A stretch of DNA of 64,000 nt. Origin: Yoonia tamlensis. GTDB lineage: Bacteria > Pseudomonadota > Alphaproteobacteria > Rhodobacterales > Rhodobacteraceae. The notes below the pieces were generated by a model. That model worked only from the letters and a program-made list of their open reading frames with translations. It was not told the origin of the DNA and ran no database searches. Within the stretch, counting starts at the first letter, position 1; each line of letters opens with the position of its first letter. The stretch lies in the NCBI RefSeq assembly GCF_900115105.1, contig NZ_FOYP01000002.1, positions 186,001-250,000 of the forward strand. Direction: 5' to 3'. This document shows positions 1 to 64,000 of the stretch, one piece after another. The translations under genes and the position numbers were made by a program.

Positions 1-53
1 TGCTTGCCTAATTGCCGCGACGGGTATCTGGCAAGCAACGGTCAGGCGGCTGT

Positions 54-1856
54 TCAGTGATGTCGCAGGATTTCTTCGATCTTGTCATGCTCGGCAACAA
101 AGTGGCCAGGTGCAACCTCTTGTAATTGCGGAACATAGTCGGTTTGACCTGCGCGCAGTTTGCTGGGCAAAAACCGCAGCGCCGCCTTGATATCCATTGG
201 CGACGGCAAATCGCCAGGCAATGTGATGCGCTTGCGGGCGCGCTCGGCCACGGGGTCCGGAATCGGCACCGCCGAAATAAGCGCCTGCGTATAGGGGTGC
301 TGTGGCGTGGTGCAGATTGCCTTGCTGCCCGACAGTTCGACCATGCGCCCTAGATAGAGCACCATGATCCGGTCGGAAATGTCGCGCACCACCGAAAGAT
401 CATGCGAGATGAACAGCATCGACATGCCAAATTCCTGCTGAAGTTCCTTGAGCAGTTTGATGATCTGGGCTTGGATCGACACATCAAGCGCCGATACGGC
501 CTCGTCGCAGATGATCAGTTTCGGGCGGTTGATCATCGCGCGCGCGATCCCGACCCGCTGGTTTTGCCCGCCCGACAATTCGTGCGGGTAGCGGTTGTAC
601 ATCGACGCGTCCAAGCCGACGCGGTGCATCATGTCTTGGACCTCAGTACGCCGTTCCTGCGCGGTCATATCAGGGCGGAAGGTGCTAAGCGGTTCGGCGA
701 TTGACGCGGAAATTGTCATGCGCGGATCAAGACTGGCAAGCGGATCCTGAAACACGATTTGCAGGTCCTTGCGGGCCTTGATCATGTTTTTCTTGTCGAG
801 CGAAGTCAGGTTCGTTCCCAGCCAGCTGACCGAGCCTTGGGTCGGCTCGACCAGCCGCAGAACCGCGCGCGCAAGCGTAGATTTGCCGCAACCGGATTCC
901 CCCACAACGCCCAAGGTTTCGCCTTGATGCAGCGTAAAGCTGACACCATTGACCGCGCGCAGCGGCACCGTCTTGCGGATAAGACCGCCGCCCATTTTGA
1001 TCGGGAAATGGACCTTGATGTCGTCCGCTTGCAAAATCGGTTTACTAAGATCGACCTGTTTTTCCGGCGCGTCGGTATCAATGCGCGGCATCGCGTCCAG
1101 CAATTTGCGGGTGTAATCGTGGCCGGGGCGCGCGAAAATATCTTCGACGCTGCCTTCTTCGACAAAGGCGCCCAGACGCATGACCTGCACACGGTCGCAC
1201 ATGCGCGCAACGACCCCCATATCATGGGTGATCAAGGCAACGGCGGTCTGGTGTTCGGCCTGCAAGGTCGCGATCAGATCCAGCACATCAGCCTGCACGG
1301 TCACGTCCAGCGCCGTGGTCGGTTCATCCGCGATTAGCAGTTTGGGGTCGCAGAGCATCGCCATCGCGATCATAACCCGCTGACGCATCCCGCCTGACAG
1401 CTCGTGCGGGTATTGCTGCAAACGCCGTGCGGCGTCCGGAATGCGGACCTTGTCCAGCCAGTCAAGGCAGCGTTTTTGCGCTTCGCGGTCGGACATTGCA
1501 TGGTGGACCTTTAACACTTCGGCCATTTGCTGGCCAATGCGCAGGTGCGGGGTCAGCGCGGTGAGCGGGTCTTGAAAGATCATGCCCACCTCATCGCCGC
1601 GAATGGCGTTCAATGCTTTGGGGGCCAGATTCAGAATTTCTGAATCGCCCAGTTTCACCGAACCACGCGCCGTCCCGTTGCCCGCAAGCAAACCCATCGC
1701 CGCCATAAAACACTGGCTTTTGCCAGAGCCGGATTCACCCACGATGCCAAGGCATTCGCCCTTGGCGATTTCCAATGAAATTCCGCGCACCGCGTTGACG
1801 GTGCCATCAGCGGTATCAAAATCGACATACAGGTCTTTGACCGAAAAAACGCTCAT
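54..1856 (-). CDS. Oligopeptide ABC transporter, fused OppD-OppF ATPase
   Basis: This 600-residue protein has two ABC ATPase domains in one chain and would power peptide import through the permeases encoded just upstream. The first domain has Walker A GESGSGKS at residues 40-47 and signature LSGGMRQR. The second has GESGCGKS near residue 315 and LSGGQNQR. Each half ends in the C-terminal oligopeptide-transporter extension (for example PQHPYTQAL). Most Opp systems encode OppD and OppF separately, although fused forms (GsiA-like) are known. I chose the ATG at 1856 rather than an ORF start at 1988, because the extra residues are a frame shadow of the permease gene and AAAGGA lies before 1856. 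One base separates it from the permease stop. Confidence 0.93.
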
Positions 1857-1857
1857 C

Positions 1858-2778
1858 TTATCTGTCCTTTGGGTCAAGTGCGTCACGCAGGCCATCGCCG
1901 ATAAAGAACATGGTGATGATGATGGTGACGTAGAAGGCAAGCGGGAATGCGAGTTGCCACAGGGTGCCATAGGCCATTGTGCCCGCACCTTCGGAAATCA
2001 GTTTGCCCAGTGATGTGCTGGGTTCGGAAATGCCAAGCCCGAGAAACGAAATAAAGCTTTCCGCGAGGATCATATCAGGCACCAACAAGGATGCATAAAC
2101 GATCACAACCCCCATCAGGTTGGGCAGTATATGCCGGATAATGATCATCGTTTCTGACACGCCGCTGGCGCGCGCGGCTTCGATAAATTCGCGCCCCTTG
2201 AGCGCCATGGTCTGCGCCCGTACGATCCGCGCCATTGTCAGCCATGACACAGCCCCAAGCGCGATAAACAAGGTGGTAAACGACCGCCCCGCGATCACAA
2301 GGATCAGGATCAGCACCAGAACCAGTGGAATGGCCAAAAGAATATCAACAATCCGCATCATCACGGAATCCAGCCAACCGCCATAGAACCCCGCGATCAC
2401 ACCCCAAGCGATCCCGATAATCAGCGCCATACCCGCGCCGATCAGCCCCACCATCAATGACGTTCCCGTGGCCTGAATTGTCCGTGAATATAGATCACGC
2501 CCAAGATCATCGGTGCCGAAAAAATGCCCCGTTTGCAGGGACGGCACGCCACCGGCACCCATATTGCCCCAGTCGATCGTTTCATTGTCCCAGACGGCAA
2601 AAAGCGGTCCCAAAAGGACAAAAAGCACAACCAGCGCCAAAATGCCCAAGCACACAAGCGCGGCCTTGTTCCGGAAGAACCGGTCGCGCGCATCGCGCAT
2701 GAGCGACCTGCCCTGAACGGCCGTGTGGTGGGTCATGTCAGACGCCTGCGCCTGAGCTTTTTTATAGCGTTGAAACAC
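1858..2778 (-). CDS. oppC: Oligopeptide ABC transporter permease OppC
   Basis: This is a 306-residue inner-membrane permease of the DppC/OppC family. The N-terminal cytoplasmic stretch runs into a first membrane segment near residue 45. A periplasmic loop follows with the family motif [13 protein letters not shown]. The binding-protein-dependent transport domain ends with the EAA loop ([21 protein letters not shown]) that contacts the ATPase. It lies 4 bp downstream of oppB and 1 bp upstream of the ATPase gene, so it belongs to the operon oppA-oppB-oppC-oppDF. The OppC call rather than DppC follows from the OppA-type binding protein. Confidence 0.93.
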
Positions 2779-2782
2779 GGGG

Positions 2783-3706
2783 TTAGTACCTTATCTTTGG
2801 GTCGAACCAGGCATATGAAAGGTCGGTCAGCAGGTTCACCACCACCGTCAACGTGCCATATAGAATTGTCACCCCCAGCAGCACGGCATAGTCGCGCGAC
2901 AGGGCAGAGTTCACAAAAGACTGACCAAGACCACCGGTCGAGAAATAGAGATCAACAAAGACCGACCCAGTCAGCACATAGACAAACACCGGACCAAGAT
3001 ACGAGATCACCGGCAGCAGGGTCGGTTTCATTGCGTGCCGCCAGATAACAGTACGTTCAGGCAGGCCTTTGGCGCGGGCGGTGCGGATGAAATTGGCGTT
3101 CATCACCTCAAGCATGGATGACCGCGTGATCCGTGCAATCGACCCCATGAAGGATGTGGAAAGCGCGATCACGGGCATAATCAGATATTGCCATTGGCCG
3201 CCGTACCAGCCACCGCCGGGCAGGATGCCAAGCCACAGCGTAAAGGTGAGGATCAGGATCGGCCCCATGATGAAATTGGGCAGCGCTTGGGCCAGAATGC
3301 CAAGGCTCACGGCGAAATAATCGATCCATGTGTTGTGCCGGATGGCTGCGGCGACGCCAAGGCTAACGCCGACAACCGTGGCCGCCAGAAACGACAGACT
3401 GCCGTAGGTCAGCGAGATCGGAAAGCCCTGCGCAATAATGTCGTTCACATCGCGGTCTTTGAAAACAAAACTAGGGCCAAAATCGAAATGCAGCACGATA
3501 TTGGTCAGATACTGCCAAAGCTGCACGATAAGCGGTTGATCCAACCCGTAGCGCGCTTCGATGTTGGCCAAAACGACAGGTGGCAACGGCCGTTCGCCAT
3601 TGAACGGGCCACCCGGTGCCAGATGCATCAAAAAGAAGCAGGCAACCACGAGGATCAAAATTGTGGGGATAGCGACAAACAGCCGCCGGATGGTGAAACT
3701 GAGCAT
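2783..3706 (-). CDS. oppB: Oligopeptide ABC transporter permease OppB
   Basis: This is the second inner-membrane permease, 307 residues from the chosen start. The N terminus LSFTIRRLFVAIPTILIL is the usual OppB/DppB first membrane helix. The loop HLAPGGPF and the EAA region (RTARAKGLPERTVIWRHAMKP) are also typical. The start at 3706 has AGGA seven bases upstream. The in-frame ATG at 3736 would fall inside a hairpin after oppA and adds residues not expected in the family. The gene is separated from oppA by that hairpin, so it is probably expressed below oppA. Confidence 0.93.
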   Translation of the reverse strand: MLSFTIRRLFVAIPTILILVVACFFLMHLAPGGPFNGERPLPPVVLANIEARYGLDQPLIVQLWQYLTNIVLHFDFGPSFVFKDRDVNDIIAQGFPISLTYGSLSFLAATVVGVSLGVAAAIRHNTWIDYFAVSLGILAQALPNFIMGPILILTFTLWLGILPGGGWYGGQWQYLIMPVIALSTSFMGSIARITRSSMLEVMNANFIRTARAKGLPERTVIWRHAMKPTLLPVISYLGPVFVYVLTGSVFVDLYFSTGGLGQSFVNSALSRDYAVLLGVTILYGTLTVVVNLLTDLSYAWFDPKIRY

Positions 3707-3720
3707 GGGATTCCTGACAT

Positions 3721-3750
3721 AAAACGCCGCCCCCAAGGTCAGGGGCGGCG
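3721..3750 (-). terminator. Hairpin with T-run between oppA and oppB (attenuator)
   Basis: Read on the minus strand, GCCGCCCC and its complement form a perfect 9-bp GC stem (arms 3742-3750 and 3725-3733) followed by TTTT. It lies 12 bases past the oppA stop and about 15 bases before the oppB start. This is the form of an intrinsic terminator that lets a fraction of transcripts continue into the permease genes. Confidence 0.75.
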
Positions 3751-3762
3751 TGGGTTCAGATG

Positions 3763-5388
3763 TTATTCAGCGATCTTATACAGATTGCGTGAATACCAGT
3801 TTTGCTCAACGTTACCTACAGGCCAGTTACCAACATCGCTGTCCATCATGTAGACGCCAGCATAGTGGTAGATCGGAATGACAGGCATATCTGCTGCGAT
3901 GATGCCTTCGACTTCGGTATAAAGGCCCGAAACATCAGATGACATTTTGGCTTCGGCCAGCAACGCATCGAGTTCGGGGTTGTTGTATTTACCGTCGTTA
4001 TAGCCCGAGCGGCTGTCGAGCAGGTCAAGGAAGGTAGAGGCTTCGTTATAGTCGCCACACCATGCGCCACGGGCCAGTTCAAAGTCCTGGTTGCCACGTG
4101 TTTCAAGGAAGACCTGCCATTCAAGGTTCGCAAGCGATGCTTCGACACCCAGTGTTTGCTTCCACATCTGGCTCATCGCGACCGCGACTTTGTTGTGGGC
4201 TTCGGATGTGTTGTAGATCATCTCGAATGTCAGCGGATTGTCAGGGCCGTATCCTGCCTCTGCCAACAGCTCAACAGCCTTCGCGTTGCGCTCTTCTTGG
4301 GTCATCGCCTGCATGTCGGTCGCAGGTGGTGTGAAACCAGCCACAGCCGCAGGGGTGAATGTATAGGCCTCTGGTTGACCACCGGCGAGAACGTTTTGCG
4401 TGATGATGCTGCGATCAACCGCAAGTGCCAGCGCCTGACGGACGCGCACATCTTTGAACGCTTCCGGGCCCGAATCGCTCAGGTTGAATGTGTAGTAATA
4501 GTTACACAGACGCGGAAAGCTGATCGCGATGCCGGGGTATTCTTCGCTCAGGCGCGGGAACTGGCCAGCGGGGACTTCGGTGCGGTCCAATTCACCGGCT
4601 TGGAAACGTGTCAGGGCGACGTTTTCGTCGTTGATCACAAGGGCGACAACTTTTTCGATGATGGTGTTGTCATTGTCCCAATACATCGGGTTGCGTTCAC
4701 GCACAGAGCGTTCCAGCGGCAGGTGTTCGGTCAGCACATAGGCGCCGTTCGATACGATGTTTTCAGGCTTGGTCCAGTCCGCGCCAAATTCTTCGATCAC
4801 TGCGCGCGGCGCAGGGAAGGTTGTCGAATGTGTGGTCATCTGCGGGAAATATGGCAGTGGGGCTGACAGTGTGACTTCGAAAGTCAGATCATCAATCGCG
4901 CGCACACCCAGATCGGTTGGTGGCAATTCGCCGGCAATAACTTCGGCAGCATTGGCGATCGACATCAGTTCAATGAACCACTGGTAAGGCGATGACAGCG
5001 CCGGATCGGCGGCACGTTGCCACGCATAGACAAAATCGCCAGCGACGACAGGTTCGCCGTTCGACCATTTTGCATTGTCGCGCAGGGTAAATGTGTAAAC
5101 TGTGTTGTCTTCGTTGACGGTATAACCCGTTGCAACACCAGGCTCGAGATTGCCGTCTTCGTCCTGATTCATCAGGCCTTCGAACAGATCGCGGACGATC
5201 TCTGCACCAGAAACATCCTCAACAACTTGCGGATCGACAGAGCTGTGCTCGTCCAGAACGCGGTAGGTGAATGTTTGGTCAGCGGCAAGCGTGACACCTT
5301 CGGGCACATGGCTTTCGGCCAGAACGGGGCCTGCGAGCATGGTGCTGGCAAGCAGCGCCGAGATCATAAGTTTGGATGTATTTTTCAT
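3763..5388 (-). CDS. oppA: Oligopeptide-binding protein OppA (periplasmic)
   Basis: This is a 541-residue periplasmic peptide-binding protein of the SBP_bac_5 family. A Sec signal peptide covers residues 1-24 (lysines, hydrophobic core, cleavage after GPVLA). Close matches to E. coli OppA include the stretch NYYYTFNL, the run DVRVRQALALAVDR and the region WCGDYNEASTFLDLL. It would bind peptides of mixed sequence and pass them to OppBC. RBS GGGAG lies 11 bases before the ATG. It heads the opp operon and starts 322 bp after the RiPP dehydrogenase gene, in the same direction. That raises the untested idea that the transporter handles the RiPP product or its fragments. Confidence 0.95.
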   Translation of the reverse strand: MKNTSKLMISALLASTMLAGPVLAESHVPEGVTLAADQTFTYRVLDEHSSVDPQVVEDVSGAEIVRDLFEGLMNQDEDGNLEPGVATGYTVNEDNTVYTFTLRDNAKWSNGEPVVAGDFVYAWQRAADPALSSPYQWFIELMSIANAAEVIAGELPPTDLGVRAIDDLTFEVTLSAPLPYFPQMTTHSTTFPAPRAVIEEFGADWTKPENIVSNGAYVLTEHLPLERSVRERNPMYWDNDNTIIEKVVALVINDENVALTRFQAGELDRTEVPAGQFPRLSEEYPGIAISFPRLCNYYYTFNLSDSGPEAFKDVRVRQALALAVDRSIITQNVLAGGQPEAYTFTPAAVAGFTPPATDMQAMTQEERNAKAVELLAEAGYGPDNPLTFEMIYNTSEAHNKVAVAMSQMWKQTLGVEASLANLEWQVFLETRGNQDFELARGAWCGDYNEASTFLDLLDSRSGYNDGKYNNPELDALLAEAKMSSDVSGLYTEVEGIIAADMPVIPIYHYAGVYMMDSDVGNWPVGNVEQNWYSRNLYKIAE

Positions 5389-5710
5389 TTTTTTTGAACT
5401 CCCTGTTTTGAGCAGTGACCAAGGTCAAAAATCTGGTCGGACTCGGATTCTGATAGCGCACGATAACCGCGATAGAATGGCTCGCAAGTAATTTTCTTTC
5501 AAACGCGCCGGTTTTCGCCAGCGACGTCGCGGCAGGTTGCGATACATTTCGCTGGGCCGTTCATTGCAAAACTGGCCAGAAGATTTTGCAATCGCGCCTT
5601 ATTTCATGGGCAAACTGCAAAAACCGGCCGCAAATGTGACGGTTGCGGCGCGCGAGGGAACAGCGCAAAAGCGGCTAACGTGAAATGGAATTTCACAAAA
5701 GGAGTCGCAT
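5389..5710. other. Non-coding gap between the RiPP locus and oppA
   Basis: There is no credible gene in these 322 bp. Going down the minus strand, the sagB-type gene ends and a 7-bp inverted repeat with a 3-base loop follows (5680-5696, GTGAAAT/ATTTCAC) without a T-run. Further on, TGACC-TT-GGTCA (5416-5427) forms a small inverted repeat about 30 bases before the oppA start, inside what must be the oppA promoter region. I could not assign a firm -35/-10 pair. Confidence 0.55.
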
Positions 5711-6466
5711 TCAATCGTGGCCTTTCTTGTCATGGCCTAGCCCAAGCGCATAGATGATCGCCTCTGACTGGCCATCAAGCCCGATGAGCCGGTTCAGCAC
5801 TGTGTCGGCATATCCGCCCAGACACAGGGTCGCCAAATCCCGCTCGGCCGCGGCCAGACAGATATTTTGCGCAACGTGGCCTGCTTCGATCAGAACATAG
5901 CGATACCCGCGCGGCCCATATTTGCGTTGGGTACGGGCAAAGACTGCGCCAAGACACAAGACAACCGGCGCTTGGGCGACAAATGACCATGTCAGGAATG
6001 CATCGCGCGCCTGATCTTCCCAATCGCCCTGCTTGATCAGCGCCAGGTCATCCGCCTTGCTGTCATAATGGTAAATGCCTTTTGCCAACCCGTCGACATT
6101 GCGCACCAGCGCATAAACCTCGAGCGGATAAAGCCCGCCAGCCGAAGGCACAGGACGGCGCAGCAGTTGCGTGCCGTCAGCCAAACGATCAGGGCCAAGC
6201 ACCTGATACCCCGCCCGCAGCATTGCCGCGAGATCACACAACGCAAGCGGATTATCCGCAAAGGCGCGCGTTGATCTGCGTCCGGCGGCCAACCCTTCGA
6301 TTGCCCCCCGCGCAGTATCGGGCAGGGCAATGCGTTGCGCATGCGGATCGCTTTTGGTTTCTTGCGAAAACGGCGCGTTTGGCATCTGGTTTTCGTCGAT
6401 CCACGGCTCCGAATTCAGGTGAAACAGCTGCGAAAGCCCGTATGGGTCGTTAACATTATTGCGCAT
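5711..6466 (-). CDS. SagB/ThcOx-type FMN dehydrogenase (azoline oxidase) of the RiPP locus
   Basis: This 251-residue protein is a nitroreductase-fold, FMN-dependent dehydrogenase of the SagB type. In known clusters the family oxidises thiazolines and oxazolines to thiazoles and oxazoles on a precursor peptide. Visible marks are the FMN-site RRSTR near residue 64, the family motif VPSAGGLYPLEVYAL, and AGHVAQNICLAAAERDLAT followed by CLGGY near the C terminus. It starts 3 bp after the YcaO stop, so the two are translationally linked. The full domain is present, which suggests the final product carries aromatic azoles. The C-terminal residues GHDKKGHD are basic and His-containing and of unknown relevance. 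Confidence 0.88.
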   Translation of the reverse strand: MRNNVNDPYGLSQLFHLNSEPWIDENQMPNAPFSQETKSDPHAQRIALPDTARGAIEGLAAGRRSTRAFADNPLALCDLAAMLRAGYQVLGPDRLADGTQLLRRPVPSAGGLYPLEVYALVRNVDGLAKGIYHYDSKADDLALIKQGDWEDQARDAFLTWSFVAQAPVVLCLGAVFARTQRKYGPRGYRYVLIEAGHVAQNICLAAAERDLATLCLGGYADTVLNRLIGLDGQSEAIIYALGLGHDKKGHD

Positions 6467-6469
6467 GAT

Positions 6470-7768
6470 CTAGGCCAGTGGATGCGGGCATTGGTTTAGC
6501 CCGTTTTCGGTCAATTGGGTCGTTCGCAGCCCCCATTTCACGGGGGCCTCGAACAGGCGGTCACCGCCAAGCCGCACCTGACCATGGCCGAAATGGATCG
6601 GCTGCATGCCCGTCGCGATAACCCGCACAACCCTTGGCCCGAGCGGCGCAATATCAGCCGTGGTAATATCCGCATAAGCCACGCGCGCACCCGCGTTCAC
6701 GGCCCCTGCAATGGTGAAATCCAGCAGGTCATCGCTGTTGGTAACGGGCGGGCGCGGCAGATCGTCCAGCGTGACCTGCGCGCCCGTACTGGTCAGAAAA
6801 TCGAATTCGCCGGCATGTGCGGGGATCGCGTGAAACAGCGGATGATCGTCAATGCTGCGCACATCTGCATAGGTTTTCAGGCGGGTCTGATAGTCGCCCC
6901 CTTGCATCCGCGCGGCCATTCCCGGGCGCAGCTGGCACAATTCGAACATGGCTTTGTCAACCGCCGTTGCCGGATCGCAATCGCACCCCAACCCGACGAC
7001 CCGACTGCCGTTTTGTTCTTGGGCGATGGCCATGATCACATAGGGGGCCTGATCGGTGTAAAGCGAAAGCAACCCGATATTCACCCCGAACCGTTCATAA
7101 TGGCTGATGATTTGCGCAGCATAGCAACCCGACTGTGGCGTTTCGATCGTTGTCGCGGGCAGCTTGTTCAGCCATGTGATCATAAAGGCGTCACGCTCGA
7201 TTATCTCGTTCAGGCCGCCCAGAATGGCATGGTTCAGGTCCCTACCAGCAGCAAGCCCGTTTGAGGTCACAGCCGTGAAATAATCCGCAGCTCTTGGGGG
7301 TGGCCCGACCAGATAAACGAGCGACGCGGGCATATCGACAGCCTGCCCCGAGGAGAGATCGACCCCTTTGATCCAAGTTGTTTCGCTTTCGGGGGACCAT
7401 TGGTGAAATGGCAATCCGCCAGCATATTGTGCGGCCGAATAAAGAACCGTTTCGGGCGGCGTGATTGCATTGGCGGGCACGGGCCCGATTTGCAGGCGGC
7501 TTGGGTCCCAGTGAAAGGCGGCATAGCGTTCCATCGCTTCGCCCAGCGCAGCCAGTTTGGCCGCGTCCTCGGTCAGCCCCTTTCCGCCCGTCAGGCGCAT
7601 GGCAATCGGTAGGTTCCGGAAATTGTAATGCGTCAGCGTAGCGTTCCACAGATGCGGCGGGCTGGGTTCTTGGGGGCCGCGTGTTTGGGGGGATAGATCT
7701 GTCACGATCCCGCTGCGCCTGCTGACCAAAGCTGCAGTCAGCCGGATGGCGTCCTGACTGTCGTTCAT
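6470..7768 (-). CDS. YcaO-domain cyclodehydratase of the RiPP locus
   Basis: This 432-residue YcaO protein belongs to the family that uses ATP to cyclise Cys, Ser or Thr side chains onto the backbone of a precursor peptide. The ATP/Mg motifs are present: GEAMERYAAFHWD, GLNEIIERDAFM and ATAVDKAMFELCQLRPG. The C terminus ends CPHPLA, a reduced version of the Pro-rich tail (PxPxP) found in azole-forming YcaO enzymes, which supports heterocyclisation rather than another YcaO chemistry. The start at 7768 overlaps the stop of the ThiF-like gene as ATGA; an ORF start at 7804 would lie well inside that gene. It works with the ThiF-like partner, which delivers the leader peptide. Confidence 0.92.
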   Translation of the reverse strand: MNDSQDAIRLTAALVSRRSGIVTDLSPQTRGPQEPSPPHLWNATLTHYNFRNLPIAMRLTGGKGLTEDAAKLAALGEAMERYAAFHWDPSRLQIGPVPANAITPPETVLYSAAQYAGGLPFHQWSPESETTWIKGVDLSSGQAVDMPASLVYLVGPPPRAADYFTAVTSNGLAAGRDLNHAILGGLNEIIERDAFMITWLNKLPATTIETPQSGCYAAQIISHYERFGVNIGLLSLYTDQAPYVIMAIAQEQNGSRVVGLGCDCDPATAVDKAMFELCQLRPGMAARMQGGDYQTRLKTYADVRSIDDHPLFHAIPAHAGEFDFLTSTGAQVTLDDLPRPPVTNSDDLLDFTIAGAVNAGARVAYADITTADIAPLGPRVVRVIATGMQPIHFGHGQVRLGGDRLFEAPVKWGLRTTQLTENGLNQCPHPLA

Positions 7769-8886
7769 TGCGAAGCACCGTGATCGCCGCCACAAACCGG
7801 ACAACCGGGTTTGCGCAGCACCATGTGTTTTTCCACCCGCAACCCCGGTAGCCCCACAACAATAAAGCGGCCATCAAGGGCGGGCGCGCTGGCCCCTGTT
7901 AGCCAGCTTAGCGCTTCGGCACCCAGCATCCCGCCCACAATATCGGCGGCCACCACAAGATTTTCGCGGCGTCCCAAATTGTCACTGCGCAACTGATCAA
8001 GATGCTGTTCAACCGCAAACCGCGCGGGCGGATTCGCCGCCGCCGCAATCTCGCGCAGGCGCCAGCACATATAGCAAGGGCCGGTGCCGGTCTGGAAAAA
8101 GCCGGGACCAACAACAAGTTCCCCCCCTTCAAGCGAAGCCGCGATCCACGGCACACCCAACGCGCGGCAGGCGATATTCAGCATGCCCGCAAGGTTCAAT
8201 TCGCCCGATTCAAGGCAACACAACACAAGCGACGCCCCTGCGATGTATTTCTCCATCGCCGCCGGATCATCGGGGCGCGTACGCACAGCGTCCAGTTGCG
8301 TCACCCCGTTGCCCTGTGCCAACCGGGCGATCAATATTTCAGCCCTGTTCCGACCGATGTCGCCAGATTGAAACAGCCCCGAGAAATACGCATCCCCATC
8401 GCCGACCGCAGCGGGATCAAGGACCGTTAACCGCCCGATCCCCGCAGCCACAAGCGCCCGCGCCGTCACCGCCCCATGCGCGCCCGCCCCGACGATCACC
8501 ACATGCGCATCCGTCAGCCTGCGCTGCGCTGCGCGACCCTCGGGGGTCATTTCGCCCAGCCAGCCAAGCTGCGCCATATGTTCCGGCTGCGCCATATGTT
8601 CATCACCTTCCACAACAATGCCTTGTGTGGCCAGCATGCGCAAAGACGCCACGACATCATCCTTCTGGAAAACATGCGCCACTTTTTCGCAAATCTGGTC
8701 AACAGTATGGGTGCCCGTCAACAGCGGCAGCACCGTTTCTTCGAAGGAATGGAATGATTTCCCCTTTAACGTAAGGCTGCGCCGCCACGAAAGGATCCGG
8801 AAGACATCTTCATCGTTTGCACCACCGGTTTCGGTCCAATGCAAAAAACACGCAGGTAGCAACGGCTTTTGGGGCAGCAATGTCAT
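7765..8886 (-). CDS. ThiF/E1-like cyclodehydratase partner (leader-binding, 'C protein')
   Basis: This is a 373-residue azole-RiPP partner protein. Residues 1-100 look like the winged-helix precursor-recognition domain (ILSWRRSLTLKG..., then an LRMLATQGIVV strand). A ThiF/E1-like Rossmann domain follows with VVIVGAGAHGAVTARAL. Two CxxC pairs (CYMCW near residue 265 and CPVCGG at the C terminus) can form the structural zinc site of the family. Such partners bind the precursor leader and activate YcaO. The ATG at 8886 is the first ATG in frame; a TTG at 8952 is possible, and no strong RBS is seen for either. The gene lies 134 bp after the precursor and overlaps YcaO by ATGA. Confidence 0.88.
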   Translation of the reverse strand: MTLLPQKPLLPACFLHWTETGGANDEDVFRILSWRRSLTLKGKSFHSFEETVLPLLTGTHTVDQICEKVAHVFQKDDVVASLRMLATQGIVVEGDEHMAQPEHMAQLGWLGEMTPEGRAAQRRLTDAHVVIVGAGAHGAVTARALVAAGIGRLTVLDPAAVGDGDAYFSGLFQSGDIGRNRAEILIARLAQGNGVTQLDAVRTRPDDPAAMEKYIAGASLVLCCLESGELNLAGMLNIACRALGVPWIAASLEGGELVVGPGFFQTGTGPCYMCWRLREIAAAANPPARFAVEQHLDQLRSDNLGRRENLVVAADIVGGMLGAEALSWLTGASAPALDGRFIVVGLPGLRVEKHMVLRKPGCPVCGGDHGASQ

Positions 8887-8962
8887 CTGTGCGCCATTGT
8901 TCCAGTGATTTCCATGCGTCTTGCACCATGCACCCAAGGCCCAATCGTGCAATATCTATTGA

Positions 8963-8990
8963 TTTGGCCCGCCGTACCCAGCAGGCCAAA
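8963..8990 (-). terminator. Stem-loop between RiPP precursor and enzyme genes
   Basis: TTTGGCC (8963-8969) and GGCCAAA (8984-8990) form a 7-bp stem around a 14-base loop, about 30 bases after the precursor stop and before the ThiF-like gene. There is no clear T-run after the stem on the minus strand, so it may be an RNA-stability hairpin or a weak attenuator that keeps precursor mRNA in excess, as is common in RiPP operons. Confidence 0.4.
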
Positions 8991-9020
8991 AATCGCGGCA
9001 TTTCTTGGCAGCGTCAGCTA

Positions 9021-9392
9021 TTAACTGTCCGGCTTCTTGTCACAGCAGCAACCCTGCGCAGGCATACACGCACCCGCTGCTGGCATACACGCACCCGCGG
9101 CGGGCATACATGCACCTGCGGCTGGCATACATGCCCCCATACAGGCGCCGGCCGCTGGCATGCACGCACCCATACAAGCACCTGCGCTATGCATGCACGC
9201 ACCCATGCAAGCACCCGCAGCAGTCATGCATGCACCCATGCACGCACCTGCAGCGGGCATGCATGCACCGATGGCGGCTGCGACTTTATGATAGGCGGCC
9301 AGCTCTGCTGCGCTAAAATATCCTTGGCCCAGCTTGTCTTCCAATTCAGAGACGCGCATCTCAAGGCTTTTTGTTTCGCTATTATCTGTCAT
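9021..9392 (-). CDS. Cys-rich repeat RiPP precursor peptide (putative thiazole peptide)
   Basis: This is a 123-residue peptide. Residues 1-41 form a charged, helical leader (SLEMRVSELEDKLGQGYF then SAAELAAYHKVAAA). Residues 42-113 hold 12 copies of Gly-Ala-Cys-Met, mostly joined by Pro-Ala-Ala. The end is GCCC then DKKPDS. The 15 cysteines are at 44, 51, 55, 62, 66, 73, 77, 84, 88, 95, 102, 109 and 115-117, with spacings alternating 7 and 4, then settling at 7. Ser/Thr are almost absent from the core, so Cys is the likely heterocyclised residue. The ATG at 9392 has AGGGA six bases upstream; a longer ORF from 9560 lacks support. It heads an operon with the ThiF-like, YcaO and SagB genes. I do not recognise a characterised homologue. 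A soft-metal-binding role is an alternative reading of the CM repeats. Confidence 0.85.
   Translation of the reverse strand: MTDNSETKSLEMRVSELEDKLGQGYFSAAELAAYHKVAAAIGACMPAAGACMGACMTAAGACMGACMHSAGACMGACMPAAGACMGACMPAAGACMPAAGACMPAAGACMPAQGCCCDKKPDS
9054..9269 (-). repeat. In-frame tandem repeats encoding GACM units
   Basis: Imperfect tandem repeats of 21 bp (7 codons) and 33 bp (11 codons) lie within the precursor gene. The codons vary at third positions and at the residue after Met (Pro, Thr, His or Gly) while Gly-Ala-Cys-Met is kept in all 12 copies, which implies selection on the peptide. Slippage at such repeats could change unit number between strains. Confidence 0.9.
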
Positions 9393-9654
9393 GGTAATCC
9401 CTGAAAAAACAATATTGACCAGAGCGTTGCACAATTTGGATTCTTGGTCAAATATCAAGGTTAACCGGGCCGCAGACAATGCGCAGGCATCGTTCACACA
9501 ATGGCGATAGTCGCATTTGCTTTTGTCGCGCTCTGCAAGAAACCTAGTTTGCGGTGCCACCCTATGCTAGGAATTAAGGAACACTTTGGTTACGGCCGGC
9601 GCACCCGAAGCCAGATAAGGGACTGCGCCAACCACGTTTCGGGGATTGATTGCG
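9393..9654. promoter_or_regulatory. Divergent promoter region, RiPP precursor / cyclase-ATPase
   Basis: This 262-bp gap separates two divergent genes. On the precursor side an inverted repeat TTGACCA (9415-9421)/TGGTCAA (9445-9451), with half-sites 30 bp apart, lies 23-59 bp before the start codon and could be an operator. AGGGA precedes the precursor ATG. On the other side GGGGA lies nine bases before the ATG at 9655. No convincing -10 was assigned. Confidence 0.4.
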
Positions 9655-12600
9655 ATGCCTAACATTGAAGGCTGGTTGGCTGAAATCGGCCTTCAGAAAT
9701 ACGCGCAGGTCTTTGCCGAGGCCGAAATCGATGTCGAAACACTGCCCGAATTGCACGAGGAAGACCTGAAAGAACTAGGGTTGCCATTGGGGCCGCGCCG
9801 CAAAATCTGGGGCGCAATTGCGCGTATGCGCGCCGGCGCGACGGGCCGGCATGCGCATGTTTTTCCTGATCCCGCAAATCTGCCAGACGATGCCCATGCA
9901 GAACGGCGCCACCTGACGGTGATGTTTGTTGATCTTGTCGGATCGACCGAAATGGTCATGCGCATGGATGCCGAAGACATGCGCGGCGTTATTTCCAAAT
10001 ACCAGCATGCTGTCGCCGCGGTAGTAGACGAATACAAAGGTTTTGTGGCCACGCTTTTGGGGGATGGCATGCTGTGCTATTTCGGCTGGCCGCATGCCAA
10101 TGAAGACGACACAGACCGTGCGCTGCGAGCAGGCCTTGCCATCATCGAGGCTACAAAAAAGATCGCAACGCCTGATGGGACGGCGCTTGCGTCGCGGGTT
10201 GGCATTGCTGCGGGGGTTGTGGTTGTTGGCGATCTGATCGGCGGCGGCGCACGTCAAGAAGCCGCAGTCGTCGGTGAAACCCCGAATTTGGCGGCCAGAT
10301 TGCAAGCAGTCGCCGAACCCAACCAACTGGTCGTGCCCGGTGAAATGCTGGCGCATCTGGGAAGTACATTTGTGCTTGTTCCCTTGGGCGCACACAATCT
10401 TAAGGGGATCGGCCGCCCGATCGAGGCTTTTGTCGTGCAAGGTGAAACCACGGTAAAAAGCCGGTTCGAGGCGCGCAGAGCCGGAACGCTTATCCCGATT
10501 GTCGGCCGTGATGCCGAAATCCGCAGGGTCTTGCAGCGTTGGGGAAATGCGCAGGCCGGTGACGGGCAAATGATTTTGCTAAGCGGTGAAGCCGGAATTG
10601 GCAAATCACGGACCGTTCAGGCGGTCGTGGATTCAATAGCGCCCGATAGCCATATCCGGCTGACCTATCAATGTTCGCCCTACCACACCGAAAGCGCATT
10701 CTATCCTTTTGCCCAACACCTGAGCTACTCGGCGCAATTTTCCGCGCAGGACACGGTCGATGAACGCCTTGATAAAGTGGAATCGCTGTTTCAAGGGACC
10801 CCGTTAACCCATGCGGTGCTTGCGCATTTGTTGGGGATTGACGGCTCTGCGCGCTATGGCGAAATCGACGAAACACCCACCCAGCAGCGCGCGCAGATGA
10901 TGCAGGCGCTGGTCGAAATCCTGTTGCGCATGGCGCGCGATAAACCCGTGTTCATGGTTTTTGAGGACCTGCACTGGATTGACCCGACTTCGCTCGAACT
11001 GCTTGATTTCATTCTTGCTGCATTGCCCGGGCAGAATATCATGATCCTCGCCACAACACGGCCGCCTTTTGATCATGCATTTGGATCGGCCCGCTGTGTG
11101 ACCCATATTCCACTTGGCCGGCTTGATGAGGCCAAGACGCGCGCCATTGTTGCAAAGCTTACCCAAGGCAAATCCCTGCCAGAGGATATTTTGCAAATCA
11201 TCGCGCGGCGCACTGACGGGGTGCCATTATTTATCGAAGAACTTACCAAGACCATTCTTGAATCTGGCGCCCTGATCGAAGGCGCAGGGAGTTACACGGT
11301 GAACGGGTCGATCCGCGATTTTGCGATTCCCGCAACCTTGCAAGACAGTTTGATGGCCCGGCTTGACCGGCTGGCGCCAATCAAGGAAATCGCCCAGATT
11401 GCCGCCTGTGTCGGGCGCGAATTCGACCATCAGCTGATGGCTGAAATCTGCGACATCCCCGAAGCCGCACTGGACGATGCGCTTGCACGGCTTATCTCCG
11501 CAGAGCTGATCTACAAGCGCGGAATCGCACCCAAAATCCAATATGTGTTCAAACACGCGCTTGTGCGCGATGCCGCATATGAAAGTCTTCTCAAGAAACG
11601 GCGCACGGTTTTTCACAGACGCATTCTTGCCGTGCTCGAGGCCCGACCGGATTCGGCGCCCGAACTTTTGGCGACTCACGCAGAAGCTGCACAGCTTACC
11701 GACCGCGCGATTGTACTTTGGGAAGCGGCAGCCAAAGCGGCGATGGCGCGCCCCGCCTATAAAGAAGGCGAAACCCATTTGCGCCGCGCGATTGCCCTGA
11801 ACGCCCCGACAGCCGCGACCGGTGACAAAGCGGCGCTTGGCATTGCTATTGCGCTCAAGGTCCAGTTGTTCGTCGCGCTTTCGCAGGGCAAGGGGCTTTG
11901 GTCTGACGAAGCGATCGGGACGCTCGAGGATGCACTGGCGCAAGCAGACAAGCATGGCGATACGCCGTTGCGCGGGGATATCATCTATGGGCTGTTGATG
12001 AGCAGCTATTTCCGCGGACGGCTTGAACGCAGCGTCGCACGCGCCGACGAACTAAAGGGGTTGGCCGAAGCATCCGGCGATATCGCGCAGCTATTGGTCG
12101 CAAAACGGCTGGCCGCGATCGGGCGGCTAAAGATGGGCCGCTTTACCGAAGCACAGCCCTATCTTGATGAGGCCGAAGCCCTGAGCGAAAAAGTTGCAAG
12201 CCAGAACCTTGCCGCACGCTTTGGGCATGATCCGATTGTGGGGCTGCAAACTTACCAGTCTTTAGGGGCAACATTTAGTGGCAAGACAGCCCGCGCGAAA
12301 TCCTATCAGCGCAGGGCCGAAAACCGCGCGCGCATTATCGGCCATACCAATACGACCTGCGCGATGCTGGGGCTTTTTGTTATTTGCGCCCACGTTGCAA
12401 ATGATGTTGCCGCGGAAAAGCAGCAGCTGCGCATCCTGCGCCCGATGATCATCGAACACAAAGTCGAATCCTCTCATCTTTGGGCCGAAGCGACCTATGC
12501 TTTGCTACAAATGGCCGAAGGAGATGCCACAGCGCTGGCGACCTATCGCAAGGCCGAAGAGGCGATGCTGGATGCCGGCATTCGCCTGCTTGTTCCTGGC

Positions 12601-13002
12601 AATCGTGTGGTTGCGGCGCGCCGCGCACTGGCGCTGGGTCTGACTGATGACGCCAAAGAACTTGTCGATGCGGCCGAGGCATTGATGAATGACACCGGCG
12701 AAAACAGCTGGAGGCCCGATATCCACCGGCTGCGCGCGGCATTTGCAATTGCCGAAAACGACAGGCCACGCGCGCAAAAACATCTGCTTGAGGCAATTTC
12801 CATCGCGCGGGAGGGTGGCGGTACGCTTTGGCAAATACGAGCAACGATTGATCTGGCACAGCTTTACCAAAGCACGGGGCGCATCAAAGATGCCTTGTGT
12901 CAGATTGAACCCGTTTTCACCATGGTCGCGCCTGGAAACTGCCCGCAAGAACTGGAGGCTGCAAAAGCGCTTAAACAGGCGCTTAGCGCTGCGGTCGCCT
13001 AG
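9655..13002 (+). CDS. SAM domain / class III nucleotide cyclase / AAA ATPase / TPR-like protein
   Basis: This is a 1115-residue multidomain signalling protein. Residues 1-60 are a SAM domain (WLAEIGLQKYAQVFAE, DLKELGLPLGPRRKI). Residues about 85-265 are a class III cyclase domain with metal-site Asp in VMFVDLVGST and in LLGDGMLCYFG and the Asn/Arg of GETPNLAARLQ. An ATPase domain follows with Walker A GEAGIGKS near residue 312 and a Walker B region VFMVFEDLHWID. The last 400 residues look like helical TPR repeats. In related proteins a Lys three residues before the GDG is expected (AKYLGDG); here it is Thr (ATLLGDG), so purine specificity or activity may differ. The ATG at 9655 has GGGGA nine bases upstream; a TTG at 9646 is less likely. 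It is divergent from the RiPP precursor gene, but no functional link is shown. Confidence 0.88.
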   Translation: MPNIEGWLAEIGLQKYAQVFAEAEIDVETLPELHEEDLKELGLPLGPRRKIWGAIARMRAGATGRHAHVFPDPANLPDDAHAERRHLTVMFVDLVGSTEMVMRMDAEDMRGVISKYQHAVAAVVDEYKGFVATLLGDGMLCYFGWPHANEDDTDRALRAGLAIIEATKKIATPDGTALASRVGIAAGVVVVGDLIGGGARQEAAVVGETPNLAARLQAVAEPNQLVVPGEMLAHLGSTFVLVPLGAHNLKGIGRPIEAFVVQGETTVKSRFEARRAGTLIPIVGRDAEIRRVLQRWGNAQAGDGQMILLSGEAGIGKSRTVQAVVDSIAPDSHIRLTYQCSPYHTESAFYPFAQHLSYSAQFSAQDTVDERLDKVESLFQGTPLTHAVLAHLLGIDGSARYGEIDETPTQQRAQMMQALVEILLRMARDKPVFMVFEDLHWIDPTSLELLDFILAALPGQNIMILATTRPPFDHAFGSARCVTHIPLGRLDEAKTRAIVAKLTQGKSLPEDILQIIARRTDGVPLFIEELTKTILESGALIEGAGSYTVNGSIRDFAIPATLQDSLMARLDRLAPIKEIAQIAACVGREFDHQLMAEICDIPEAALDDALARLISAELIYKRGIAPKIQYVFKHALVRDAAYESLLKKRRTVFHRRILAVLEARPDSAPELLATHAEAAQLTDRAIVLWEAAAKAAMARPAYKEGETHLRRAIALNAPTAATGDKAALGIAIALKVQLFVALSQGKGLWSDEAIGTLEDALAQADKHGDTPLRGDIIYGLLMSSYFRGRLERSVARADELKGLAEASGDIAQLLVAKRLAAIGRLKMGRFTEAQPYLDEAEALSEKVASQNLAARFGHDPIVGLQTYQSLGATFSGKTARAKSYQRRAENRARIIGHTNTTCAMLGLFVICAHVANDVAAEKQQLRILRPMIIEHKVESSHLWAEATYALLQMAEGDATALATYRKAEEAMLDAGIRLLVPGNRVVAARRALALGLTDDAKELVDAAEALMNDTGENSWRPDIHRLRAAFAIAENDRPRAQKHLLEAISIAREGGGTLWQIRATIDLAQLYQSTGRIKDALCQIEPVFTMVAPGNCPQELEAAKALKQALSAAVA

Positions 13003-13022
13003 ACGTATGCAGCAAGCTGCGG

Positions 13023-13997
13023 CTAATCGAAAAACGGCGCGACTGTCTTGCGGTTGCCCAACATAAATGCGTCGGCGACATGCAGCATCGGGCTGACATC
13101 GACGTCCGACTTGCCGGTTTCGATCAACTCTGCAAACCGATGGTAAAGCCCGGGGTATTCACCAAGATCGGGCAGGGGCTGATCAACGCCATTAACCGCA
13201 AGCTTCGCGCCGCCATCGGTCAATTGCAGCAGACCTTCGGTGGTTTCAACCGTGATATTCCACGATTGCGGGCCGGTTTGACGCCAGTCAAAATCGGCCT
13301 TCACGATCATCCCAGCGGGGCCTGTGAATGTCAGATCGGCGGCAATCGGGGTGCTGCGGTTTTCGGGGAATAACAGGTCAGCCGCTGTCAGGTGCACAGG
13401 GTTGGGCAGGATTTCGGTCATAATCGACAGCGCATTAATCCCTGGATCAAATACGCCCAAACCGCCCGGCTGCCAGATCCATTCCTGACCGGGATGCCAG
13501 CGGCGCACGTCTTCTTTCCAGTCAATCTGAACCGAAGTAATCTTGCGGTCAGACAACCACGCCCGCGCAGCGGCAACCCCGTCCGCATAGCGTGAATGCC
13601 ATGTCGCAAACAGCGTGACGCCCTTGGCCCGTGCAAGTTTTTCAAGCTTGAGAACTTCGCTTACGGTGGCGCCCGGGGGTTTTTCCAGCATTGTGTGCTT
13701 GCCCGCCATCAGCGATTTCACCGCGATGTCATAGCGCGGCACAGGCGGGATACACAGTGAGATGGCCGGAATCTCCGGATGGGCGGCCAAGAGATCCACA
13801 ATATCAGTGTAGCTTGCTACACCATCAACGCTGCCCGCGCGGCTTGCGGTTGCAGCCAGATCAAACGCCTCAAGCCCCGCAATGGCGGGGATATGCTGAT
13901 CGCGGGCAATCTTGCCCACGCCCACAATGGCAATTTTTGCGCCGCGCAATTCTGCGCCGGATGAACTGGTTGCTGTCACGTCGGACCTCATTCGCAT
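13023..13997 (-). CDS. Gfo/Idh/MocA oxidoreductase, D-galactose/L-arabinose 1-dehydrogenase type
   Basis: This is a 324-residue NAD(P)-dependent oxidoreductase. The Rossmann motif IAIVGVGKIARDQHIPAI, then GKHTMLEKPPGAT and the stretch WKEDVRRWHPGQEWIWQPGG, closely recall Pseudomonas galactose 1-dehydrogenase (Gal). The likely reaction is oxidation of an aldose to its lactone. It is the last gene of the hexuronate operon, 55 bp after uxuA, so an aldose or uronate substrate released with plant or algal glycans is plausible. The start is uncertain: ATG at 13997 lacks an RBS, while GTG at 13979 has GAGG six bases upstream and would remove six residues. Confidence 0.8.
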   Translation of the reverse strand: MRMRSDVTATSSSGAELRGAKIAIVGVGKIARDQHIPAIAGLEAFDLAATASRAGSVDGVASYTDIVDLLAAHPEIPAISLCIPPVPRYDIAVKSLMAGKHTMLEKPPGATVSEVLKLEKLARAKGVTLFATWHSRYADGVAAARAWLSDRKITSVQIDWKEDVRRWHPGQEWIWQPGGLGVFDPGINALSIMTEILPNPVHLTAADLLFPENRSTPIAADLTFTGPAGMIVKADFDWRQTGPQSWNITVETTEGLLQLTDGGAKLAVNGVDQPLPDLGEYPGLYHRFAELIETGKSDVDVSPMLHVADAFMLGNRKTVAPFFD

Positions 13998-14052
13998 CGT
14001 GTTGGCACGGGCATTGCGCCCGCGTTTGCGGCCCTTTTAATCGGCCCAGTGC

Positions 14053-15228
14053 CTAAACACCATGCGTCAGTGCGGCAATCACCCCGCGCAGTTCTGCCAA
14101 CCCGCGCAACCGCCCAACCATCGGATAACCCGGAAACGTGCCTTGGCCGATATCTGTCAGCAGTTCATGGCCATGATCAGGGCGAAACGGAATGCTGTGA
14201 TCGGCGCGGCCAGTGTCGCGGCGGCGTTTTTCTTCGGCCAAAAGCACCTTGATCAGCGCGACCATATCGGTGTCGCCTTCCAGATGCGCGGCTTCCTCGA
14301 ATGCGCCATCAGAGTCTTTGCGCACGTTGCGCAGATGCGCAAAATGGATGCGGTCCGCGTGCTTTGCAGCGATTTCAGGTACGTCATTGGCGGGGTTTGC
14401 CCCCAAAGAGCCAGAACAAAGCGTCAGGCCGTTGGCCTTGCTGTCCACAGCCCCCATGATCCAATCAATATCGTCAGCGCCTGACACAATGCGCGCAAGC
14501 CCCAAAATGTCGCGCGGCGGATCATCGGGATGCACGCAAAAACGCATGCCCAGATCGTCGGCGGCCGGAATGATTTCATCCAAGAACCGTTTGTAATTTG
14601 CGCGCAATGCCGTGCGGTCCAGCCCGTCATAAAGCGTCAGTGCGTGTTTCAACCCGTCAACGTCATAGCGGTCATAGGCGCCGGGCAGCCCTGACATGAT
14701 CGCGTGCAGCAATGCATCGCGGTCAGCTTGCGTTGACTGCTGGAACCAAATCGCAGCGCGTTGGCGCACATCCTCGGGATAGTCATCTTCGGCAGCGGCA
14801 CGGCCCAGCATATGAATTTCAAAGGCCGCCATACGGTAGGCTTCGAACCGCAGACAGGTGCCGCCACGTGCAACGGGTGCGGCCAGATCGGTACGGGTCC
14901 AGTCCAGAAGCGGCATGAAATTATAGCAAATCACCTGCACACCCGCGTCCGCCAGATTGGCCATGGATTGGCGGTAGTTCGCAAAAAGCTGCGTCAAATC
15001 ACCTTCGCCGCGTTTGATCCGTTCATGGATTGGCAAGCTTTCGACCACGGCCCAGTCAAACCCTGCGGCGCGGATTTGATCGGCGCGCGCGTTGATCCGT
15101 TCGGGTTGCCAGACCTCGCCATAGGGGATTTCGTGCAGGGCATTCACAATGCCGCTTGCGCCTGTTTGGGCCACATCGGGCAGAGTGATTTTGTCCAACC
15201 CGCCGTACCAACGCCATGTTTCTTGCAT
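14053..15228 (-). CDS. uxuA: Mannonate dehydratase UxuA
   Basis: This 391-residue protein is a TIM-barrel mannonate dehydratase that converts D-mannonate to 2-keto-3-deoxygluconate (KDG). It starts METRWYGG-like (QETWRWYGGLDKITLPD). It carries CYNFMPLLDWTRTDL, the metal-site stretch FCVHPDDPPRDILGLARI and the His-containing HFAHLRNVRKD, all standard for UxuA. Its start overlaps the uxuB stop as TGATG, so it follows uxuB in the same transcript and uses the uxuB product. Confidence 0.95.
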   Translation of the reverse strand: MQETWRWYGGLDKITLPDVAQTGASGIVNALHEIPYGEVWQPERINARADQIRAAGFDWAVVESLPIHERIKRGEGDLTQLFANYRQSMANLADAGVQVICYNFMPLLDWTRTDLAAPVARGGTCLRFEAYRMAAFEIHMLGRAAAEDDYPEDVRQRAAIWFQQSTQADRDALLHAIMSGLPGAYDRYDVDGLKHALTLYDGLDRTALRANYKRFLDEIIPAADDLGMRFCVHPDDPPRDILGLARIVSGADDIDWIMGAVDSKANGLTLCSGSLGANPANDVPEIAAKHADRIHFAHLRNVRKDSDGAFEEAAHLEGDTDMVALIKVLLAEEKRRRDTGRADHSIPFRPDHGHELLTDIGQGTFPGYPMVGRLRGLAELRGVIAALTHGV

Positions 15229-16679
15229 CAGATCATTCCTGTCACAGCGGCGCGCGCGCCCGTTGTGCTAATTTGTGTAAACGCAACCGTTACCGCCGCG
15301 CGAAAAATCGGGTTTTCGGCAAGGTCAGCGGTAAAAACATCGCGCATCGCCAGCAATGCCGCGACCTTACCATCTGGTTTTTCCGCGCTGTCATAAGCGG
15401 CACGCAATTGCGCGGCCAGCGGGTCTTTGACATCAATCGGAGCGCCATTTTCATCAACACCACCGACATAGCGCATCCAGCCCGCAACCGCCAAAGCAAG
15501 CCCCGCGATATCACGGCCCGCTGTCAGATTATCGGCCACTGTCCCCAACAAACGCTGCGGCAGCTTTTGTGATCCGTCCATCGCGATCTGCCATGTCCGG
15601 TGACGGATGGCGGGGTTTTGATAGCGGGTTAGCAGGTTTGCGGCATAGCGAGGCAGGTCTTCGCCTTCGGGTTGGGGCAGGGTCGGGATGATCTCATTCG
15701 CCCACAAACCGTTGATAAACTGCGCAAACGCCGTGTCCGCAACGGTTTCGGAAATCGTTTCATAACCTGCAAGATAGCCCAGATACGCCAGCGTCGAATG
15801 TGTGCCGTTCAAACAGCGCAGCTTCATCAATTCAAACGGTTCAACATCGCTGACCAGCTGCGCGCCAACAGCCCCCCAATCGGGGCGGTCGCCATTGACA
15901 AAATCATCCGCGATCACCCATTGGCGAAATGGTTCATGCATCACGCATGCGTTGTCCACGTAACCTTGGGCAGCGGCCAATGCGTCAATATCGGCTTGGG
16001 TCGTTGCGGGGGTAATCCGGTCAACCATCGTCGCGGGAAAGCGGCAGTGCATGGCGATCCAATCGGCAAGATCCGGATCAAACGCATGCGCAAAATCAAG
16101 CACAACAGCACGGGTCAACGGGCCGTTATTTGGCAGGTTATCGCAGGGCATCACGGTAAACGGCGCAGTGCCCGCCAAACGGCGCAGGTTCAGCGCCTGC
16201 ACGATATAGCCAATCGCGGATTTCGGGGCATCGGGATGCGCCAGATCATGCGCGATATCGGGGTGATCCAGCAGCAGACCGCCTGTTGCAGGATTATAGC
16301 AATAGCCCTTTTCGGTAACCGTCAGTGATACGATTTTGACCGCAGGATCGGACATCCTATCCAACACCGCGCGCGGGTTCTCTGGCGCGACCAAAATATC
16401 GTCGATCACTTCGACGACTGCGTATTTCGCCCCATCCGGCGCAAGCGTCACAGACGTATAGGCGCAGCCCTGCGGTTTGAGCTTATCGCGGATATCGGGG
16501 CTGCGCAGGCTGACCGTCAGTATACCCCAATCGCCGCCCGATTGCGCCATGGCTTCGGCTGTGAACGGCGCGTTGAAGGCGCGGAAAAACGCGCCCGGCC
16601 CAAGGTGGACAATACCAACCTTGGGGCGCGGGGCGTTTGATCGGGTCAGGGTCGGATTAGCGGGCAAGCCAGCCTCCAT
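15228..16679 (-). CDS. uxuB: Fructuronate reductase UxuB (mannitol dehydrogenase family)
   Basis: This is a 483-residue polyol-specific long-chain dehydrogenase. The nucleotide-binding start is VGIVHLGPGAFFRAFNA. The catalytic region MKLRCLNGTHSTLAYLG holds the family K-x5-N-x2-H. It reduces D-fructuronate (tagaturonate in paralogues) to D-mannonate. Position between kduD and uxuA supports the fructuronate assignment. The first ATG (16679) overlaps the kduD end by 23 bp and has no RBS; a TTG at 16667 sits five bases after GGAGG and may be the true start. Confidence 0.9.
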   Translation of the reverse strand: MEAGLPANPTLTRSNAPRPKVGIVHLGPGAFFRAFNAPFTAEAMAQSGGDWGILTVSLRSPDIRDKLKPQGCAYTSVTLAPDGAKYAVVEVIDDILVAPENPRAVLDRMSDPAVKIVSLTVTEKGYCYNPATGGLLLDHPDIAHDLAHPDAPKSAIGYIVQALNLRRLAGTAPFTVMPCDNLPNNGPLTRAVVLDFAHAFDPDLADWIAMHCRFPATMVDRITPATTQADIDALAAAQGYVDNACVMHEPFRQWVIADDFVNGDRPDWGAVGAQLVSDVEPFELMKLRCLNGTHSTLAYLGYLAGYETISETVADTAFAQFINGLWANEIIPTLPQPEGEDLPRYAANLLTRYQNPAIRHRTWQIAMDGSQKLPQRLLGTVADNLTAGRDIAGLALAVAGWMRYVGGVDENGAPIDVKDPLAAQLRAAYDSAEKPDGKVAALLAMRDVFTADLAENPIFRAAVTVAFTQISTTGARAAVTGMI

Positions 16680-17385
16680 CGACGTTCAGCACCGCGCCAT
16701 GCACATAATTCGCAGCAGGCGATGCAAGGAACACAGCCGCGCCGCCCATATCGGATGCATCCCCCCAACGACCCGCTGGAATGCGGTCAAGGATCGCTTT
16801 GTTACGTTCCTCATCCGCGCGTAGGGCCGTGGTGTTGTTGGTTGAAATGTACCCCGGCGCCAGCGCGTTGACGTTAATGCCCTTGGCCGCCCATTCGTTT
16901 GCCATCAGCTTGGTCAGCCCTGCAACGCCGTGTTTGGAGGCGGTATAAGACGGCACGCGAATGCCCCCTTGGAACGACAAAAGCGATGCCACGTTAATGA
17001 TTTTTCCACCAGTGCCACGCGCAAGCGCAGCTTTGGCAAAGGCCTGACAGGTGAAAAACACGGCCTTAAGGTTCACATCCATGACGGCGTCCCAATCGGC
17101 TTCTGAAAAATCAACGCTGTCGTCGCGGCGGATGATTCCTGCGTTGTTCACCAGAATATCGACCTGATGGTCGTTAAAAACATCGCGGGCCGCCATCGGG
17201 TCTGCAAAATCAAGCTGCAGCGCGGTGCCATTTGGCACCAACGCGAGGGTTTCGTCCATGCCAGAGCGCCCAGCGCAGATCACATCCGCGCCGGCATTGC
17301 ACAAAGCAACGGCAATCGCCTGACCTATGCCTGTATTGGCACCGGTCACAAGCGCGCGTTTCCCTGTCAGGTCAAACGGGTTCAC
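16657..17385 (-). CDS. kduD: SDR 2-dehydro-3-deoxy-D-gluconate 5-dehydrogenase KduD
   Basis: This is a 242-residue classical short-chain dehydrogenase. It has TGANTGIG at residues 14-21, NNAGIIRR, and catalytic Tyr/Lys in SYTASKHGVAGLTK. The strongly KduD-like opening is NPFDLTGKRALVTG. It reduces 2,5-diketo-3-deoxygluconate (from KduI) to KDG. The start overlaps the kduI stop (ATGA), which fixes it. Together with KduI and KdgF this is the standard route from unsaturated uronates. Confidence 0.93.
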   Translation of the reverse strand: MNPFDLTGKRALVTGANTGIGQAIAVALCNAGADVICAGRSGMDETLALVPNGTALQLDFADPMAARDVFNDHQVDILVNNAGIIRRDDSVDFSEADWDAVMDVNLKAVFFTCQAFAKAALARGTGGKIINVASLLSFQGGIRVPSYTASKHGVAGLTKLMANEWAAKGINVNALAPGYISTNNTTALRADEERNKAILDRIPAGRWGDASDMGGAAVFLASPAANYVHGAVLNVDGGWLAR

Positions 17386-18206
17386 CGCAAATCCCCCATT
17401 GCGACCATATCCATATCGGTGAAATCGACGTTGTCACCGGCCATAGCCCAGCAGAACGTATAAGAACCGGTACCAGCACCACAGTGAACAGACCAAGGCG
17501 GGGAAATAATCGCCTCTTCATTGGCGATCACCATGTGGCGGGTTTCGGTCGGTTCGCCCATAATGTGGAACACGCGCTGATCAGGGTCAACGTCGAAATA
17601 CAAATAGGCTTCCATCCGGCGGTCATGGACATGCGCAGGCATCGTGTTCCAGACGGATCCGGGCTTGAACTGGGTGTAACCCATCAGCAACTGGCAGCTT
17701 TTGCAGACATCAGGGTGCAGAACCTGAATGATCACGCGCTCGTTTGCTTGTTCGGGGGTGCCAAGTTCAACGCGGCGTGCATCGGATTCCTTGATATGCG
17801 TGGTGGGGTAGGTTTGGTGCGCGGGGGCGGACAGAATGTAGAAACGCCCAGCGCCCGAAAACGTCAACGCGCCGCCGCCCATACCGACATATAGCACCTC
17901 GCCTTTTTCAAGCGTATAGGTCTGGCCATCCACCGCAACGTCACCCGCAGCACCGATGTTCAGCACAGCCATTTCACGGCGCTCAAGGAATGTTTTGGTG
18001 CCGGTTTCGGGCATGTCCGACAGTGTTAAGGGGCCATTAGCTGGCACGGCAGAGCCCATGATCAGCCGGTCATAATGGCTATAGGTCAGGTTGATTTCAT
18101 CATCGGCAAACAGACCGCCGACATGAAAATGGCTGCGCAGCCCTTGGGTATCCAGCGTTTTGGCCGTTGCCGGATCAATGGCATAGCGGGTTTCGGTTTT
18201 CAGCAT
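17382..18206 (-). CDS. kduI: 5-dehydro-4-deoxy-D-glucuronate isomerase KduI
   Basis: This 274-residue double-cupin isomerase converts 5-keto-4-deoxyuronate to 2,5-diketo-3-deoxygluconate. The zinc ligands are in PAHVHDRRMEAYLYFD (H-x-H and E) and SPPWSVHCGAG (H). The length matches the E. coli enzyme. RBS AGGA lies eight bases before the ATG. The 15-bp gap from kdgF and the overlap with kduD place it in the middle of the operon. Confidence 0.95.
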   Translation of the reverse strand: MLKTETRYAIDPATAKTLDTQGLRSHFHVGGLFADDEINLTYSHYDRLIMGSAVPANGPLTLSDMPETGTKTFLERREMAVLNIGAAGDVAVDGQTYTLEKGEVLYVGMGGGALTFSGAGRFYILSAPAHQTYPTTHIKESDARRVELGTPEQANERVIIQVLHPDVCKSCQLLMGYTQFKPGSVWNTMPAHVHDRRMEAYLYFDVDPDQRVFHIMGEPTETRHMVIANEEAIISPPWSVHCGAGTGSYTFCWAMAGDNVDFTDMDMVAMGDLR

Positions 18207-18221
18207 GAGCGTTATCCTAAA

Positions 18222-18533
18222 CTAGAGAAAATCATCGCGCCGCGGCGTGAACGTATCGATCAGGCGGCCAGCGGCAACGCAGCGACAGCCGTGGACGGCT
18301 TGGGTCGGAATAACAAAACTGTCACCAGGGCCGACTTTGGTTTCGACGCCATCAACGGAAAACACGAATTCGCCGCTTTCGACATAGGTGGATTGAATAT
18401 GCGGGTGATTGTGCAGCGCACCTTCGCCACCTGTGTTAAATGTAAATGCCACAACCATCAGTTCGGGGCTGTCTGACAGCACCTGACGGGTGACGCCCTC
18501 GCTGGCTTGGATAACGGGGAATTGCTTGATCAT
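18222..18533 (-). CDS. kdgF: KdgF-like cupin, unsaturated uronate linearisation
   Basis: This is a 103-residue single-cupin protein. The metal-site pattern HNHPHIQSTYV and a later His in QAVHGCRC match KdgF, which opens 4,5-unsaturated monouronates to the linear keto form used by KduI and DEH reductases. The ATG at 18533 has AAGGAA six bases before it; a TTG at 18548 would overlap uxaC without its own RBS. KdgF acts on products of pectin and alginate lyases, so it links this operon to the PL15 lyase at 43748-46078. Confidence 0.87.
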   Translation of the reverse strand: MIKQFPVIQASEGVTRQVLSDSPELMVVAFTFNTGGEGALHNHPHIQSTYVESGEFVFSVDGVETKVGPGDSFVIPTQAVHGCRCVAAGRLIDTFTPRRDDFL

Positions 18534-18544
18534 TTTGATTTCCT

Positions 18545-19951
18545 TCAAAGCTTGTAAGCGGATTTTGCAAGACGGTAAGCAAGGTCAATTGCGACCTCTT
18601 GTGCATCGGTCAGACCGATCCGGCCTGTGGCCACCAGATTGGCCAGATAGGCGCAATCGGACCGGCGCGCGACATCGTGGCGGGCAGGGATGGAACAGAA
18701 GGCGCGGGTATCATCGTTGAAACCGACGGTGTTATAGAAACCGGCGGTTTCGGTCGTGGCCTCGCGGAACCGCTTGATGCCTTCATAGCTGTCATGGAAC
18801 CACCACGGCGGGCCAAGGCGCAGCGCAGGGTAAGCCCCGGCAAGCGGCGCGAGTTCGCGGCTATAACTGGTTTCATCCAGCGTAAAGATAATGATGGTCA
18901 GGCTCGGTTCCATCCCGACCGCATCAAGCAGCGGTTTTAACGCCTGCACATAGTTGGTTTGGGTCGGAATATCGAAACCTTTATCGCGGCCAAACTGCGC
19001 AAAAGTGCCTGCCGAATGGTTGCGGAACGATCCCGGATGGATTTGCAACACCATGCCATCATCAAGGCTCATCCGTGCCATTTCGGTCAGCATCTGCCCG
19101 CGAAACGCGTCGGCTTCGTCAGCGGTGCATGTACCTGCCAGCGCCTTGGCAAAAAGTGCGGCAGCATCGGCTTGCGGCATGTCTTTCGTACGGGCGGTGG
19201 CATGACCGTGATCGGTCGCGGTGGCGCCATGTGTCTTGAAAAATGCGCGGCGCGCACGGTGCGCACGTAGATATCCGTCCCAACTGGTCGTATCTTCACC
19301 CGTCAAAGCACCAAATTGCACGACGTTATCGGCAAAGCCTTCGAATTCAGGATCAACCACATTGTCAGGGCGGTAGGTGGTCACAACACGCCCGTTCCAA
19401 TCGCTATCCGCAGTCATCTTATGCCATTTCAGGTCATCTAGCGCGCTTTCGGTGGTTGCCAGAACTTCGATTCCGAAACGGTCGAACAGGGCGCGGGGGC
19501 GGTAGGCATCTGTCGCAAGCTGGGCATCGATATGGTTGTAATAGCTATCAGCGGTATCCACGTTGAGACGTTCATCAATGCCAAAGACGTGTTCAAACGA
19601 ATGATCCAGCCACATCGCGGACGGAGTGCCGCGCAGCAGATGATAATTCTGCGCAAAACAGTGCCAGATTTTGCGTGGGTCGGCTTCAACGGCACCACCA
19701 TCCACGCGCGGCACCCCTAGGCTGGCCATTGGCACCCCCTGCGACACAAGCATGCGAAACACATAATGGTCAGGGACGACAATCAGCTGGGCTGGGTCGG
19801 GAAAGCGGGCATTGTTTGCGAACCAGCTAGGGTCGCAATGCCCGTGGGGGCTGATAATCGGCAGCGCTGCGACAGATTCGTACAGGTCACGCGCAATCTT
19901 GCGGACCGTCGGCTCCACCGGAAAAAGTCTATCTGGATCTGTTAATGACAT
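18545..19951 (-). CDS. uxaC: Glucuronate/galacturonate isomerase UxaC
   Basis: This 468-residue uronate isomerase of the amidohydrolase superfamily converts D-glucuronate to D-fructuronate (or galacturonate to tagaturonate). The metal motif ISPHGHCDPSWFANN is near residue 35. The run LRLGPPWWFHDSYEGIKRFRE and the C-terminal FCSIPARHDVARRSDC are family hallmarks. The start at 19951 (MSLTDPDRLFP) has GGGAA before it; a GTG at 19981 lies inside the putative operator. It is the first gene of the minus-strand hexuronate operon and is divergent from a GntR regulator. Confidence 0.95.
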   Translation of the reverse strand: MSLTDPDRLFPVEPTVRKIARDLYESVAALPIISPHGHCDPSWFANNARFPDPAQLIVVPDHYVFRMLVSQGVPMASLGVPRVDGGAVEADPRKIWHCFAQNYHLLRGTPSAMWLDHSFEHVFGIDERLNVDTADSYYNHIDAQLATDAYRPRALFDRFGIEVLATTESALDDLKWHKMTADSDWNGRVVTTYRPDNVVDPEFEGFADNVVQFGALTGEDTTSWDGYLRAHRARRAFFKTHGATATDHGHATARTKDMPQADAAALFAKALAGTCTADEADAFRGQMLTEMARMSLDDGMVLQIHPGSFRNHSAGTFAQFGRDKGFDIPTQTNYVQALKPLLDAVGMEPSLTIIIFTLDETSYSRELAPLAGAYPALRLGPPWWFHDSYEGIKRFREATTETAGFYNTVGFNDDTRAFCSIPARHDVARRSDCAYLANLVATGRIGLTDAQEVAIDLAYRLAKSAYKL

Positions 19952-19974
19952 CTGATTTCCCGAAAGTACTTGAG

Positions 19975-20008
19975 CTACCACTAGTCATCTAATATGCTAG
20001 TCTGGTAG
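19975..20008. promoter_or_regulatory. Interrupted inverted repeat between uxaC and gntR (candidate operator)
   Basis: CTACCA (19975-19980) pairs with TGGTAG (20003-20008). Inside are ACTAGT (19980-19985) and ATGCTAGTCT (19994-20003), the latter matching 8 of 10 positions of ATACTAGTAT, the palindrome found at three other promoters in this window. It sits in the 79-bp gap between the divergent genes, suited to control by the GntR product. Confidence 0.5.
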
Positions 20009-20030
20009 ATAGGTCAAACTGGAATATGAC

Positions 20031-20723
20031 ATGAGCGTGCACAATTCACCGACCCTGACACCCGCAGCCACTGCGACAGATCAGGTGTTTCAGGCGCTCT
20101 ACTCGCAAATTGTCTCGCTCGAGCTTGCCCCGGGCGCCAAAGTATCCGAGGCCGAAGTTGCACGATCGCTCGGGGTTTCGCGCCAACCGGTGCGGGATGC
20201 ATTTTACCGCCTGTCAGAGCTTGGCTTTATGCTGATCAGGCCACAACGTGCCACGACCGTCACCTATATTTCGCCGCAGGCGTTACACGACGCGCGGTTT
20301 ATCCGCTGCGCTCTCGAGGTGGAATGCCTGCGCGCGGCCATCGCACGGGCGACAGATGATGACATTGCGCGGCTTGATAACCATTTGGCGGGCCAGCAGG
20401 CCGCGCTCGACTCTGGTGACAAGATCGCATTCCATCATCTTGATGACAGTTTTCACGAACTGATCTGCAATATCGCAGGACACCCTAAAGCATGGGTGAT
20501 CATCCACGACCAAAAGGTGCATCTTGATCGTTTGCGTTATTTGTCATTGACCGTCGGCGCGCAAACCGCGCTGGATGATCACGTTGCGATCATGAACTGC
20601 ATCCGGTCAGGTGACGCAGACCGCGCCGAAACAGAACTGCGCGCACATCTTGCGCGTATTCTTGACGTCCTCGACAAGGTTATCGCCACACATCCAGAGC
20701 TGATCGAAACAAGCGGTTTCTAA
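20031..20723 (+). CDS. GntR-family (FadR-type) regulator of the hexuronate operon
   Basis: This is a 230-residue regulator. An N-terminal winged helix (residues about 15-80) has recognition helix SLGVSRQPVRDAFYRL, and a C-terminal FCD-type helical sensor has metal-site-like residues (DDSFHELI, H late in the domain). It is divergent from uxaC with an inverted repeat between them, so it probably represses the operon until a uronate intermediate binds. Its recognition helix VSRQPVRDAF is identical to that of the GntR at 57471-58154, so both may read the same operator. Confidence 0.88.
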   Translation: MSVHNSPTLTPAATATDQVFQALYSQIVSLELAPGAKVSEAEVARSLGVSRQPVRDAFYRLSELGFMLIRPQRATTVTYISPQALHDARFIRCALEVECLRAAIARATDDDIARLDNHLAGQQAALDSGDKIAFHHLDDSFHELICNIAGHPKAWVIIHDQKVHLDRLRYLSLTVGAQTALDDHVAIMNCIRSGDADRAETELRAHLARILDVLDKVIATHPELIETSGF

Positions 20724-20835
20724 CGACACCGCTGCCCCCCGCCAATTCCCGCTGCATGTTTTTTTGGCGCGCTCCGGAAACACGCCCAATTATTAATCAT
20801 TGACACAGATCTCAATTGTGTGTGCGATGTTAGTG

Positions 20836-20882
20836 TTTGACCAATGCACCTTCTTTTTGACCAATTGGTCTAGAAATATACT
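20836..20882 (+). promoter_or_regulatory. Candidate operator/promoter of the BMP-type ABC operon
   Basis: TTTGACCAAT occurs twice exactly 20 bp apart (20836-20845 and 20856-20865). The second copy opens the perfect 12-bp palindrome GACCAATTGGTC (20859-20870). A -10-like TATACT follows at 20877-20882, about 20 bp before the start codon at 20903. The layout suggests a dimeric regulator sitting on the promoter. Confidence 0.5.
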
Positions 20883-20902
20883 AATAATAAGGGACATTTA
20901 TC

Positions 20903-21931
20903 ATGACGAGCCACGTCAAAACGCAGCTACCCACCCGCCGCCGGTTCCTGACCAGCACGGCGATGGGCGCTCTTTCAATTTCTGCGCTTTCCGCGCCGAC
21001 GGCCCTGTTTGCCCAAGACCCGATCAAGGTTGCAGGCATCTATACGGTTCCGGTTGAACAACAATGGGTCAGCCGCATCCACATCGCAGCGCTCGCCGCG
21101 CAAGAAGCCGGCGAAATCGAATATACCTATTCCGAAAACACCGCCAACACGGATTACCCGCGCGTCATGCGAGAATACGCCGAAGCAGGTTATGACATGA
21201 TCGTTGGGGAAATTTTCGGCGCCGAGGCCGAAGCCCGCGAAGTGGCCGCCGAATACCCCAATGTCGCCTTCCTGATGGGATCATCATTCAAAGAAGACCC
21301 CACTCTGCCGAACCTGTCGGTCTTTGATAACTATATCCAAGACGCGGCCTATCTGTCGGGTATCGTCGCGGGCGCGATGTCCGAATCGGGCAATATAGGC
21401 ATGGTCGGCGGATTCCCGATCCCCGAGGTGAACCGCCTGATGCATGCCTTCATGGCCGGTGCGGCGGAAATGAACCCTGATATTACATTCCAAGTGTCGT
21501 TCATCGGGTCATGGTTCGATCCACCCAAGGCCAAAGAAACTGCCTTTGCGATGATCGAAAACGGCGCGGATATGCTTTACGCAGAACGCTTTGGCGTATC
21601 CGATGCTGCACAGGAAAAGGGCGTGCTTGCCATCGGCAACGTCATCGACACGCAGGCCGACTACCCTGAAACCGTTGTCGCATCTGCGATTTGGGATTTC
21701 GGCCCAACGATGACAGCCGCGGTCGCAGCGGTGAAGGCCGGCGCATTTACCGCCGACGATTATGGTCAATATTCGTTCATGCATGTTGGCGGATGTTATC
21801 TGGCACCATTCGGCACGTTCGAAGGGAAAATCCCACAAGCCGCGCTTGACCTGATTGCAACACGCGAAGCAGCGATCAAAGACGGATCATTCACCGTTAC
21901 GATCAACGACGAAGAACCAAAGTCGTCATAA
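20903..21931 (+). CDS. BMP/PnrA-like ABC transporter substrate-binding protein
   Basis: This is a 342-residue periplasmic protein of the basic membrane protein (BMP) family, whose members bind nucleosides, nucleobases or related compounds. The N terminus has a Tat-type signal (TRRRFLTSTA at residues 11-20) with probable cleavage after LFA at residue 37. The mature part shows the BMP pattern KVAGIYTVPVEQQW, EYPNVAFLMGSS and a NRLMHAFMAG segment. It heads the operon with an RbsA-like ATPase, two permeases and a deaminase-family enzyme, which points to a nitrogen heterocycle as substrate. Confidence 0.88.
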   Translation: MTSHVKTQLPTRRRFLTSTAMGALSISALSAPTALFAQDPIKVAGIYTVPVEQQWVSRIHIAALAAQEAGEIEYTYSENTANTDYPRVMREYAEAGYDMIVGEIFGAEAEAREVAAEYPNVAFLMGSSFKEDPTLPNLSVFDNYIQDAAYLSGIVAGAMSESGNIGMVGGFPIPEVNRLMHAFMAGAAEMNPDITFQVSFIGSWFDPPKAKETAFAMIENGADMLYAERFGVSDAAQEKGVLAIGNVIDTQADYPETVVASAIWDFGPTMTAAVAAVKAGAFTADDYGQYSFMHVGGCYLAPFGTFEGKIPQAALDLIATREAAIKDGSFTVTINDEEPKSS

Positions 21932-21932
21932 A

Positions 21933-23474
21933 ATGTCAGGCGTAGATTCGGCGCAGCCCGTTCTGCGCCTGCAAAATATCACCAAACGATTTGGACCTGT
22001 CACCGCCAATGAGGCGGTGACATTTGATCTGGCCAAAGGCGAAGTTATCGCGCTTTTGGGCGAAAATGGTGCGGGTAAAACCACGCTGATGAATATCCTT
22101 TTCGGCCAATACACCGCCGACGAAGGGCAGGTCAGCGTCTTTGGCAAACCGCTGCCACCAGGCAATCCGCGCGCAGCACTTGATGCGGGCGTTGGCATGG
22201 TGCACCAGCATTTCACCTTGGCCGGAAACCTGACCGTCTGGGAAAACATCGTGTTGGGCGCGCAACCGCTGCACGCGCCGCGCCTGCGTGCGGGGGCGGC
22301 CAAGGCCAAAATCCGCGCCCTATCAGAAGAATTCCAGCTTAAGGTCGATCCGGATGCCAAGATTAGCGCACTCACAGTTGGCGAACGCCAGCGCGTTGAA
22401 ATTCTCAAGGCGCTTTACCGCGATGCGCGGATTCTGATCCTCGACGAACCCACCGCCGTACTGACACCGCAAGAAACTGACGCGCTTTTTGCGACCCTGC
22501 GCAAGGCCATTGATCTTGGGCTGTCGATTGTTTTCATCTCGCATAAATTGCACGAGGTCATGGCGATATCGAACCGCGTTCTTGTCTTGCGGCACGGCAA
22601 ATTGGTGGCCGAAAGGGCAACGTTAGACACTGATCGGGCCGAATTATCCGCCCTGATGGTTGGCGCAGAAACCAGCGCGCCCGAACTGTCACGCGCAACG
22701 CCCGGTGCGCCGCTTTTGTCATTGGCGCAACTATCCACGCCACCCATCGGCACCGCCCCCGGATTGCGCAAAATAGACCTGACATTGCGCGCAGGCCAAA
22801 TCACCGGACTTGCGGGCGTGTCAGGCAACGGGCAGGCCGCGCTTTCGGATTTGATTTCCGGTTTGGTGAGCCCGCAATCGGGCACATTCGAAATTGCGGG
22901 CAGCCCCGTCACCGGTTGGACACCGCGCACTGCCATCGCCCAAGGGATCGCGCGCATCCCCGAAGATCGCCACAAGACCGGAACAATTGCCGATTTTGAC
23001 CTGACCGAAAACACGATCCTTGAAACCTATGCCACGCAGTTTTCCAAGCGCGGCTGGATGAACTGGCGTGGTGCCAAAGCCCATGCCGAAGCCCTGATCA
23101 AGACCTACGACGTGCGCTGCTCTGGCCCTGATGCGCGCATTCGGCTGCTGTCGGGGGGGAATATGCAAAAGCTGATCCTCGGGCGGGTGTTGGAAAACGC
23201 GCCGCGCATTATTTTGGCAAATCAGCCGGTGCGCGGGTTGGATATTGGTGCTGTGAATTATGTGCACGGGCGGTTGGCTGCGGCGCGCGATGCAGGGGCC
23301 GCGGTGCTGCTTATTTCAGAAGATCTTGATGAAATCATGCGCCTGTCCGATGTGATCCATGTGATCAGTGACGGGCGGCTTAGCCCGGAATTTGCGCGCG
23401 GCACTATGCAGCCTGAACAGCTTGGTGTTTGGATGGCTGGTGACGGATTTGAGGGTGAAAACCATGCGGCTTGA
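21933..23474 (+). CDS. Double-domain ABC ATPase of the BMP-type importer
   Basis: This is a 513-residue RbsA/YufO-like ATPase with two nucleotide-binding halves. The first has Walker A GENGAGKTT near residue 46 and signature LTVGERQRVEILKAL. The second has the degenerate start GVSGNGQAALSDLISG and signature LLSGGNMQKLILGRVL. An intact first and altered second half are usual in this class. The ATG at 21933 comes right after the binding-protein stop; upstream in-frame codons lie inside that gene. The 3' end overlaps the first permease gene by 11 bp. Confidence 0.92.
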   Translation: MSGVDSAQPVLRLQNITKRFGPVTANEAVTFDLAKGEVIALLGENGAGKTTLMNILFGQYTADEGQVSVFGKPLPPGNPRAALDAGVGMVHQHFTLAGNLTVWENIVLGAQPLHAPRLRAGAAKAKIRALSEEFQLKVDPDAKISALTVGERQRVEILKALYRDARILILDEPTAVLTPQETDALFATLRKAIDLGLSIVFISHKLHEVMAISNRVLVLRHGKLVAERATLDTDRAELSALMVGAETSAPELSRATPGAPLLSLAQLSTPPIGTAPGLRKIDLTLRAGQITGLAGVSGNGQAALSDLISGLVSPQSGTFEIAGSPVTGWTPRTAIAQGIARIPEDRHKTGTIADFDLTENTILETYATQFSKRGWMNWRGAKAHAEALIKTYDVRCSGPDARIRLLSGGNMQKLILGRVLENAPRIILANQPVRGLDIGAVNYVHGRLAAARDAGAAVLLISEDLDEIMRLSDVIHVISDGRLSPEFARGTMQPEQLGVWMAGDGFEGENHAA

Positions 23475-24513
23475 ACCTATCGCAAACCCCAGCCTGACAC
23501 GGCGGTTAACCTTGCCTGCACTCGCGATCGTGGCAACGATTGTGATCGCGTCACTGCTTGCATTGATCGCAGGCGGCAACCCGTTTGCGGTCTTGGGCCA
23601 AATCATCATCGGGGCATTCGGGTCCAAATTCGCCTTGTTAGAGACGCTAAACCGCGCAACCCCACTGATTTTCACGGGGCTGGCCATCGCTGTCGCCTTC
23701 CGCGCAAAGCTGTGGAACATCGGCGCAGAGGCACAATTATACGCCGGCGCCGTGATGGTGGCTGTTCTGGGCACGGGCGCATTGCAACTGCCCGCGCCGC
23801 TCTTGTTAACCATTATGGCACTCGCCGCGATGATGGCCGGGGCGTTTTTGCTGCTGGTGCCCGCGCTTTTGAAAACGCGGCTCGGGGTGGATGAGGTCGT
23901 CACCACCCTTTTGTTCAACTTCATCTTCTTGCTGTTTGTGTCCTACCTTCTTGAAGGGCCTCTTAAGGATCCGATGGGCATGGGCTGGCCCAAATCTGCG
24001 CACCTGATCCCCGAAGCAAGATTACCCCGCATCGTTGACGGGCTGCGCCTGCACTGGGGGTTTGCGCTGGCGCTGATCGCTGCCGTGGTGGTCTGGGTCA
24101 TCGACGCAAAAACCACGCTTGGCTTTGAAATGCGCGCCGTCGGCCAAAACGCCGAGGCCGCGCGATTTGCGGGCATTCCGGTGACCAAAGTGATCCTGAA
24201 GACCGCGCTATTGTCCGGTGGATTGGCCGCTCTTGCCGGCTTTTCAGAGGTTGCGGGGCTGAAGGGATCGCTCACGCTCGATCTGTCACCGGGGTTTGGG
24301 TACACGGGGATCGTCGTGGCGATGCTGGCGCTTTTGCACCCGTTGGGCGTTGTGGTTGCGGCGCTTTTTGTTGCGGCGATCTTTGTCGGTGCCGATAGCA
24401 TGAGCCGCGCAATCGGCGTGCCAAGCTATCTGGCCGATATCATGCTTGCGACCGCCCTATTATTCATGGTGCTTGCGATCTTACTAACCAAATTTCGCGT
24501 GCGGAGAGACTGA
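23464..24513 (+). CDS. BMP-type ABC importer permease 1
   Basis: This 349-residue BPD_transp_2 permease has about eight to ten membrane segments and the hallmarks AVAFRAKLWNIGAEAQLYAGA, KTRLGVDEVVTTLLFNFI and GFSEVAGLKGSLTLDLSPGFGYTGI. It matches the larger permease of nucleoside BMP systems (NupP-like). The start at 23464 has GAGGG before it and overlaps the ATPase end; earlier start codons lie inside the ATPase gene. Confidence 0.92.
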   Translation: MRLEPIANPSLTRRLTLPALAIVATIVIASLLALIAGGNPFAVLGQIIIGAFGSKFALLETLNRATPLIFTGLAIAVAFRAKLWNIGAEAQLYAGAVMVAVLGTGALQLPAPLLLTIMALAAMMAGAFLLLVPALLKTRLGVDEVVTTLLFNFIFLLFVSYLLEGPLKDPMGMGWPKSAHLIPEARLPRIVDGLRLHWGFALALIAAVVVWVIDAKTTLGFEMRAVGQNAEAARFAGIPVTKVILKTALLSGGLAALAGFSEVAGLKGSLTLDLSPGFGYTGIVVAMLALLHPLGVVVAALFVAAIFVGADSMSRAIGVPSYLADIMLATALLFMVLAILLTKFRVRRD

Positions 24514-25457
24514 TGGAACTTTTTGAAATCCTCACCTCTGCCGCATTTTGGGCCGCTGCAATCCGCATCGCGTCACCACTGATATTCGCAACAATGGGCG
24601 AATTGATCTGTGAACGGGCAGGGGTTTTGAACCTTGGAATCGAAGGGATCATGGTCGCGGGTGCATTCGCTGGCTGGATCGCCGTTTGGGCCGGAATGCC
24701 GCTTTGGGGCGGTGTTAGTGTCGCATTTATGGTCGGCATGGGCCTTGGCGGCATCCATTCGATCCTGTCTGTTCCGTTCGGATTGTCACAACATGTCGTC
24801 GGGATCGGGCTGACGCTGCTTGCCACATCTGCCACGTTCTACACCTACCGCGTGATGCTGCCAGAGGTATCAACGCCGCCGAAAATCGACGCGTTCCAAC
24901 CGTTCCCGATACCTATCCTGTCAGACATCCCGTTCTTCGGCCCGGCCCTGTTTCAACAAACCGCGCTGACCTATTTGGCCTTCATCCTTGTCGGGGTCGT
25001 GTCATTCACGCTGTACCGCACACCGCTGGGATTGGCGGTGCGCGCGGCAGGTGAAAGCCCTGCGGCGGTGGCTGCACAGGGGCTATCAGTCACCGCGATC
25101 CGCATGGGCGCGGTCATGGTTGGCAGCGGCTGTATGGCCGTGGGTGGCGCTTTTCTAACAATGTCCGCCTTTGACAGCTTCTTTTTCGATATGGTGAACG
25201 GGCGCGGCTGGATCTGCATCGCGCTGGTGGTCTTTGGCGCGTGGCGACCTGGCAAGGCGCTGTTCGGTGCGATCCTGTTCGCGGCATTTGATGCGCTGCA
25301 AATCCGTTTGCAACAAACCGGCATCGGGGCAGTTGTCCCCTATCAGGTCTTTCTGATGATGCCCTATATCCTGTCAATCCTCGCGCTGATCGCCATGTCG
25401 CGCCGCGCCGAAGTACCAGCCGCGCTTATGGTGCCGTTCAACAAAGGAGAGCGTTAA
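24513..25457 (+). CDS. BMP-type ABC importer permease 2
   Basis: This 314-residue partner permease of the same family carries IFATMGELICERAGVLNLGIEG, YRTPLGLAVRAAGESPAAVAAQG and NGRGWICIALVVFGAWRP. These match the smaller permease of nucleoside importers (NupQ-like). The start overlaps the previous stop as TGATG and its own stop overlaps the next start as TAATG, so the five genes form one translationally coupled operon. Confidence 0.92.
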   Translation: MELFEILTSAAFWAAAIRIASPLIFATMGELICERAGVLNLGIEGIMVAGAFAGWIAVWAGMPLWGGVSVAFMVGMGLGGIHSILSVPFGLSQHVVGIGLTLLATSATFYTYRVMLPEVSTPPKIDAFQPFPIPILSDIPFFGPALFQQTALTYLAFILVGVVSFTLYRTPLGLAVRAAGESPAAVAAQGLSVTAIRMGAVMVGSGCMAVGGAFLTMSAFDSFFFDMVNGRGWICIALVVFGAWRPGKALFGAILFAAFDALQIRLQQTGIGAVVPYQVFLMMPYILSILALIAMSRRAEVPAALMVPFNKGER

Positions 25458-26728
25458 TGTTCGATCTGCTGATCAAAGGCGGCACGCTGCCCGACGGGAC
25501 CGTGGCCGATATCGCAATCAAAGGCGACCGGATTGCAGAAATTGCACCCAATATCACCGCTGAAGCGGGTGAAACCATTGATGCAACGGGCGATCTTGTG
25601 TCGCCCCCGTTTGTTGATCCGCACTTTCATATGGACGCAACATTGTCCTATGGCACCCCGCGCGTGAACGCATCGGGCACGCTGCTTGAGGGTATTAACC
25701 TCTGGGGCGAATTGCGCGACATCGCGACGGTGGATGACATGGTCGCGCGCGCGCTGCGCTATTGCGACTGGGCGGCATCGACAGGATTGCTGGCCATTCG
25801 CAGCCATGTCGACACGACACCTGACCATCTGAACACCGTCACCGCGATGCTTGAGGTAAAAGAGGCGGTTAAAGACTACATCGACCTGCAACTGGTCGCA
25901 TTCCCGCAAGACGGGCTTTACCGTGCGCCAAATGGGCGTGAAAACCTGATCCGTGCGCTGGATATGGGGGTCGAAGTTGTCGGCGGCATCCCGCATTTTG
26001 AACGGACGATGCAAGACGGTGCCGACAGCTTGCAAGACCTCTGCGAAATCGCGGCGGAACGCGGGTTGATGGTCGATATCCACTGCGACGAAACCGATGA
26101 CCCGAACTCGCGCCATATTGAAACACTGGCGTTTGAAACCACGCGGCTAGGGCTGGAAGGCCGGGTCGCCGGGTCACATCTGACGTCGATGCATTCGATG
26201 GATAACTATTATGTTTCCAAGCTGTTACCCCTGATTGCAGAGGCTGGAATTTCTGCCATTCCAAACCCGCTGATCAACATCATGTTGCAGGGGCGGCACG
26301 ATACATTTCCCAAACGGCGCGGGCTAACGCGGGTGAAGGAGATGCAAGCGATGGGTATTCGCGTCGGTTGGGGGCAAGATTGCGTTTTGGACCCTTGGTA
26401 CAGCCTTGGTACCGCCGATATGCTGGATGTGGCGTTCATGGGGCTGCATGTCGCCCAGATGAGCCACCCTGACGAAATGGCCCGCTGTTTCACGATGGTA
26501 ACAGAGACAAACGCAGCAATTATCGGGTTAAAAGATTACGGTCTGCACAAGGGTGCGGTGGCCTCGCTTGTGATCTTGGACGCTGCCAACCCGACCGAGG
26601 CCCTGCGCCTGCGCCCAGCGCGGCTGGCCGTGGTTGCCAAAGGCAAAGTCATCGCGCGCAGCCCGCGTGCCGATGCGGCGTTAACCTTGCCAGGCCGTCC
26701 AGCGCAGGTACGCCGGCGGGTAAATTAA
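25457..26728 (+). CDS. Cytosine deaminase-family amidohydrolase (CodA-like)
   Basis: This 423-residue metal-dependent hydrolase is collinear with E. coli cytosine deaminase. It has metal motif VDPHFHMDAT, LQLVAFPQDGL, catalytic VDIHCDETDD, AGSHLTSMHS and LQGRHDTFPKRRGLTRVKEM. The active-site Asp is in GQDCVLDPWYSLGTADML, where E. coli CodA has HDDVFDPWY. The residue after the catalytic Asp (D314 in E. coli, near the pyrimidine C5) is Cys here and the preceding His is Gln, so the substrate may not be cytosine. It is coupled to the BMP importer, so it probably acts on the imported compound. Its stop overlaps the hglS stop on the other strand through TTAA. Confidence 0.87.
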   Translation: MFDLLIKGGTLPDGTVADIAIKGDRIAEIAPNITAEAGETIDATGDLVSPPFVDPHFHMDATLSYGTPRVNASGTLLEGINLWGELRDIATVDDMVARALRYCDWAASTGLLAIRSHVDTTPDHLNTVTAMLEVKEAVKDYIDLQLVAFPQDGLYRAPNGRENLIRALDMGVEVVGGIPHFERTMQDGADSLQDLCEIAAERGLMVDIHCDETDDPNSRHIETLAFETTRLGLEGRVAGSHLTSMHSMDNYYVSKLLPLIAEAGISAIPNPLINIMLQGRHDTFPKRRGLTRVKEMQAMGIRVGWGQDCVLDPWYSLGTADMLDVAFMGLHVAQMSHPDEMARCFTMVTETNAAIIGLKDYGLHKGAVASLVILDAANPTEALRLRPARLAVVAKGKVIARSPRADAALTLPGRPAQVRRRVN

Positions 26729-28092
26729 CCAAGCTGCGCCAGACATTCGGCCAGTGATGCATCTTGAATCTGCTGATACAGCGCAAATTCATCGGCAACC
26801 TGCATGCCAAGCGCCGCTTCAAACGCGGATTGGCTTGATGCGCTGTGCTGATTCTGATCCGCATCATCACCAAGATTCGACTGGAAAATGCCAGCGGCGC
26901 TGACCGGCAGGAAATCTTCGTAAATGACGGGGCTAAGTGTCAAAACGCCCGCATCCAACAGGGCTGCGGTACTGTGATCCGCGCCAGCAGGTTTTCCGGT
27001 CAGCGCGAATTTGAAATAGGCCAGACCCTGATCATACAGACCGCGCCAATCGTCGGGGAACACGGCAAAAGCATCGGAAAGCGCGTCCATATAGGTTTGT
27101 GCGTTGGAACCATCGCCCGCTGGCAGGACCTGTGCACGCACCCCTGCGAGCGTTTCATCATAAAGCGCACGCCCTTTTGGGCTGAGCGCAACGCCGCGTT
27201 GTTCGATCTCGCCAAAGCGGGCGGTGTGGCTGCCAGTTGCGGCACCACCATCGGCGGCGGGAAAATTCACCGGTTCTTCGAGCGCTTTGAACGATGTCTG
27301 GCGCAGAAGGATCGGGCAGTTACGGCGCGGCGGCCCTTCGACCACGGCTTTGGCGGGCAGGCCGCGCGCGATCATAGCCGTTTGCGCCGCGTCGATATCC
27401 AAGGTGCGCGGGGTCAGGTGGTTGATATGCGGGCCCTTGAACGACACCACGTCGGCAATCAACCGGTGCGCGGCGTTCAGCTGGTCAAAGGTCGCGATGT
27501 CGACGCAGGCATCGGCATGCCAGCGAAAGGTTTCCAGCACTTCAGCCACAAATTGCGCGGCGTCTGCGGGAGTTAACCCGCCGTCCGCCTCTGCCTTTTC
27601 GGTCAACGCAATCGCACCTTGCGTGAAAATCTGACGCTTTGCCAAGATGTCTTTGGCCTGTGCGCGCAGGGTTTCATCCTTGATCAATTCAAGCCGCAAA
27701 AGCGATGTGAATACCCGAAACGGGTTCGCAGCCAATGCGGCCCGCGAAATCGGGCGAAACGCGGTGGAATGCACGGGCACCGCAGCGGGCGACAGGTCGT
27801 AATAGCCGACCGGAAACATGCCCATTACTGCAAAAACCCGCGCCATCATTGCCAGTTCTTGCGCCGTGCCCAGCCGGATAGCGCCGTGGCGTTCTTCGGA
27901 AATGCGGGTTGTGTCCTCTTGCGGGGTCAGGTTCAGCAGCGCGGCGGCAGGGCCATTTAACGTTGCCGCATTTGTCGTTTGCACAATCTCGAGCAAGTCA
28001 CCGTAGGCGGGAACCTCTTTACGGTACATCGCCGACATGGCTGCCGAAAAACTGGCGCGAATTGTGTCGGGCTGCGCAAATGTCGCGGTCAT
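26725..28092 (-). CDS. hglS: 2-oxoadipate dioxygenase/decarboxylase HglS (DUF1338)
   Basis: This 455-residue protein of the DUF1338/VOC-like family converts 2-oxoadipate to D-2-hydroxyglutarate with O2 and Fe(II) in lysine catabolism. The candidate iron ligands are His near residue 69 (SEERHGAIRLGT), His in FKGPHINHLTPRTLDID and Glu in VIYEDFLPVSAAGIF. Other family blocks are FPVGYYDLSPAAVPVHSTAFRPI and GLPAKAVVEGPPRRNCPILLRQ (parts of longer stretches). No other lysine-pathway genes flank it; it stands alone, tail to tail with the deaminase gene. Confidence 0.88.
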   Translation of the reverse strand: MTATFAQPDTIRASFSAAMSAMYRKEVPAYGDLLEIVQTTNAATLNGPAAALLNLTPQEDTTRISEERHGAIRLGTAQELAMMARVFAVMGMFPVGYYDLSPAAVPVHSTAFRPISRAALAANPFRVFTSLLRLELIKDETLRAQAKDILAKRQIFTQGAIALTEKAEADGGLTPADAAQFVAEVLETFRWHADACVDIATFDQLNAAHRLIADVVSFKGPHINHLTPRTLDIDAAQTAMIARGLPAKAVVEGPPRRNCPILLRQTSFKALEEPVNFPAADGGAATGSHTARFGEIEQRGVALSPKGRALYDETLAGVRAQVLPAGDGSNAQTYMDALSDAFAVFPDDWRGLYDQGLAYFKFALTGKPAGADHSTAALLDAGVLTLSPVIYEDFLPVSAAGIFQSNLGDDADQNQHSASSQSAFEAALGMQVADEFALYQQIQDASLAECLAQLG

Positions 28093-28195
28093 CTTGGATC
28101 ATCCTTGGCTATGGTCGGCGGGGGCAAGGCCGCCCTGCATATTTTTAGATCATGCTTTTTGACGGCATGAAAGCCTTGTGATGTCGCGGGGCGTG

Positions 28196-31100
28196 TCAGC
28201 GTTTCACACGAAAGACCACCAGATAAAGCGCAGGAACAAAAACCAGTGTGATCAGCGTCCCTGCGATAATCCCGCCCATCATCGCATAGGCCATCGGCCC
28301 CCAGAAAATCTGGCGCGAAATCGGGATCAACGCAAGGCTTGCCGCCGCTGCCGTCAACAGGATCGGGCGCGCCCGTGAATCGCTGGCTTCGAATACCGCG
28401 TCCCATGCGCTGCGGCCCTTGTCGCGCAGCACTTCGATCTCGGAGACAAGGATAATCGAGTTGCGGATCAAAATCCCCATCAAGGCCAGCACACCCAAAA
28501 TCGCCACAAAGCCAAGCGGCGCGCCCGAAGGCACAAGTGCGGCAACCACGCCGATCAACCCCAACGGGGCCACGCAGAACACGATAAACGCCAGCCGGAA
28601 ACCCTGCATCTGGATCATGATAAGGGTCAGCATCGTCAGTAGCATTGCGGGAACCACTGCAGCGATCGGGGCTTGGCTGTCGGCGCTGCTTTCGACTGTG
28701 CCGCCAACCACGGCATTATACCCAAGCGGCAACGCGTCATTAAATGCCGTGATTCGGTCGGACATTTGCGTGACTATCGTTGCGGGCTGGTCCGCTGTTG
28801 CAATCGCGGCTTTGACCGTGATTGTTGGCATCCGGTCGCGTTGGTGGATGACGGGTTGTTCGGTGTCATAGCTAAATGTGGCAATAGATCGCAACGGGAT
28901 AGCGGCACCTGTCGGCGTCGATAGTTGCAAGTTCGACAAAGCCTCGATTGATTGGCGGTCAACCGCGCTGCCGCGCACGCGGATATCAACCAGATAATCA
29001 TCGTCGCGCAAGGATGTGACCGTATTTCCGTCATAAATGGTATAAAGCGTTTGCGCGATATCGCGCGAAGTAAGCCCAAGCTGCCGGGCTTTGTCTTGCA
29101 AGATATTGATCCGCACCACCCGCGCCGGTTCGTTCCAGTCAAGAACGATCCCTGTCAAGCGGTCATCTGTTGCCAGCAAAGCAGCCAGTTCACGCGCATG
29201 ATCGCGCAGCGTGTCAGGGTCGGGGCCGCTAAGCCGGTATTGCACGGGGCGACCAACGGGCGGGCCAATTTCAAGCAGTTTCACAAAGATATCAGCGCCC
29301 GGAAAATCGGTTTCGGCGATCGTCTGGATTTTACTGCGCAGCGCATCACGGGCGGCGACAGACGGGGTTTGGATCACAATCTGTCCAGTATGCGGGCCGG
29401 GCGTTGGAACATCAAACGCAAGCAAGAAACGCGGCGCACCGCGCCCGACATAGGATGTCCAGAACAGCACGTTTTCATCGTCTTGCAGATGGGATTCAAG
29501 CCGGTCAAGTTGCGCTTGGGTTTCGGTGATAGACGTGTTTTGCGGCAACGCAATATCGATGACCAATTCGGGCCGGTCAGAGCTGGGAAAGAACTGCTGT
29601 TCGACAAACCGCATCCCGTAAATCGATGCGCCAAATATTGCGATTGTCACGAAAATTGTGGCCCAGCGGAACTGCATGGCGCCGCGCAGCAGCACATGGA
29701 ACAAACGGCGGAATCGGCCCGGCTCTGCGGCGTGGTGCCCGATGTTTTCTTTTAGCAATGTCACGCCGATCAATGGCGCAAATAGCACGGCAACCACCCA
29801 TGAAATCGACAGGGACACGGAAATCACCACAAAAAGCGAAAACGTAAATTCCCCGGCCGCCGAAGAATTCAACCCGATTGGAATAAAGCCGGCCATGGTA
29901 ATCAACGTGCCTGTCAGCATCGGGGCCGCGATTGACGTCCATGCATAAGAGGCGGATTTGACAAGACTTTCGCCCTTTTCCAGCCGCGACATCATCGTTT
30001 CAATGGCAATCATCGCGTCATCAACCAGCAGACCCAAGGCAATAATCAGCGCGCCAAGCGAAATCCGCTGCAAGGTAAAGCCCGTGTACTCCATGATCAC
30101 AAACGTAATCGCCAGCACCAACGGGATGGTCAAAGCAACCACAAACCCCGCGCGCACGCCAAGGCTGACAAAGCTCACGGCAAGCACGATCAGCACCGCT
30201 TCCAGCAGGGCCTTGAGAAAGTGGTTAACCGCGTCGTTGACAACATGGGGCTGGTTGGCAACCTGATGAATGTTAATGCCGATTGGCAGTTGTGTGATTG
30301 CATCCGCCATCACTGCGTCAAGCTCTGCACCATAATCAACGATGTTTGCGCCTTGGCGCATACCCACGGCCAGCCCGATCGCCTCTTGGCCATTATAGCG
30401 GAACAGGGCAGATGGCGGGTCTTCGTAGCCGCGATGAATATCCGCAATATCGGTCAGCGGGAAAAACTGGTCGCCGACACGCAAATTGATTGCAGCAAGG
30501 CTTTGCACATCGTCAAATTGCCCGTCGATCCGGACCAGAACCTGTTCTGATCCCGCCTTGATTACCCCCGACGGCAGAATGGCGTTTTGTGCCGCAAGCG
30601 TTGCTTGCACGGCCTCTTGATTGATGCCCAGCGCGGCCATGCGTTCAGTCGAGAATTCAAGATAGATCACCTCGTCGCGGACGCCGTAAATTTCGACTTT
30701 ACCGGCATCATCAAGCGCCTGAATTTCGCGCCGCACCCTTTCGACATAATCGCGGACCTCGCGCGGGGTGAACCCGTCATAGGTGAATGCGTACAGATTC
30801 CCGAATACATCGCCAAAGTCATCGTCAAACTGGAAACCAGCAAACCCTTCGGGAAATTCGCCACGGATGTCGCCCATCATGCTTCGCACCCGCTGCCAGA
30901 TACGTGGCAATTCATCCGCATCAGTCGTCGCGAGCAATTCGATATAAACAATGGTTTGCCCTGCGGCCGTCACCGAACGGGTGAAGTCAAGTTCGGGCAG
31001 TTCTTCCAGCTTTTTTTCGATACGGTCGGTCACTTGCGACAGGGTCTGTGCAACATCTGCGCCCGGCAATGCGGCGGATACGACCATTGTTTTGATCGCA

Positions 31101-31228
31101 AAGTTGGGGTCCTCTTCGCGGCCGATATTCATATAAGACATTGTTCCGGCAACAACAGAGACGATGATCAGGAACCAGACAAAAGACCGGTGCGACAACG
31201 CCCAATCGGATAGGTTAAAACCCTTCAT
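28196..31228 (-). CDS. RND efflux transporter, inner-membrane pump
   Basis: This 1010-residue AcrB/HAE1-type RND pump is proton driven and exports lipophilic compounds. It has the first membrane helix near residue 15, the porter-domain opening REEDPNFAIKTMVVSAALPGA, the paired Asp of TM4 (GLLVDDAMIAIETM) and a second half with GFVAILGVLALMGILIRNSI. The sequence resembles the VexF/TriC-like group rather than AcrB itself. It overlaps the adaptor gene by ATGA (31225-31228). No outer-membrane TolC-type gene is nearby. Confidence 0.93.
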   Translation of the reverse strand: MKGFNLSDWALSHRSFVWFLIIVSVVAGTMSYMNIGREEDPNFAIKTMVVSAALPGADVAQTLSQVTDRIEKKLEELPELDFTRSVTAAGQTIVYIELLATTDADELPRIWQRVRSMMGDIRGEFPEGFAGFQFDDDFGDVFGNLYAFTYDGFTPREVRDYVERVRREIQALDDAGKVEIYGVRDEVIYLEFSTERMAALGINQEAVQATLAAQNAILPSGVIKAGSEQVLVRIDGQFDDVQSLAAINLRVGDQFFPLTDIADIHRGYEDPPSALFRYNGQEAIGLAVGMRQGANIVDYGAELDAVMADAITQLPIGINIHQVANQPHVVNDAVNHFLKALLEAVLIVLAVSFVSLGVRAGFVVALTIPLVLAITFVIMEYTGFTLQRISLGALIIALGLLVDDAMIAIETMMSRLEKGESLVKSASYAWTSIAAPMLTGTLITMAGFIPIGLNSSAAGEFTFSLFVVISVSLSISWVVAVLFAPLIGVTLLKENIGHHAAEPGRFRRLFHVLLRGAMQFRWATIFVTIAIFGASIYGMRFVEQQFFPSSDRPELVIDIALPQNTSITETQAQLDRLESHLQDDENVLFWTSYVGRGAPRFLLAFDVPTPGPHTGQIVIQTPSVAARDALRSKIQTIAETDFPGADIFVKLLEIGPPVGRPVQYRLSGPDPDTLRDHARELAALLATDDRLTGIVLDWNEPARVVRINILQDKARQLGLTSRDIAQTLYTIYDGNTVTSLRDDDYLVDIRVRGSAVDRQSIEALSNLQLSTPTGAAIPLRSIATFSYDTEQPVIHQRDRMPTITVKAAIATADQPATIVTQMSDRITAFNDALPLGYNAVVGGTVESSADSQAPIAAVVPAMLLTMLTLIMIQMQGFRLAFIVFCVAPLGLIGVVAALVPSGAPLGFVAILGVLALMGILIRNSIILVSEIEVLRDKGRSAWDAVFEASDSRARPILLTAAAASLALIPISRQIFWGPMAYAMMGGIIAGTLITLVFVPALYLVVFRVKR

Positions 31229-32298
31229 TGCGACACACTCCGGCCAATGGGTTGATTTTCATGCAAAGAATGGATGCCACGCAAGACAACCTCGTCGCTC
31301 ACATCAATGCCCGAAATAACCCTGACGTGATCACCAAACTGGGCGCCCAACGTGATCTGTCGCAGGTTTACGACGTTTTGATTCCGGTCCACGATCCACA
31401 CAGAGAAATCCGTACCGGACCGCAAAACCGCGCTCAGTGGAACCGAAATTACAGTGCTTTCATCCGCAATCGCGCGTACTTCGACCAGCGCGCCAAAGCG
31501 AAACCCCTGCGGCGGGTCTGACAAAACAAGATGCGCACGGCGATTGCGGGTAAGGCTTTGTGCAACCGGATCAACCCGTGCAAGTCGCGCCGTCGTTCTT
31601 AGCTGCGGATTAGCGACAAGCGCAACATCGAATGTCATCCCGATTTCAAGCGCGGCAAGCCCTTGTTCGCTGATATCCACAACGATTTCGCGGTTATCCG
31701 CATTGGCAAGGCGCAAAACCTCTAGCCCGGGCGAAACAAGCGCGCCGACGTCTTGAAACGCCGCTGTTATCACCCCCGCCTGCGGTGCGCGCAATGTCGC
31801 AAGATCAAGTTTGTCTTGTACCAGCGCCAGATTGGCGCGCGCCTGCTCTAGTCCGGCCTGCGCCGCGACAAGCGACCGCTGTGCATCTTCCTGACGCGTT
31901 TGCGCATCAACCCCGCGTTCGGCCAGTTCCACAGCCCTTTGCCATGCCTGTTCTGCCGAACCATAGTTCGTTTCTGCAACCAGAACACCGGCTTGGGCGC
32001 TGCGCAATTCGGATTGTATGTCTGTGGAATCCAACCGTGCCAGAATGTCGTCTTTGGCGACCAATGCACCTAGATCGACCCGCCGTTCGATCAAAGTGCC
32101 GCCAATCGGAAAGCCAAGCGCAACCTCGTAGCCCGCCGCGACCGTCCCGATATAGGTGGTTTCTTGCAAATGGCCGTTGCCGACATGCGCCGACACCACA
32201 GGGCGCGGAACCGCTGACACGATTTCGGACAGCGCAGGCGCGGATTCCGCAAAAAGAGGGTTCGCAGCCATGGTTATCAGCAAGATCAGATGTCTCAT
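31225..32298 (-). CDS. RND periplasmic adaptor (second of two)
   Basis: This 357-residue membrane fusion protein has a signal peptide ending near residue 17 (PLFA). Its lipoyl-like half is GFPIGGTLIERRVDLGALVAKDD, followed by a coiled-coil hairpin (SAQAGVLVAETNYGSAEQAWQ onward) and a barrel with LRAPQAGVITAAFQDVGALVSPG. It joins the RND pump to an outer-membrane channel. The start overlaps the first adaptor's stop by ATGA. Confidence 0.9.
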   Translation of the reverse strand: MRHLILLITMAANPLFAESAPALSEIVSAVPRPVVSAHVGNGHLQETTYIGTVAAGYEVALGFPIGGTLIERRVDLGALVAKDDILARLDSTDIQSELRSAQAGVLVAETNYGSAEQAWQRAVELAERGVDAQTRQEDAQRSLVAAQAGLEQARANLALVQDKLDLATLRAPQAGVITAAFQDVGALVSPGLEVLRLANADNREIVVDISEQGLAALEIGMTFDVALVANPQLRTTARLARVDPVAQSLTRNRRAHLVLSDPPQGFRFGALVEVRAIADESTVISVPLSAVLRSGTDFSVWIVDRNQNVVNLRQITLGAQFGDHVRVISGIDVSDEVVLRGIHSLHENQPIGRSVSQ

Positions 32299-33356
32299 TG
32301 TGATGTCTCCGCGTGAATCCGGACAAGCCGGTCAGGGTACAAAAGCTGCGCACCCGCTGTTACAACCAAGGCCCCTTCATCCAATCCGCCCGCAACAAGT
32401 ATGATGCCCGTTTCGTAGCGATCGACCGTTATTTGGTGCAATGAAACCCGCATCGTTTCCGGATCAATCACCCAGACCGCGGGGCCATTTTCGGAAACAG
32501 ACATGGCGCGATAAGGCAAAACAATCCGGCGCGCCGTAGATTCGATTGTGCTGCCGCGCACCGCATCGCCATATTCGACACCCGCCGGTTTTTCATCAAT
32601 TTGCACCTTCACCGCGACGGTGCCGGTTGCGGGGTCCACCAACGGGGACACTTCGCGCACGGTGCCGAAAAATTCCTGCTGCGGGATATCCAGCGGGGCC
32701 AAACGCACGGTTGCCACGGCATGCGTGCTGGTCAGCAGGCTTTCGGGAACATCAAAAACCGCGTCCACCGCGCCACCAAGCGCCAGTTCGATGACTGGCT
32801 GCACCGCGCCGATGACCTGCCCGGGTTCGACAAAGCGCGCGGTGACCGTCGCCGATTGCGGGGCAAGAATGACGGTATCCTCAAGCGCCTTTTCCGCAAG
32901 CGCCAGATCGGCAAGGGCCTGCGCCAGCACACCGTCTTTCACGCGGCTTTGATCCGCCGCGCTGTCGCGGGCCACACGTGTGGTTGCACCCCGCTCAAGA
33001 AGCGCATCCTGCCGGCGCAGGTCTTCACGGGCCTGATCGCGGTCGGCTGTCGCTGTTGAAACACCGGCGCGCGCGGCGCGTAATGCCTGTTCTTGCTGAA
33101 TCGATGTGGTGCGCGCCAGAACGTCGCCCGCGGCCACAACATCGCCTTCGCGCACTTCTATGCTGGCAATGCGCCCCCCGCTCAGAAACGACAGCGTCAG
33201 GGTGTCGCGCGCAACAATTTCTCCGGTTAGGGAAATATTGCGCGTCGAAACAGTGGTTTGCGCGGTTATTGCCGACACTGTCAGCGGTTCCTCGGCGGCA
33301 AGCGATGACGCCGCGACCAGTCCGGCAAGAAAAACAACTACGCGAATGCGACGCAT
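32295..33356 (-). CDS. RND periplasmic adaptor (first of two)
   Basis: This 353-residue membrane fusion protein has a signal peptide at residues 1-21 (RRIRVVVFLAGLVAASSLAA). It carries a lipoyl motif (FLSGGRIASIEVREGDVVAAGDVLA), a coiled-coil hairpin and ILAPQSATVTARFVEPGQVIG. It is clearly different in sequence from the second adaptor, so the pump may use a heteromeric adaptor pair as described for TriAB. The ATG at 33356 follows GGATATCCTC; an ORF start at 33488 would run through the TetR operator. Confidence 0.9.
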   Translation of the reverse strand: MRRIRVVVFLAGLVAASSLAAEEPLTVSAITAQTTVSTRNISLTGEIVARDTLTLSFLSGGRIASIEVREGDVVAAGDVLARTTSIQQEQALRAARAGVSTATADRDQAREDLRRQDALLERGATTRVARDSAADQSRVKDGVLAQALADLALAEKALEDTVILAPQSATVTARFVEPGQVIGAVQPVIELALGGAVDAVFDVPESLLTSTHAVATVRLAPLDIPQQEFFGTVREVSPLVDPATGTVAVKVQIDEKPAGVEYGDAVRGSTIESTARRIVLPYRAMSVSENGPAVWVIDPETMRVSLHQITVDRYETGIILVAGGLDEGALVVTAGAQLLYPDRLVRIHAETSQ

Positions 33357-33407
33357 GAGGATATCCAATTTGTCTTTGCGATTGGTGCAATCCTGATGAA
33401 GAACCAT

Positions 33408-33469
33408 CAGATAGCAACTGCTATCTGGGTGACATAACGCTGGAACATTCAAATTACAACTGCTATCTG
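33408..33469. promoter_or_regulatory. TetR operator pair between RND operon and tetR
   Basis: CAGATAGCA (33408-33416) and TGCTATCTG (33419-33427) form a perfect inverted repeat with a 2-base centre. AACTGCTATCTG recurs at 33458-33469, exactly 42 bp downstream of the copy at 33416-33427, a whole number of helix turns. The second site ends 7 bp before the tetR start, so the regulator probably represses both directions. Confidence 0.8.
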
Positions 33470-33476
33470 AATACCC

Positions 33477-34103
33477 ATGACCGACCAATCCAAACGCGCC
33501 CTATCCCAGCAACAAACGCATGACGCACTGGCCAAAGCCGGCGCAGAGCTAATTGCAAAAAACGGATTTGCCGGCGCTTCGGTGCGCGATATTGCCAAAC
33601 GCGCGGGCTATACACAGGGCGCCTTCTATTCGAATTTCAAAAGCAAAGAAGATCTTGTCTTTGCGGTCCTGCGCAGCCAATTCCAATACGCCTATGTGAC
33701 AATCGAAGAGTTTAGCAAAGACACCACAAAACCGGTCACGCAAATGGTTATGCAGGCCGCGCAATGGCTTGATGAAATTTGCGGGTCCAACGAAAACACC
33801 CAGCTCGAGACCGAGATCAGCCTGCACGCATTGCGTGATCCCGTTTTTGCAAAAACCTACTATGCGCTGCTTGATGATCATGCCGCCAAAATGGCCCAAA
33901 TTGTACAAGCAGCCACCGATGCGCGGCAGTTGCGATTGCGTGCCCCCGTCAGCCTCGTCGCGATGGGTATGATTTCAATGGCGCGCGGGCTAAAGCTTAT
34001 GGCGCCGCATTATGATCCCCAATTTGTCCGGCAAACGCTTGCCGTTTTTCTCGAATCCGTGATCCAGCCAGCCAGCGACGATGCAGGTCACAAGGCCGAA
34101 TAG
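33477..34103 (+). CDS. TetR-family repressor of the RND operon
   Basis: This 208-residue TetR regulator has the N-terminal helix-turn-helix (residues about 14-60: GAELIAKNGFAGASVRDIAKR then AGYTQGAFYSNFKSKEDL) and a variable ligand-binding helical domain. It is divergent from the adaptor and pump genes with two matching operator sites in the gap, so it is the likely local repressor, released by a pump substrate. Its 3' end overlaps the convergent kpsT end by 16 bp. Confidence 0.9.
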   Translation: MTDQSKRALSQQQTHDALAKAGAELIAKNGFAGASVRDIAKRAGYTQGAFYSNFKSKEDLVFAVLRSQFQYAYVTIEEFSKDTTKPVTQMVMQAAQWLDEICGSNENTQLETEISLHALRDPVFAKTYYALLDDHAAKMAQIVQAATDARQLRLRAPVSLVAMGMISMARGLKLMAPHYDPQFVRQTLAVFLESVIQPASDDAGHKAE

Positions 34104-34735
34104 GCGGCCAGCAGGCCGTTCACATCGTCAAAATAGGTGACTGCACCTTGATCAAGCAGCAACCCGCAGTCGCAATAATCTTTGATGGTCTCGCGGGAAT
34201 GCGAAATCATGATGATTTGGCTACTGTTCAACTTTTCCTTGAATACCTCCTGACTTTTGCGCCGGAAAGCCGCGTCGCCAACGGCGGTGATTTCGTCGAT
34301 CAGGTAGACCTGAAAATCAATTGCCATGCTTAGGCCAAAGGCCAGCCGCGCTTTCATCCCGCTTGAATAGGTCTTGATGGGCAGCCGCAACGACCGCCCC
34401 AGCTCTGAAAACGCCATGACATAATCGGTGACTTTTTCGGTGTCTTGCCCATAAATCCGCGACACAAAGCGAATATTTTCAAGCCCCGTCATGCTGCCAT
34501 TAAAACCGCCCGCAAATCCGAGCGGCCAGGATACGCGCAAGCTGCGGTAAACATGGCCCGAACTAGGTGGTTCAGATCCGGCAAGCAGCCGCATCATCGT
34601 CGACTTTCCCGCGCCGTTCTTGCCCATTATCGCAAGGTTGCGATCTTGCGGAAAACGGAAGGTCAAATCATTCAGGATCGTCTTTTTGACGCCCTTAATT
34701 GTGTAGGTCTTTGTGACACGGTCAAATGCGAGCAT
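34088..34735 (-). CDS. kpsT: Capsule ABC exporter ATPase KpsT
   Basis: This 215-residue ATPase of the polysaccharide exporter class has Walker A GKNGAGKST near residue 38. The signature region is the family-specific YSSGMKARLAFGLSMAIDF. Walker B LIDEITAVGDAAFRRK follows. With KpsM it moves Kdo-linked capsular polysaccharide across the inner membrane. It is the last gene of the kps run, two bases after kpsM. Confidence 0.94.
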   Translation of the reverse strand: MLAFDRVTKTYTIKGVKKTILNDLTFRFPQDRNLAIMGKNGAGKSTMMRLLAGSEPPSSGHVYRSLRVSWPLGFAGGFNGSMTGLENIRFVSRIYGQDTEKVTDYVMAFSELGRSLRLPIKTYSSGMKARLAFGLSMAIDFQVYLIDEITAVGDAAFRRKSQEVFKEKLNSSQIIMISHSRETIKDYCDCGLLLDQGAVTYFDDVNGLLAAYSAL

Positions 34736-34737
34736 CG

Positions 34738-35520
34738 CTAGAACCGCGCCCTGCGAAACAATCGTTCACCGGCCAGACCCGCAAGCAACAACCCCGTCCC
34801 CACAAATAGCGGATAACCGATGTCCAGAATGCGACTGTCATAATTGGGATAAAACCCGCAGCGAAACCATTCCACCAGATGAAGCACCGGATTCCAGGCA
34901 AGAAAATCTTGCGCCCGCTTCGGCAACTGGCTGGGGATATAGAAAATTCCCGAAATGAAAAACAGGGGCCGCGTCAGCACCCTTTCAATCTGAATCCACG
35001 TATCCCAAAGCGACGCAATAACCGCGTTGACAGTGCCATACCCGAGGCCAAGCAAGGCAGTCGCCAAAAACACATAGACCAGTTGTTCGGGTTGTGCGGG
35101 AAAATCCGCCATCCCGCATAAAATCAGCCCCGCATAAAACAGCAGCATAATCACAAGATAGGTTGCCGAAATGAGCAGGGCGCGCGCCAGAACCGTATCA
35201 ACGTCCTTGATCACAGGGTAGGTCAGCAGCGCCCTGTTAGCATCAAACACGGTCATCAATTTGCCAGATATTTCGGTGAAAAACTGCAACGTCAAAATTC
35301 CGGTCGCGAAAAATAGCGCAAGGCTGGAACCGAACGGCGCATGCCGTCCGACCAGTGAAAACAAGATAACAAGAACCGCGACACTGGCGGTCGGAGTAAT
35401 CACCGCCCATGCATAACCAAACGCTGACGTGCCGAATGTCGCGCGCGTTTCACGCAACACGAGGCTAAGGATTACCCGCATTTGCAAAGTTAACAGCGCG
35501 GAAAGGGTCATTTGCCTCAT
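34738..35520 (-). CDS. kpsM: Capsule ABC exporter permease KpsM
   Basis: This 260-residue ABC-2 type permease has six membrane segments. RVILSLVLRETRATFGTSAFGYAW at the N terminus and FFISGIFYIPSQLPKRAQDFLAWNPV late are typical of KpsM. The start at 35520 overlaps the kpsE stop by ATGA, which makes the length match the family; an ORF start at 35568 would lie inside kpsE. Confidence 0.94.
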   Translation of the reverse strand: MRQMTLSALLTLQMRVILSLVLRETRATFGTSAFGYAWAVITPTASVAVLVILFSLVGRHAPFGSSLALFFATGILTLQFFTEISGKLMTVFDANRALLTYPVIKDVDTVLARALLISATYLVIMLLFYAGLILCGMADFPAQPEQLVYVFLATALLGLGYGTVNAVIASLWDTWIQIERVLTRPLFFISGIFYIPSQLPKRAQDFLAWNPVLHLVEWFRCGFYPNYDSRILDIGYPLFVGTGLLLAGLAGERLFRRARF

Positions 35521-36716
35521 GACAGGTGGTCCCGCACTGAATAGGTCAGCAATGTACCGATCCCCCAAGCCGCAACAAAGATAAATCCGGCAAGAAAGAT
35601 ATTGCGATAACGGCGCGGGTATTCGGACTTTTCGGGAACGAGTGGCCGGATGTGGACAGCCAAATACCGCTGCTGTCGGTCCGCATCTCGGCGCGCCTGT
35701 TCAAGCGAGCTGAGCGCGGATGCATAAGATTGCTCTGCCAGTCTGCGTTCAACATCGAGCGTCTCGAATGCGGCCAGTTGTGCCGTCATTGCAGACCCAC
35801 CCGTTCCTTCGCGCAAAGCACCACCAAGCTCATGACGGCGCGCGTCGATTTGTGCGGATAATGCCTCGGCCTGGCGGCGCAGCGCGACAAGGCTTGGCGC
35901 GGATTCATTCAAGGATTCGCGTTGCGCCGCGATCCGCGCATTAATGTCGATCAATCGCGATTCAAGCCCTGAAAGAAGCTCGATTTCAAGCGCTGCACTG
36001 GCAGAAGGATCAACCGAATGTTCGGAATTGCGGAAATTGCGGATCGCATCCAGCGCCGCACGCAATCGGGCCTCTTGTAGCGCAACCTCGTCTTGAGCAA
36101 AGCTTAACGCGTCCTGCCGCGCACTTGCCGAAAGCTCGTTCACCAGTTCTTGCGTCAACGTCAGAACAGTTTGACCGATCTGTTGCGCCTGCGCGGGCGA
36201 AAATGCCTGCACCTCGAATTCGATGATCCCTGATGTCGGGTCGGACTGCGTGTGAATTCTGCGGTTCCAATGGCGCAAGAAATCTTCGACAGGGGCATCC
36301 GGATCAAGGCGCGACAACGGGTCGATATCCGTGCTTGAAAACGCGGTGCGCAGCGACAAGCGGTCATTCACCGCCTCTAGCAAGCGCCTGCTTTTGAGAA
36401 AGTCGAGCACAACATAAGTGTCAGCCGTTGTTGAACCCGCGCTGGCAAGCCCCGTAAGCGCACCGATTCCATCCAGCCCACCGCCGGTTTCGATGCCGCG
36501 GATGGAAAACCCCGCGCGCGCCGCATAACGATCGGTGGCGACACCCAGAAAATAGGTCGCTGTTACGCAGACCGGCAAGACCACGCAAAACAGGAACGAC
36601 ATCCAAAGCCTGTTTCTGCGGCGGCGTTGGGGCTGCATCGTTTTTGTCTGCTTTACCTCAGACGTTGCGATTGGCACCACCTTGACAGCAGATGTTGCCT
36701 GCTCCGGTTTGGTCAT
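35517..36716 (-). CDS. kpsE: Capsule export inner-membrane protein KpsE
   Basis: This 399-residue protein has a basic cytoplasmic N terminus (QPQRRRRNRLW) and a membrane helix near residues 38-58. A long periplasmic coiled coil follows (residues about 170-320, rich in Ala, Glu, Arg and Gln), then a C-terminal membrane helix. This is the PCP-type layout of KpsE/BexC/CtrB, which links the KpsMT pump to the outer-membrane KpsD/Wza channel. It overlaps kpsC upstream (ATGA at 36713) and kpsM downstream. Confidence 0.9.
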   Translation of the reverse strand: MTKPEQATSAVKVVPIATSEVKQTKTMQPQRRRRNRLWMSFLFCVVLPVCVTATYFLGVATDRYAARAGFSIRGIETGGGLDGIGALTGLASAGSTTADTYVVLDFLKSRRLLEAVNDRLSLRTAFSSTDIDPLSRLDPDAPVEDFLRHWNRRIHTQSDPTSGIIEFEVQAFSPAQAQQIGQTVLTLTQELVNELSASARQDALSFAQDEVALQEARLRAALDAIRNFRNSEHSVDPSASAALEIELLSGLESRLIDINARIAAQRESLNESAPSLVALRRQAEALSAQIDARRHELGGALREGTGGSAMTAQLAAFETLDVERRLAEQSYASALSSLEQARRDADRQQRYLAVHIRPLVPEKSEYPRRYRNIFLAGFIFVAAWGIGTLLTYSVRDHLS

Positions 36717-38764
36717 TTCCCGCGACCCTTTCGTTGTGCGCCCAGCCGGATCAACCTGCGGCGCAACCGATGATAGGTCTGATTTGGTGAATCAAGGGTT
36801 AACATCTCTGAAAGAGTTATAAGTATTTGTTCTGGCTGAACAAAATACCCTGTCTTTGGATCAACATAACGCGGATAAGTGATGAGCGCCCCATAAACCA
36901 ACCCATCCAGCGACAGGCGTGCCGTGCGGTGCGGCGCGGCGACAAGGTCTTTGGTCAGCCCCCAGCCCGCATAAAACGGCAGCCCGTGGCAGGTAACCGG
37001 AACGCCACGCAATAGCGCCTCGAACCCCATAAGCGATGTCATCGTATGAAGCGCATCAATCTGGCCAAACAATTGATCCGGCGCAACATTCTGGCAAAGC
37101 GTTTCATCACAGTGATCTGCATACCGCCCCAAGTCGGTGCCAAAATCACGCAGCCCGGCAAGCACATCAGGGTGCGGCTTAAAGACGATATACGCGCGCG
37201 GATGCATTGCGCGCACCCGCTTGAGCAACCCAAGATTTGTCCGGATCTCGGGTGATCCAAAGGCCAAAGACGCATCCGATTCAACCTGCCCGACCACCAG
37301 AATGACCTTTTGGGAAATCTGCGGCCGCGTCCAATGTCCCGCAACCAGATTGTATTTGCTCATCTTGCTTGCAACGATCATACGGCGCAATTTTTGCGCG
37401 CGCGCGCATTGTTCCGCGCTTAACGTCTGGGTGTTCAGTATCGTTTCAATATCCGACGGGCGTGTGGCGTCATAGTATATTCCTGTTTGGTCGATGACCA
37501 ATGACATTGGTTGGGTCAGCTCTGCCCCAAGCCCGACAGACCGCAAAAACCCGTCTTCAACCCGCATCGTGTTGCCAGAAACGAGCCGGTTTCCCCAAAC
37601 TGCGGTGCTTTCACCCGCGCGCACGGCTGTCGCAAACCGCAGTGCGCTGCCCGCAAAAAACGGCTTTAGAAAGCGGCGCTTCCAAGGTGAAAACCCGATA
37701 CCAATAATCTTTGCGGGCAGCTGGCGCCGCATGTCACGTTGTAGCTTCACATGGGCAATCGCGCGTTCTGCGGTGCATTTTTTCCGTGCAACGGGATCAA
37801 AATAGCGCACATAGGTGACAAGAGCGGCATGCACGAGCTGCGCACATTCAACATTTTCGCGCCGATCCGGTCGGGGTTGCGCATCATTGGTGAGCCCCCA
37901 GCCTGCATAGAACGGCATCCCGAATGTGAAAACCGGCTTACCCCAAATCAGCGCCTCAAAACCCAATTGGGAGGTGACTGTATAAACCGCCTGCGCGCCG
38001 GCGATCAGCCCGACAGGGTGGCAATTTTCGGCAATCACATGCACGCGGTCGTATTGTTGTAATTGCGCGGGATCAAAATGGCTTTTGGCGGCATTCGTAA
38101 AGACATCCGGGTGCAGTTTAACCACTATATCAGTATCTGGGTGGGCCGCCCGCGCCGCAGCAAGCATCGCATCAAAGCTGGCCGCGGTCGCGCCCCCGCA
38201 GCTGATCGAAAGATCGCCGCGCACCTGATCCACAACCAGGATATAGTTTGCCGGCAGTGGCCCGTCGTATTCCGGCGCCGCGTTGTATTTTGAAACCCGC
38301 GCGTCGCGCCACAATTGTATCAACTTGTCGGTACGTTCGCGCTGGCACGCGGAAATTGGGGCCGTGATAAGCGTTTCAAGCCGCGACGGCGCGCCTGCGT
38401 CATAATGTACCCCCAGATCATCAAGCGCGGTGCTAAGCGGTGGATCGTGGCGACCAAGCGACCGCAAAAACCCGTCTTCAAGCAATAGAAACCCACAACC
38501 TTGGCGCGCGGCAAGGGCAACCGCGCGGCGGCCGGACCATTTTCGACCCCAGCCAATGACGCGGCGCGCAGGTGACGAAATCAGACGGCTGTGAAATTGC
38601 GGGCGGCGTCCCAAAATCGCCGCAACAATTTGGTCATCGCATAAATCCATGGATGTCGCGACATCACATTCCGGCGGCGTTCCGATGCGCCGCAACATCA
38701 ATCGCAACCATTGCACCCCTTTGCGTAACCGCCACGCCATGCGCTCTATTTTCGACATCGCCAT
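36713..38764 (-). CDS. kpsC: Capsule Kdo transferase KpsC (two-module)
   Basis: This 683-residue protein has two related halves, as in KpsC of group 2 capsules, where the enzyme builds the poly-Kdo linker on phosphatidylglycerol. Paired motifs are LLLEDGFLRSLG and MRVEDGFLRSVGLG, VVKLHPDVF and VFKPHPDVLAG, and TSQLGFEALIWGKPV..GMPFYAGWG with TSLMGFEALLRGVPV..GLPFYAGWG. The repeated HPD and FYAGWG elements argue that both catalytic modules are intact. A second in-frame ATG lies two codons in. It lies 76 bp after the Wza-like lipoprotein gene. Confidence 0.92.
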   Translation of the reverse strand: MAMSKIERMAWRLRKGVQWLRLMLRRIGTPPECDVATSMDLCDDQIVAAILGRRPQFHSRLISSPARRVIGWGRKWSGRRAVALAARQGCGFLLLEDGFLRSLGRHDPPLSTALDDLGVHYDAGAPSRLETLITAPISACQRERTDKLIQLWRDARVSKYNAAPEYDGPLPANYILVVDQVRGDLSISCGGATAASFDAMLAAARAAHPDTDIVVKLHPDVFTNAAKSHFDPAQLQQYDRVHVIAENCHPVGLIAGAQAVYTVTSQLGFEALIWGKPVFTFGMPFYAGWGLTNDAQPRPDRRENVECAQLVHAALVTYVRYFDPVARKKCTAERAIAHVKLQRDMRRQLPAKIIGIGFSPWKRRFLKPFFAGSALRFATAVRAGESTAVWGNRLVSGNTMRVEDGFLRSVGLGAELTQPMSLVIDQTGIYYDATRPSDIETILNTQTLSAEQCARAQKLRRMIVASKMSKYNLVAGHWTRPQISQKVILVVGQVESDASLAFGSPEIRTNLGLLKRVRAMHPRAYIVFKPHPDVLAGLRDFGTDLGRYADHCDETLCQNVAPDQLFGQIDALHTMTSLMGFEALLRGVPVTCHGLPFYAGWGLTKDLVAAPHRTARLSLDGLVYGALITYPRYVDPKTGYFVQPEQILITLSEMLTLDSPNQTYHRLRRRLIRLGAQRKGRGK

Positions 38765-38840
38765 GGGTTCAATCCTTTTGGCAAACGGGCTGTCGCGCGG
38801 GCGGTGTCGGGTGATGCACTCCGGGGGCGCGATTTGTCAT

Positions 38841-39938
38841 CTAATTTCCAAGGTTTTGCACCGAGGAAACGCCACCAAGCAGCGGCGAAACGAGGGTGGA
38901 GATAAATTTCTGGAATTCGCGCGCATCGGCGGTCGCCACATAGACAATATCCGTGTCGCGCAGCACAAATTGATCCGCGAGCAAAAAGGAATCCGCGCGC
39001 GCAAAGTCCAGCTTGTAGACTGTCGGCTGTTCGTCAGGGCGCATGGCGCGGCGGAAAACAAACACCGCATTGGGCGCGGCTTGCATGTCGTTTAGCCCGC
39101 CAACCTCTGCCAAAAGGTCCGAAAGGGTCGGTTTGGCGACATCAAGGCTGACGCGGCCACTTTGCGCAACTGCGCCAAATACCGCATAGCGGCGGGGTGC
39201 ATGGGTGACCTGAACCGTATCGTTGGGCAGGATGACGATGTTGTTGCCGCCCTGCGCAGCCAGATGATCCATGCGCAATTTGCTGCGCTGCGCACCGCGC
39301 GCAACTGAAATTTCCACCTCCCAGTCGGGGTGGGACACACCGCCCATCTGCGCCAGAAGATCCAGCAAACGCATGCCCTGCGCGGGGATTTCAGCCCGTC
39401 CGGAATTGCGCACAGCGCCTAGAACGGCAACCGTACGCGTCGCAGTTTCAACGATCTGCACGCTAATTTCGGGATCAATCGCCTGCCCGTTATATTTGGC
39501 CAAAAGAACACCGCGCACCCGGTCTGTGGTCAACCCCGCAACATTGATGCCGCCGGCATAGGGCACAGTGATCGTACCGGCATTCGACACCGGAATTGTC
39601 AGGACTGTGTCGCGCTGTCCGCTTGTTGAAAACAAACCGTCCGATGCCGCCTCCCATATCCGGATTTCAAGCAGGTCAGACACGGAAATGGGTTCATCTT
39701 CTGTCAGAAACCGTTGCGCCCGAAAATGCGCGGTAAATGCGCCGCCGCCCTGCTGGACGGGCGGGACCGTTTGCGCCGATACTTCAACCAATGCAAAGGT
39801 GGTCATGTCATCGTCTTGCGCTGCGACAGTGACCGCCGCGTTGGTTATCTCTTGCGCTGACGGGCCAAAGGCGGGCAGGCCACCGCAGCCGGTCGCCGCA
39901 AGTAACGCGCAATATAACAAGGCCTTGCGCAGGATCAT
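38841..39938 (-). CDS. Wza/KpsD-like polysaccharide export lipoprotein
   Basis: This 365-residue outer-membrane export protein has a signal sequence ending in a lipobox-like ATGC with Cys at residue 18 (LRKALLYCALLAATGC). It then has a Poly_export domain (VSDLLEIRIWEAASDG..., TITVPYAGGINVAGLT) and SLBB repeats (VAVLGAVRNSGRAEIP; YAVFGAVAQSGRVSLD). The ATG at 39938 overlaps the kpsS stop (TAATG); an ORF start at 40049 would lie inside kpsS. It would form the outer-membrane channel for the capsule. Confidence 0.9.
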   Translation of the reverse strand: MILRKALLYCALLAATGCGGLPAFGPSAQEITNAAVTVAAQDDDMTTFALVEVSAQTVPPVQQGGGAFTAHFRAQRFLTEDEPISVSDLLEIRIWEAASDGLFSTSGQRDTVLTIPVSNAGTITVPYAGGINVAGLTTDRVRGVLLAKYNGQAIDPEISVQIVETATRTVAVLGAVRNSGRAEIPAQGMRLLDLLAQMGGVSHPDWEVEISVARGAQRSKLRMDHLAAQGGNNIVILPNDTVQVTHAPRRYAVFGAVAQSGRVSLDVAKPTLSDLLAEVGGLNDMQAAPNAVFVFRRAMRPDEQPTVYKLDFARADSFLLADQFVLRDTDIVYVATADAREFQKFISTLVSPLLGGVSSVQNLGN

Positions 39939-41224
39939 TACGCCGCGCCAGCCTGAAGAGATGCCGCCAATGGCGCTTGCGCGCGTTTGTGTTCCTGCTT
40001 TAGCTTTTGTGCGATCTCCTTTGCCGCAATCGCCCGACCTGCCGCGCAATAATAATCGCCGGGCAAAAGCGCGCGGTGCTTTACGGCATGGATGAATGTG
40101 GCAATGGTCCGGGCAGGTTTTGCGACCCGTTTATTCATGAATTCCCAGATATCAAGCGGATCATCCCCGACAGTAACCACCGCATCATGGCGATAGATCG
40201 CATCACCCATCACCAGCACCGGAATACTGTGGTGCAGCGCAGAAAACGCCGACGTCGAGTTGATCACAATCATGCCCGTGGCATGTTGGGTCACAGCGCC
40301 CATTGTGCCCGCACCAAGAACCCGCACCCGATCCGCAAGGCCAAGACCCCGCGCCGTTTCTTGGATGAGCCGCCGCGTTGCGCGCGCGCGCCGGTCCAAT
40401 GGGTGCAGCTTAAAGACCAGCGATTGCGTGGTCTGCGTATGTTTGAACGCACCAAGCGTTTCGCGGATCAGTTTTTCATTGGACCAGCCGCGCGCGGCAT
40501 AACGCAGTTGGCTATCGCTGGGGACTTGCAACACAACGAGCATGAATTTCTTGTGCAGCCGCCCCCGCAATTTGCGCAGCAAGCCACCCGAGACCAGCCG
40601 CGCGCATACCCGACGAAACGCATGCCCGACCCATGATGCGGCGAGGCGGATCACCCCTTCATAGTGACGGTGGAAAAGCGGTTTTTGCTGCGACGTCGCC
40701 CGAATATCGCGCAACAAGTAATAGATTACGGCCCAAAAACACATGTTCAGATAGCCGTGTTTGACAGTTGCGGGCGCAGCGGCCGCACCTGAATGTGCAT
40801 TGTCGGGCGTCCAGTCGCACAAGGGCGATCCGTCATTGTTGCCGCCGATTTCGCAGGTCACATAGCCGGACCGCAAATACCCTTCTTCGAGGCAAATGAC
40901 CTTGATCGCATACATCGCGGCGACCTGCCTTGCGATATAGTGCAGCGGGCGCATCGCGCCGAACATGACAATAAAATCCGGCGTGTCATGGCGCAATTCA
41001 TCCCCCAACCAGCGCGCCCAATCATCAAGAGACCCTTCAAAGGCCAGTGTCTGGTCACGCGCGGCAAAATGGGCGTCACCTGCGTTAAATGTGACGTGTT
41101 TTGCTTGAAAGCCTTGCGCCCTTAGCGCCGTTTGCAATTCACTGAAAAACGGCCCGACTGGCCCTTGCAGCAGCAAAACCTTCGCAGCTTCGCCGGATTT
41201 GTCGCGATTGATATAGTGATACAT
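39938..41224 (-). CDS. kpsS: Capsule Kdo transferase KpsS
   Basis: This 428-residue protein of the capsule synthesis (Caps_synth) family is the usual partner of KpsC and adds the first Kdo to the lipid acceptor. Motifs are VLLLQGPVGPFFSELQTAL at the start, CLEEGYLRSGYVTCE, LVFKLHPLDRRAR and MIVINSTSAFSALHHSIPVLVMG. It is the first gene of the kps run kpsS, Wza-like, kpsC, kpsE, kpsM, kpsT. No kpsF or kpsU (Kdo-supply) gene and no serotype glycosyltransferases are present beside it. Confidence 0.9.
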   Translation of the reverse strand: MYHYINRDKSGEAAKVLLLQGPVGPFFSELQTALRAQGFQAKHVTFNAGDAHFAARDQTLAFEGSLDDWARWLGDELRHDTPDFIVMFGAMRPLHYIARQVAAMYAIKVICLEEGYLRSGYVTCEIGGNNDGSPLCDWTPDNAHSGAAAAPATVKHGYLNMCFWAVIYYLLRDIRATSQQKPLFHRHYEGVIRLAASWVGHAFRRVCARLVSGGLLRKLRGRLHKKFMLVVLQVPSDSQLRYAARGWSNEKLIRETLGAFKHTQTTQSLVFKLHPLDRRARATRRLIQETARGLGLADRVRVLGAGTMGAVTQHATGMIVINSTSAFSALHHSIPVLVMGDAIYRHDAVVTVGDDPLDIWEFMNKRVAKPARTIATFIHAVKHRALLPGDYYCAAGRAIAAKEIAQKLKQEHKRAQAPLAASLQAGAA

Positions 41225-41479
41225 TGGCTATCCCTTTGAATCGCAAAGCGGCACACGCAAGACGTGCATGATCAGATCTTCCTGAAAACCTATGACAATG
41301 TGGTGAAGTTTGCGTAAACGCACACAATACACCGCAATGGCACAAAGTTTTTAAGATTAGATCATATTCTTAGGAATATCGTTAAAATACGCTTAACAGA
41401 TTTCCGATGAAGGAAAATCCGCCTGCGACCGCAGAACACAATCTAAAATTGTGTGCCGGTTTCGCCGCCTATGTGGGTA
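41225..41479. promoter_or_regulatory. AT-rich region upstream of kpsS
   Basis: This 255-bp non-coding gap lies between the MATE gene end and kpsS. It is noticeably AT-richer than the genes and includes a small inverted repeat TGCGT-AA-ACGCA at 41311-41322, 87 bp before the kpsS start. It probably holds the capsule promoter; no -35/-10 pair could be fixed. Confidence 0.4.
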
Positions 41480-42838
41480 TTAGTCGTCTTTTCCGCCAAG
41501 TTTCCATTTTCCAGCGTAGAACCGCAAATGAAACAGCGGGAATTTGACCAGTTCTTCGACCAGAAAAAGCGCGAAAATCCAAAGCACAGGCAATTCGAGA
41601 TAAAGCACAAACAGCGCTGTCAAAGGGACTTTGCAAAACCACGATCCGACGATGAAAATATTCATCACATAGACCGTATCGCCGCCTGCCCGCAGCGTCT
41701 GCCCGCAGATTGCATTGGACCCTTTGGGAAACGGCAAAACCAACAGGATCGGCAAGAAACTATATAGCGCCGCGCGCGTTTCATCCTGAAGATCGGCATA
41801 GATTTGCCCCGACCACATGATCAGAACGAGATAGCTAAACGACACAACCCCAGCCGCAACAAAGGCCATCCGCCACGCGCGGCTCAGGAATTCGTCCAGC
41901 GCGGCGCTGGGCGTATCTTTGGCCAGCAATTGCGCAACGCTGATGCCAGTTGCTTGCGCCCAAGCGATCCCGAATGTACCCGCGACCTGCACCCACGGCG
42001 AAATCAGGGTCATCGCCGCAAAGTCGTTGATGCTCATCTTGGCGTAGATCATCGCACAAATATTGGTCGCCATGGTCATGCTGACAAATGTGCCCGCAAT
42101 TGGCGCGGCAAATTTCAGATGCCGCTTGATCGACGCAAGCAGGGTGCCATGCAGCCAGCCTGCAACGTTACGGTAGGCCCTTGTCGCCTTGTAGAAACGG
42201 ACACCCATAAACAAGGTACGCGCGATTGCTGCAATTACGGTGCCGACTGCCGCGCCGACAACACCCAATGCAGGAAACCCGTAAAGGCCGTAAATCAGGA
42301 CATAGCTGACAGTGACATTCACGGGCAGGGCGATCAGATAGCTGTAAAACGGGGTTTTGGTATCGCCGCAGCCATTGAAATAGCTGCCCAGACATTGGCC
42401 GACGGCCTCTATCAGGACCACGCATAGAAAGACGTATAAATAGGCTTGGGCCTGGGTCGCAATTTCGGGTGTGTGGGCAAGGTTGCCAATGATCCGCGCA
42501 CCAAACAACAGCACAAATCCCAGCCCGATCAAAGAGGTCGCAAGGTTGATAATAACACCCGCATAAAACCCCGTCTTAAGTGCTACAGGCCGCCCCGAAC
42601 CAAAGGCCTGCGCCAGCCGGATTTGCGTTGCGCTCGAAAATGCAAAAAGAATGCCCAGCAGCATCCCGCCAAGCGACGCCGCCAAACCCATCGCAGCAAG
42701 CGCCTGTTCCCCCAAGCCCGACACCAGATAGGCGTCGATCACGATAATGCCGTGCAGCATCATCGCCTTGAGCGTCAGAGGCCACGCCATTTGAAAAATC
42801 GCGGCCGTCGTAGGGGTTTGGGATGCCGGTGCGGACAT
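41480..42838 (-). CDS. MATE-family efflux transporter
   Basis: This 452-residue membrane protein has about twelve helices in two similar halves (PLTLKAMMLHGIIVIDAYLVS near the start; APIAGTFVSMTMATNICAMIY at the second half). This is the layout of multidrug and toxic compound extrusion transporters that use Na+ or H+. It lies upstream of the kps genes in the same direction but 255 bp away, so it is probably a separate unit. The substrate is unknown. Confidence 0.88.
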   Translation of the reverse strand: MSAPASQTPTTAAIFQMAWPLTLKAMMLHGIIVIDAYLVSGLGEQALAAMGLAASLGGMLLGILFAFSSATQIRLAQAFGSGRPVALKTGFYAGVIINLATSLIGLGFVLLFGARIIGNLAHTPEIATQAQAYLYVFLCVVLIEAVGQCLGSYFNGCGDTKTPFYSYLIALPVNVTVSYVLIYGLYGFPALGVVGAAVGTVIAAIARTLFMGVRFYKATRAYRNVAGWLHGTLLASIKRHLKFAAPIAGTFVSMTMATNICAMIYAKMSINDFAAMTLISPWVQVAGTFGIAWAQATGISVAQLLAKDTPSAALDEFLSRAWRMAFVAAGVVSFSYLVLIMWSGQIYADLQDETRAALYSFLPILLVLPFPKGSNAICGQTLRAGGDTVYVMNIFIVGSWFCKVPLTALFVLYLELPVLWIFALFLVEELVKFPLFHLRFYAGKWKLGGKDD

Positions 42839-42874
42839 AGTTGATTATTCCAAGGCGCAAAAAGACCCGTAAAG

Positions 42875-42904
42875 GAAAACAGCCCCGCAAAGTGGGGGCT
42901 GTTT
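42875..42904 (-). terminator. Intrinsic terminator after the alginate operon
   Basis: AAACAGCCCC and GGGGCTGTTT (arms 42877-42886 and 42895-42904) form a 10-bp stem with an 8-base loop, followed on the minus strand by TTTTCC. It lies about 20 bases after the SDR stop at 42924 and ends the alginate operon before the MATE gene. Confidence 0.8.
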
Positions 42905-42923
42905 CGATCAGTTTAACCTGTTC

Positions 42924-43670
42924 TTACGAGAACAGCATACCGCCGTTGATGTCGACGTTGGCGCCAGTGATGAATGCCGCTTCGTCAGAGGCAAGGAAAA
43001 CAGCCGCTTTGGCCACGTCCTCGGAACTGCCTTCGCGTTTCAGCGGGGTAACATTGGCGACATGGGTCCGGACTTCGGGTTTGGTGAACACGTTGTGGAA
43101 ATCCGTGTCGATCATACCAGGGCAAAGCGAGTTAACGCGGATGTTTGGACCCAGTTCTTTGGCCAGACCGCGTGTCAGGGTCATTACCGCACCTTTGGAC
43201 GCAGCATAGGCACCTGAACCGGGGCCACCGCCATCACGACCCGCTTGGGAAGCCATCGACACGATCGAAGATCCCGGGCCCATGTGCGGCAGACATTCAC
43301 GCACAGCAAGCATGAATGATGTCGCATTCAGCGTCATCACCTTGTTCCAATGCTCGAGCGTCATATCAAGCATGGTCACGCGGCCGACGATACCGCCGGT
43401 TACATGCATCAGGTTGTCGATCTTGCCAAATTCCGCAACGGTTTTTGCGACCAGTGCTTTGACGTCGGCCTCTTGGGTCATGTCGCCTTGCATTGCGAAT
43501 GCATTGCCGCCGGCAGCCTTGATCTCAGCCACTGCTGAATCCGCACCTTCAGAGCTAGAATGGTAGTTGATCGCAACATTTGCGCCTTGCGCCGCAAGTT
43601 CCAGCGCACATGCGCGCCCGATATCACGACCACCGCCTGTTACGATTGCTGTTTTGCCTTGAAGTTTCAT
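42924..43670 (-). CDS. SDR oxidoreductase, probable DEH reductase of alginate use
   Basis: This 248-residue classical short-chain dehydrogenase has TGGGRDIGRACALELAAQG at the start, then MHVTGG in place of the usual NNAG, and catalytic Tyr/Lys in GAYAASKGAVMTLTRGLAKELG. As the last gene after the PL15 lyase, its likely job is to reduce 4-deoxy-L-erythro-5-hexoseulose uronate (DEH) to KDG, which SDR enzymes perform in Sphingomonas A1. That role is inferred from position. The ATG at 43670 has GGAGAG before it; an ORF start at 43736 is not supported. Confidence 0.8.
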   Translation of the reverse strand: MKLQGKTAIVTGGGRDIGRACALELAAQGANVAINYHSSSEGADSAVAEIKAAGGNAFAMQGDMTQEADVKALVAKTVAEFGKIDNLMHVTGGIVGRVTMLDMTLEHWNKVMTLNATSFMLAVRECLPHMGPGSSIVSMASQAGRDGGGPGSGAYAASKGAVMTLTRGLAKELGPNIRVNSLCPGMIDTDFHNVFTKPEVRTHVANVTPLKREGSSEDVAKAAVFLASDEAAFITGANVDINGGMLFS

Positions 43671-43747
43671 TTTTCTCTCCAGTTTCAAATTATTAACGGC
43701 GTCCCTGCGCAACACAGAAACGCCGCAGTGAACCAATGCCGGCCGGC

Positions 43748-46078
43748 TTAAATGCCGGTGCTGGCAAGCTTTTTCATGACGACTTTGAACGCGTTTTCGT
43801 CCGCGTCGGTGAAATACAGATCGCAGTCATATCCCTGGTCATCCAGGAAATGGAAGATGCGTTTGGGGTCTTCTTTTGCGTAGGGCACAAGCAATGTCGC
43901 AACCCTGTGACGGCGCGATTTTGTGTAGTTCACGCTCAGGAACGACCCGATATGCTGGTCCTTGATTTCGGACATATCCACACCCGGATAGCCTGTGGTT
44001 TGCGTGATGGTCGGCGTTGTTCCTTCGGACCAGATCACCTGCCCGTAGAACCCTGCGCGTTCGCCCGTGTTGCGGAATGAATTCGCGCTTAGGTCAAACG
44101 GGTTGTTGGCATGCAGCCGCCATTCGATTTCAACCTCCTCCGAGGCATCAATGCTGTCAACGATGACAAAATAGCTGTCGCGCACGAAATAGACTTCGCG
44201 GGTGACATTGGTGACCTCTGGGGTGACCAGCTGATAGGCCGCCGTTGCGTCACCTTTGATATAAACGTGATCGTCACGTTCTTCTGCCGCCAGAATTTTA
44301 CCGACAGATTGCATTTGCAGAGATTTGTCGCGGCCTGCATATTGGCCTTTGCCATTGATCAGGATCGCGTTCTTGGACACGGTTTGCTTGCGCCATTCTT
44401 GGTGCATAGAGCTGTTGAATGCGACGTAATAGCCCGATTGCACAGCCAGATCTTCGCCGTATGCGGCCAGACAAAACGCGTTCTGGTCGCCGTGGCTGTG
44501 GCTGATTGACCCGAATGGCGATGATTTCATCACAAACTGGATATGCTTGGCGGGGTCATCCATCCGGTGTTGGATCGCGGTCCAGCCAATGCCTTCAAAG
44601 AACTTCAGCTTGGCAATATCGGACGGCGGCACTGCATCAACAACGGGCCAGTCGGTCCGGTACAGCATTTCGTCAAAGTTAAGATCCCACCAGCCGTAAT
44701 TATAGAACGCCATTTCGGTGCCCTGATCGTTACGTTTGATTTCGTCATAATACCATTGATAGGCCCCGTTGCCCGTGACCCCTGCAAACTGGCGCAGGTT
44801 ATAGCCGATTTTCAGGCAAGGCAGATCGCCCATGGTGCTGTCATCGCCAAATGTCGCGCGGCGGGTGTCGGGCGCTTTGGTATAAAGCGGCATGTCGCCT
44901 GTGTGTTGGAAAAACGGGCGGTCATACAGGTTGATGCCCGAGAACAGTTTGAGCAGGTTCGCGGCTTCGGTCAGATAGGCCATGCCTGTCATCCAGTAAT
45001 GCGGACCTTCGGCCCAGCCGCCGTCGGCATCGCCCCAAGGCGAATAGACGGTGAACAGGAATTCGATCGAATAATCCAACCATTCGCGGGCTTCGGGTTC
45101 TTCATCCAGCATCGCAATAGACGCAGGGATCAGCACCGCAGACACCGCGCGCACGGCGTGGCTGTCATAAGGGAACAGGTGGATATTGGCGTGTTTGATA
45201 ATGTGATCCGCGATTTCACGGGTCCGGATCAAAAGCGCGGCGCGCACCGTGTCGCGTTCATCCGCAGTCATATCATTATAGAGCCAGTCATACCCCCAAG
45301 CCAAAGCATCAGTCACCCGAAACGCCCATTCGTCGGTATACCCGCGCGAGGTCACGCCCGCTGGGTCCCAGCTTGCCGCCTCGAGCAGCCATTCTTTGGC
45401 GCGGGCGATCATATCGGGGTTATCGGTGACATGACCACCAATCGCCAGATGACGGATCGCATAGATCAGTTCCTGGCAGTCGATATAGGTCTGGCGCCAG
45501 ATCGGTGCCACGCGCTGATGATTTGGATAGCCTGCGGGCTCTTTCATCACGGGGCGGTCCATCCATGGCAGGACAGATTTTTCATAAAAGGTCGCCCAAG
45601 TGCAGTGATCTGCATCCTTGGCCACGGCTTTTTTGAATTCCTTTAGCGCGGCAGGGCTTTGCCACAGACGCGGGTGGGCCATATCGGCATTTGCATAGCG
45701 GTTCGCACGATTTGCAAGCGGCACCTGCGGCAGATCGGCAGCAATTTCAAAGCTGCGCGATGTGCTCCACTGGGTGGCGGGCGCATTTGTTGCGGCGTCC
45801 CATACGGCATAGGACCAGTAATATTTGCCTGGTTCAAAGACGACATCGGGGGTCAGAAAATTCACGGCGATATCTTTGAAGACTTGGGTCTTTGCCGCAG
45901 GGTATTCGGGGTCTTTGGACACGCGCACGACATAATGCGCCTCGTCGGCGACGACGGGCAGCCATGTAAACCGCGGCGGGTTTTCAACAACGCTTTGTCC
46001 GTCGGGTGCGTATTGAATGTTCAACCGTCCAGCACGTGGTTCGTCCAGATATGCTGCTTGGGTGGTGCGCGTAGCCAT
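43748..46078 (-). CDS. Exo-type oligoalginate lyase, PL15 family (Atu3025-like)
   Basis: This 776-residue protein matches the Agrobacterium exo-oligoalginate lyase Atu3025 along its length. Shared features are YLDEPRAGRLNIQYAPDG and ENPPRFTWLP at the start, then WRQTYIDCQELIYAIRHLAIG. The catalytic His lies in FPYDSHAVRAVSAVL and the catalytic Tyr in GWAEGPHYWMTGMAYL. Later come TRRATFGDDSTMGDLP and FGSISHSHGDQNAFCLAAYG. No signal peptide is visible, so it acts in the cytoplasm on imported oligoalginate, releasing unsaturated monouronate. The neighbouring AlgQ/M1/M2/S genes supply the substrate. Confidence 0.94.
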   Translation of the reverse strand: MATRTTQAAYLDEPRAGRLNIQYAPDGQSVVENPPRFTWLPVVADEAHYVVRVSKDPEYPAAKTQVFKDIAVNFLTPDVVFEPGKYYWSYAVWDAATNAPATQWSTSRSFEIAADLPQVPLANRANRYANADMAHPRLWQSPAALKEFKKAVAKDADHCTWATFYEKSVLPWMDRPVMKEPAGYPNHQRVAPIWRQTYIDCQELIYAIRHLAIGGHVTDNPDMIARAKEWLLEAASWDPAGVTSRGYTDEWAFRVTDALAWGYDWLYNDMTADERDTVRAALLIRTREIADHIIKHANIHLFPYDSHAVRAVSAVLIPASIAMLDEEPEAREWLDYSIEFLFTVYSPWGDADGGWAEGPHYWMTGMAYLTEAANLLKLFSGINLYDRPFFQHTGDMPLYTKAPDTRRATFGDDSTMGDLPCLKIGYNLRQFAGVTGNGAYQWYYDEIKRNDQGTEMAFYNYGWWDLNFDEMLYRTDWPVVDAVPPSDIAKLKFFEGIGWTAIQHRMDDPAKHIQFVMKSSPFGSISHSHGDQNAFCLAAYGEDLAVQSGYYVAFNSSMHQEWRKQTVSKNAILINGKGQYAGRDKSLQMQSVGKILAAEERDDHVYIKGDATAAYQLVTPEVTNVTREVYFVRDSYFVIVDSIDASEEVEIEWRLHANNPFDLSANSFRNTGERAGFYGQVIWSEGTTPTITQTTGYPGVDMSEIKDQHIGSFLSVNYTKSRRHRVATLLVPYAKEDPKRIFHFLDDQGYDCDLYFTDADENAFKVVMKKLASTGI

Positions 46079-46107
46079 CGAAAATTGTCCTAATTCAGAA
46101 TGATTTA

Positions 46108-46136
46108 GACTGCCCGCCCATCACAGGCGGACAGTC
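46108..46136 (-). terminator. Stem-loop between algQ and the PL15 gene
   Basis: GACTG-x-CCGCC (46108-46118) pairs with GGCGG-x-CAGTC (46126-46136) with one mismatch and a 7-base loop, about 12 bases after the algQ stop. There is no T-run, so it may stabilise the upstream mRNA end or reduce read-through into the lyase gene. Confidence 0.5.
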
Positions 46137-46147
46137 AGGGAGAAAAC

Positions 46148-47695
46148 TTAGTTTCCGTACTGACGGTCGTATGCAGCTTGCATAACTTCGATCACGTCGT
46201 TGTAGCCCATGCGATCCAACTGGGCGACGTAGTCATCCCAGTCTGCTTCGATGTCGCCGGTCCCCAAGATCCAAGCCTGCTGGCGTTCCAGCATATAGGT
46301 TTGGATTTGTGTCCAGTTACGGTCATAAACGCGCTGTTCGTCTTCGTTGAACGCCACGCCCAGGAACTGGTCGATCAGCAGATCATTGGCATCATAAAGT
46401 TCGATACCTTCACGTGCTGCTTCTGCGGTCCACTGCCATTCATAGCGGTAGTCCTGCCAGTAGCCGCGCTGGATTTGCGCACCGACTTCATACATTTGCG
46501 TGTTCACGGCGATGCCGCCGTTCAGCACTTCATCTGTATAGACCGGCTGGCCGTCGATCATGTTCCAAGTGTCGCCTTCAACACCAAAGTTGGACAACAA
46601 ACGGCCTTCTTCGGTGAAGAAGAAGTCAAAGTATTTGATTGTCTCGATGACGTTTTCGTTGGTGTGGCTGATCGCCCAACCGTCGGGTTTGAACGGAATG
46701 CGGCGGTGCTCTTCCATGCGCACGCCGCTGACAGATGCCGGCGGCAGGAACGGCACAAAGTTGAAGCCTTCGACAGTGCCTTCAAGTGACGCGTTATAGC
46801 CTGATGTAGACGCGAACCAATCGTGGGTCACACCACCAAGGTTTTCTGACAAAAGATAATCGCGCGAGCTGGAGCCACGTGTAAAGATCTCCGGATCGAT
46901 CAGGCCTTCGGCATACCATTTTGCCAGATGTGCCATGCCGTCACGGTAACCTTCGGTCGCATAGGGGTGCTGCAACTGGCCGTCGACAACCATAAAGTCG
47001 TGGTATGTGTCAGAACCGCTTGAACGACCGTCCCAAAGGGTGACGTAGCGGATCAGTTCTTCCCACTGGCGCTGGAAGAGAGGGATCTCGTCTTTCAGGC
47101 CGTTGCCGTTTGGATCGTTATCGCGGAATGCGACCAGAACGTCATAGAATTCATCAACGTTTTGCGGCTGCTCGAGACCCAGCGCATCCAGCCAGTCCTG
47201 ACGGATGAAATAGGCACGGCCGAATTTACCATCGGGCAGATACGGGATGTAGTACATGTTGCCGTCCCATGACGAAATCGCCTGGGCGATGTCAGGGTTT
47301 TCATCAAAGAATGCTTTGATGTGGGGGGCATGTTCTTCGATCAGATCGTTGAGCGGTACAAACGCACCTTCGGGGCCATATTGGTTAACCGCATCTTTGA
47401 TCCGGTGGCCGCCGACGATATCGGGCAGATCACCTGTCGCCAACAGCAAGTTGATGGCTTCGTTGTGATCGGTTGTGTTTTTGCCGGATGTCGCGTCGAT
47501 CAGGTGGATCCCTGTCATTTCACGCGCGGCCAGCTCAACAGGGTATTCCTCGTTATACCCTTGCGCACGTGGCCAGTGCATGTGGATCGTCAGCTCGAGC
47601 GGTTCATCCACAATCTGCAGATGCCCGTCAGCATGTGCCGCTGGCGCGATCGCCGTTGACATCAGGAAGGCCGAAGCCAGTTTCATTTTACGCAT
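46148..47695 (-). CDS. algQ2: Alginate oligosaccharide-binding protein (AlgQ-like)
   Basis: This 515-residue periplasmic solute-binding protein has a signal peptide at residues 1-22 (ends AAHA). It matches Sphingomonas A1 AlgQ1/AlgQ2 closely: LTIHMHWPRAQGYNEEYPV, GDLPDIVGGHRIKD, QYGPEGAFVPLNDLIEEHAPH, RSSGSDTYHDF, FTHDWFAST-like THDWFAST, and the C-terminal MQAAYDRQYGN. The calcium-site run DPNGNGLKDE aligns with DPNGNGKADE of AlgQ2. It binds alginate oligomers for AlgM1M2S. The ATG at 47695 has GGAGG five bases upstream; a TTG at 47707 overlaps the RBS. Confidence 0.93.
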   Translation of the reverse strand: MRKMKLASAFLMSTAIAPAAHADGHLQIVDEPLELTIHMHWPRAQGYNEEYPVELAAREMTGIHLIDATSGKNTTDHNEAINLLLATGDLPDIVGGHRIKDAVNQYGPEGAFVPLNDLIEEHAPHIKAFFDENPDIAQAISSWDGNMYYIPYLPDGKFGRAYFIRQDWLDALGLEQPQNVDEFYDVLVAFRDNDPNGNGLKDEIPLFQRQWEELIRYVTLWDGRSSGSDTYHDFMVVDGQLQHPYATEGYRDGMAHLAKWYAEGLIDPEIFTRGSSSRDYLLSENLGGVTHDWFASTSGYNASLEGTVEGFNFVPFLPPASVSGVRMEEHRRIPFKPDGWAISHTNENVIETIKYFDFFFTEEGRLLSNFGVEGDTWNMIDGQPVYTDEVLNGGIAVNTQMYEVGAQIQRGYWQDYRYEWQWTAEAAREGIELYDANDLLIDQFLGVAFNEDEQRVYDRNWTQIQTYMLERQQAWILGTGDIEADWDDYVAQLDRMGYNDVIEVMQAAYDRQYGN

Positions 47696-47743
47696 ATTTA
47701 CCTCCAATTATGCAATTAATGTAAGTCGTCGTCGGTATCCGGA

Positions 47744-48625
47744 TCACTCTTTCACCCCTCCCAAAAGGATGCCTTTGTTGAAATACTTCTGAACGAACGG
47801 ATAGATCAGAAGCACCGGAATGATGGAGCAGACAACAATCGCGGCCGTGACGGTATCAACCGAATAGGGCGCATCGATCAGTGTCGCTGCAAACTGTTCG
47901 TCATCAGAAAGTTCGGTGATGACGTGGCGCAGGTAGACCTGCAGCGGGATCTTGTTTTCGTCCTGCAAAAGAACCATCGCCCAAAAGAACCCGTTCCAGC
48001 GCGCCACGATGCAAAACAGTGTGACGGTCGCAATCGCGGGTTTGGACAGGGGCACATAGACTTTGCGCAGCACCTGAAAATCATTGGCGCCATCCATGCG
48101 GGCCGCTTCCTCGAACGAGCTTGGAATGCTCTCGAAAAAGTTCCGCAACAAGATGATGTTGAACGCGTTACACGCAAAGGCGATGATAATCCCGAAATAG
48201 CTGTCCAGCAGGTGCAGGTCGCGCATGTTCAGGAAGAACGGGATCAGACCGGCGTTAAACCACATGGTAAATGCAACCATCAGGTTCCAGAACCGACGCC
48301 CGTAAAGCTGCGGACGTGACAGCGCATAGGCGCCCGGAATGATGATGATCAGGCTCATCACCGTCCCGCCAATCGTGTAGATGAACGTATTGCGGTACGA
48401 AATCCAGAACTGCGGTTCCGACAGAACCTTGCCATAGGCAGCGACAGTCAAATCGACCGGCGTCAGCACCACGGTCCCGGCCTGCGCCGCAAACCCCGAA
48501 CTTAGCGACATCGAAGCGATGTAGATGAACGGGTACAGCGTCGACAGTGCGAACAACCCGATCAGGATCATGTTGGCTATGACAAAGCCTTTGTCACCGC
48601 GCGAATAGAGATTCATGTTGGCCAT
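47744..48625 (-). CDS. algM2: Alginate ABC importer permease AlgM2-like
   Basis: This 293-residue permease of the carbohydrate CUT1 class has six membrane segments. The ATPase-contact EAA loop is FEEAARMDGANDFQVLRKVY. The C terminus FVQKYFNKGILLGGVKE is typical of LplC/AlgM2-type permeases. It lies between algM1 and algQ, with 48 bp to algQ. Confidence 0.92.
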   Translation of the reverse strand: MANMNLYSRGDKGFVIANMILIGLFALSTLYPFIYIASMSLSSGFAAQAGTVVLTPVDLTVAAYGKVLSEPQFWISYRNTFIYTIGGTVMSLIIIIPGAYALSRPQLYGRRFWNLMVAFTMWFNAGLIPFFLNMRDLHLLDSYFGIIIAFACNAFNIILLRNFFESIPSSFEEAARMDGANDFQVLRKVYVPLSKPAIATVTLFCIVARWNGFFWAMVLLQDENKIPLQVYLRHVITELSDDEQFAATLIDAPYSVDTVTAAIVVCSIIPVLLIYPFVQKYFNKGILLGGVKE

Positions 48626-48636
48626 TTTCTAATCTC

Positions 48637-49563
48637 CTACCACAGTGAAGTGCGCGAATAGCGCTTGGAAATCGTGTTGGCGGTCATCACCAGAACAAAG
48701 GCGACAACAGCGTTGAACAGCCCCGCAGCCGCAGCCAAATCGTATTGGCCGACCTGCAAACCCTGCCGGTAGATGTATGTGTTAACGACATCCGCGGTTT
48801 GATAGGTTGCTGGCTGATAGAGCAAGATGATCATCTCGAAACCGACCTCAAGAAGGTTCCCGATACGAATGATCAGCATGATGATAATGGTCGGCATGAT
48901 CGACGGGATCGTGATTTTCCACATCATCTGCCAGCGCGACGCACCATCCACCACGGCACTTTCGTACAGTGACGGGTTCACCCCTGCGATCGCAGCAAGG
49001 AATACGATCGAGCTAAACCCGGCTTCTTGCCAAATTCCGGACCCGATAAAGATCGGACGGAACCATTCGGGTTTGGTCAGAAAGTAGATCTTGTCAAATC
49101 CGAACCAGTCCAGCACCGTGTTCACCACACCCGATGACGGGGAAAAGGCAGTAATCACGATACCCGAAATAATCACGGTCGAGATAAAGTGCGGCAGGTA
49201 AACAACCGTTTGCACAGTTTTCTTATAGGTCTGGTTCAGAACCTCGTTGAACATCAGCGCCAGAATGATCGGCATCGGGAACCCGAATAGCAGGGTCAGC
49301 ATGCTGATAATAACGGTGTTTTTCAGCGCGCGGATAAACTGGTCGCTGCCAAACAACGTGTGAAAATGTTCAAACCCGATCCAAGGGCTGCCATCAATCC
49401 CGCGAAAAACGCTATAGTCTTTGAACGCGATTTGCAGGCCGTACATTGGACGGTACAAAAAGACGATGAACCAAATAATGGTCGGTGCCAGCAGAACATA
49501 AATCTGCCAGTTCGCGCGCAAATGGTCCGCAATCCGGTTCAGTCTGGTCGTGCGATGTTCCAT
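48637..49563 (-). CDS. algM1: Alginate ABC importer permease AlgM1-like
   Basis: This 308-residue CUT1 permease of the LplB/AlgM1 type has the N-terminal WQIYVLLAPTIIWFIVFLYRPMYGLQIAFKDY, the EAA loop YESAVVDGASRWQMMWKITIP, and TADVVNTYIYRQGLQVGQYD near the end. It pairs with the following permease to make the alginate channel. It is 11 bp upstream of algM2 and 12 bp downstream of algS. Confidence 0.92.
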   Translation of the reverse strand: MEHRTTRLNRIADHLRANWQIYVLLAPTIIWFIVFLYRPMYGLQIAFKDYSVFRGIDGSPWIGFEHFHTLFGSDQFIRALKNTVIISMLTLLFGFPMPIILALMFNEVLNQTYKKTVQTVVYLPHFISTVIISGIVITAFSPSSGVVNTVLDWFGFDKIYFLTKPEWFRPIFIGSGIWQEAGFSSIVFLAAIAGVNPSLYESAVVDGASRWQMMWKITIPSIMPTIIIMLIIRIGNLLEVGFEMIILLYQPATYQTADVVNTYIYRQGLQVGQYDLAAAAGLFNAVVAFVLVMTANTISKRYSRTSLW

Positions 49564-49575
49564 ATCGGGGTCGCC

Positions 49576-50676
49576 TTATGCTGTTCCTGGGTGGCCAAAA
49601 GCCATGCCGGTTTCGCCGTCAAAAACCTTGATCTCTTTTGCTGCGATGCGCAGTGATGTCACATCTTCCAGCGCCAGCGCCTTGCCGTTGGTTTCGGCTT
49701 TTGCAACAAACGGTTTACCCGCAACCATCGTGTGCAACAGCGCCTCGGAGCCGAGCGTTTCGATCAGATCAAGCGTGACAGGCAGTTCAGACGCGTCGTC
49801 AATCGGCGTGATCGACATATGTTCCGGACGCATGCCAACAACAATCTTGCGGCCTTCGTTGTGCTTTAGCTCGGGAAGGGCCGGCAGACGGACCGCAACA
49901 CCGTCGATGTCGGCCAGCGGGCCCTTGTCATCATAGGTCAGTTTTGCGTCGATCTGGTTCATCGGCGGAGACCCGATAAAGCCCGCGACAAATGTGTTGA
50001 TCGGATTGTTGAACAGATCCATTGGCGTGCCGATCTGTTCAATCCGGCCGTCACACATCACGACAATACGGTCAGCCAATGTCATGGCTTCGACCTGATC
50101 GTGGGTCACGTATACGCTGGTCACACCAAGACGTTTGTGCAGGCGCTTGATCTCGGCGCGCATCTGGGTGCGCAGTTTCGCGTCGAGGTTCGACAGCGGT
50201 TCGTCAAACAAGAAAACTTCGGGGTGGCGCACAATCGCGCGGCCCATCGCAACACGCTGGCGCTGACCACCCGACAAATCGGCAGGGCGACGGTCAAGAT
50301 AATCTGTCAGGCCCAGAATGCCCGCAACATCTGCAACAGATTCAGCGATCTGTTCTTTCTTGACCTTGCGGATACGCAGACCAAAAGCGATGTTTTCGGA
50401 AACCGACAAATGCGGATATAGCGCGTAGTTCTGGAACACCATCGCAACGTCACGGTCTTTGGGGGCCACGCGGTTCATCACGCGGTCGCCAATTGTGAGC
50501 GTCCCGCCGGAAATTTCCTCGAGCCCCGCGATCATGCGCAAGGTTGTTGATTTGCCGCAGCCCGACGGGCCGACAAGCACCACAAACTCCTTCGCGGCGA
50601 TTTCCAAATCAATTCCATGGACAACTTCAAATGCGCCATATTTCTTGACGATCTTCTCTAGTACGACACTTGACAT
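49576..50676 (-). CDS. algS: Alginate ABC importer ATPase AlgS-like
   Basis: This 366-residue MalK/UgpC-type ATPase has Walker A GPSGCGKSTT near residue 37, the Q-loop FQNYALYPHLSV, signature LSGGQRQRVAMGRAIVR and Walker B VFLFDEPLSNLDAKLR. A C-terminal regulatory barrel with VGMRPEHMSI follows. The start has GGAGG four bases upstream and overlaps the regulator gene by 19 bp, which ties importer expression to the regulator's transcript. Confidence 0.93.
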   Translation of the reverse strand: MSSVVLEKIVKKYGAFEVVHGIDLEIAAKEFVVLVGPSGCGKSTTLRMIAGLEEISGGTLTIGDRVMNRVAPKDRDVAMVFQNYALYPHLSVSENIAFGLRIRKVKKEQIAESVADVAGILGLTDYLDRRPADLSGGQRQRVAMGRAIVRHPEVFLFDEPLSNLDAKLRTQMRAEIKRLHKRLGVTSVYVTHDQVEAMTLADRIVVMCDGRIEQIGTPMDLFNNPINTFVAGFIGSPPMNQIDAKLTYDDKGPLADIDGVAVRLPALPELKHNEGRKIVVGMRPEHMSITPIDDASELPVTLDLIETLGSEALLHTMVAGKPFVAKAETNGKALALEDVTSLRIAAKEIKVFDGETGMAFGHPGTA

Positions 50677-51503
50677 GTTTCCTCCGTGACCTGCGCAGTA
50701 TTGGACAGGTTCGATTTTTGGCGCCGCGAGCGTGGGCGGGTTGTGTTAAGAATCTCAATTATGCGCATCAAATCCGGCTGATCAGCGAGGGACTTAATTT
50801 TTGCTTCCAGCGACCCGATATGCGCAATCAGGGCCGTCTGCGCGCGATCCGCATCACCATCCAAAATGGCACTGATGATTGCTTTGTGGTCGGCAATAAC
50901 CTTGGCACCGTTGCGAATATTGCGAATGCGGCGCAGGTGTCGGACACGGTAAACATCAGCTTGGGTGCGGCGAACAGTTTCCCAAACATCAGGAACCTCT
51001 GCCGCGCGGAAAAACTCTTTGTGAAGCGCCTCATCAAGATGAAAAAACGCTTCGAAGTCGTCACTGTCCCATGCGCTTTGCTGCTGCGCGACCAGATCAT
51101 CGAATACTGCCTTGAATTTATGCCGCGATGGCGAATGCGCAGCGGCGCGGACGGCCCCGATTTCAAGGTGCAGCCGCGTAAAACAGGCCGATATATAGCT
51201 TTTGACATCAAGCGGCGCGACATAGGTGCCGCTTTGGGGGACAATCCGGACAAGCCCCGTTTCCTCGAGCCGGATCATTGCCTCGCGGACGGGTGTTTTG
51301 CTCGCGTTCAACAGGGCGCCGATTTCCTTTTCGGAAAGCGCACAACCTGGCTTAATTTTGACCGAGACGATGAAGTCGCGCAGCAGTTCATAGATTTGAG
51401 AGGCAAGCGGTTTGCTTGCGTCAAATACCACGTCACGCAACAGTTCCTGCAAGCTCAAAGCGCCTGGCACGTCAACGTGCGGAACTGTGGTTTGCGCGGA
51501 CAT
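50658..51503 (-). CDS. GntR-family regulator of the alginate operon
   Basis: This 281-residue FadR-type regulator has a winged helix at residues about 35-100 with recognition helix NASKTPVREAMIRLEETGL, then an FCD sensor domain (FHLDEALHKEFFRAAEV; DHKAIISAILDGDADRA). It is the first gene of the alginate operon and overlaps algS. The palindrome ATACTAGTAT sits 30 bp before its start, so the operon is probably self-regulated or controlled by another GntR that reads this site. Confidence 0.88.
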   Translation of the reverse strand: MSAQTTVPHVDVPGALSLQELLRDVVFDASKPLASQIYELLRDFIVSVKIKPGCALSEKEIGALLNASKTPVREAMIRLEETGLVRIVPQSGTYVAPLDVKSYISACFTRLHLEIGAVRAAAHSPSRHKFKAVFDDLVAQQQSAWDSDDFEAFFHLDEALHKEFFRAAEVPDVWETVRRTQADVYRVRHLRRIRNIRNGAKVIADHKAIISAILDGDADRAQTALIAHIGSLEAKIKSLADQPDLMRIIEILNTTRPRSRRQKSNLSNTAQVTEETCQVSY

Positions 51504-51532
51504 TCCAATCTCCCTCCCAAGGCTTGGATGTC

Positions 51533-51542
51533 ATACTAGTAT
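51533..51542. promoter_or_regulatory. ATACTAGTAT palindrome upstream of the alginate operon
   Basis: A perfect 10-bp palindrome 30 bp before the GntR start, identical to those at 56073 and 58833. It overlaps the position where the -10 box would lie after TTGAGT. Confidence 0.65.
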
Positions 51543-51733
51543 ATCAGTTGTAGCCGTCACTCAACACAAATATTCAATAGCCGAAATCGACCCTGTCTTT
51601 CATAATTCGTGTAAAAATGGTGGTACTTAACTGATTAAATTCAGGGACTTGATGTCAATTTTCGACATTTCAAATATGAAAATGCAACGGCCTATCCGTG
51701 CCTGACCGGCATAAAATAAATCAACCTATGGTA

Positions 51734-51752
51734 CGAATTTTTGAAAAATTCG
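51734..51752. repeat. Perfect 19-bp inverted repeat CGAATTTTT-G-AAAAATTCG
   Basis: Nine-base arms flank a single central G. With no hairpin loop it is better read as a protein-binding site than as a terminator. It lies 82 bp after the acr3 stop and about 230 bp before the alginate regulator gene. Confidence 0.6.
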
Positions 51753-51830
51753 GCGCGCAATAGAAACAGAATCACACCCCTGTCGGACCCCGATCACCCC
51801 AGTGCAGCAGGGGCGCCGGCAATGCGATAT

Positions 51831-52841
51831 CTAGGGCACAAACCGCGCCCGCGTCCGATTGGCAAAGGCAACCAGTGTCAGCATCACGGGCACCTCGACA
51901 AGCACGCCGACAACGGTTGCCAGCGCCGCCCCCGAATGAAGCCCGAACAGGCTAATCGCGACGGCAACGGCAAGTTCAAAGAAATTCGAAGTGCCGATCA
52001 AGGCGCAGGGCGCCGCGATCCGGTGCGGCACCTTCAGCGCAAATGCGGCCGCATAGGCCACCGCAAAAATGCCGTAACTTTGCAAGATAATCGGCACCGC
52101 GATCAGCACGATGATCAGCGGTTTTGCCACGATCACCTGCCCTTGCAGTCCAAACAAAATCATCACCGTCACGATCAGCCCCACAACGGAATAGGGTTTG
52201 ACGCGGGCCTGAAACGCACCAATTGCCGTTTCGGATTTCAGCCTTGCGCGGGTGATCAACCCAGCGACCAGCGGCAGCGCGATAAACAGCACCACTGACA
52301 AGACCAGCGTTGACCACGGCACCGTGATATCCGTCACCCCCAGCAAGAACGCCACGATCGGCGCAAACGCGATCACCATGATCAAGTCGTTCACGGACAC
52401 TTGCAGCAACGTATATGTCGCGTCGCCCTTGGTCAGTTGTGACCAGACAAACACCATTGCCGTGCAAGGCGCCGCGCCCAGCAGGATCAGCCCAGCGATA
52501 TATTGCATCGCGTCTTCCTGCGGAATCCACGGCGCAAAGATGTATTTGAAAAACAGCACCGCAAGTGCTGCCATTGTGAAGGGTTTGATCAGCCAGTTAA
52601 CGACCAATGTAATCATCAACCCGCGCGGCTGTTTGGCGACATCGCGCAGCGATTTCGGGTCAACGCCCACCATCATCGGATAGACCATCGCCCAAATCAG
52701 CACCGCAACAACAAGGTTCACACTGGCAAATTCTGCCGCCGCAACGGCACGCACCAAAACCGGTGCAATATTGCCCAGAACGATCCCACCCACCATCGCA
52801 AGGCCGATCCAGACGGATAGGTATTTTTCAAAGATATTCAT
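51831..52841 (-). CDS. acr3: Arsenite efflux permease Acr3
   Basis: This 336-residue inner-membrane arsenite/H+ antiporter of the ACR3/BASS family has about ten helices. The diagnostic stretch [19 protein letters not shown] carries the conserved Cys, and [22 protein letters not shown] follows later. The ATG at 52841 overlaps the arsJ stop by ATGA; an ORF start at 52928 lies inside arsJ. It exports the As(III) made by the ArsC part of the fusion gene. Confidence 0.94.
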
Positions 52842-54100
52842 GCGCGCGCCTTTTGTGTTTGGGCGGGGCGCAATTGTGCAACGCCAAGCCAGCTCAGCCC
52901 GATCATCGCGGCGGCGGCCCCCAGACACAATGGCAACCCGCCGATTTGATAGCTTAGCCCCGATAGAACCGTGCCAATCAGCCGACCCGCCGCATTGGCC
53001 ATATAATAGAACCCGACATCCATCGTGACGCGGTTTGCGTCCGAAAGGTGCAGGATCAGATAGGAATGCAGTGAAGAATTCACCGCAAAAATCGCGCCGA
53101 AGATAAGCAGCCCTGCGATTACAGTTGCGGTCAGCGGGGCGGATGGCGCAGGCGCAACCCAGACCGCCAGCGCCAAAACCACCGGCACAACGCCCAACAT
53201 GACGACCCAGCGTTTTGACTGGCCAAGCATGTCGGCCTCTGATCGCTTGGCGGCGCGCAAAATCCGCGGCGCCGCCCCTTGGACCACGCCATAAAGGATC
53301 GTCCAGACCGCCATGAAGGTCCCGATCATAAAGAACGCATTGCGGTTGCCGGCATGGCTACCGTCGGACAGCACGGCATAGAAATAGATCGGAATGCCAA
53401 CCACAAACCACACATCACGCGCGCCAAACAGGAACATCCGCGCAAAGCTTAGCCAGTTGATATTGCGGTTCTTTGACCAGACTTCGGTGAATTTGGCGTC
53501 CTTGCGCCCCACCGGCAGGCCTGCGGGCATGCCGATCATCACCCCGATCAGGATCACGCATAGTATCGCCGCCATCCCCAACACCGCAGGCACAAAACCA
53601 GCCAAGGCCAGCAGCGCAGCACCCAGCAAGAAACCTGCCCCTTTCACCGCGTTTTTTGATCCGGTCAGAATGGCCACCCAGCGAAACAGCCCGCCGCCCG
53701 ATGGGGCAAGGATCTTGACCGCGCTTTTTGCGCTCATCTTCGCAAGGTCTTTGGCCACGCCCGACAGCCCCTGCACCAGCATGACAAACACCACCGATGC
53801 CGTGATCCCCCAAGCAGGGTCCAACTGCGCCAGCGCCAAAAGCGCCACAATCTGCAATGTTAGACCCGCATAAAGCGTTGCCGTCAGCCCAAACCGCGCT
53901 GCGATCCACCCCGCCGACAGGTTGGTCACAACCCCAGCGATTTCATACAGCACAAACAGATAGGCGAGCTGCACCGGCGAAAACCCCAGCGTGTGAAAAT
54001 GCAAAAGCACCAACATCCGCAGCGCGCCATCGGTCAGCATGAACGCCCAATATGCCGCCGTGACGACCATATAGGCGGAAAATCCGGCGGGCCGTGTCAC
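52838..54100 (-). CDS. arsJ: ArsJ, organoarsenical (1-arseno-3-phosphoglycerate) exporter
   Basis: This 420-residue major facilitator exporter of the ArsJ type has the sequence marks [39 protein letters not shown] and [18 protein letters not shown]. It sits right after the GAPDH gene, the pairing known from the arsenate detoxification route in which GAPDH makes 1-arseno-3-phosphoglycerate and ArsJ exports it. It overlaps both neighbours by ATGA. Confidence 0.94.
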
Positions 54101-55095
54101 AGCGTGCGCCCGACCATCAGCGCCACATCAACCAAACGGTGCGCATAGCCATATTCATTGTCATACCATGCATAGATTTTTAGCTGCGTGCCGTTGATGA
54201 CCATGGTGGAAGGCGCATCAATGATGCTGCTGCGCGGGTCATTGGTATAATCTGACGACACGAGGGGCCTTGTTTCATATCCCAAGATGCCATTGAGCGG
54301 GCCTTCGGCGGCGGCTTTGAACAGGGCATTGACCTCTTCGACCGTTGTTTCGCGGGCCATTTCAAACACGCAATCGGTGATCGAAGCATTCAGCAGCGGC
54401 ACCCGCACCGCATGGCCGTTCAGCTTGCCCGCAAGCTCTGGGTAAATCAGGGTGATCGCCGTGGCGGACCCTGTGGTTGTCGGGATCAGATTGGTTAATG
54501 CCGACCGCGCGCGGCGCATGTCCTTGGCGGGGCGGTCAACGATGGTTTGGGTGTTGGTCACATCATGGATCGTGGTGATCGACCCGTGTTTGATCCCGAT
54601 CCCTTCAAGCAGCACCTTGACCACAGGCGCCAGGCAATTGGTGGTGCAGCTTGCAGCGGTGACAATATCGTGGGTGGCCGGATCATAGCTGTCATTATTC
54701 ACGCCGTAAACAATATTGGCGGTGGGGCCGTCTTTGATCGGGGCCGAGACCACGACCTTTTTCACGCCAGCAGCAAAATACGGAGCAATCTTGGCCTCGG
54801 TCTTAAATGCGCCGGTGCAGTCAATCACGACATCCACCCCGTCAAGCGGCAGGTCGGTCAGATTGCGGGTGCTCGTGACCGGAATGCGCGTGCCGTCGAT
54901 GGTAATTGCGCTGTCATCCGCGGCAAATGTGGCGGGCCAGCGGCCATGTACGGAATCGAATTCAAGCAAATGCGCATGCATCGCCGGATCGCCCACCGCA
55001 TCATTGATAAATGCGATCTGCGCGCCGCTTTCCAGCAATGGCCGTAGCGCCAGTTTTCCCATCCGGCCAAGGCCGTTCAAAGCATAAGTAACCAT
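54097..55095 (-). CDS. ArsJ-associated glyceraldehyde-3-phosphate dehydrogenase
   Basis: This 332-residue GAPDH has the NAD-binding start [17 protein letters not shown], the active-site [14 protein letters not shown] and the C-terminal [14 protein letters not shown]. The divergent opening ([10 protein letters not shown] instead of NGFGRIGR) is typical of the ars-linked paralogue. It condenses arsenate with glyceraldehyde-3-phosphate for export by ArsJ. Its ATG overlaps the fusion-gene stop by one base and its stop overlaps the arsJ start. Confidence 0.93.
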
Positions 55096-55934
55096 TATTG
55101 GTTTTCCTGTATCCGGCCGATTTCATCGACCTTTTGTTGCAATGCGGCGCGGTCCAGTAGGTCCAGCGATAGTGCGGTAAACGCGGCCAAACGGTTATGA
55201 ATCGCACCATAAACCTGATGGAAAACCAACCGTTTTTCAGCGTCTGTGCCCGTCGCCTTGACTGGGTCCGGCATGCCCCAGTGCCCTGAAACGGGCTGAC
55301 CCGGCCATGTCGGACATTCTTCATTCGCAGCACGGTCACAAACCGTAAAAACAAAGTCCATCTTTGGCGCGTCAGCCCCTTGGAATTCCGTTACGTTTTT
55401 GGATCGTAGGGGTGAAATATCGTGTCCCTTTGCTTTAAGCATCTCAACCGCAAGCGGGTTCAATCCCGACCGATGCGTGGTGCCGGCCGAATAGGCAGTA
55501 AACCGATCCCCGGCCATATCCCGCAAGATGGTTTCGGCAACAATGGAGCGCGCAGAATTGCCCGTACACACGAACAAAACGTTGAATTTCTGATCAGCCA
55601 TATTGGATATCCCCTGAAGAAGGTCTGAATATGATGGAGGGCAAAGATCTGCCCGTCCACGACAACAATCGACAAAAAGCCCCGCAACAACGTCACGGGC
55701 TGCGTCCAGATTAATGGTGTAAAGTAGCTTCGCGCCTTGGCGTTGTTGTGTGATCAATTGGGTTTTTGTCAGCGCCGACAGGTAGACCGATGCCGTGCTG
55801 GGTTTGAACCCCAAGACGGTTGCGATTTCGCCAGCAGGCAAAGCATCCGGGCAACGCCGCATCAACAGCCGGAATACCGCCATGCGCTGCGGGTGGCTAA
55901 GGGTAGAAAGACGATCTGTGAGCATTGATTCCAT
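55095..55934 (-). CDS. ArsR-ArsC fusion: arsenic-sensing repressor joined to arsenate reductase
   Basis: This is one 279-residue chain. Residues 1-105 form an ArsR winged helix ([16 protein letters not shown], recognition [18 protein letters not shown]) with C90, C91 and C98 ([10 protein letters not shown]), resembling the As(III) site of Acidithiobacillus-type ArsR. From residue 112 an ArsC of the low-molecular-weight phosphatase type begins ([18 protein letters not shown]) with the P-loop Cys. The C-terminal part has [18 protein letters not shown]. The reading frame is continuous, so sensing and reduction are fused. It heads the ars operon; an ATG codon three residues in is an alternative start. 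Confidence 0.92.
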
Positions 55935-55936
55935 AT

Positions 55937-55944
55937 TTCATGAA
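55937..55944. promoter_or_regulatory. TTCATGAA palindrome, candidate ArsR operator
   Basis: A perfect 8-bp palindrome within AT-rich sequence (ATATTTCATGAATATTT), directly before the ArsR-ArsC start. AT-rich dyads of this type overlap ars promoters in other bacteria. Confidence 0.45.
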
Positions 55945-56072
55945 TATTTGAATTATCTTAGAATCGTCAACTGCTATTGCCCGCCGGAATATGAATCTTT
56001 TGTAACAATTCAATGGCGCATCACCGCGCCAGTCACACGCCAAAACAGAAGTGTAGATTTTGCGTTCGTGGT

Positions 56073-56082
56073 ATACTAGTAT
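56073..56082. promoter_or_regulatory. ATACTAGTAT palindrome upstream of the dehydratase gene
   Basis: A perfect 10-bp palindrome 53 bp before the start at 56136, with flanking T/T extending the symmetry. The 5' part gives TATACT, a good -10 match, so binding here could block the promoter. Confidence 0.65.
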
Positions 56083-56135
56083 TTTCATATGCCGATGGTT
56101 TGCACTTGCTGCACCGTCATTCATGGGAGGGGTTA

Positions 56136-57386
56136 ATGCGCATAACAGAGGTCATAATTACGCCTATCGCGATTCCGGATGTGCCGCTTGCGAATACCAA
56201 GGGCGTGCACCCTTCTGTGTTTTTGCGCGCCATAATCGAAGTCAAGACAGATACCGGCATTACAGGGCTTGGCGAAGCTTACGGCGCAAAGCGTACGTTG
56301 ACGGGGTTGCAGACGGTTGCCCCCCTGCTTGAAGGGCTGGACCCTTACGATCTGCGCGCTTTGCGGCGCCGTATCGAAACCGCGTTGCCAGATGGTGGCG
56401 GGGTCAATGCGCCGACCGCGCTTGCCGATCACAAGGTTGTCGATGTGGTTTATAGTGCATTCGAAATCGCGCTTTTGGATATCCGCGGCAAAGAGGTCGG
56501 CCGCCCGCTGTATGATTTGCTGGGCGGCGCTGTGCGCAAAACAATCCCCTTTGGCGGCTATCTTTTTTATAAATTCGCCAAACAGGACATGACATTCGGC
56601 CCCGATATCATGGGCGAGGTCATGACCCCCGATGCGCTTGTTGATCAGGCAAAACAGTTTTCAAAAGACTACGGATTCCGATCATGGAAGCTCAAAGGCG
56701 GCGTGTTAGAGCCTGATTTGGAAATTGAAACCATGCTCAAGCTGCGCGAAACCTTTCCCGATCACCCGCTGCGGATTGACCCGATGGGCGCATGGACGGT
56801 GCCAACTGCCAAACGCGTCGCTGACGCGCTTGACGGGGTGCTCGAGTATCTGGAGGACCCTTGTCGTGGCATGGATGCGATGGCCGAGCTCTCGGCGTTG
56901 ATCGATATGCCGTTGGCCACGAACCTCGTTGTCGTGGAATTTGAACAGATCATCGAAGCCGTTAAAAAGGACGCCGTGCAGATTGTGCTGTCGGACCATC
57001 ATTACTGGCGCGGCGCAACAGGAGCGGTGCACCTTGGTGAAATCTGCCGCGCGGCGAATCTTGGGGTGTCGATGCATTCGAATTCGCATCTGGGTATTTC
57101 GCTCGCTGCGATGTGTCATGTTGCGGCCGCCACGCCCAACTTGACGTTTGATTGCGACACGCATTACCCATGGTCGAGCAAGGAAATCATCAAAGGCGGG
57201 CGCCCGACCTTTAAGAACGGCACCCTGCAGGTTCCTGACGGGCCGGGATTGGGGGTTGAGCTTGACCACGAATCCATTGCCGAGCTTCATACGCTTTACA
57301 ACAAGGCCATGGTGAAAGACCGTGATGATACCGACGAAATGCTGAAATATGTCCCTAACTATGAACGAAAAGTGCCCAGATGGTAA
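56136..57386 (+). CDS. Enolase-superfamily sugar-acid dehydratase (glucarate dehydratase type)
   Basis: This 416-residue enolase-superfamily enzyme resembles D-glucarate dehydratase. The lysine motif is WKLKGGVLEPD. Metal ligands are in LRIDPMGAW, EYLEDPCRGM and TNLVVVEF. Asp/His catalytic elements are in VLSDHHYWRG and VSMHSNSHLGISLAAMCH, and CDTHYPW is near the end. The likely reaction is dehydration of glucarate or a related aldarate to a 5-keto-4-deoxy acid; exact substrate unknown. RBS GGGAGGGG lies just before the ATG at 56136; an ORF start at 56013 would read through the operator. A GntR gene, a redoxin gene and a TRAP transporter follow. Confidence 0.88.
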   Translation: MRITEVIITPIAIPDVPLANTKGVHPSVFLRAIIEVKTDTGITGLGEAYGAKRTLTGLQTVAPLLEGLDPYDLRALRRRIETALPDGGGVNAPTALADHKVVDVVYSAFEIALLDIRGKEVGRPLYDLLGGAVRKTIPFGGYLFYKFAKQDMTFGPDIMGEVMTPDALVDQAKQFSKDYGFRSWKLKGGVLEPDLEIETMLKLRETFPDHPLRIDPMGAWTVPTAKRVADALDGVLEYLEDPCRGMDAMAELSALIDMPLATNLVVVEFEQIIEAVKKDAVQIVLSDHHYWRGATGAVHLGEICRAANLGVSMHSNSHLGISLAAMCHVAAATPNLTFDCDTHYPWSSKEIIKGGRPTFKNGTLQVPDGPGLGVELDHESIAELHTLYNKAMVKDRDDTDEMLKYVPNYERKVPRW

Positions 57387-57470
57387 TTTCTTAGGCGCGC
57401 AAAGGCGCTGAAAGTCTGGTCAAATCCAACATCTCAAGCTATCCCCTTTCGAAACCGGAGGAAAACAACA

Positions 57471-58154
57471 ATGCCAGCAACAGTCCGCACCAAAGAGCGC
57501 AAGACCAGCGTCGATGTTGTCTTTGATACGTTGTATAACTCGATCGTTAAGCTCGAGATGTTGCCTGGTGACAAGATTTCAGAGGCTGAAATTGCCGCGC
57601 AATTCGGTGTATCGCGGCAGCCGGTGCGCGATGCGTTCAGCCGGCTAGCAAATCTGGGGCTTTTGTTGATCCAGCCCCAAAAGGCAACGGAAGTGAAACG
57701 GTTTTCGCGGCGCGAAGTTGCGAAATCGCGCTTTGTCCGCGTCTGCGTCGAAACCGAAGTCATGCGCCGCGCGGCGGAAAATGCAACCGAAGCCACCAAA
57801 ACCGCGCTTGATGCGAACCTTGCACAGCAGGCTGCCGCGGTCGAAGCCGGCAATTACGAAAAGTTTGGCAAGCTTGATTACGATTTCCACCGCATCCTGT
57901 GCAAAGCCGCCAAAGTCGACTTCGCGTTCGAAGTGATTTCCGTCGAAAAGGCCAATGTTGACCGCTTGTGTATGCTCAGCCTGTCAAAAGAAGACCGGAT
58001 GCCCGACCTGTTTCAGGATCACGCAACAATTGCCGAACGCGTTCTGGCTGGCGATTCCGAAGGGGCTGTCGAAATTGGTCGGGTGCATCTTGCGCGGCTT
58101 GATGGCACAATTGACGCAATCTTTCATGACAACCCCGATTATTTCGAGCCATAG
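57471..58154 (+). CDS. GntR-family (FadR-type) regulator, sugar-acid locus
   Basis: This 227-residue regulator has a winged helix with recognition helix QFGVSRQPVRDAFSRLANLGL and an FCD sensor (DYDFHRILCKAAK; QDHATIAERVLAGD). It resembles the hexuronate GntR at 20031-20723 along its length. RBS GGAGG lies nine bases before the ATG. Set between the dehydratase gene and the TRAP genes, both of which have ATACTAGTAT upstream, it is the best candidate to bind that site. Confidence 0.88.
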   Translation: MPATVRTKERKTSVDVVFDTLYNSIVKLEMLPGDKISEAEIAAQFGVSRQPVRDAFSRLANLGLLLIQPQKATEVKRFSRREVAKSRFVRVCVETEVMRRAAENATEATKTALDANLAQQAAAVEAGNYEKFGKLDYDFHRILCKAAKVDFAFEVISVEKANVDRLCMLSLSKEDRMPDLFQDHATIAERVLAGDSEGAVEIGRVHLARLDGTIDAIFHDNPDYFEP

Positions 58155-58161
58155 GTCCAAA

Positions 58162-58185
58162 TTTGCATTTGTTCCAAAATGCAAA
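58162..58185 (+). terminator. Hairpin after the GntR gene
   Basis: TTTGCATTT (58162-58170) and AAATGCAAA (58177-58185) form a perfect 9-bp stem with a 6-base loop, eight bases past the GntR stop. It is AT-rich and lacks a T-run, so it may be a weak terminator or an operator for the redoxin gene. Confidence 0.45.
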
Positions 58186-58248
58186 CTGGTATCCCAGAAA
58201 AATCGCTGCTAAGCTGATTTGGAATTTCGCAGATTTGGAGCGCAAGCC

Positions 58249-58767
58249 ATGCCAACGCCTAAGCCAATCGCAGGAAGCATCCTTGCATCGTTGACGTTTC
58301 CGCAGCTTGGTGGCGGTACGCTGACCGTGGGTGGCACGCGCGAAAACTGGACCCTTCTAGTTGTCTACCGCGGCAAGCACTGCGGGCGTTGCAAGAAATA
58401 CCTGAATATTTTGAATGGCATGCGCGACGAATGGGCAAATGCCGGCTTTGATATCGCTGTTGTTTCGGCCGACCCTGTCGAAAAAGCCGCCGCCGATCAG
58501 GCAGAATTCGGTTGGGCGTTCGACATCGGTTACGACCTTGATGAACAGCAAATGGCCCAGCTGGGCGTGTTTATGTCCGACCCGCTATCAAGTGGTGAAA
58601 CCGACCGGCGTTTTGCCGAACCGGGTGTCTTTGTGATTCGCCCTGACGGAAGTTTGGTCATCGCCGCCATTTCAAACGGCCCCTCCGCGCGCCCCGAACT
58701 GGCAGAGCTGCTTGACGGAATGATCTTTACAAAACAAAGTGATCGCCCTGCACGAGGCACCGCATAG
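58249..58767 (+). CDS. AhpC/TSA-family redoxin (peroxiredoxin-like)
   Basis: This 172-residue thioredoxin-fold protein has an active-site pattern YRGKHCGRCKKYLNILNGM (CxxC near residue 41), followed by FDIAVVSADPVEKAAADQAEFGW and VIRPDGSLVIAAISNGP. It is probably a thiol peroxidase or disulphide reductase. The CxxC differs from the single peroxidatic Cys of classical AhpC. The ATG at 58249 has GGAG upstream. Why it sits in a sugar-acid locus is unclear. Confidence 0.8.
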   Translation: MPTPKPIAGSILASLTFPQLGGGTLTVGGTRENWTLLVVYRGKHCGRCKKYLNILNGMRDEWANAGFDIAVVSADPVEKAAADQAEFGWAFDIGYDLDEQQMAQLGVFMSDPLSSGETDRRFAEPGVFVIRPDGSLVIAAISNGPSARPELAELLDGMIFTKQSDRPARGTA

Positions 58768-58810
58768 ACGCGCGTTAAACGTGTATTTTCGTGTTTTTGT
58801 GACGGTGTAT

Positions 58811-58842
58811 TTGACAGCGAAACATTAAGAGCATACTAGTAT
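58811..58842 (+). promoter_or_regulatory. TRAP promoter: TTGACA box with ATACTAGTAT on the -10 region
   Basis: TTGACA at 58811-58816 is a perfect -35 hexamer. The palindrome ATACTAGTAT at 58833-58842 covers the -10 position (CATACT at 15 bases or TACTAG at 17 bases downstream). A regulator on the palindrome would exclude RNA polymerase. The start codon is at 58917. Confidence 0.7.
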
Positions 58843-58916
58843 ACCTGTTGGCGCTGTTGGTCGGATTCACATCCGGTCCAAAGGGCGTAAACCATATTTG
58901 TATCTGGGAGGATCAC

Positions 58917-59900
58917 ATGACAACATCTTTCACACTTCGCAGTGCCGTTCTTGGCAGCTGCCTTGCGCTTGCAGCTACGTCAGTTTCAGCTGAAGAACTG
59001 CGCGGCTGGAACATCCACGTCGAGGACTATCCTGTTTCTATCGCCATGGAATCGTTCGCAGCAGAAGTTGCAGAGCGCACCGGCGGTGAACTGACCGCAA
59101 AAACATTCCACAACGGCGTTTTGGGCAGCCAGCCTGACGCGATTGAACAGCTGCGCCTTGGCGTGATCGATTTTGGTGAATTCAGCCTTGGGCCGTTCGG
59201 TACATCAGTACCCGAAGCCAACGTTGTTTCCCTGCCATTCATCTTCCCATCCATCCCAGCGATGTATGAAATGATGGACGGCGCTGTCGGCGAAGCAATT
59301 TCCGAAGGCATGCGCGCACGCGGTGTTGAGCCACTTGGCTGGTACGACGCTGGCGCACGTTCTTTCTATAACTCTGTACGTCCGATCAACACGCCAGCAG
59401 ACGTTGAAGGTCTGAAAATCCGCGTGATGTCCAACGATCTGTTCGTTCAGATGGTTGAATCAATGGACGGCAACGCGACACCAATGGCATTCGCCGAAGT
59501 GTACCAGTCTATCCAGACCGGCGTTGTTGACGGTGCGGAAAACAACCCGCCATCATACGAATCAACAAGCCACTTTGAAGTTGCACAGTACTACTCTTTG
59601 ACAGAGCACCTGATCATTCCTGAGTGCCTGTGCATGTCAAAAATCTCGTTTGATGCGCTGACACCAGAGCAGCAAACAATCGTAAAAGAAGCAGGTCACG
59701 CTTCTGCACTGTTGCAGCGCGAACTGTGGCAAGCACGTGAAGCGGCGTCAATGGCGACCGTTGAAGCAGGCGGCACAATCGTGAACACCATTGCGGACAA
59801 AGGTCCATTCCAAGAAGCGATGGCACCAGTTTACGACAACTTCCTTGCTGCAAACCCTGAACTTACAGATCTGGTTAACCTGATCCGTAACGGCGGCTAA
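58917..59900 (+). CDS. TRAP transporter substrate-binding protein DctP
   Basis: This 327-residue periplasmic DctP-family protein has a signal peptide at residues 1-25 (ends SVSA). Family blocks are YDAGARSFYNSVRPINTPADV, then GLKIRVM with the carboxylate-binding Arg, and AFAEVYQSIQTGVVDGAENNP. It binds an organic or sugar acid, probably the substrate of the dehydratase at 56136. The ATG at 58917 has GGGAGG six bases upstream; an ORF start at 58848 is not supported. Confidence 0.93.
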   Translation: MTTSFTLRSAVLGSCLALAATSVSAEELRGWNIHVEDYPVSIAMESFAAEVAERTGGELTAKTFHNGVLGSQPDAIEQLRLGVIDFGEFSLGPFGTSVPEANVVSLPFIFPSIPAMYEMMDGAVGEAISEGMRARGVEPLGWYDAGARSFYNSVRPINTPADVEGLKIRVMSNDLFVQMVESMDGNATPMAFAEVYQSIQTGVVDGAENNPPSYESTSHFEVAQYYSLTEHLIIPECLCMSKISFDALTPEQQTIVKEAGHASALLQRELWQAREAASMATVEAGGTIVNTIADKGPFQEAMAPVYDNFLAANPELTDLVNLIRNGG

Positions 59901-59919
59901 ACCAAGTCGCGTAAGAACG

Positions 59920-59955
59920 ACGGCCCGTGTCGATTTCGGCGCGGGCCGTTTTTTC
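59920..59955 (+). terminator. Hairpin with T-run between dctP and dctQ (attenuator)
   Basis: ACGGCCCG (59920-59927) and CGGGCCGT (59942-59949) form an 8-bp GC stem followed by TTTTT. It lies 20 bp after the dctP stop and about 40 bp before the next gene. It would end most transcripts after dctP and favour binding protein over the membrane subunits. Confidence 0.85.
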
Positions 59956-59993
59956 TATATCCAATCAATCAATATCTTACATGAGGCGCGCGC

Positions 59994-60524
59994 ATGAGTG
60001 ATCGCAAATCCATAATTGATCGATGTGAATCAGTGTTGGCCGGTGTCCAATGGCTTAGCATCTTTCTTGCTTCTATTGCCCTTGTTGTCCTGATCGTCAC
60101 CTTCGGGTGGCTCGTTTTCGGGCGCTATGTGTTGAACGTAACGCCGACATGGGTTGAACAGCTTGCCTTGATTCTGGTCTGCTACATTGCATTCCTTGGT
60201 GCGGCGGCGGGCGTGCGCGATGACACCCATCTTGGTGTTTCGCTGTTTCGTGATCTCTTGCCGACTGGCGCACAAAAACTGGTCATGATCGCCATCGACT
60301 TTGTGCTCGCGTTTTTTGGCGGCATCATGTGCTATGCGGGTATCGCCCTGATGCGGTTCGGCTGGGATTCACTGATCCCGATGCTCGATATCCCCGAAAG
60401 CTTTCGCACCCTTGCGATCACATCGTGTGGCGCATTGGTAGTCTTGCATGCGGGCAGCCGCGGAATCATTCGGATTTTGACCTTTTCCGACTGGCATCCG
60501 AACACTGACAAACTGGAGTCTTAA
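59994..60524 (+). CDS. TRAP transporter small membrane subunit DctQ
   Basis: This 176-residue protein has four membrane segments and the DctQ marks VFGRYVLNVTPTWVEQLALILVCYIAFLGAA and GVRDDTHLGVSLF (parts of longer runs). It connects DctP with DctM in the inner membrane. Two bases separate its stop from the dctM start. Confidence 0.92.
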   Translation: MSDRKSIIDRCESVLAGVQWLSIFLASIALVVLIVTFGWLVFGRYVLNVTPTWVEQLALILVCYIAFLGAAAGVRDDTHLGVSLFRDLLPTGAQKLVMIAIDFVLAFFGGIMCYAGIALMRFGWDSLIPMLDIPESFRTLAITSCGALVVLHAGSRGIIRILTFSDWHPNTDKLES

Positions 60525-60526
60525 AG

Positions 60527-61804
60527 ATGGGCCTAACTATTCTCTTGCTCGTATTCGGCGTGGGCGTTGTTGTCGGCATGCCTGTGGCCTTTGCAATGGG
60601 TATCGCGGCCGCTTCGGCATTCTGGTACGAAGGCTTTCCGATGCTGATCACCTTCCAGCGTGCGACCGCTGGTGTGTCCGTCTTTTCGCTTCTTGCGATC
60701 CCGTTCTTTGTTCTTGCCGGTGAAATCATGCTGCACGGCGGTATCGCGGTGCGGCTGGTAAAACTTGCCTCGGCGCTGGTCGGTCACGTCAAGGGCGGAC
60801 TTGCGATGGTGAACATCTTCTCAAGCATGTTGTTTGGCGGCATTTCCGGTTCTGCGGTCGCGGATATTTCGGCGCTTGGCTCGATCCTTATTCCCGTGAT
60901 GAAAGAACGCGGCTATCGCCCCGACTTTGCGGTGAACGTCACCGTTACTTCATCAATCGCCGGTATCGTGATCCCGCCAAGCCACAACATGATCATCTTT
61001 GCGGTGGCTGCTGGCGGCGGATTGTCGGTTTCCAAACTGTTCCTTGCAGGTGTTATTCCTGGCATGATCATGTGTGTCAGCCTTGCGATTGCGGCCTATA
61101 TCCTGTCGGTCAAACACAAATATCCCGCCGAACCATTCCCGGGCTGGGGCGAAGTTGGCCGCAGTGCAGGTGATGCGATCCCCGGTTTCCTGACCGCTGT
61201 GATCATTGTTGGTGGTACGCTGTCCGGTATCTTTACAGTAACCGAATCCGGTGCATTTGGCGCCATCTACGCGATCTTGCTGACCACGTTCTACTATCGC
61301 AGCCTGACTTGGCAGTCTTTCAAGCTATCGATTATCGGCACCGTGCGCACGACCGCGATGGTGATGATCCTGATCGCATTCGCCAGTTCGTTCGCGTATT
61401 TGCTGGCGCTCTATCAGGTGCCTTCACGGCTTAGCAATGCCTTGGTTACCGTGTCCGAAAACCCGATCATGATCCTGCTTATGATCAACGTGATTTTGCT
61501 GATCCTCGGGATGATCATGGATATGGCGGCGCTGATCCTGATCTGTACACCGATCTTCTTGCCAATCGCCAAGGGTCTTGGCATGGACCCGACCCAGTTC
61601 GGCATCATGATGTTGATGAACCTCGGGCTTGGGCTTTGCACGCCACCTGTCGGGACCTGCCTGTTCGTGGGCTGTGCCGTGGGTAAGATCAAGATCGAAC
61701 AGGCGCTAAAATCGATTTGGCCATTCTACATCGCCATCCTTGGCGCGCTGATTTTGGTCACTTACGTGCCTGCCGTTTCGCTTTGGTTGCCATCCATCCT
61801 GTAA
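60527..61804 (+). CDS. TRAP transporter large membrane subunit DctM
   Basis: This 425-residue sodium-coupled membrane subunit has about twelve helices. Family blocks are FSSMLFGGISGSAVADISALG, TSSIAGIVIPPSHNMIIFAVA, GTLSGIFTVTESGAFGAIYA and MNLGLGLCTPPVGTCLFVGCAV. It completes the DctPQM importer. A strong bidirectional hairpin follows. Confidence 0.94.
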   Translation: MGLTILLLVFGVGVVVGMPVAFAMGIAAASAFWYEGFPMLITFQRATAGVSVFSLLAIPFFVLAGEIMLHGGIAVRLVKLASALVGHVKGGLAMVNIFSSMLFGGISGSAVADISALGSILIPVMKERGYRPDFAVNVTVTSSIAGIVIPPSHNMIIFAVAAGGGLSVSKLFLAGVIPGMIMCVSLAIAAYILSVKHKYPAEPFPGWGEVGRSAGDAIPGFLTAVIIVGGTLSGIFTVTESGAFGAIYAILLTTFYYRSLTWQSFKLSIIGTVRTTAMVMILIAFASSFAYLLALYQVPSRLSNALVTVSENPIMILLMINVILLILGMIMDMAALILICTPIFLPIAKGLGMDPTQFGIMMLMNLGLGLCTPPVGTCLFVGCAVGKIKIEQALKSIWPFYIAILGALILVTYVPAVSLWLPSIL

Positions 61805-61823
61805 CCGCGAACGACACAAAAAC

Positions 61824-61860
61824 AAACGGCGCTCCACAACCTGTGGGGCGCCGTTTTTGT
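61824..61860. terminator. Bidirectional terminator between dctM and the AGE-family gene
   Basis: A 13-bp stem (61826-61838 with 61842-61854, one G-T pair) with a 3-base loop is flanked by T-runs on both strands (TTTTT on plus; TTTGTTTTTG on minus). It separates the converging genes and ends one base before the epimerase stop. Confidence 0.9.
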
Positions 61861-63090
61861 TTAGGCGGCAGGTTTACCCATGTTGGAAATCCCCGGAGCC
61901 AGTGCAAAAAGCGATGCCTGCACAGCATGGTAAATGTCGGGCTTACCTTTAAATTGCGCATCTGTGGGCGCGCCGGACCCGTCAATTTCCGGATACCAGC
62001 CGCCGCGCGCATGATCGATGAAGTGGCCGTCAGCAAATTGCCATAGCTTGCGATACCAGTCTTCGTCGGCGGGCTGTGGGTCCAGCTTGATCAGCGTTGC
62101 CAACACCCCAATTGCTTCGGTCACGGGCCACCAATAGCGGTCCTTGATCGCGGGGGTGCCATCGGGGTTCAGCGTATAGATCAACCCGCCGCGCGCCTTG
62201 TCCCATGCATCATCAAGCGCGGCTTGCATCAAATGGCGCGCGTTTTGCACAGCGTTTCCATCCGGCCGCCCGCGCAGGTCCCAATATTGTAGTGACAAAC
62301 GGGCGAGCTCGAACGAATGCCCAGGTGTGGTGCCTGCAGGGCGGAACATCGGGTTTTCCGAATAGGCCCAATCAATTTGCCAGTCTTGGGTGTAATGCTC
62401 GGCCAGCCGCCAGTTGTTTGCAGGCGCAATTTGCCCCACAAAGAAATCGAGAATCCGGCCCGCCTTGTCCAGATAGGCCGTGCGCCCCGTCGCCTCGAAC
62501 GCGGTTAGCAATGCCTCAACCCCGTGCATATTGGCATTCATGCCGCGATAGGTCGAAAACGGGCTCCAATCGCGGTTCCATTCATCCGCAAAAAGCCCGC
62601 GGTCTTCCTCCCAGAAACGGGTGTTCAGTACATTGGTGACGTCATCGATCAAGGTGATCGCGTCCGGATGCCCCGCCATATGCGCCGAAGACGCAGCCAG
62701 CAAAACAAACACATGCCCATAAGCCAGCTTGCGCCCGTCATGGATATTATCGCCATCCAAACCCCATAGATAGCCAGCGTGGTCGGCATCGTGATGGTGG
62801 CTCTTGAGGTATTTCAAGCCATGATCAACCACTGCATCACAACCCGCGAACCCTGCCATCTGCCCCAGCGCAAAGGAATGCACCATGCGCGCCGTCGTAT
62901 GCAGTTCCTGAACCGTACTGTCCAATGGTGCGCCGTCCAGATCCAGCACATAAAACCCGCCGTCCGCGCGCAGGCTGGGACGGAAAAAGTCAAACTGGCG
63001 CTGCGCGTCCGCGTGCAAATAGTTACGATGCACGGTATCTTTGAGCCAGTTCTGATAGGTGCTGTCTGGTTCAAAAAGAGGTAATTTCAT
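61861..63090 (-). CDS. AGE-family sugar epimerase/isomerase (YihS/mannose isomerase-like)
   Basis: This 409-residue N-acylglucosamine 2-epimerase-family protein has an alpha/alpha barrel. Histidine-bearing blocks are ELHTTARMVHSFALGQMAG, YRGMNANMHGVEALLTAFEAT, GTTPGHSFELARLSLQYW and the C-terminal KGKPDIYHAVQASLF. These suit an aldose-ketose isomerase such as D-mannose isomerase or YihS. The substrate cannot be fixed from sequence, and no sulfoquinovose genes are nearby. It converges on the TRAP operon. Confidence 0.85.
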   Translation of the reverse strand: MKLPLFEPDSTYQNWLKDTVHRNYLHADAQRQFDFFRPSLRADGGFYVLDLDGAPLDSTVQELHTTARMVHSFALGQMAGFAGCDAVVDHGLKYLKSHHHDADHAGYLWGLDGDNIHDGRKLAYGHVFVLLAASSAHMAGHPDAITLIDDVTNVLNTRFWEEDRGLFADEWNRDWSPFSTYRGMNANMHGVEALLTAFEATGRTAYLDKAGRILDFFVGQIAPANNWRLAEHYTQDWQIDWAYSENPMFRPAGTTPGHSFELARLSLQYWDLRGRPDGNAVQNARHLMQAALDDAWDKARGGLIYTLNPDGTPAIKDRYWWPVTEAIGVLATLIKLDPQPADEDWYRKLWQFADGHFIDHARGGWYPEIDGSGAPTDAQFKGKPDIYHAVQASLFALAPGISNMGKPAA

Positions 63091-63288
63091 CAGTTTTTCC
63101 CTTGGATACTAAGTGTGCGAGAAGCTTAACCATTGCAAAGCAGATAAACGGCCACAAACCTAAATCGATTTAGATTTTGTTAACAGATATTTGTTGCGCC
63201 AGTCTAGCAACAAATTCAGGCAGCAGTCAGGCCTGTCGCGGGCAAGGTCAGAAGGCATGTTGACGAAACCGCCGTTTTCAGGAACACA
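63091..63288. promoter_or_regulatory. Divergent gap between the AGE-family gene and the Hint-domain gene
   Basis: This 198-bp non-coding stretch is AT-rich near 63160-63195 and likely holds both promoters. No clear operator or promoter pair was found. AGGA at 63280-63283 is the RBS for the GTG start at 63289. Confidence 0.4.
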
Positions 63289-64000
63289 GTGACTAACACT
63301 GGCTATTATTGTGAAACTGTTATGCCTTTTCTCGATGTGATTAATGACTATTCGAATGGCGCAACAGGGACGCTCACTGCGACCAACGGTGATACTGTCG
63401 GGTATACGGTGACGGGCACGTCACCAACAGTTGACTGGCAGGGCCTAAACGATGGTGCGCGTGTAAACGGGACCGGATCGGAACAGTTTACGGTGACCTT
63501 TGATAGCTATGTCACTGGCGCAACAATGCAGATTTCGGGCAGCAATAGTAACGAAGAATACTTTATTGTGGTTGATGGGGTTCCGGTTGATCTTAACACG
63601 CTCATTGCCGATGGCACCGTAACGGTTACCCAATCTGGTGCGGCAACCCATGTTGTGAATGCTGACGGGTCGATTTCAGGTGGCCACCATAGCGACGGCA
63701 GCATCATGGAAATTCGGTTTAACACTGCCGTCATCAGCCTTGGCGCAGTCGGGTCTGTTGGCGGGAACGGAAATTGGGACTATTTTGAGGTTGGCATTGA
63801 TTCAACTGATTTTGACGTCGTCTGTTTCAATCGTGGGACAATGATTCTAACGGCTGACGGGCCAAGCCCCGTCGAAAATCTTGCGGTCGGGGATATGATC
63901 CTGACGGCCACACATGGCCAACAGCCCATTCGCTGGATCGGGTCCAAAGATATTACGCCGACACGCCTTGCCCGACAGCCGCAGTTGCGGCCGATCCGGA
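63289..64000 (+). CDS. Hint-domain protein (partial, runs off the window)
   Basis: This open frame of at least 237 codons continues past the window end. The first ~170 residues are low in charge and rich in Gly, Thr, Ser and Asn beta-strand sequence (for example NGDTVGYTVTGTSPTVDW). Then a Hint (hedgehog/intein-type) domain begins with VVCFNRGTMILTADGPSPVENLAVGD and GQQPIRWIGSK, as in many Rhodobacteraceae secreted proteins. GTG at 63289 has AGGA five bases upstream; ATG at 63322 is an alternative without an RBS. The starting Cys of the Hint domain is present, so autoprocessing is conceivable. Confidence 0.75.
   Translation, partial: MTNTGYYCETVMPFLDVINDYSNGATGTLTATNGDTVGYTVTGTSPTVDWQGLNDGARVNGTGSEQFTVTFDSYVTGATMQISGSNSNEEYFIVVDGVPVDLNTLIADGTVTVTQSGAATHVVNADGSISGGHHSDGSIMEIRFNTAVISLGAVGSVGGNGNWDYFEVGIDSTDFDVVCFNRGTMILTADGPSPVENLAVGDMILTATHGQQPIRWIGSKDITPTRLARQPQLRPIR

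What the first reader, a model, noticed from the sequence alone, without database searches (positions are those of the whole stretch)
9021..9392. Undescribed-looking RiPP precursor with 12 Gly-Ala-Cys-Met repeats and a CCC end
The peptide combines a 41-residue leader with a repetitive core whose 15 Cys follow a 7/4 spacing that becomes a strict 7. The residue after Met varies, but GACM itself does not. Core Ser/Thr are nearly absent, so up to 15 thiazole positions are possible. I know of no characterised azole RiPP with this architecture.
Basis: partly seen in the sequence, partly recalled or inferred. Interest (0 to 1): 0.93.

Follow-up and report, generated by a model that had tools for sequence, protein, structure and literature searches.

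The report
Thiazole-peptide precursor with swappable Ala-Cys-X repeats
This marine bacterium's gene encodes a leader followed by a run of Ala-Cys-Met repeats that three neighbouring enzymes should turn into a string of thiazole rings; related bacteria use the same kind of leader and enzymes but have Phe or Gln in place of Met, and a nucleotide cyclase gene is usually inherited with the set.

Summary
Confirmed. Window 9392..9021 (minus) encodes a 123-residue peptide: 41-residue leader, 12 GACM units, 15 Cys, CCC near the end. An E1-like leader-binding protein, a SagD-type YcaO cyclodehydratase and a SagB-type dehydrogenase follow on the same strand. This is a thiazole/oxazole-modified peptide (TOMM) cluster, so the azole reading is well supported; the chemistry is untested. 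Relatives change the picture. Of 14 precursors found, 12 match KxLEMRVxxLEDK in the leader and 2 diverge from it. In the host genus the core is an Ala-Cys-X array. X is fixed within 7 of 8 peptides but differs between them: Met here, Phe or Gln elsewhere; the eighth is mostly Gln. GACM is thus one version, and CCC was seen only here. A Paracoccus-type branch has other Cys repeats and a radical-SAM methyltransferase. In 56 genomes of the host genus, the same 8 hold E1-like protein and precursor. A divergent SAM-domain/cyclase/ATPase/TPR protein occurs in 7 of those 8 and, as an orthologue, in 0 of the other 48. No NCBIfam model, and no Pfam model over its cut-off, matched the precursor. New variant of a known kind.

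The parts
9021..9392 (-). Precursor peptide gene, 123 aa
9270..9392 (-). Leader, residues 1-41 (MTDNSETKSLEMRVSELEDKLGQGYFSAAELAAYHKVAAAI), conserved in relatives
9063..9266 (-). Core array of 12 Ala-Cys-Met units, residues 43-110
9042..9050 (-). CCC near the C-terminus, residues 115-117; seen in none of the other 13 precursors
9429..9452 (-). Promoter-like element TTTGAC-N13-TGTGC, 60 nt before the precursor start; [TC]GTG[CT] form present in 7 of 7 loci that carry the cyclase, absent upstream of the precursor in 7 of 7 loci where the cyclase was not found
8962..8991 (-). Hairpin (12 pairs) between precursor and next gene; none of 200 shuffles of the gap reached its score; similar hairpins in L001-L003, L020; not better than chance in L021
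7765..8886 (-). E1-like (ThiF fold) leader-peptide-binding protein, TIGR03882; likely start ATG 8886
6470..7768 (-). YcaO cyclodehydratase, SagD type (TIGR03604, 301.7 bits over cut-off 219.25)
5711..6466 (-). SagB-type FMN dehydrogenase (TIGR03605, 132.1 bits over cut-off 78.4)
9646..13002 (+). Divergent SAM domain / class III nucleotide cyclase / AAA_16 ATPase / TPR protein, co-inherited with the cluster in most carriers of the host genus

Best explanation
The locus is a TOMM (linear azol(in)e-type) RiPP cluster with a new precursor family. The E1-like protein binds the KxLEMRVxxLEDK leader and presents the core to the YcaO enzyme. YcaO uses ATP to close Cys onto the preceding Ala carbonyl, giving thiazolines, and the SagB enzyme oxidises these to thiazoles. 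The product would be a regular string of up to 12 (15 with CCC) thiazoles with Met side chains. The array is built so that Ala-Cys is fixed and the following residue is a lineage-specific letter (Met, Phe or Gln). The precursor, the three enzymes and the SAM-cyclase-ATPase-TPR protein are usually inherited together in this genus, and the cyclase most likely regulates or senses the pathway. Shown: genes, conservation, letter rule, co-occurrence. Inferred from family membership: the chemistry. Inferred with little support: what the product does (antibacterial or signalling peptide), and the cyclase's role.
For: Enzyme families over their NCBIfam cut-offs, in an overlapping or abutting row. YcaO aligns with LynD, TruD and MusD, and SagB matches McbC. 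Leader motif exact in 12 of 14 precursors, several genera. Residue after Cys in ACX units: Met 12/12 (window), 19/19, 18/18, 19/19 (L001-L003); Phe 13/13, 5/5 (L020, L023); Gln 19/19 (L022); in L021, whose array contains an assembly gap, 14 Gln, 2 Tyr, 1 Phe of 17 visible. ACX units within one peptide use 3 to 9 different 9-mers that differ only by synonymous codons, so the amino acids and not just the DNA are being kept (L021 not scored). E1-like protein in 8 of 56 genus genomes, precursor in the same 8. Cyclase orthologue in 7 of the 8 and 0 of 48 (Fisher p 3.4e-8, not corrected for relatedness). Cyclase and joined-enzyme data give the same best topology.
Against: No azole has been observed. 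No protease, exporter or immunity gene was recognised in the cluster, so maturation and release are unexplained. In G444 the precursor and cyclase lie about 270 kb from the enzymes. G399 has the cluster but no cyclase match, and none was found in the six Paracoccus-type loci. L021 breaks the strict letter rule. The model of the E1-like protein has low confidence (pLDDT 65.9), and no fold search could be run. A distant cyclase relative (467 bits) occurs in G435, which has no cluster.
Confidence: 0.82

Rival explanations
1. Metal-binding RiPP: the Cys/Met array, modified or not, binds copper, iron or haem for uptake or protection.
For: Cys and Met are copper ligands (established knowledge). A haem/haemoglobin-type TonB receptor lies downstream in L001-L003 (scanned in L001 and L003), with a haem ABC ATPase scanned in L001, and a TonB receptor with a FecCD permease lies beside L054; a similar receptor translation is in L055 and L058. 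The repeat-bearing copper RiPP bulbicupramide also lacks a protease (PMC12538549, abstract and passages).
Against: Met is replaced by Phe or Gln in relatives, neither a typical copper ligand. No TonB receptor was seen next to the window cluster; the neighbour is an Opp-type importer recognised from its translations. No MNIO enzyme, which makes known copper RiPPs, is among the three cluster enzymes. If all Cys become thiazoles, the thiols are gone.
Confidence: 0.15
2. Peptide-cyclase signalling pair: the repetitive peptide is a multivalent ligand that the co-inherited cyclase/ATPase/TPR protein detects, raising a cyclic nucleotide.
For: Tight co-occurrence (7 of 8 against 0 of 48), same best topology, cyclase catalytic Asp, Asp, Asn, Arg kept in 7 of 7 (residue roles recalled), and the precursor lying beside the cyclase in G444 while the enzymes lie elsewhere.
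Against: Co-inheritance fits transcriptional control equally well. No cyclase match in G399 or in the six Paracoccus-type loci. No ligand-binding evidence.
Confidence: 0.15
3. A narrow-spectrum bacteriocin whose varying letter is driven by competition among close relatives.
For: Conserved leader with lineage-specific core and patchy distribution (8 of 56 genus genomes), as in heterocycloanthracin (PMC2674419) and hakacins (PMC4603692).
Against: No exporter or immunity gene recognised; the letters seen need only a few changes on the tree.
Confidence: 0.4
4. Unmodified low-complexity Cys/Ala protein; the neighbouring enzymes act elsewhere.
For: No direct chemistry.
Against: Leader under purifying selection; the precursor is in a YcaO cluster in 13 of 14 loci; identical presence pattern in 56 genomes.
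Confidence: 0.05

Closest known systems
Heterocycloanthracin (TIGR03601), Bacillus
   Same: TOMM enzymes (C, D, B), conserved leader, Cys-rich repeat core whose interleaving residues differ between relatives (CGG versus CWS), precursor often far from the enzymes (PMC2674419, abstract and part 1 of Findings)
   Different: Repeat is Cys-Xaa-Xaa, mostly every 3 residues; here Ala-Cys-X every 4-9 residues with X fixed or nearly fixed per peptide; no NCBIfam match of our precursor; a usually co-inherited cyclase here
NHLP-Burk TOMM clusters with a large Ser/Thr kinase (TIGR03795; kinase/cyclase fusion TIGR03903)
   Same: TIGR03882 protein plus a large signalling protein; our cyclase matches TIGR03903 over profile positions 262-1266 of 1267; the kinase is mentioned in PMC2887384 (passages); that it is the TIGR03903 protein is recalled
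   Different: SAM domain in place of the kinase; score 427.6 below the cut-off 705.75; precursor does not match TIGR03795
Faecalisin and other uncharacterised TOMM groups (PMC4603692, passages)
   Same: Cys-repeat core, separate C and D proteins
   Different: Faecalisin has a Gly linker before the Cys repeat and ABC transporters in the cluster; neither was seen in the window cluster
Bulbicupramide / MNIO copper RiPPs (PMC12538549, abstract and passages)
   Same: Repeated Cys units, conserved leader, no protease
   Different: Modified by MNIO plus DUF2063, not by YcaO

Membership tests
TOMM / linear azol(in)e-containing peptide cluster | YcaO (D) cyclodehydratase gene | tested here: met
   TIGR03604 301.7 bits against cut-off 219.25
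TOMM / linear azol(in)e-containing peptide cluster | E1-like (C) leader-binding partner | tested here: met
   TIGR03882 54.8 bits against cut-off 36.9
TOMM / linear azol(in)e-containing peptide cluster | FMN dehydrogenase (B) | tested here: met
   TIGR03605 132.1 bits against cut-off 78.4
TOMM / linear azol(in)e-containing peptide cluster | RRE-type leader-binding fold in the C protein | tested here: inconclusive
   Predicted order b-b-b-a-a-a in residues 14-86, mean pLDDT of model 65.9; fold search not available
TOMM / linear azol(in)e-containing peptide cluster | Azoles installed on the precursor | not testable with these tools
   needs mass spectrometry
Heterocycloanthracin (TIGR03601) | Precursor matches the family model | tested here: not met
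   0 NCBIfam families at E up to 1
Heterocycloanthracin (TIGR03601) | Cys-Xaa-Xaa triplet repeats | tested here: not met
   Cys spacing 7 and 4
NHLP / Nif11 / NHLP-Burk precursors (TIGR03793, 03798, 03795) | Leader matches the models | tested here: not met
   0 NCBIfam families at E up to 1
TOMM kinase/cyclase fusion (TIGR03903) | Score over curated cut-off | tested here: not met
   427.6 against 705.75
TOMM kinase/cyclase fusion (TIGR03903) | N-terminal protein kinase | tested here: not met
   SAM domain at residues 8-62; no kinase family in the Pfam scan
MNIO-type copper RiPP | MNIO enzyme in the cluster | tested here: not met
   cluster enzymes are ThiF, YcaO and nitroreductase families; the rest of the window was not scanned for it

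The most novel reading that the evidence does not exclude
A modular azole-peptide system in which Ala-thiazole-X polymers carry an interchangeable 'address' residue X, kept uniform along the array and switched as a block in evolution, read by a dedicated SAM-cyclase-ATPase-TPR receptor that turns binding of a multivalent peptide into a cyclic-nucleotide signal.
Probability: 0.12. Interest if true: 0.88.

Novelty: new variant of a known kind. Interest (0 to 1): 0.62.

Why it matters
It adds a precursor family that no NCBIfam model, and no Pfam model above its cut-off, matched. It gives a natural substitution series (Ala-Cys-Met, -Phe, -Gln) on related leaders and enzyme sets, well suited to testing what a YcaO cyclodehydratase tolerates after Cys and why a whole array changes letter together. 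It also links azole peptides to a usually co-inherited nucleotide cyclase in a marine genus, which makes a regulatory or sensing role directly testable.

Tried and rejected
Antisense or other-frame gene: one antisense frame is open in the window, but no antisense or shifted frame is open in any of the 6 relatives scored, while the sense frame is open in 7 of 7 precursors.

Mobile or phage origin: precursor not found in phages (window query) or plasmids (L001 query) by tblastn; E1-like model not found in viral contigs. One P. denitrificans megaplasmid carries the Paracoccus-type version.

Different histories of precursor/cyclase and enzymes: I suspected this from leader similarity and tested three topologies. 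Cyclase and joined enzymes have the same best one; grouping the two Gln genomes is rejected at AU p 0.044 (cyclase) and 0.006 (joined enzymes). The third topology is not rejected by either (0.30 and 0.20). Taken singly, YcaO rejects the Gln grouping (0.018), E1 does not (0.12) and SagB does not (0.068) and slightly prefers the third topology.

Weak hits dropped: precursor matches in 6 of 294 other family genomes at E 2e-4 to 9e-4, E1-like hits under 125 bits in G469, G486, G495, G591, G637, G772, and a second, weak YcaO match in G444 (28.2 bits). G637 has its own TOMM-like Cys-rich ORF with another leader (L050).

A strong sigma-70 promoter was not found by the consensus scan, nor terminators above chance; the conserved element is only promoter-like. 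The hairpin after the precursor is not better than chance in L021 (47 of 200 shuffles as good) and marginal in L022 (8 of 200).

Full report
OBSERVATION. The minus-strand frame at 9392..9021 encodes MTDNSETKSLEMRVSELEDKLGQGYFSAAELAAYHKVAAAIGACM... with 12 GACM, 15 Cys and a CCC six residues before the end. Shuffling the core 20,000 times gave at most 3 GACM. A ribosome-site-like AGGG lies just before the ATG (by eye). The search of the whole genome with the precursor found this one copy.

SURROUNDINGS. After a 134-base gap come three genes on the same strand with a 4-base overlap and a 3-base gap between them. The first is an E1-like protein (TIGR03882, ThiF fold), the second YcaO of the SagD type (TIGR03604), the third a SagB-type dehydrogenase (TIGR03605). 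YcaO aligns with LynD, TruD and MusD, and the SagB protein with CyaGox and McbC. All 13 YcaO proteins compared end in CPHPLA. The 8 E1-like proteins aligned keep GxGxxG and two CxxC pairs. The NxxRQ motif of adenylating E1 enzymes, recalled and not from a call, is not evident in them, which would fit a scaffold rather than an adenylating enzyme. A model of this protein shows b-b-b-a-a-a at its N-terminus, as expected of a leader-binding (RRE) fold, but the model is of modest quality (pLDDT 65.9) and no fold search could be run.

RELATIVES. The E1-like protein led to L001-L003. Leader, enzymes and cyclase are conserved there, but the core is a longer Ala-Cys-Met array with Gly, Asn, Thr or other residues before Ala, and without CCC. 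Genus and order searches added L020 (array of ACF), L021 (ACQ), L022/L033 (ACQ; precursor and enzymes about 270 kb apart on one contig of G444) and L023 (short ACF array, diverged leader). Another branch, in G119, in four genomes of one genus and in a Paracoccus denitrificans megaplasmid, has a related leader and a core of CTIRACTVVQQC-like repeats ending in CGGGCAPGGGGF. It also has a radical-SAM gene, scored in L024 as TIGR03975 C-methyltransferase (720 bits). That makes 14 precursor loci: window, L001-L003, L020-L024, L048, L049, L054, L055, L058 (L055 and L058 precursors are identical). 12 of the 14 match K.LEMRV..LEDK exactly; L021 has Ile for Val and L023 diverges more. 13 of the 14 have the enzymes in the same cluster. 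How common: strong E1-like hits in 2 of 394 family genomes, 8 of 390 order genomes with 570 bits or more, plus 5 weaker ones under 125 bits, 1 strong of 385 class genomes, the window's own, plus 1 weak, 4 of 125 in the Paracoccus-type genus and 8 of 56 in the host genus. These sets overlap.

THE LETTER RULE. In the Yoonia-type arrays every Cys of the array follows Ala. The next residue is constant in 7 of the 8 peptides of this type: Met 12/12, 19/19, 18/18, 19/19; Phe 13/13, 5/5; Gln 19/19. The exception is L021, whose array is interrupted by an assembly gap: 14 Gln, 2 Tyr, 1 Phe among 17 visible units (counted by eye). The Ala and Cys codons, and the Phe and Gln codons, vary synonymously between units: 3 to 9 different 9-mers per peptide. 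So constancy is not only recent DNA copying. The spacers between units vary in sequence. On a tree of the three enzymes the Met genomes group together (100) and the Phe genomes group together (100). The two Gln genomes are not sisters: G430 joins Met with weak support (63) and G444 joins Phe (81) (supports read from the unrooted tree string). Joining the two Gln genomes is rejected (AU p 0.006 for joined enzymes, 0.044 for cyclase), but which Gln genome joins which group is not settled. Three letters need at least two whole-array changes on any tree; ancestral Gln or a repeated gain of Gln are both possible.

THE CYCLASE. The divergent gene 9646..13002 (+) encodes SAM, class III cyclase, AAA_16 and TPR domains (the TPR hit is below its cut-off). 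Its catalytic motifs (FVDLVGST, LLGDGMLC, TPNLxAR) are kept in 7 of 7. It partly matches TIGR03903, the TOMM kinase/cyclase fusion, below cut-off, with SAM where that family has a kinase (the kinase end of TIGR03903 is recalled). Among 56 genus genomes, the E1-like protein occurs in 8, the precursor in the same 8, and the cyclase orthologue (1453 bits or more) in 7 of these and in none of the other 48; a 467-bit relative in G435 is the only other hit at E<=1e-100. The Fisher p of 3.4e-8 ignores relatedness. In G444 the precursor lies beside the cyclase, there on the same strand, while the enzymes are elsewhere. No cyclase match was found in the stretches held of L023 or of the six Paracoccus-type loci.

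CONTROL ELEMENTS. TTTGAC-N13-[TC]GTG[CT] lies 60-64 nt before the precursor in 7 of 7 loci with the cyclase and was not found upstream of the precursor in 7 of 7 loci without it; three of the seven positives (L001-L003) are close relatives. It occurs once in the window, against 0.22 expected, with 21 of 100 shuffles having at least one, so its weight rests on position and conservation. A hairpin of 8-14 pairs starts 17-29 nt after the precursor stop in the same 7 loci, with different stem sequences in different lineages, and one of 15 pairs lies at +100 in L023. Against 200 shuffles of each gap it stands out in the window, L001, L002, L003, L020 and L023 (0-2 as good), is marginal in L022 (8) and is not special in L021 (47); of four Paracoccus-type gaps one (L049, 7 of 200) is marginal and three are not special. 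In the window its surrounding 151 nt fold only moderately better than shuffles (z -1.78, 12 of 200 as good). It may cap or process the precursor message so that precursor exceeds enzyme; this is an inference.

HOW IT MOST LIKELY WORKS. Leader bound by the E1-like protein, thiazoline formation by YcaO, oxidation by SagB, giving an Ala-thiazole-Met polymer. These steps follow from the families and were not measured. No protease, exporter or immunity gene was recognised. The function is open: a bacteriocin-like role is my first guess (about 0.4), then signalling through the cyclase and metal binding (about 0.15 each). The TonB receptors beside L001-L003 and beside L054, L055 and L058 keep metal binding alive, but Met being exchangeable for Phe or Gln speaks against a Met-copper site.

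COMPARISON. The nearest described case is heterocycloanthracin: strain-variable Cys repeats, precursor distant from its enzymes (PMC2674419, abstract and Findings part 1). Our precursor fails that family's model and its triplet spacing. Cox et al. 2015 (PMC4603692, passages) describe hakacins with near-identical leaders and varied cores, and faecalisin with Cys repeats. Literature searches (openly licensed PMC papers only) listed no paper that I recognised as describing this precursor. One search, the search for its strings and for the TIGR03903 name, found one paper (PMC5809485), for the family name alone. Only listings, abstract starts and the passages and sections named were seen.

VERDICT.

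Noticed in passing
L001 9312-11291, L003 9313-13076, L054 3254-5314: TonB-dependent receptors sit beside the cluster in L001-L003 (haem type in L001 and L003, with a haem ABC ATPase gene in L001) and in L054, L055, L058 (with FecCD in L054); none was seen beside the window cluster.
   Followed up: partly
L050 8299-8787: A different Cys-rich ORF (many CxxC-like repeats) upstream of a 796-aa ORF with an E1-like match in G637; looks like another TOMM-type precursor with an unrelated leader.
   Followed up: no
window 54-5388 (-): Opp/Dpp-type peptide importer operon (recognised from translations) after SagB, 322 bases away; G444 also has an SBP_bac_5 protein near its enzyme genes (L033 5297-7303).
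   Followed up: partly
L024 7803-9668, L048, L049, L054, L055, L058: Paracoccus-type clusters have a radical-SAM gene (TIGR03975 C-methyltransferase in L024, the only one scanned; similar translations seen in L048, L054, L055 and L058); their cores end in a Gly-rich CGGGCAPGGGGF-like tail.
   Followed up: partly
L001-L003 precursor residue 23; L021 leader: The leaders of these relatives contain a lone Cys (GCG in L001-L003, GVCF in L021) that the window leader lacks.
   Followed up: no
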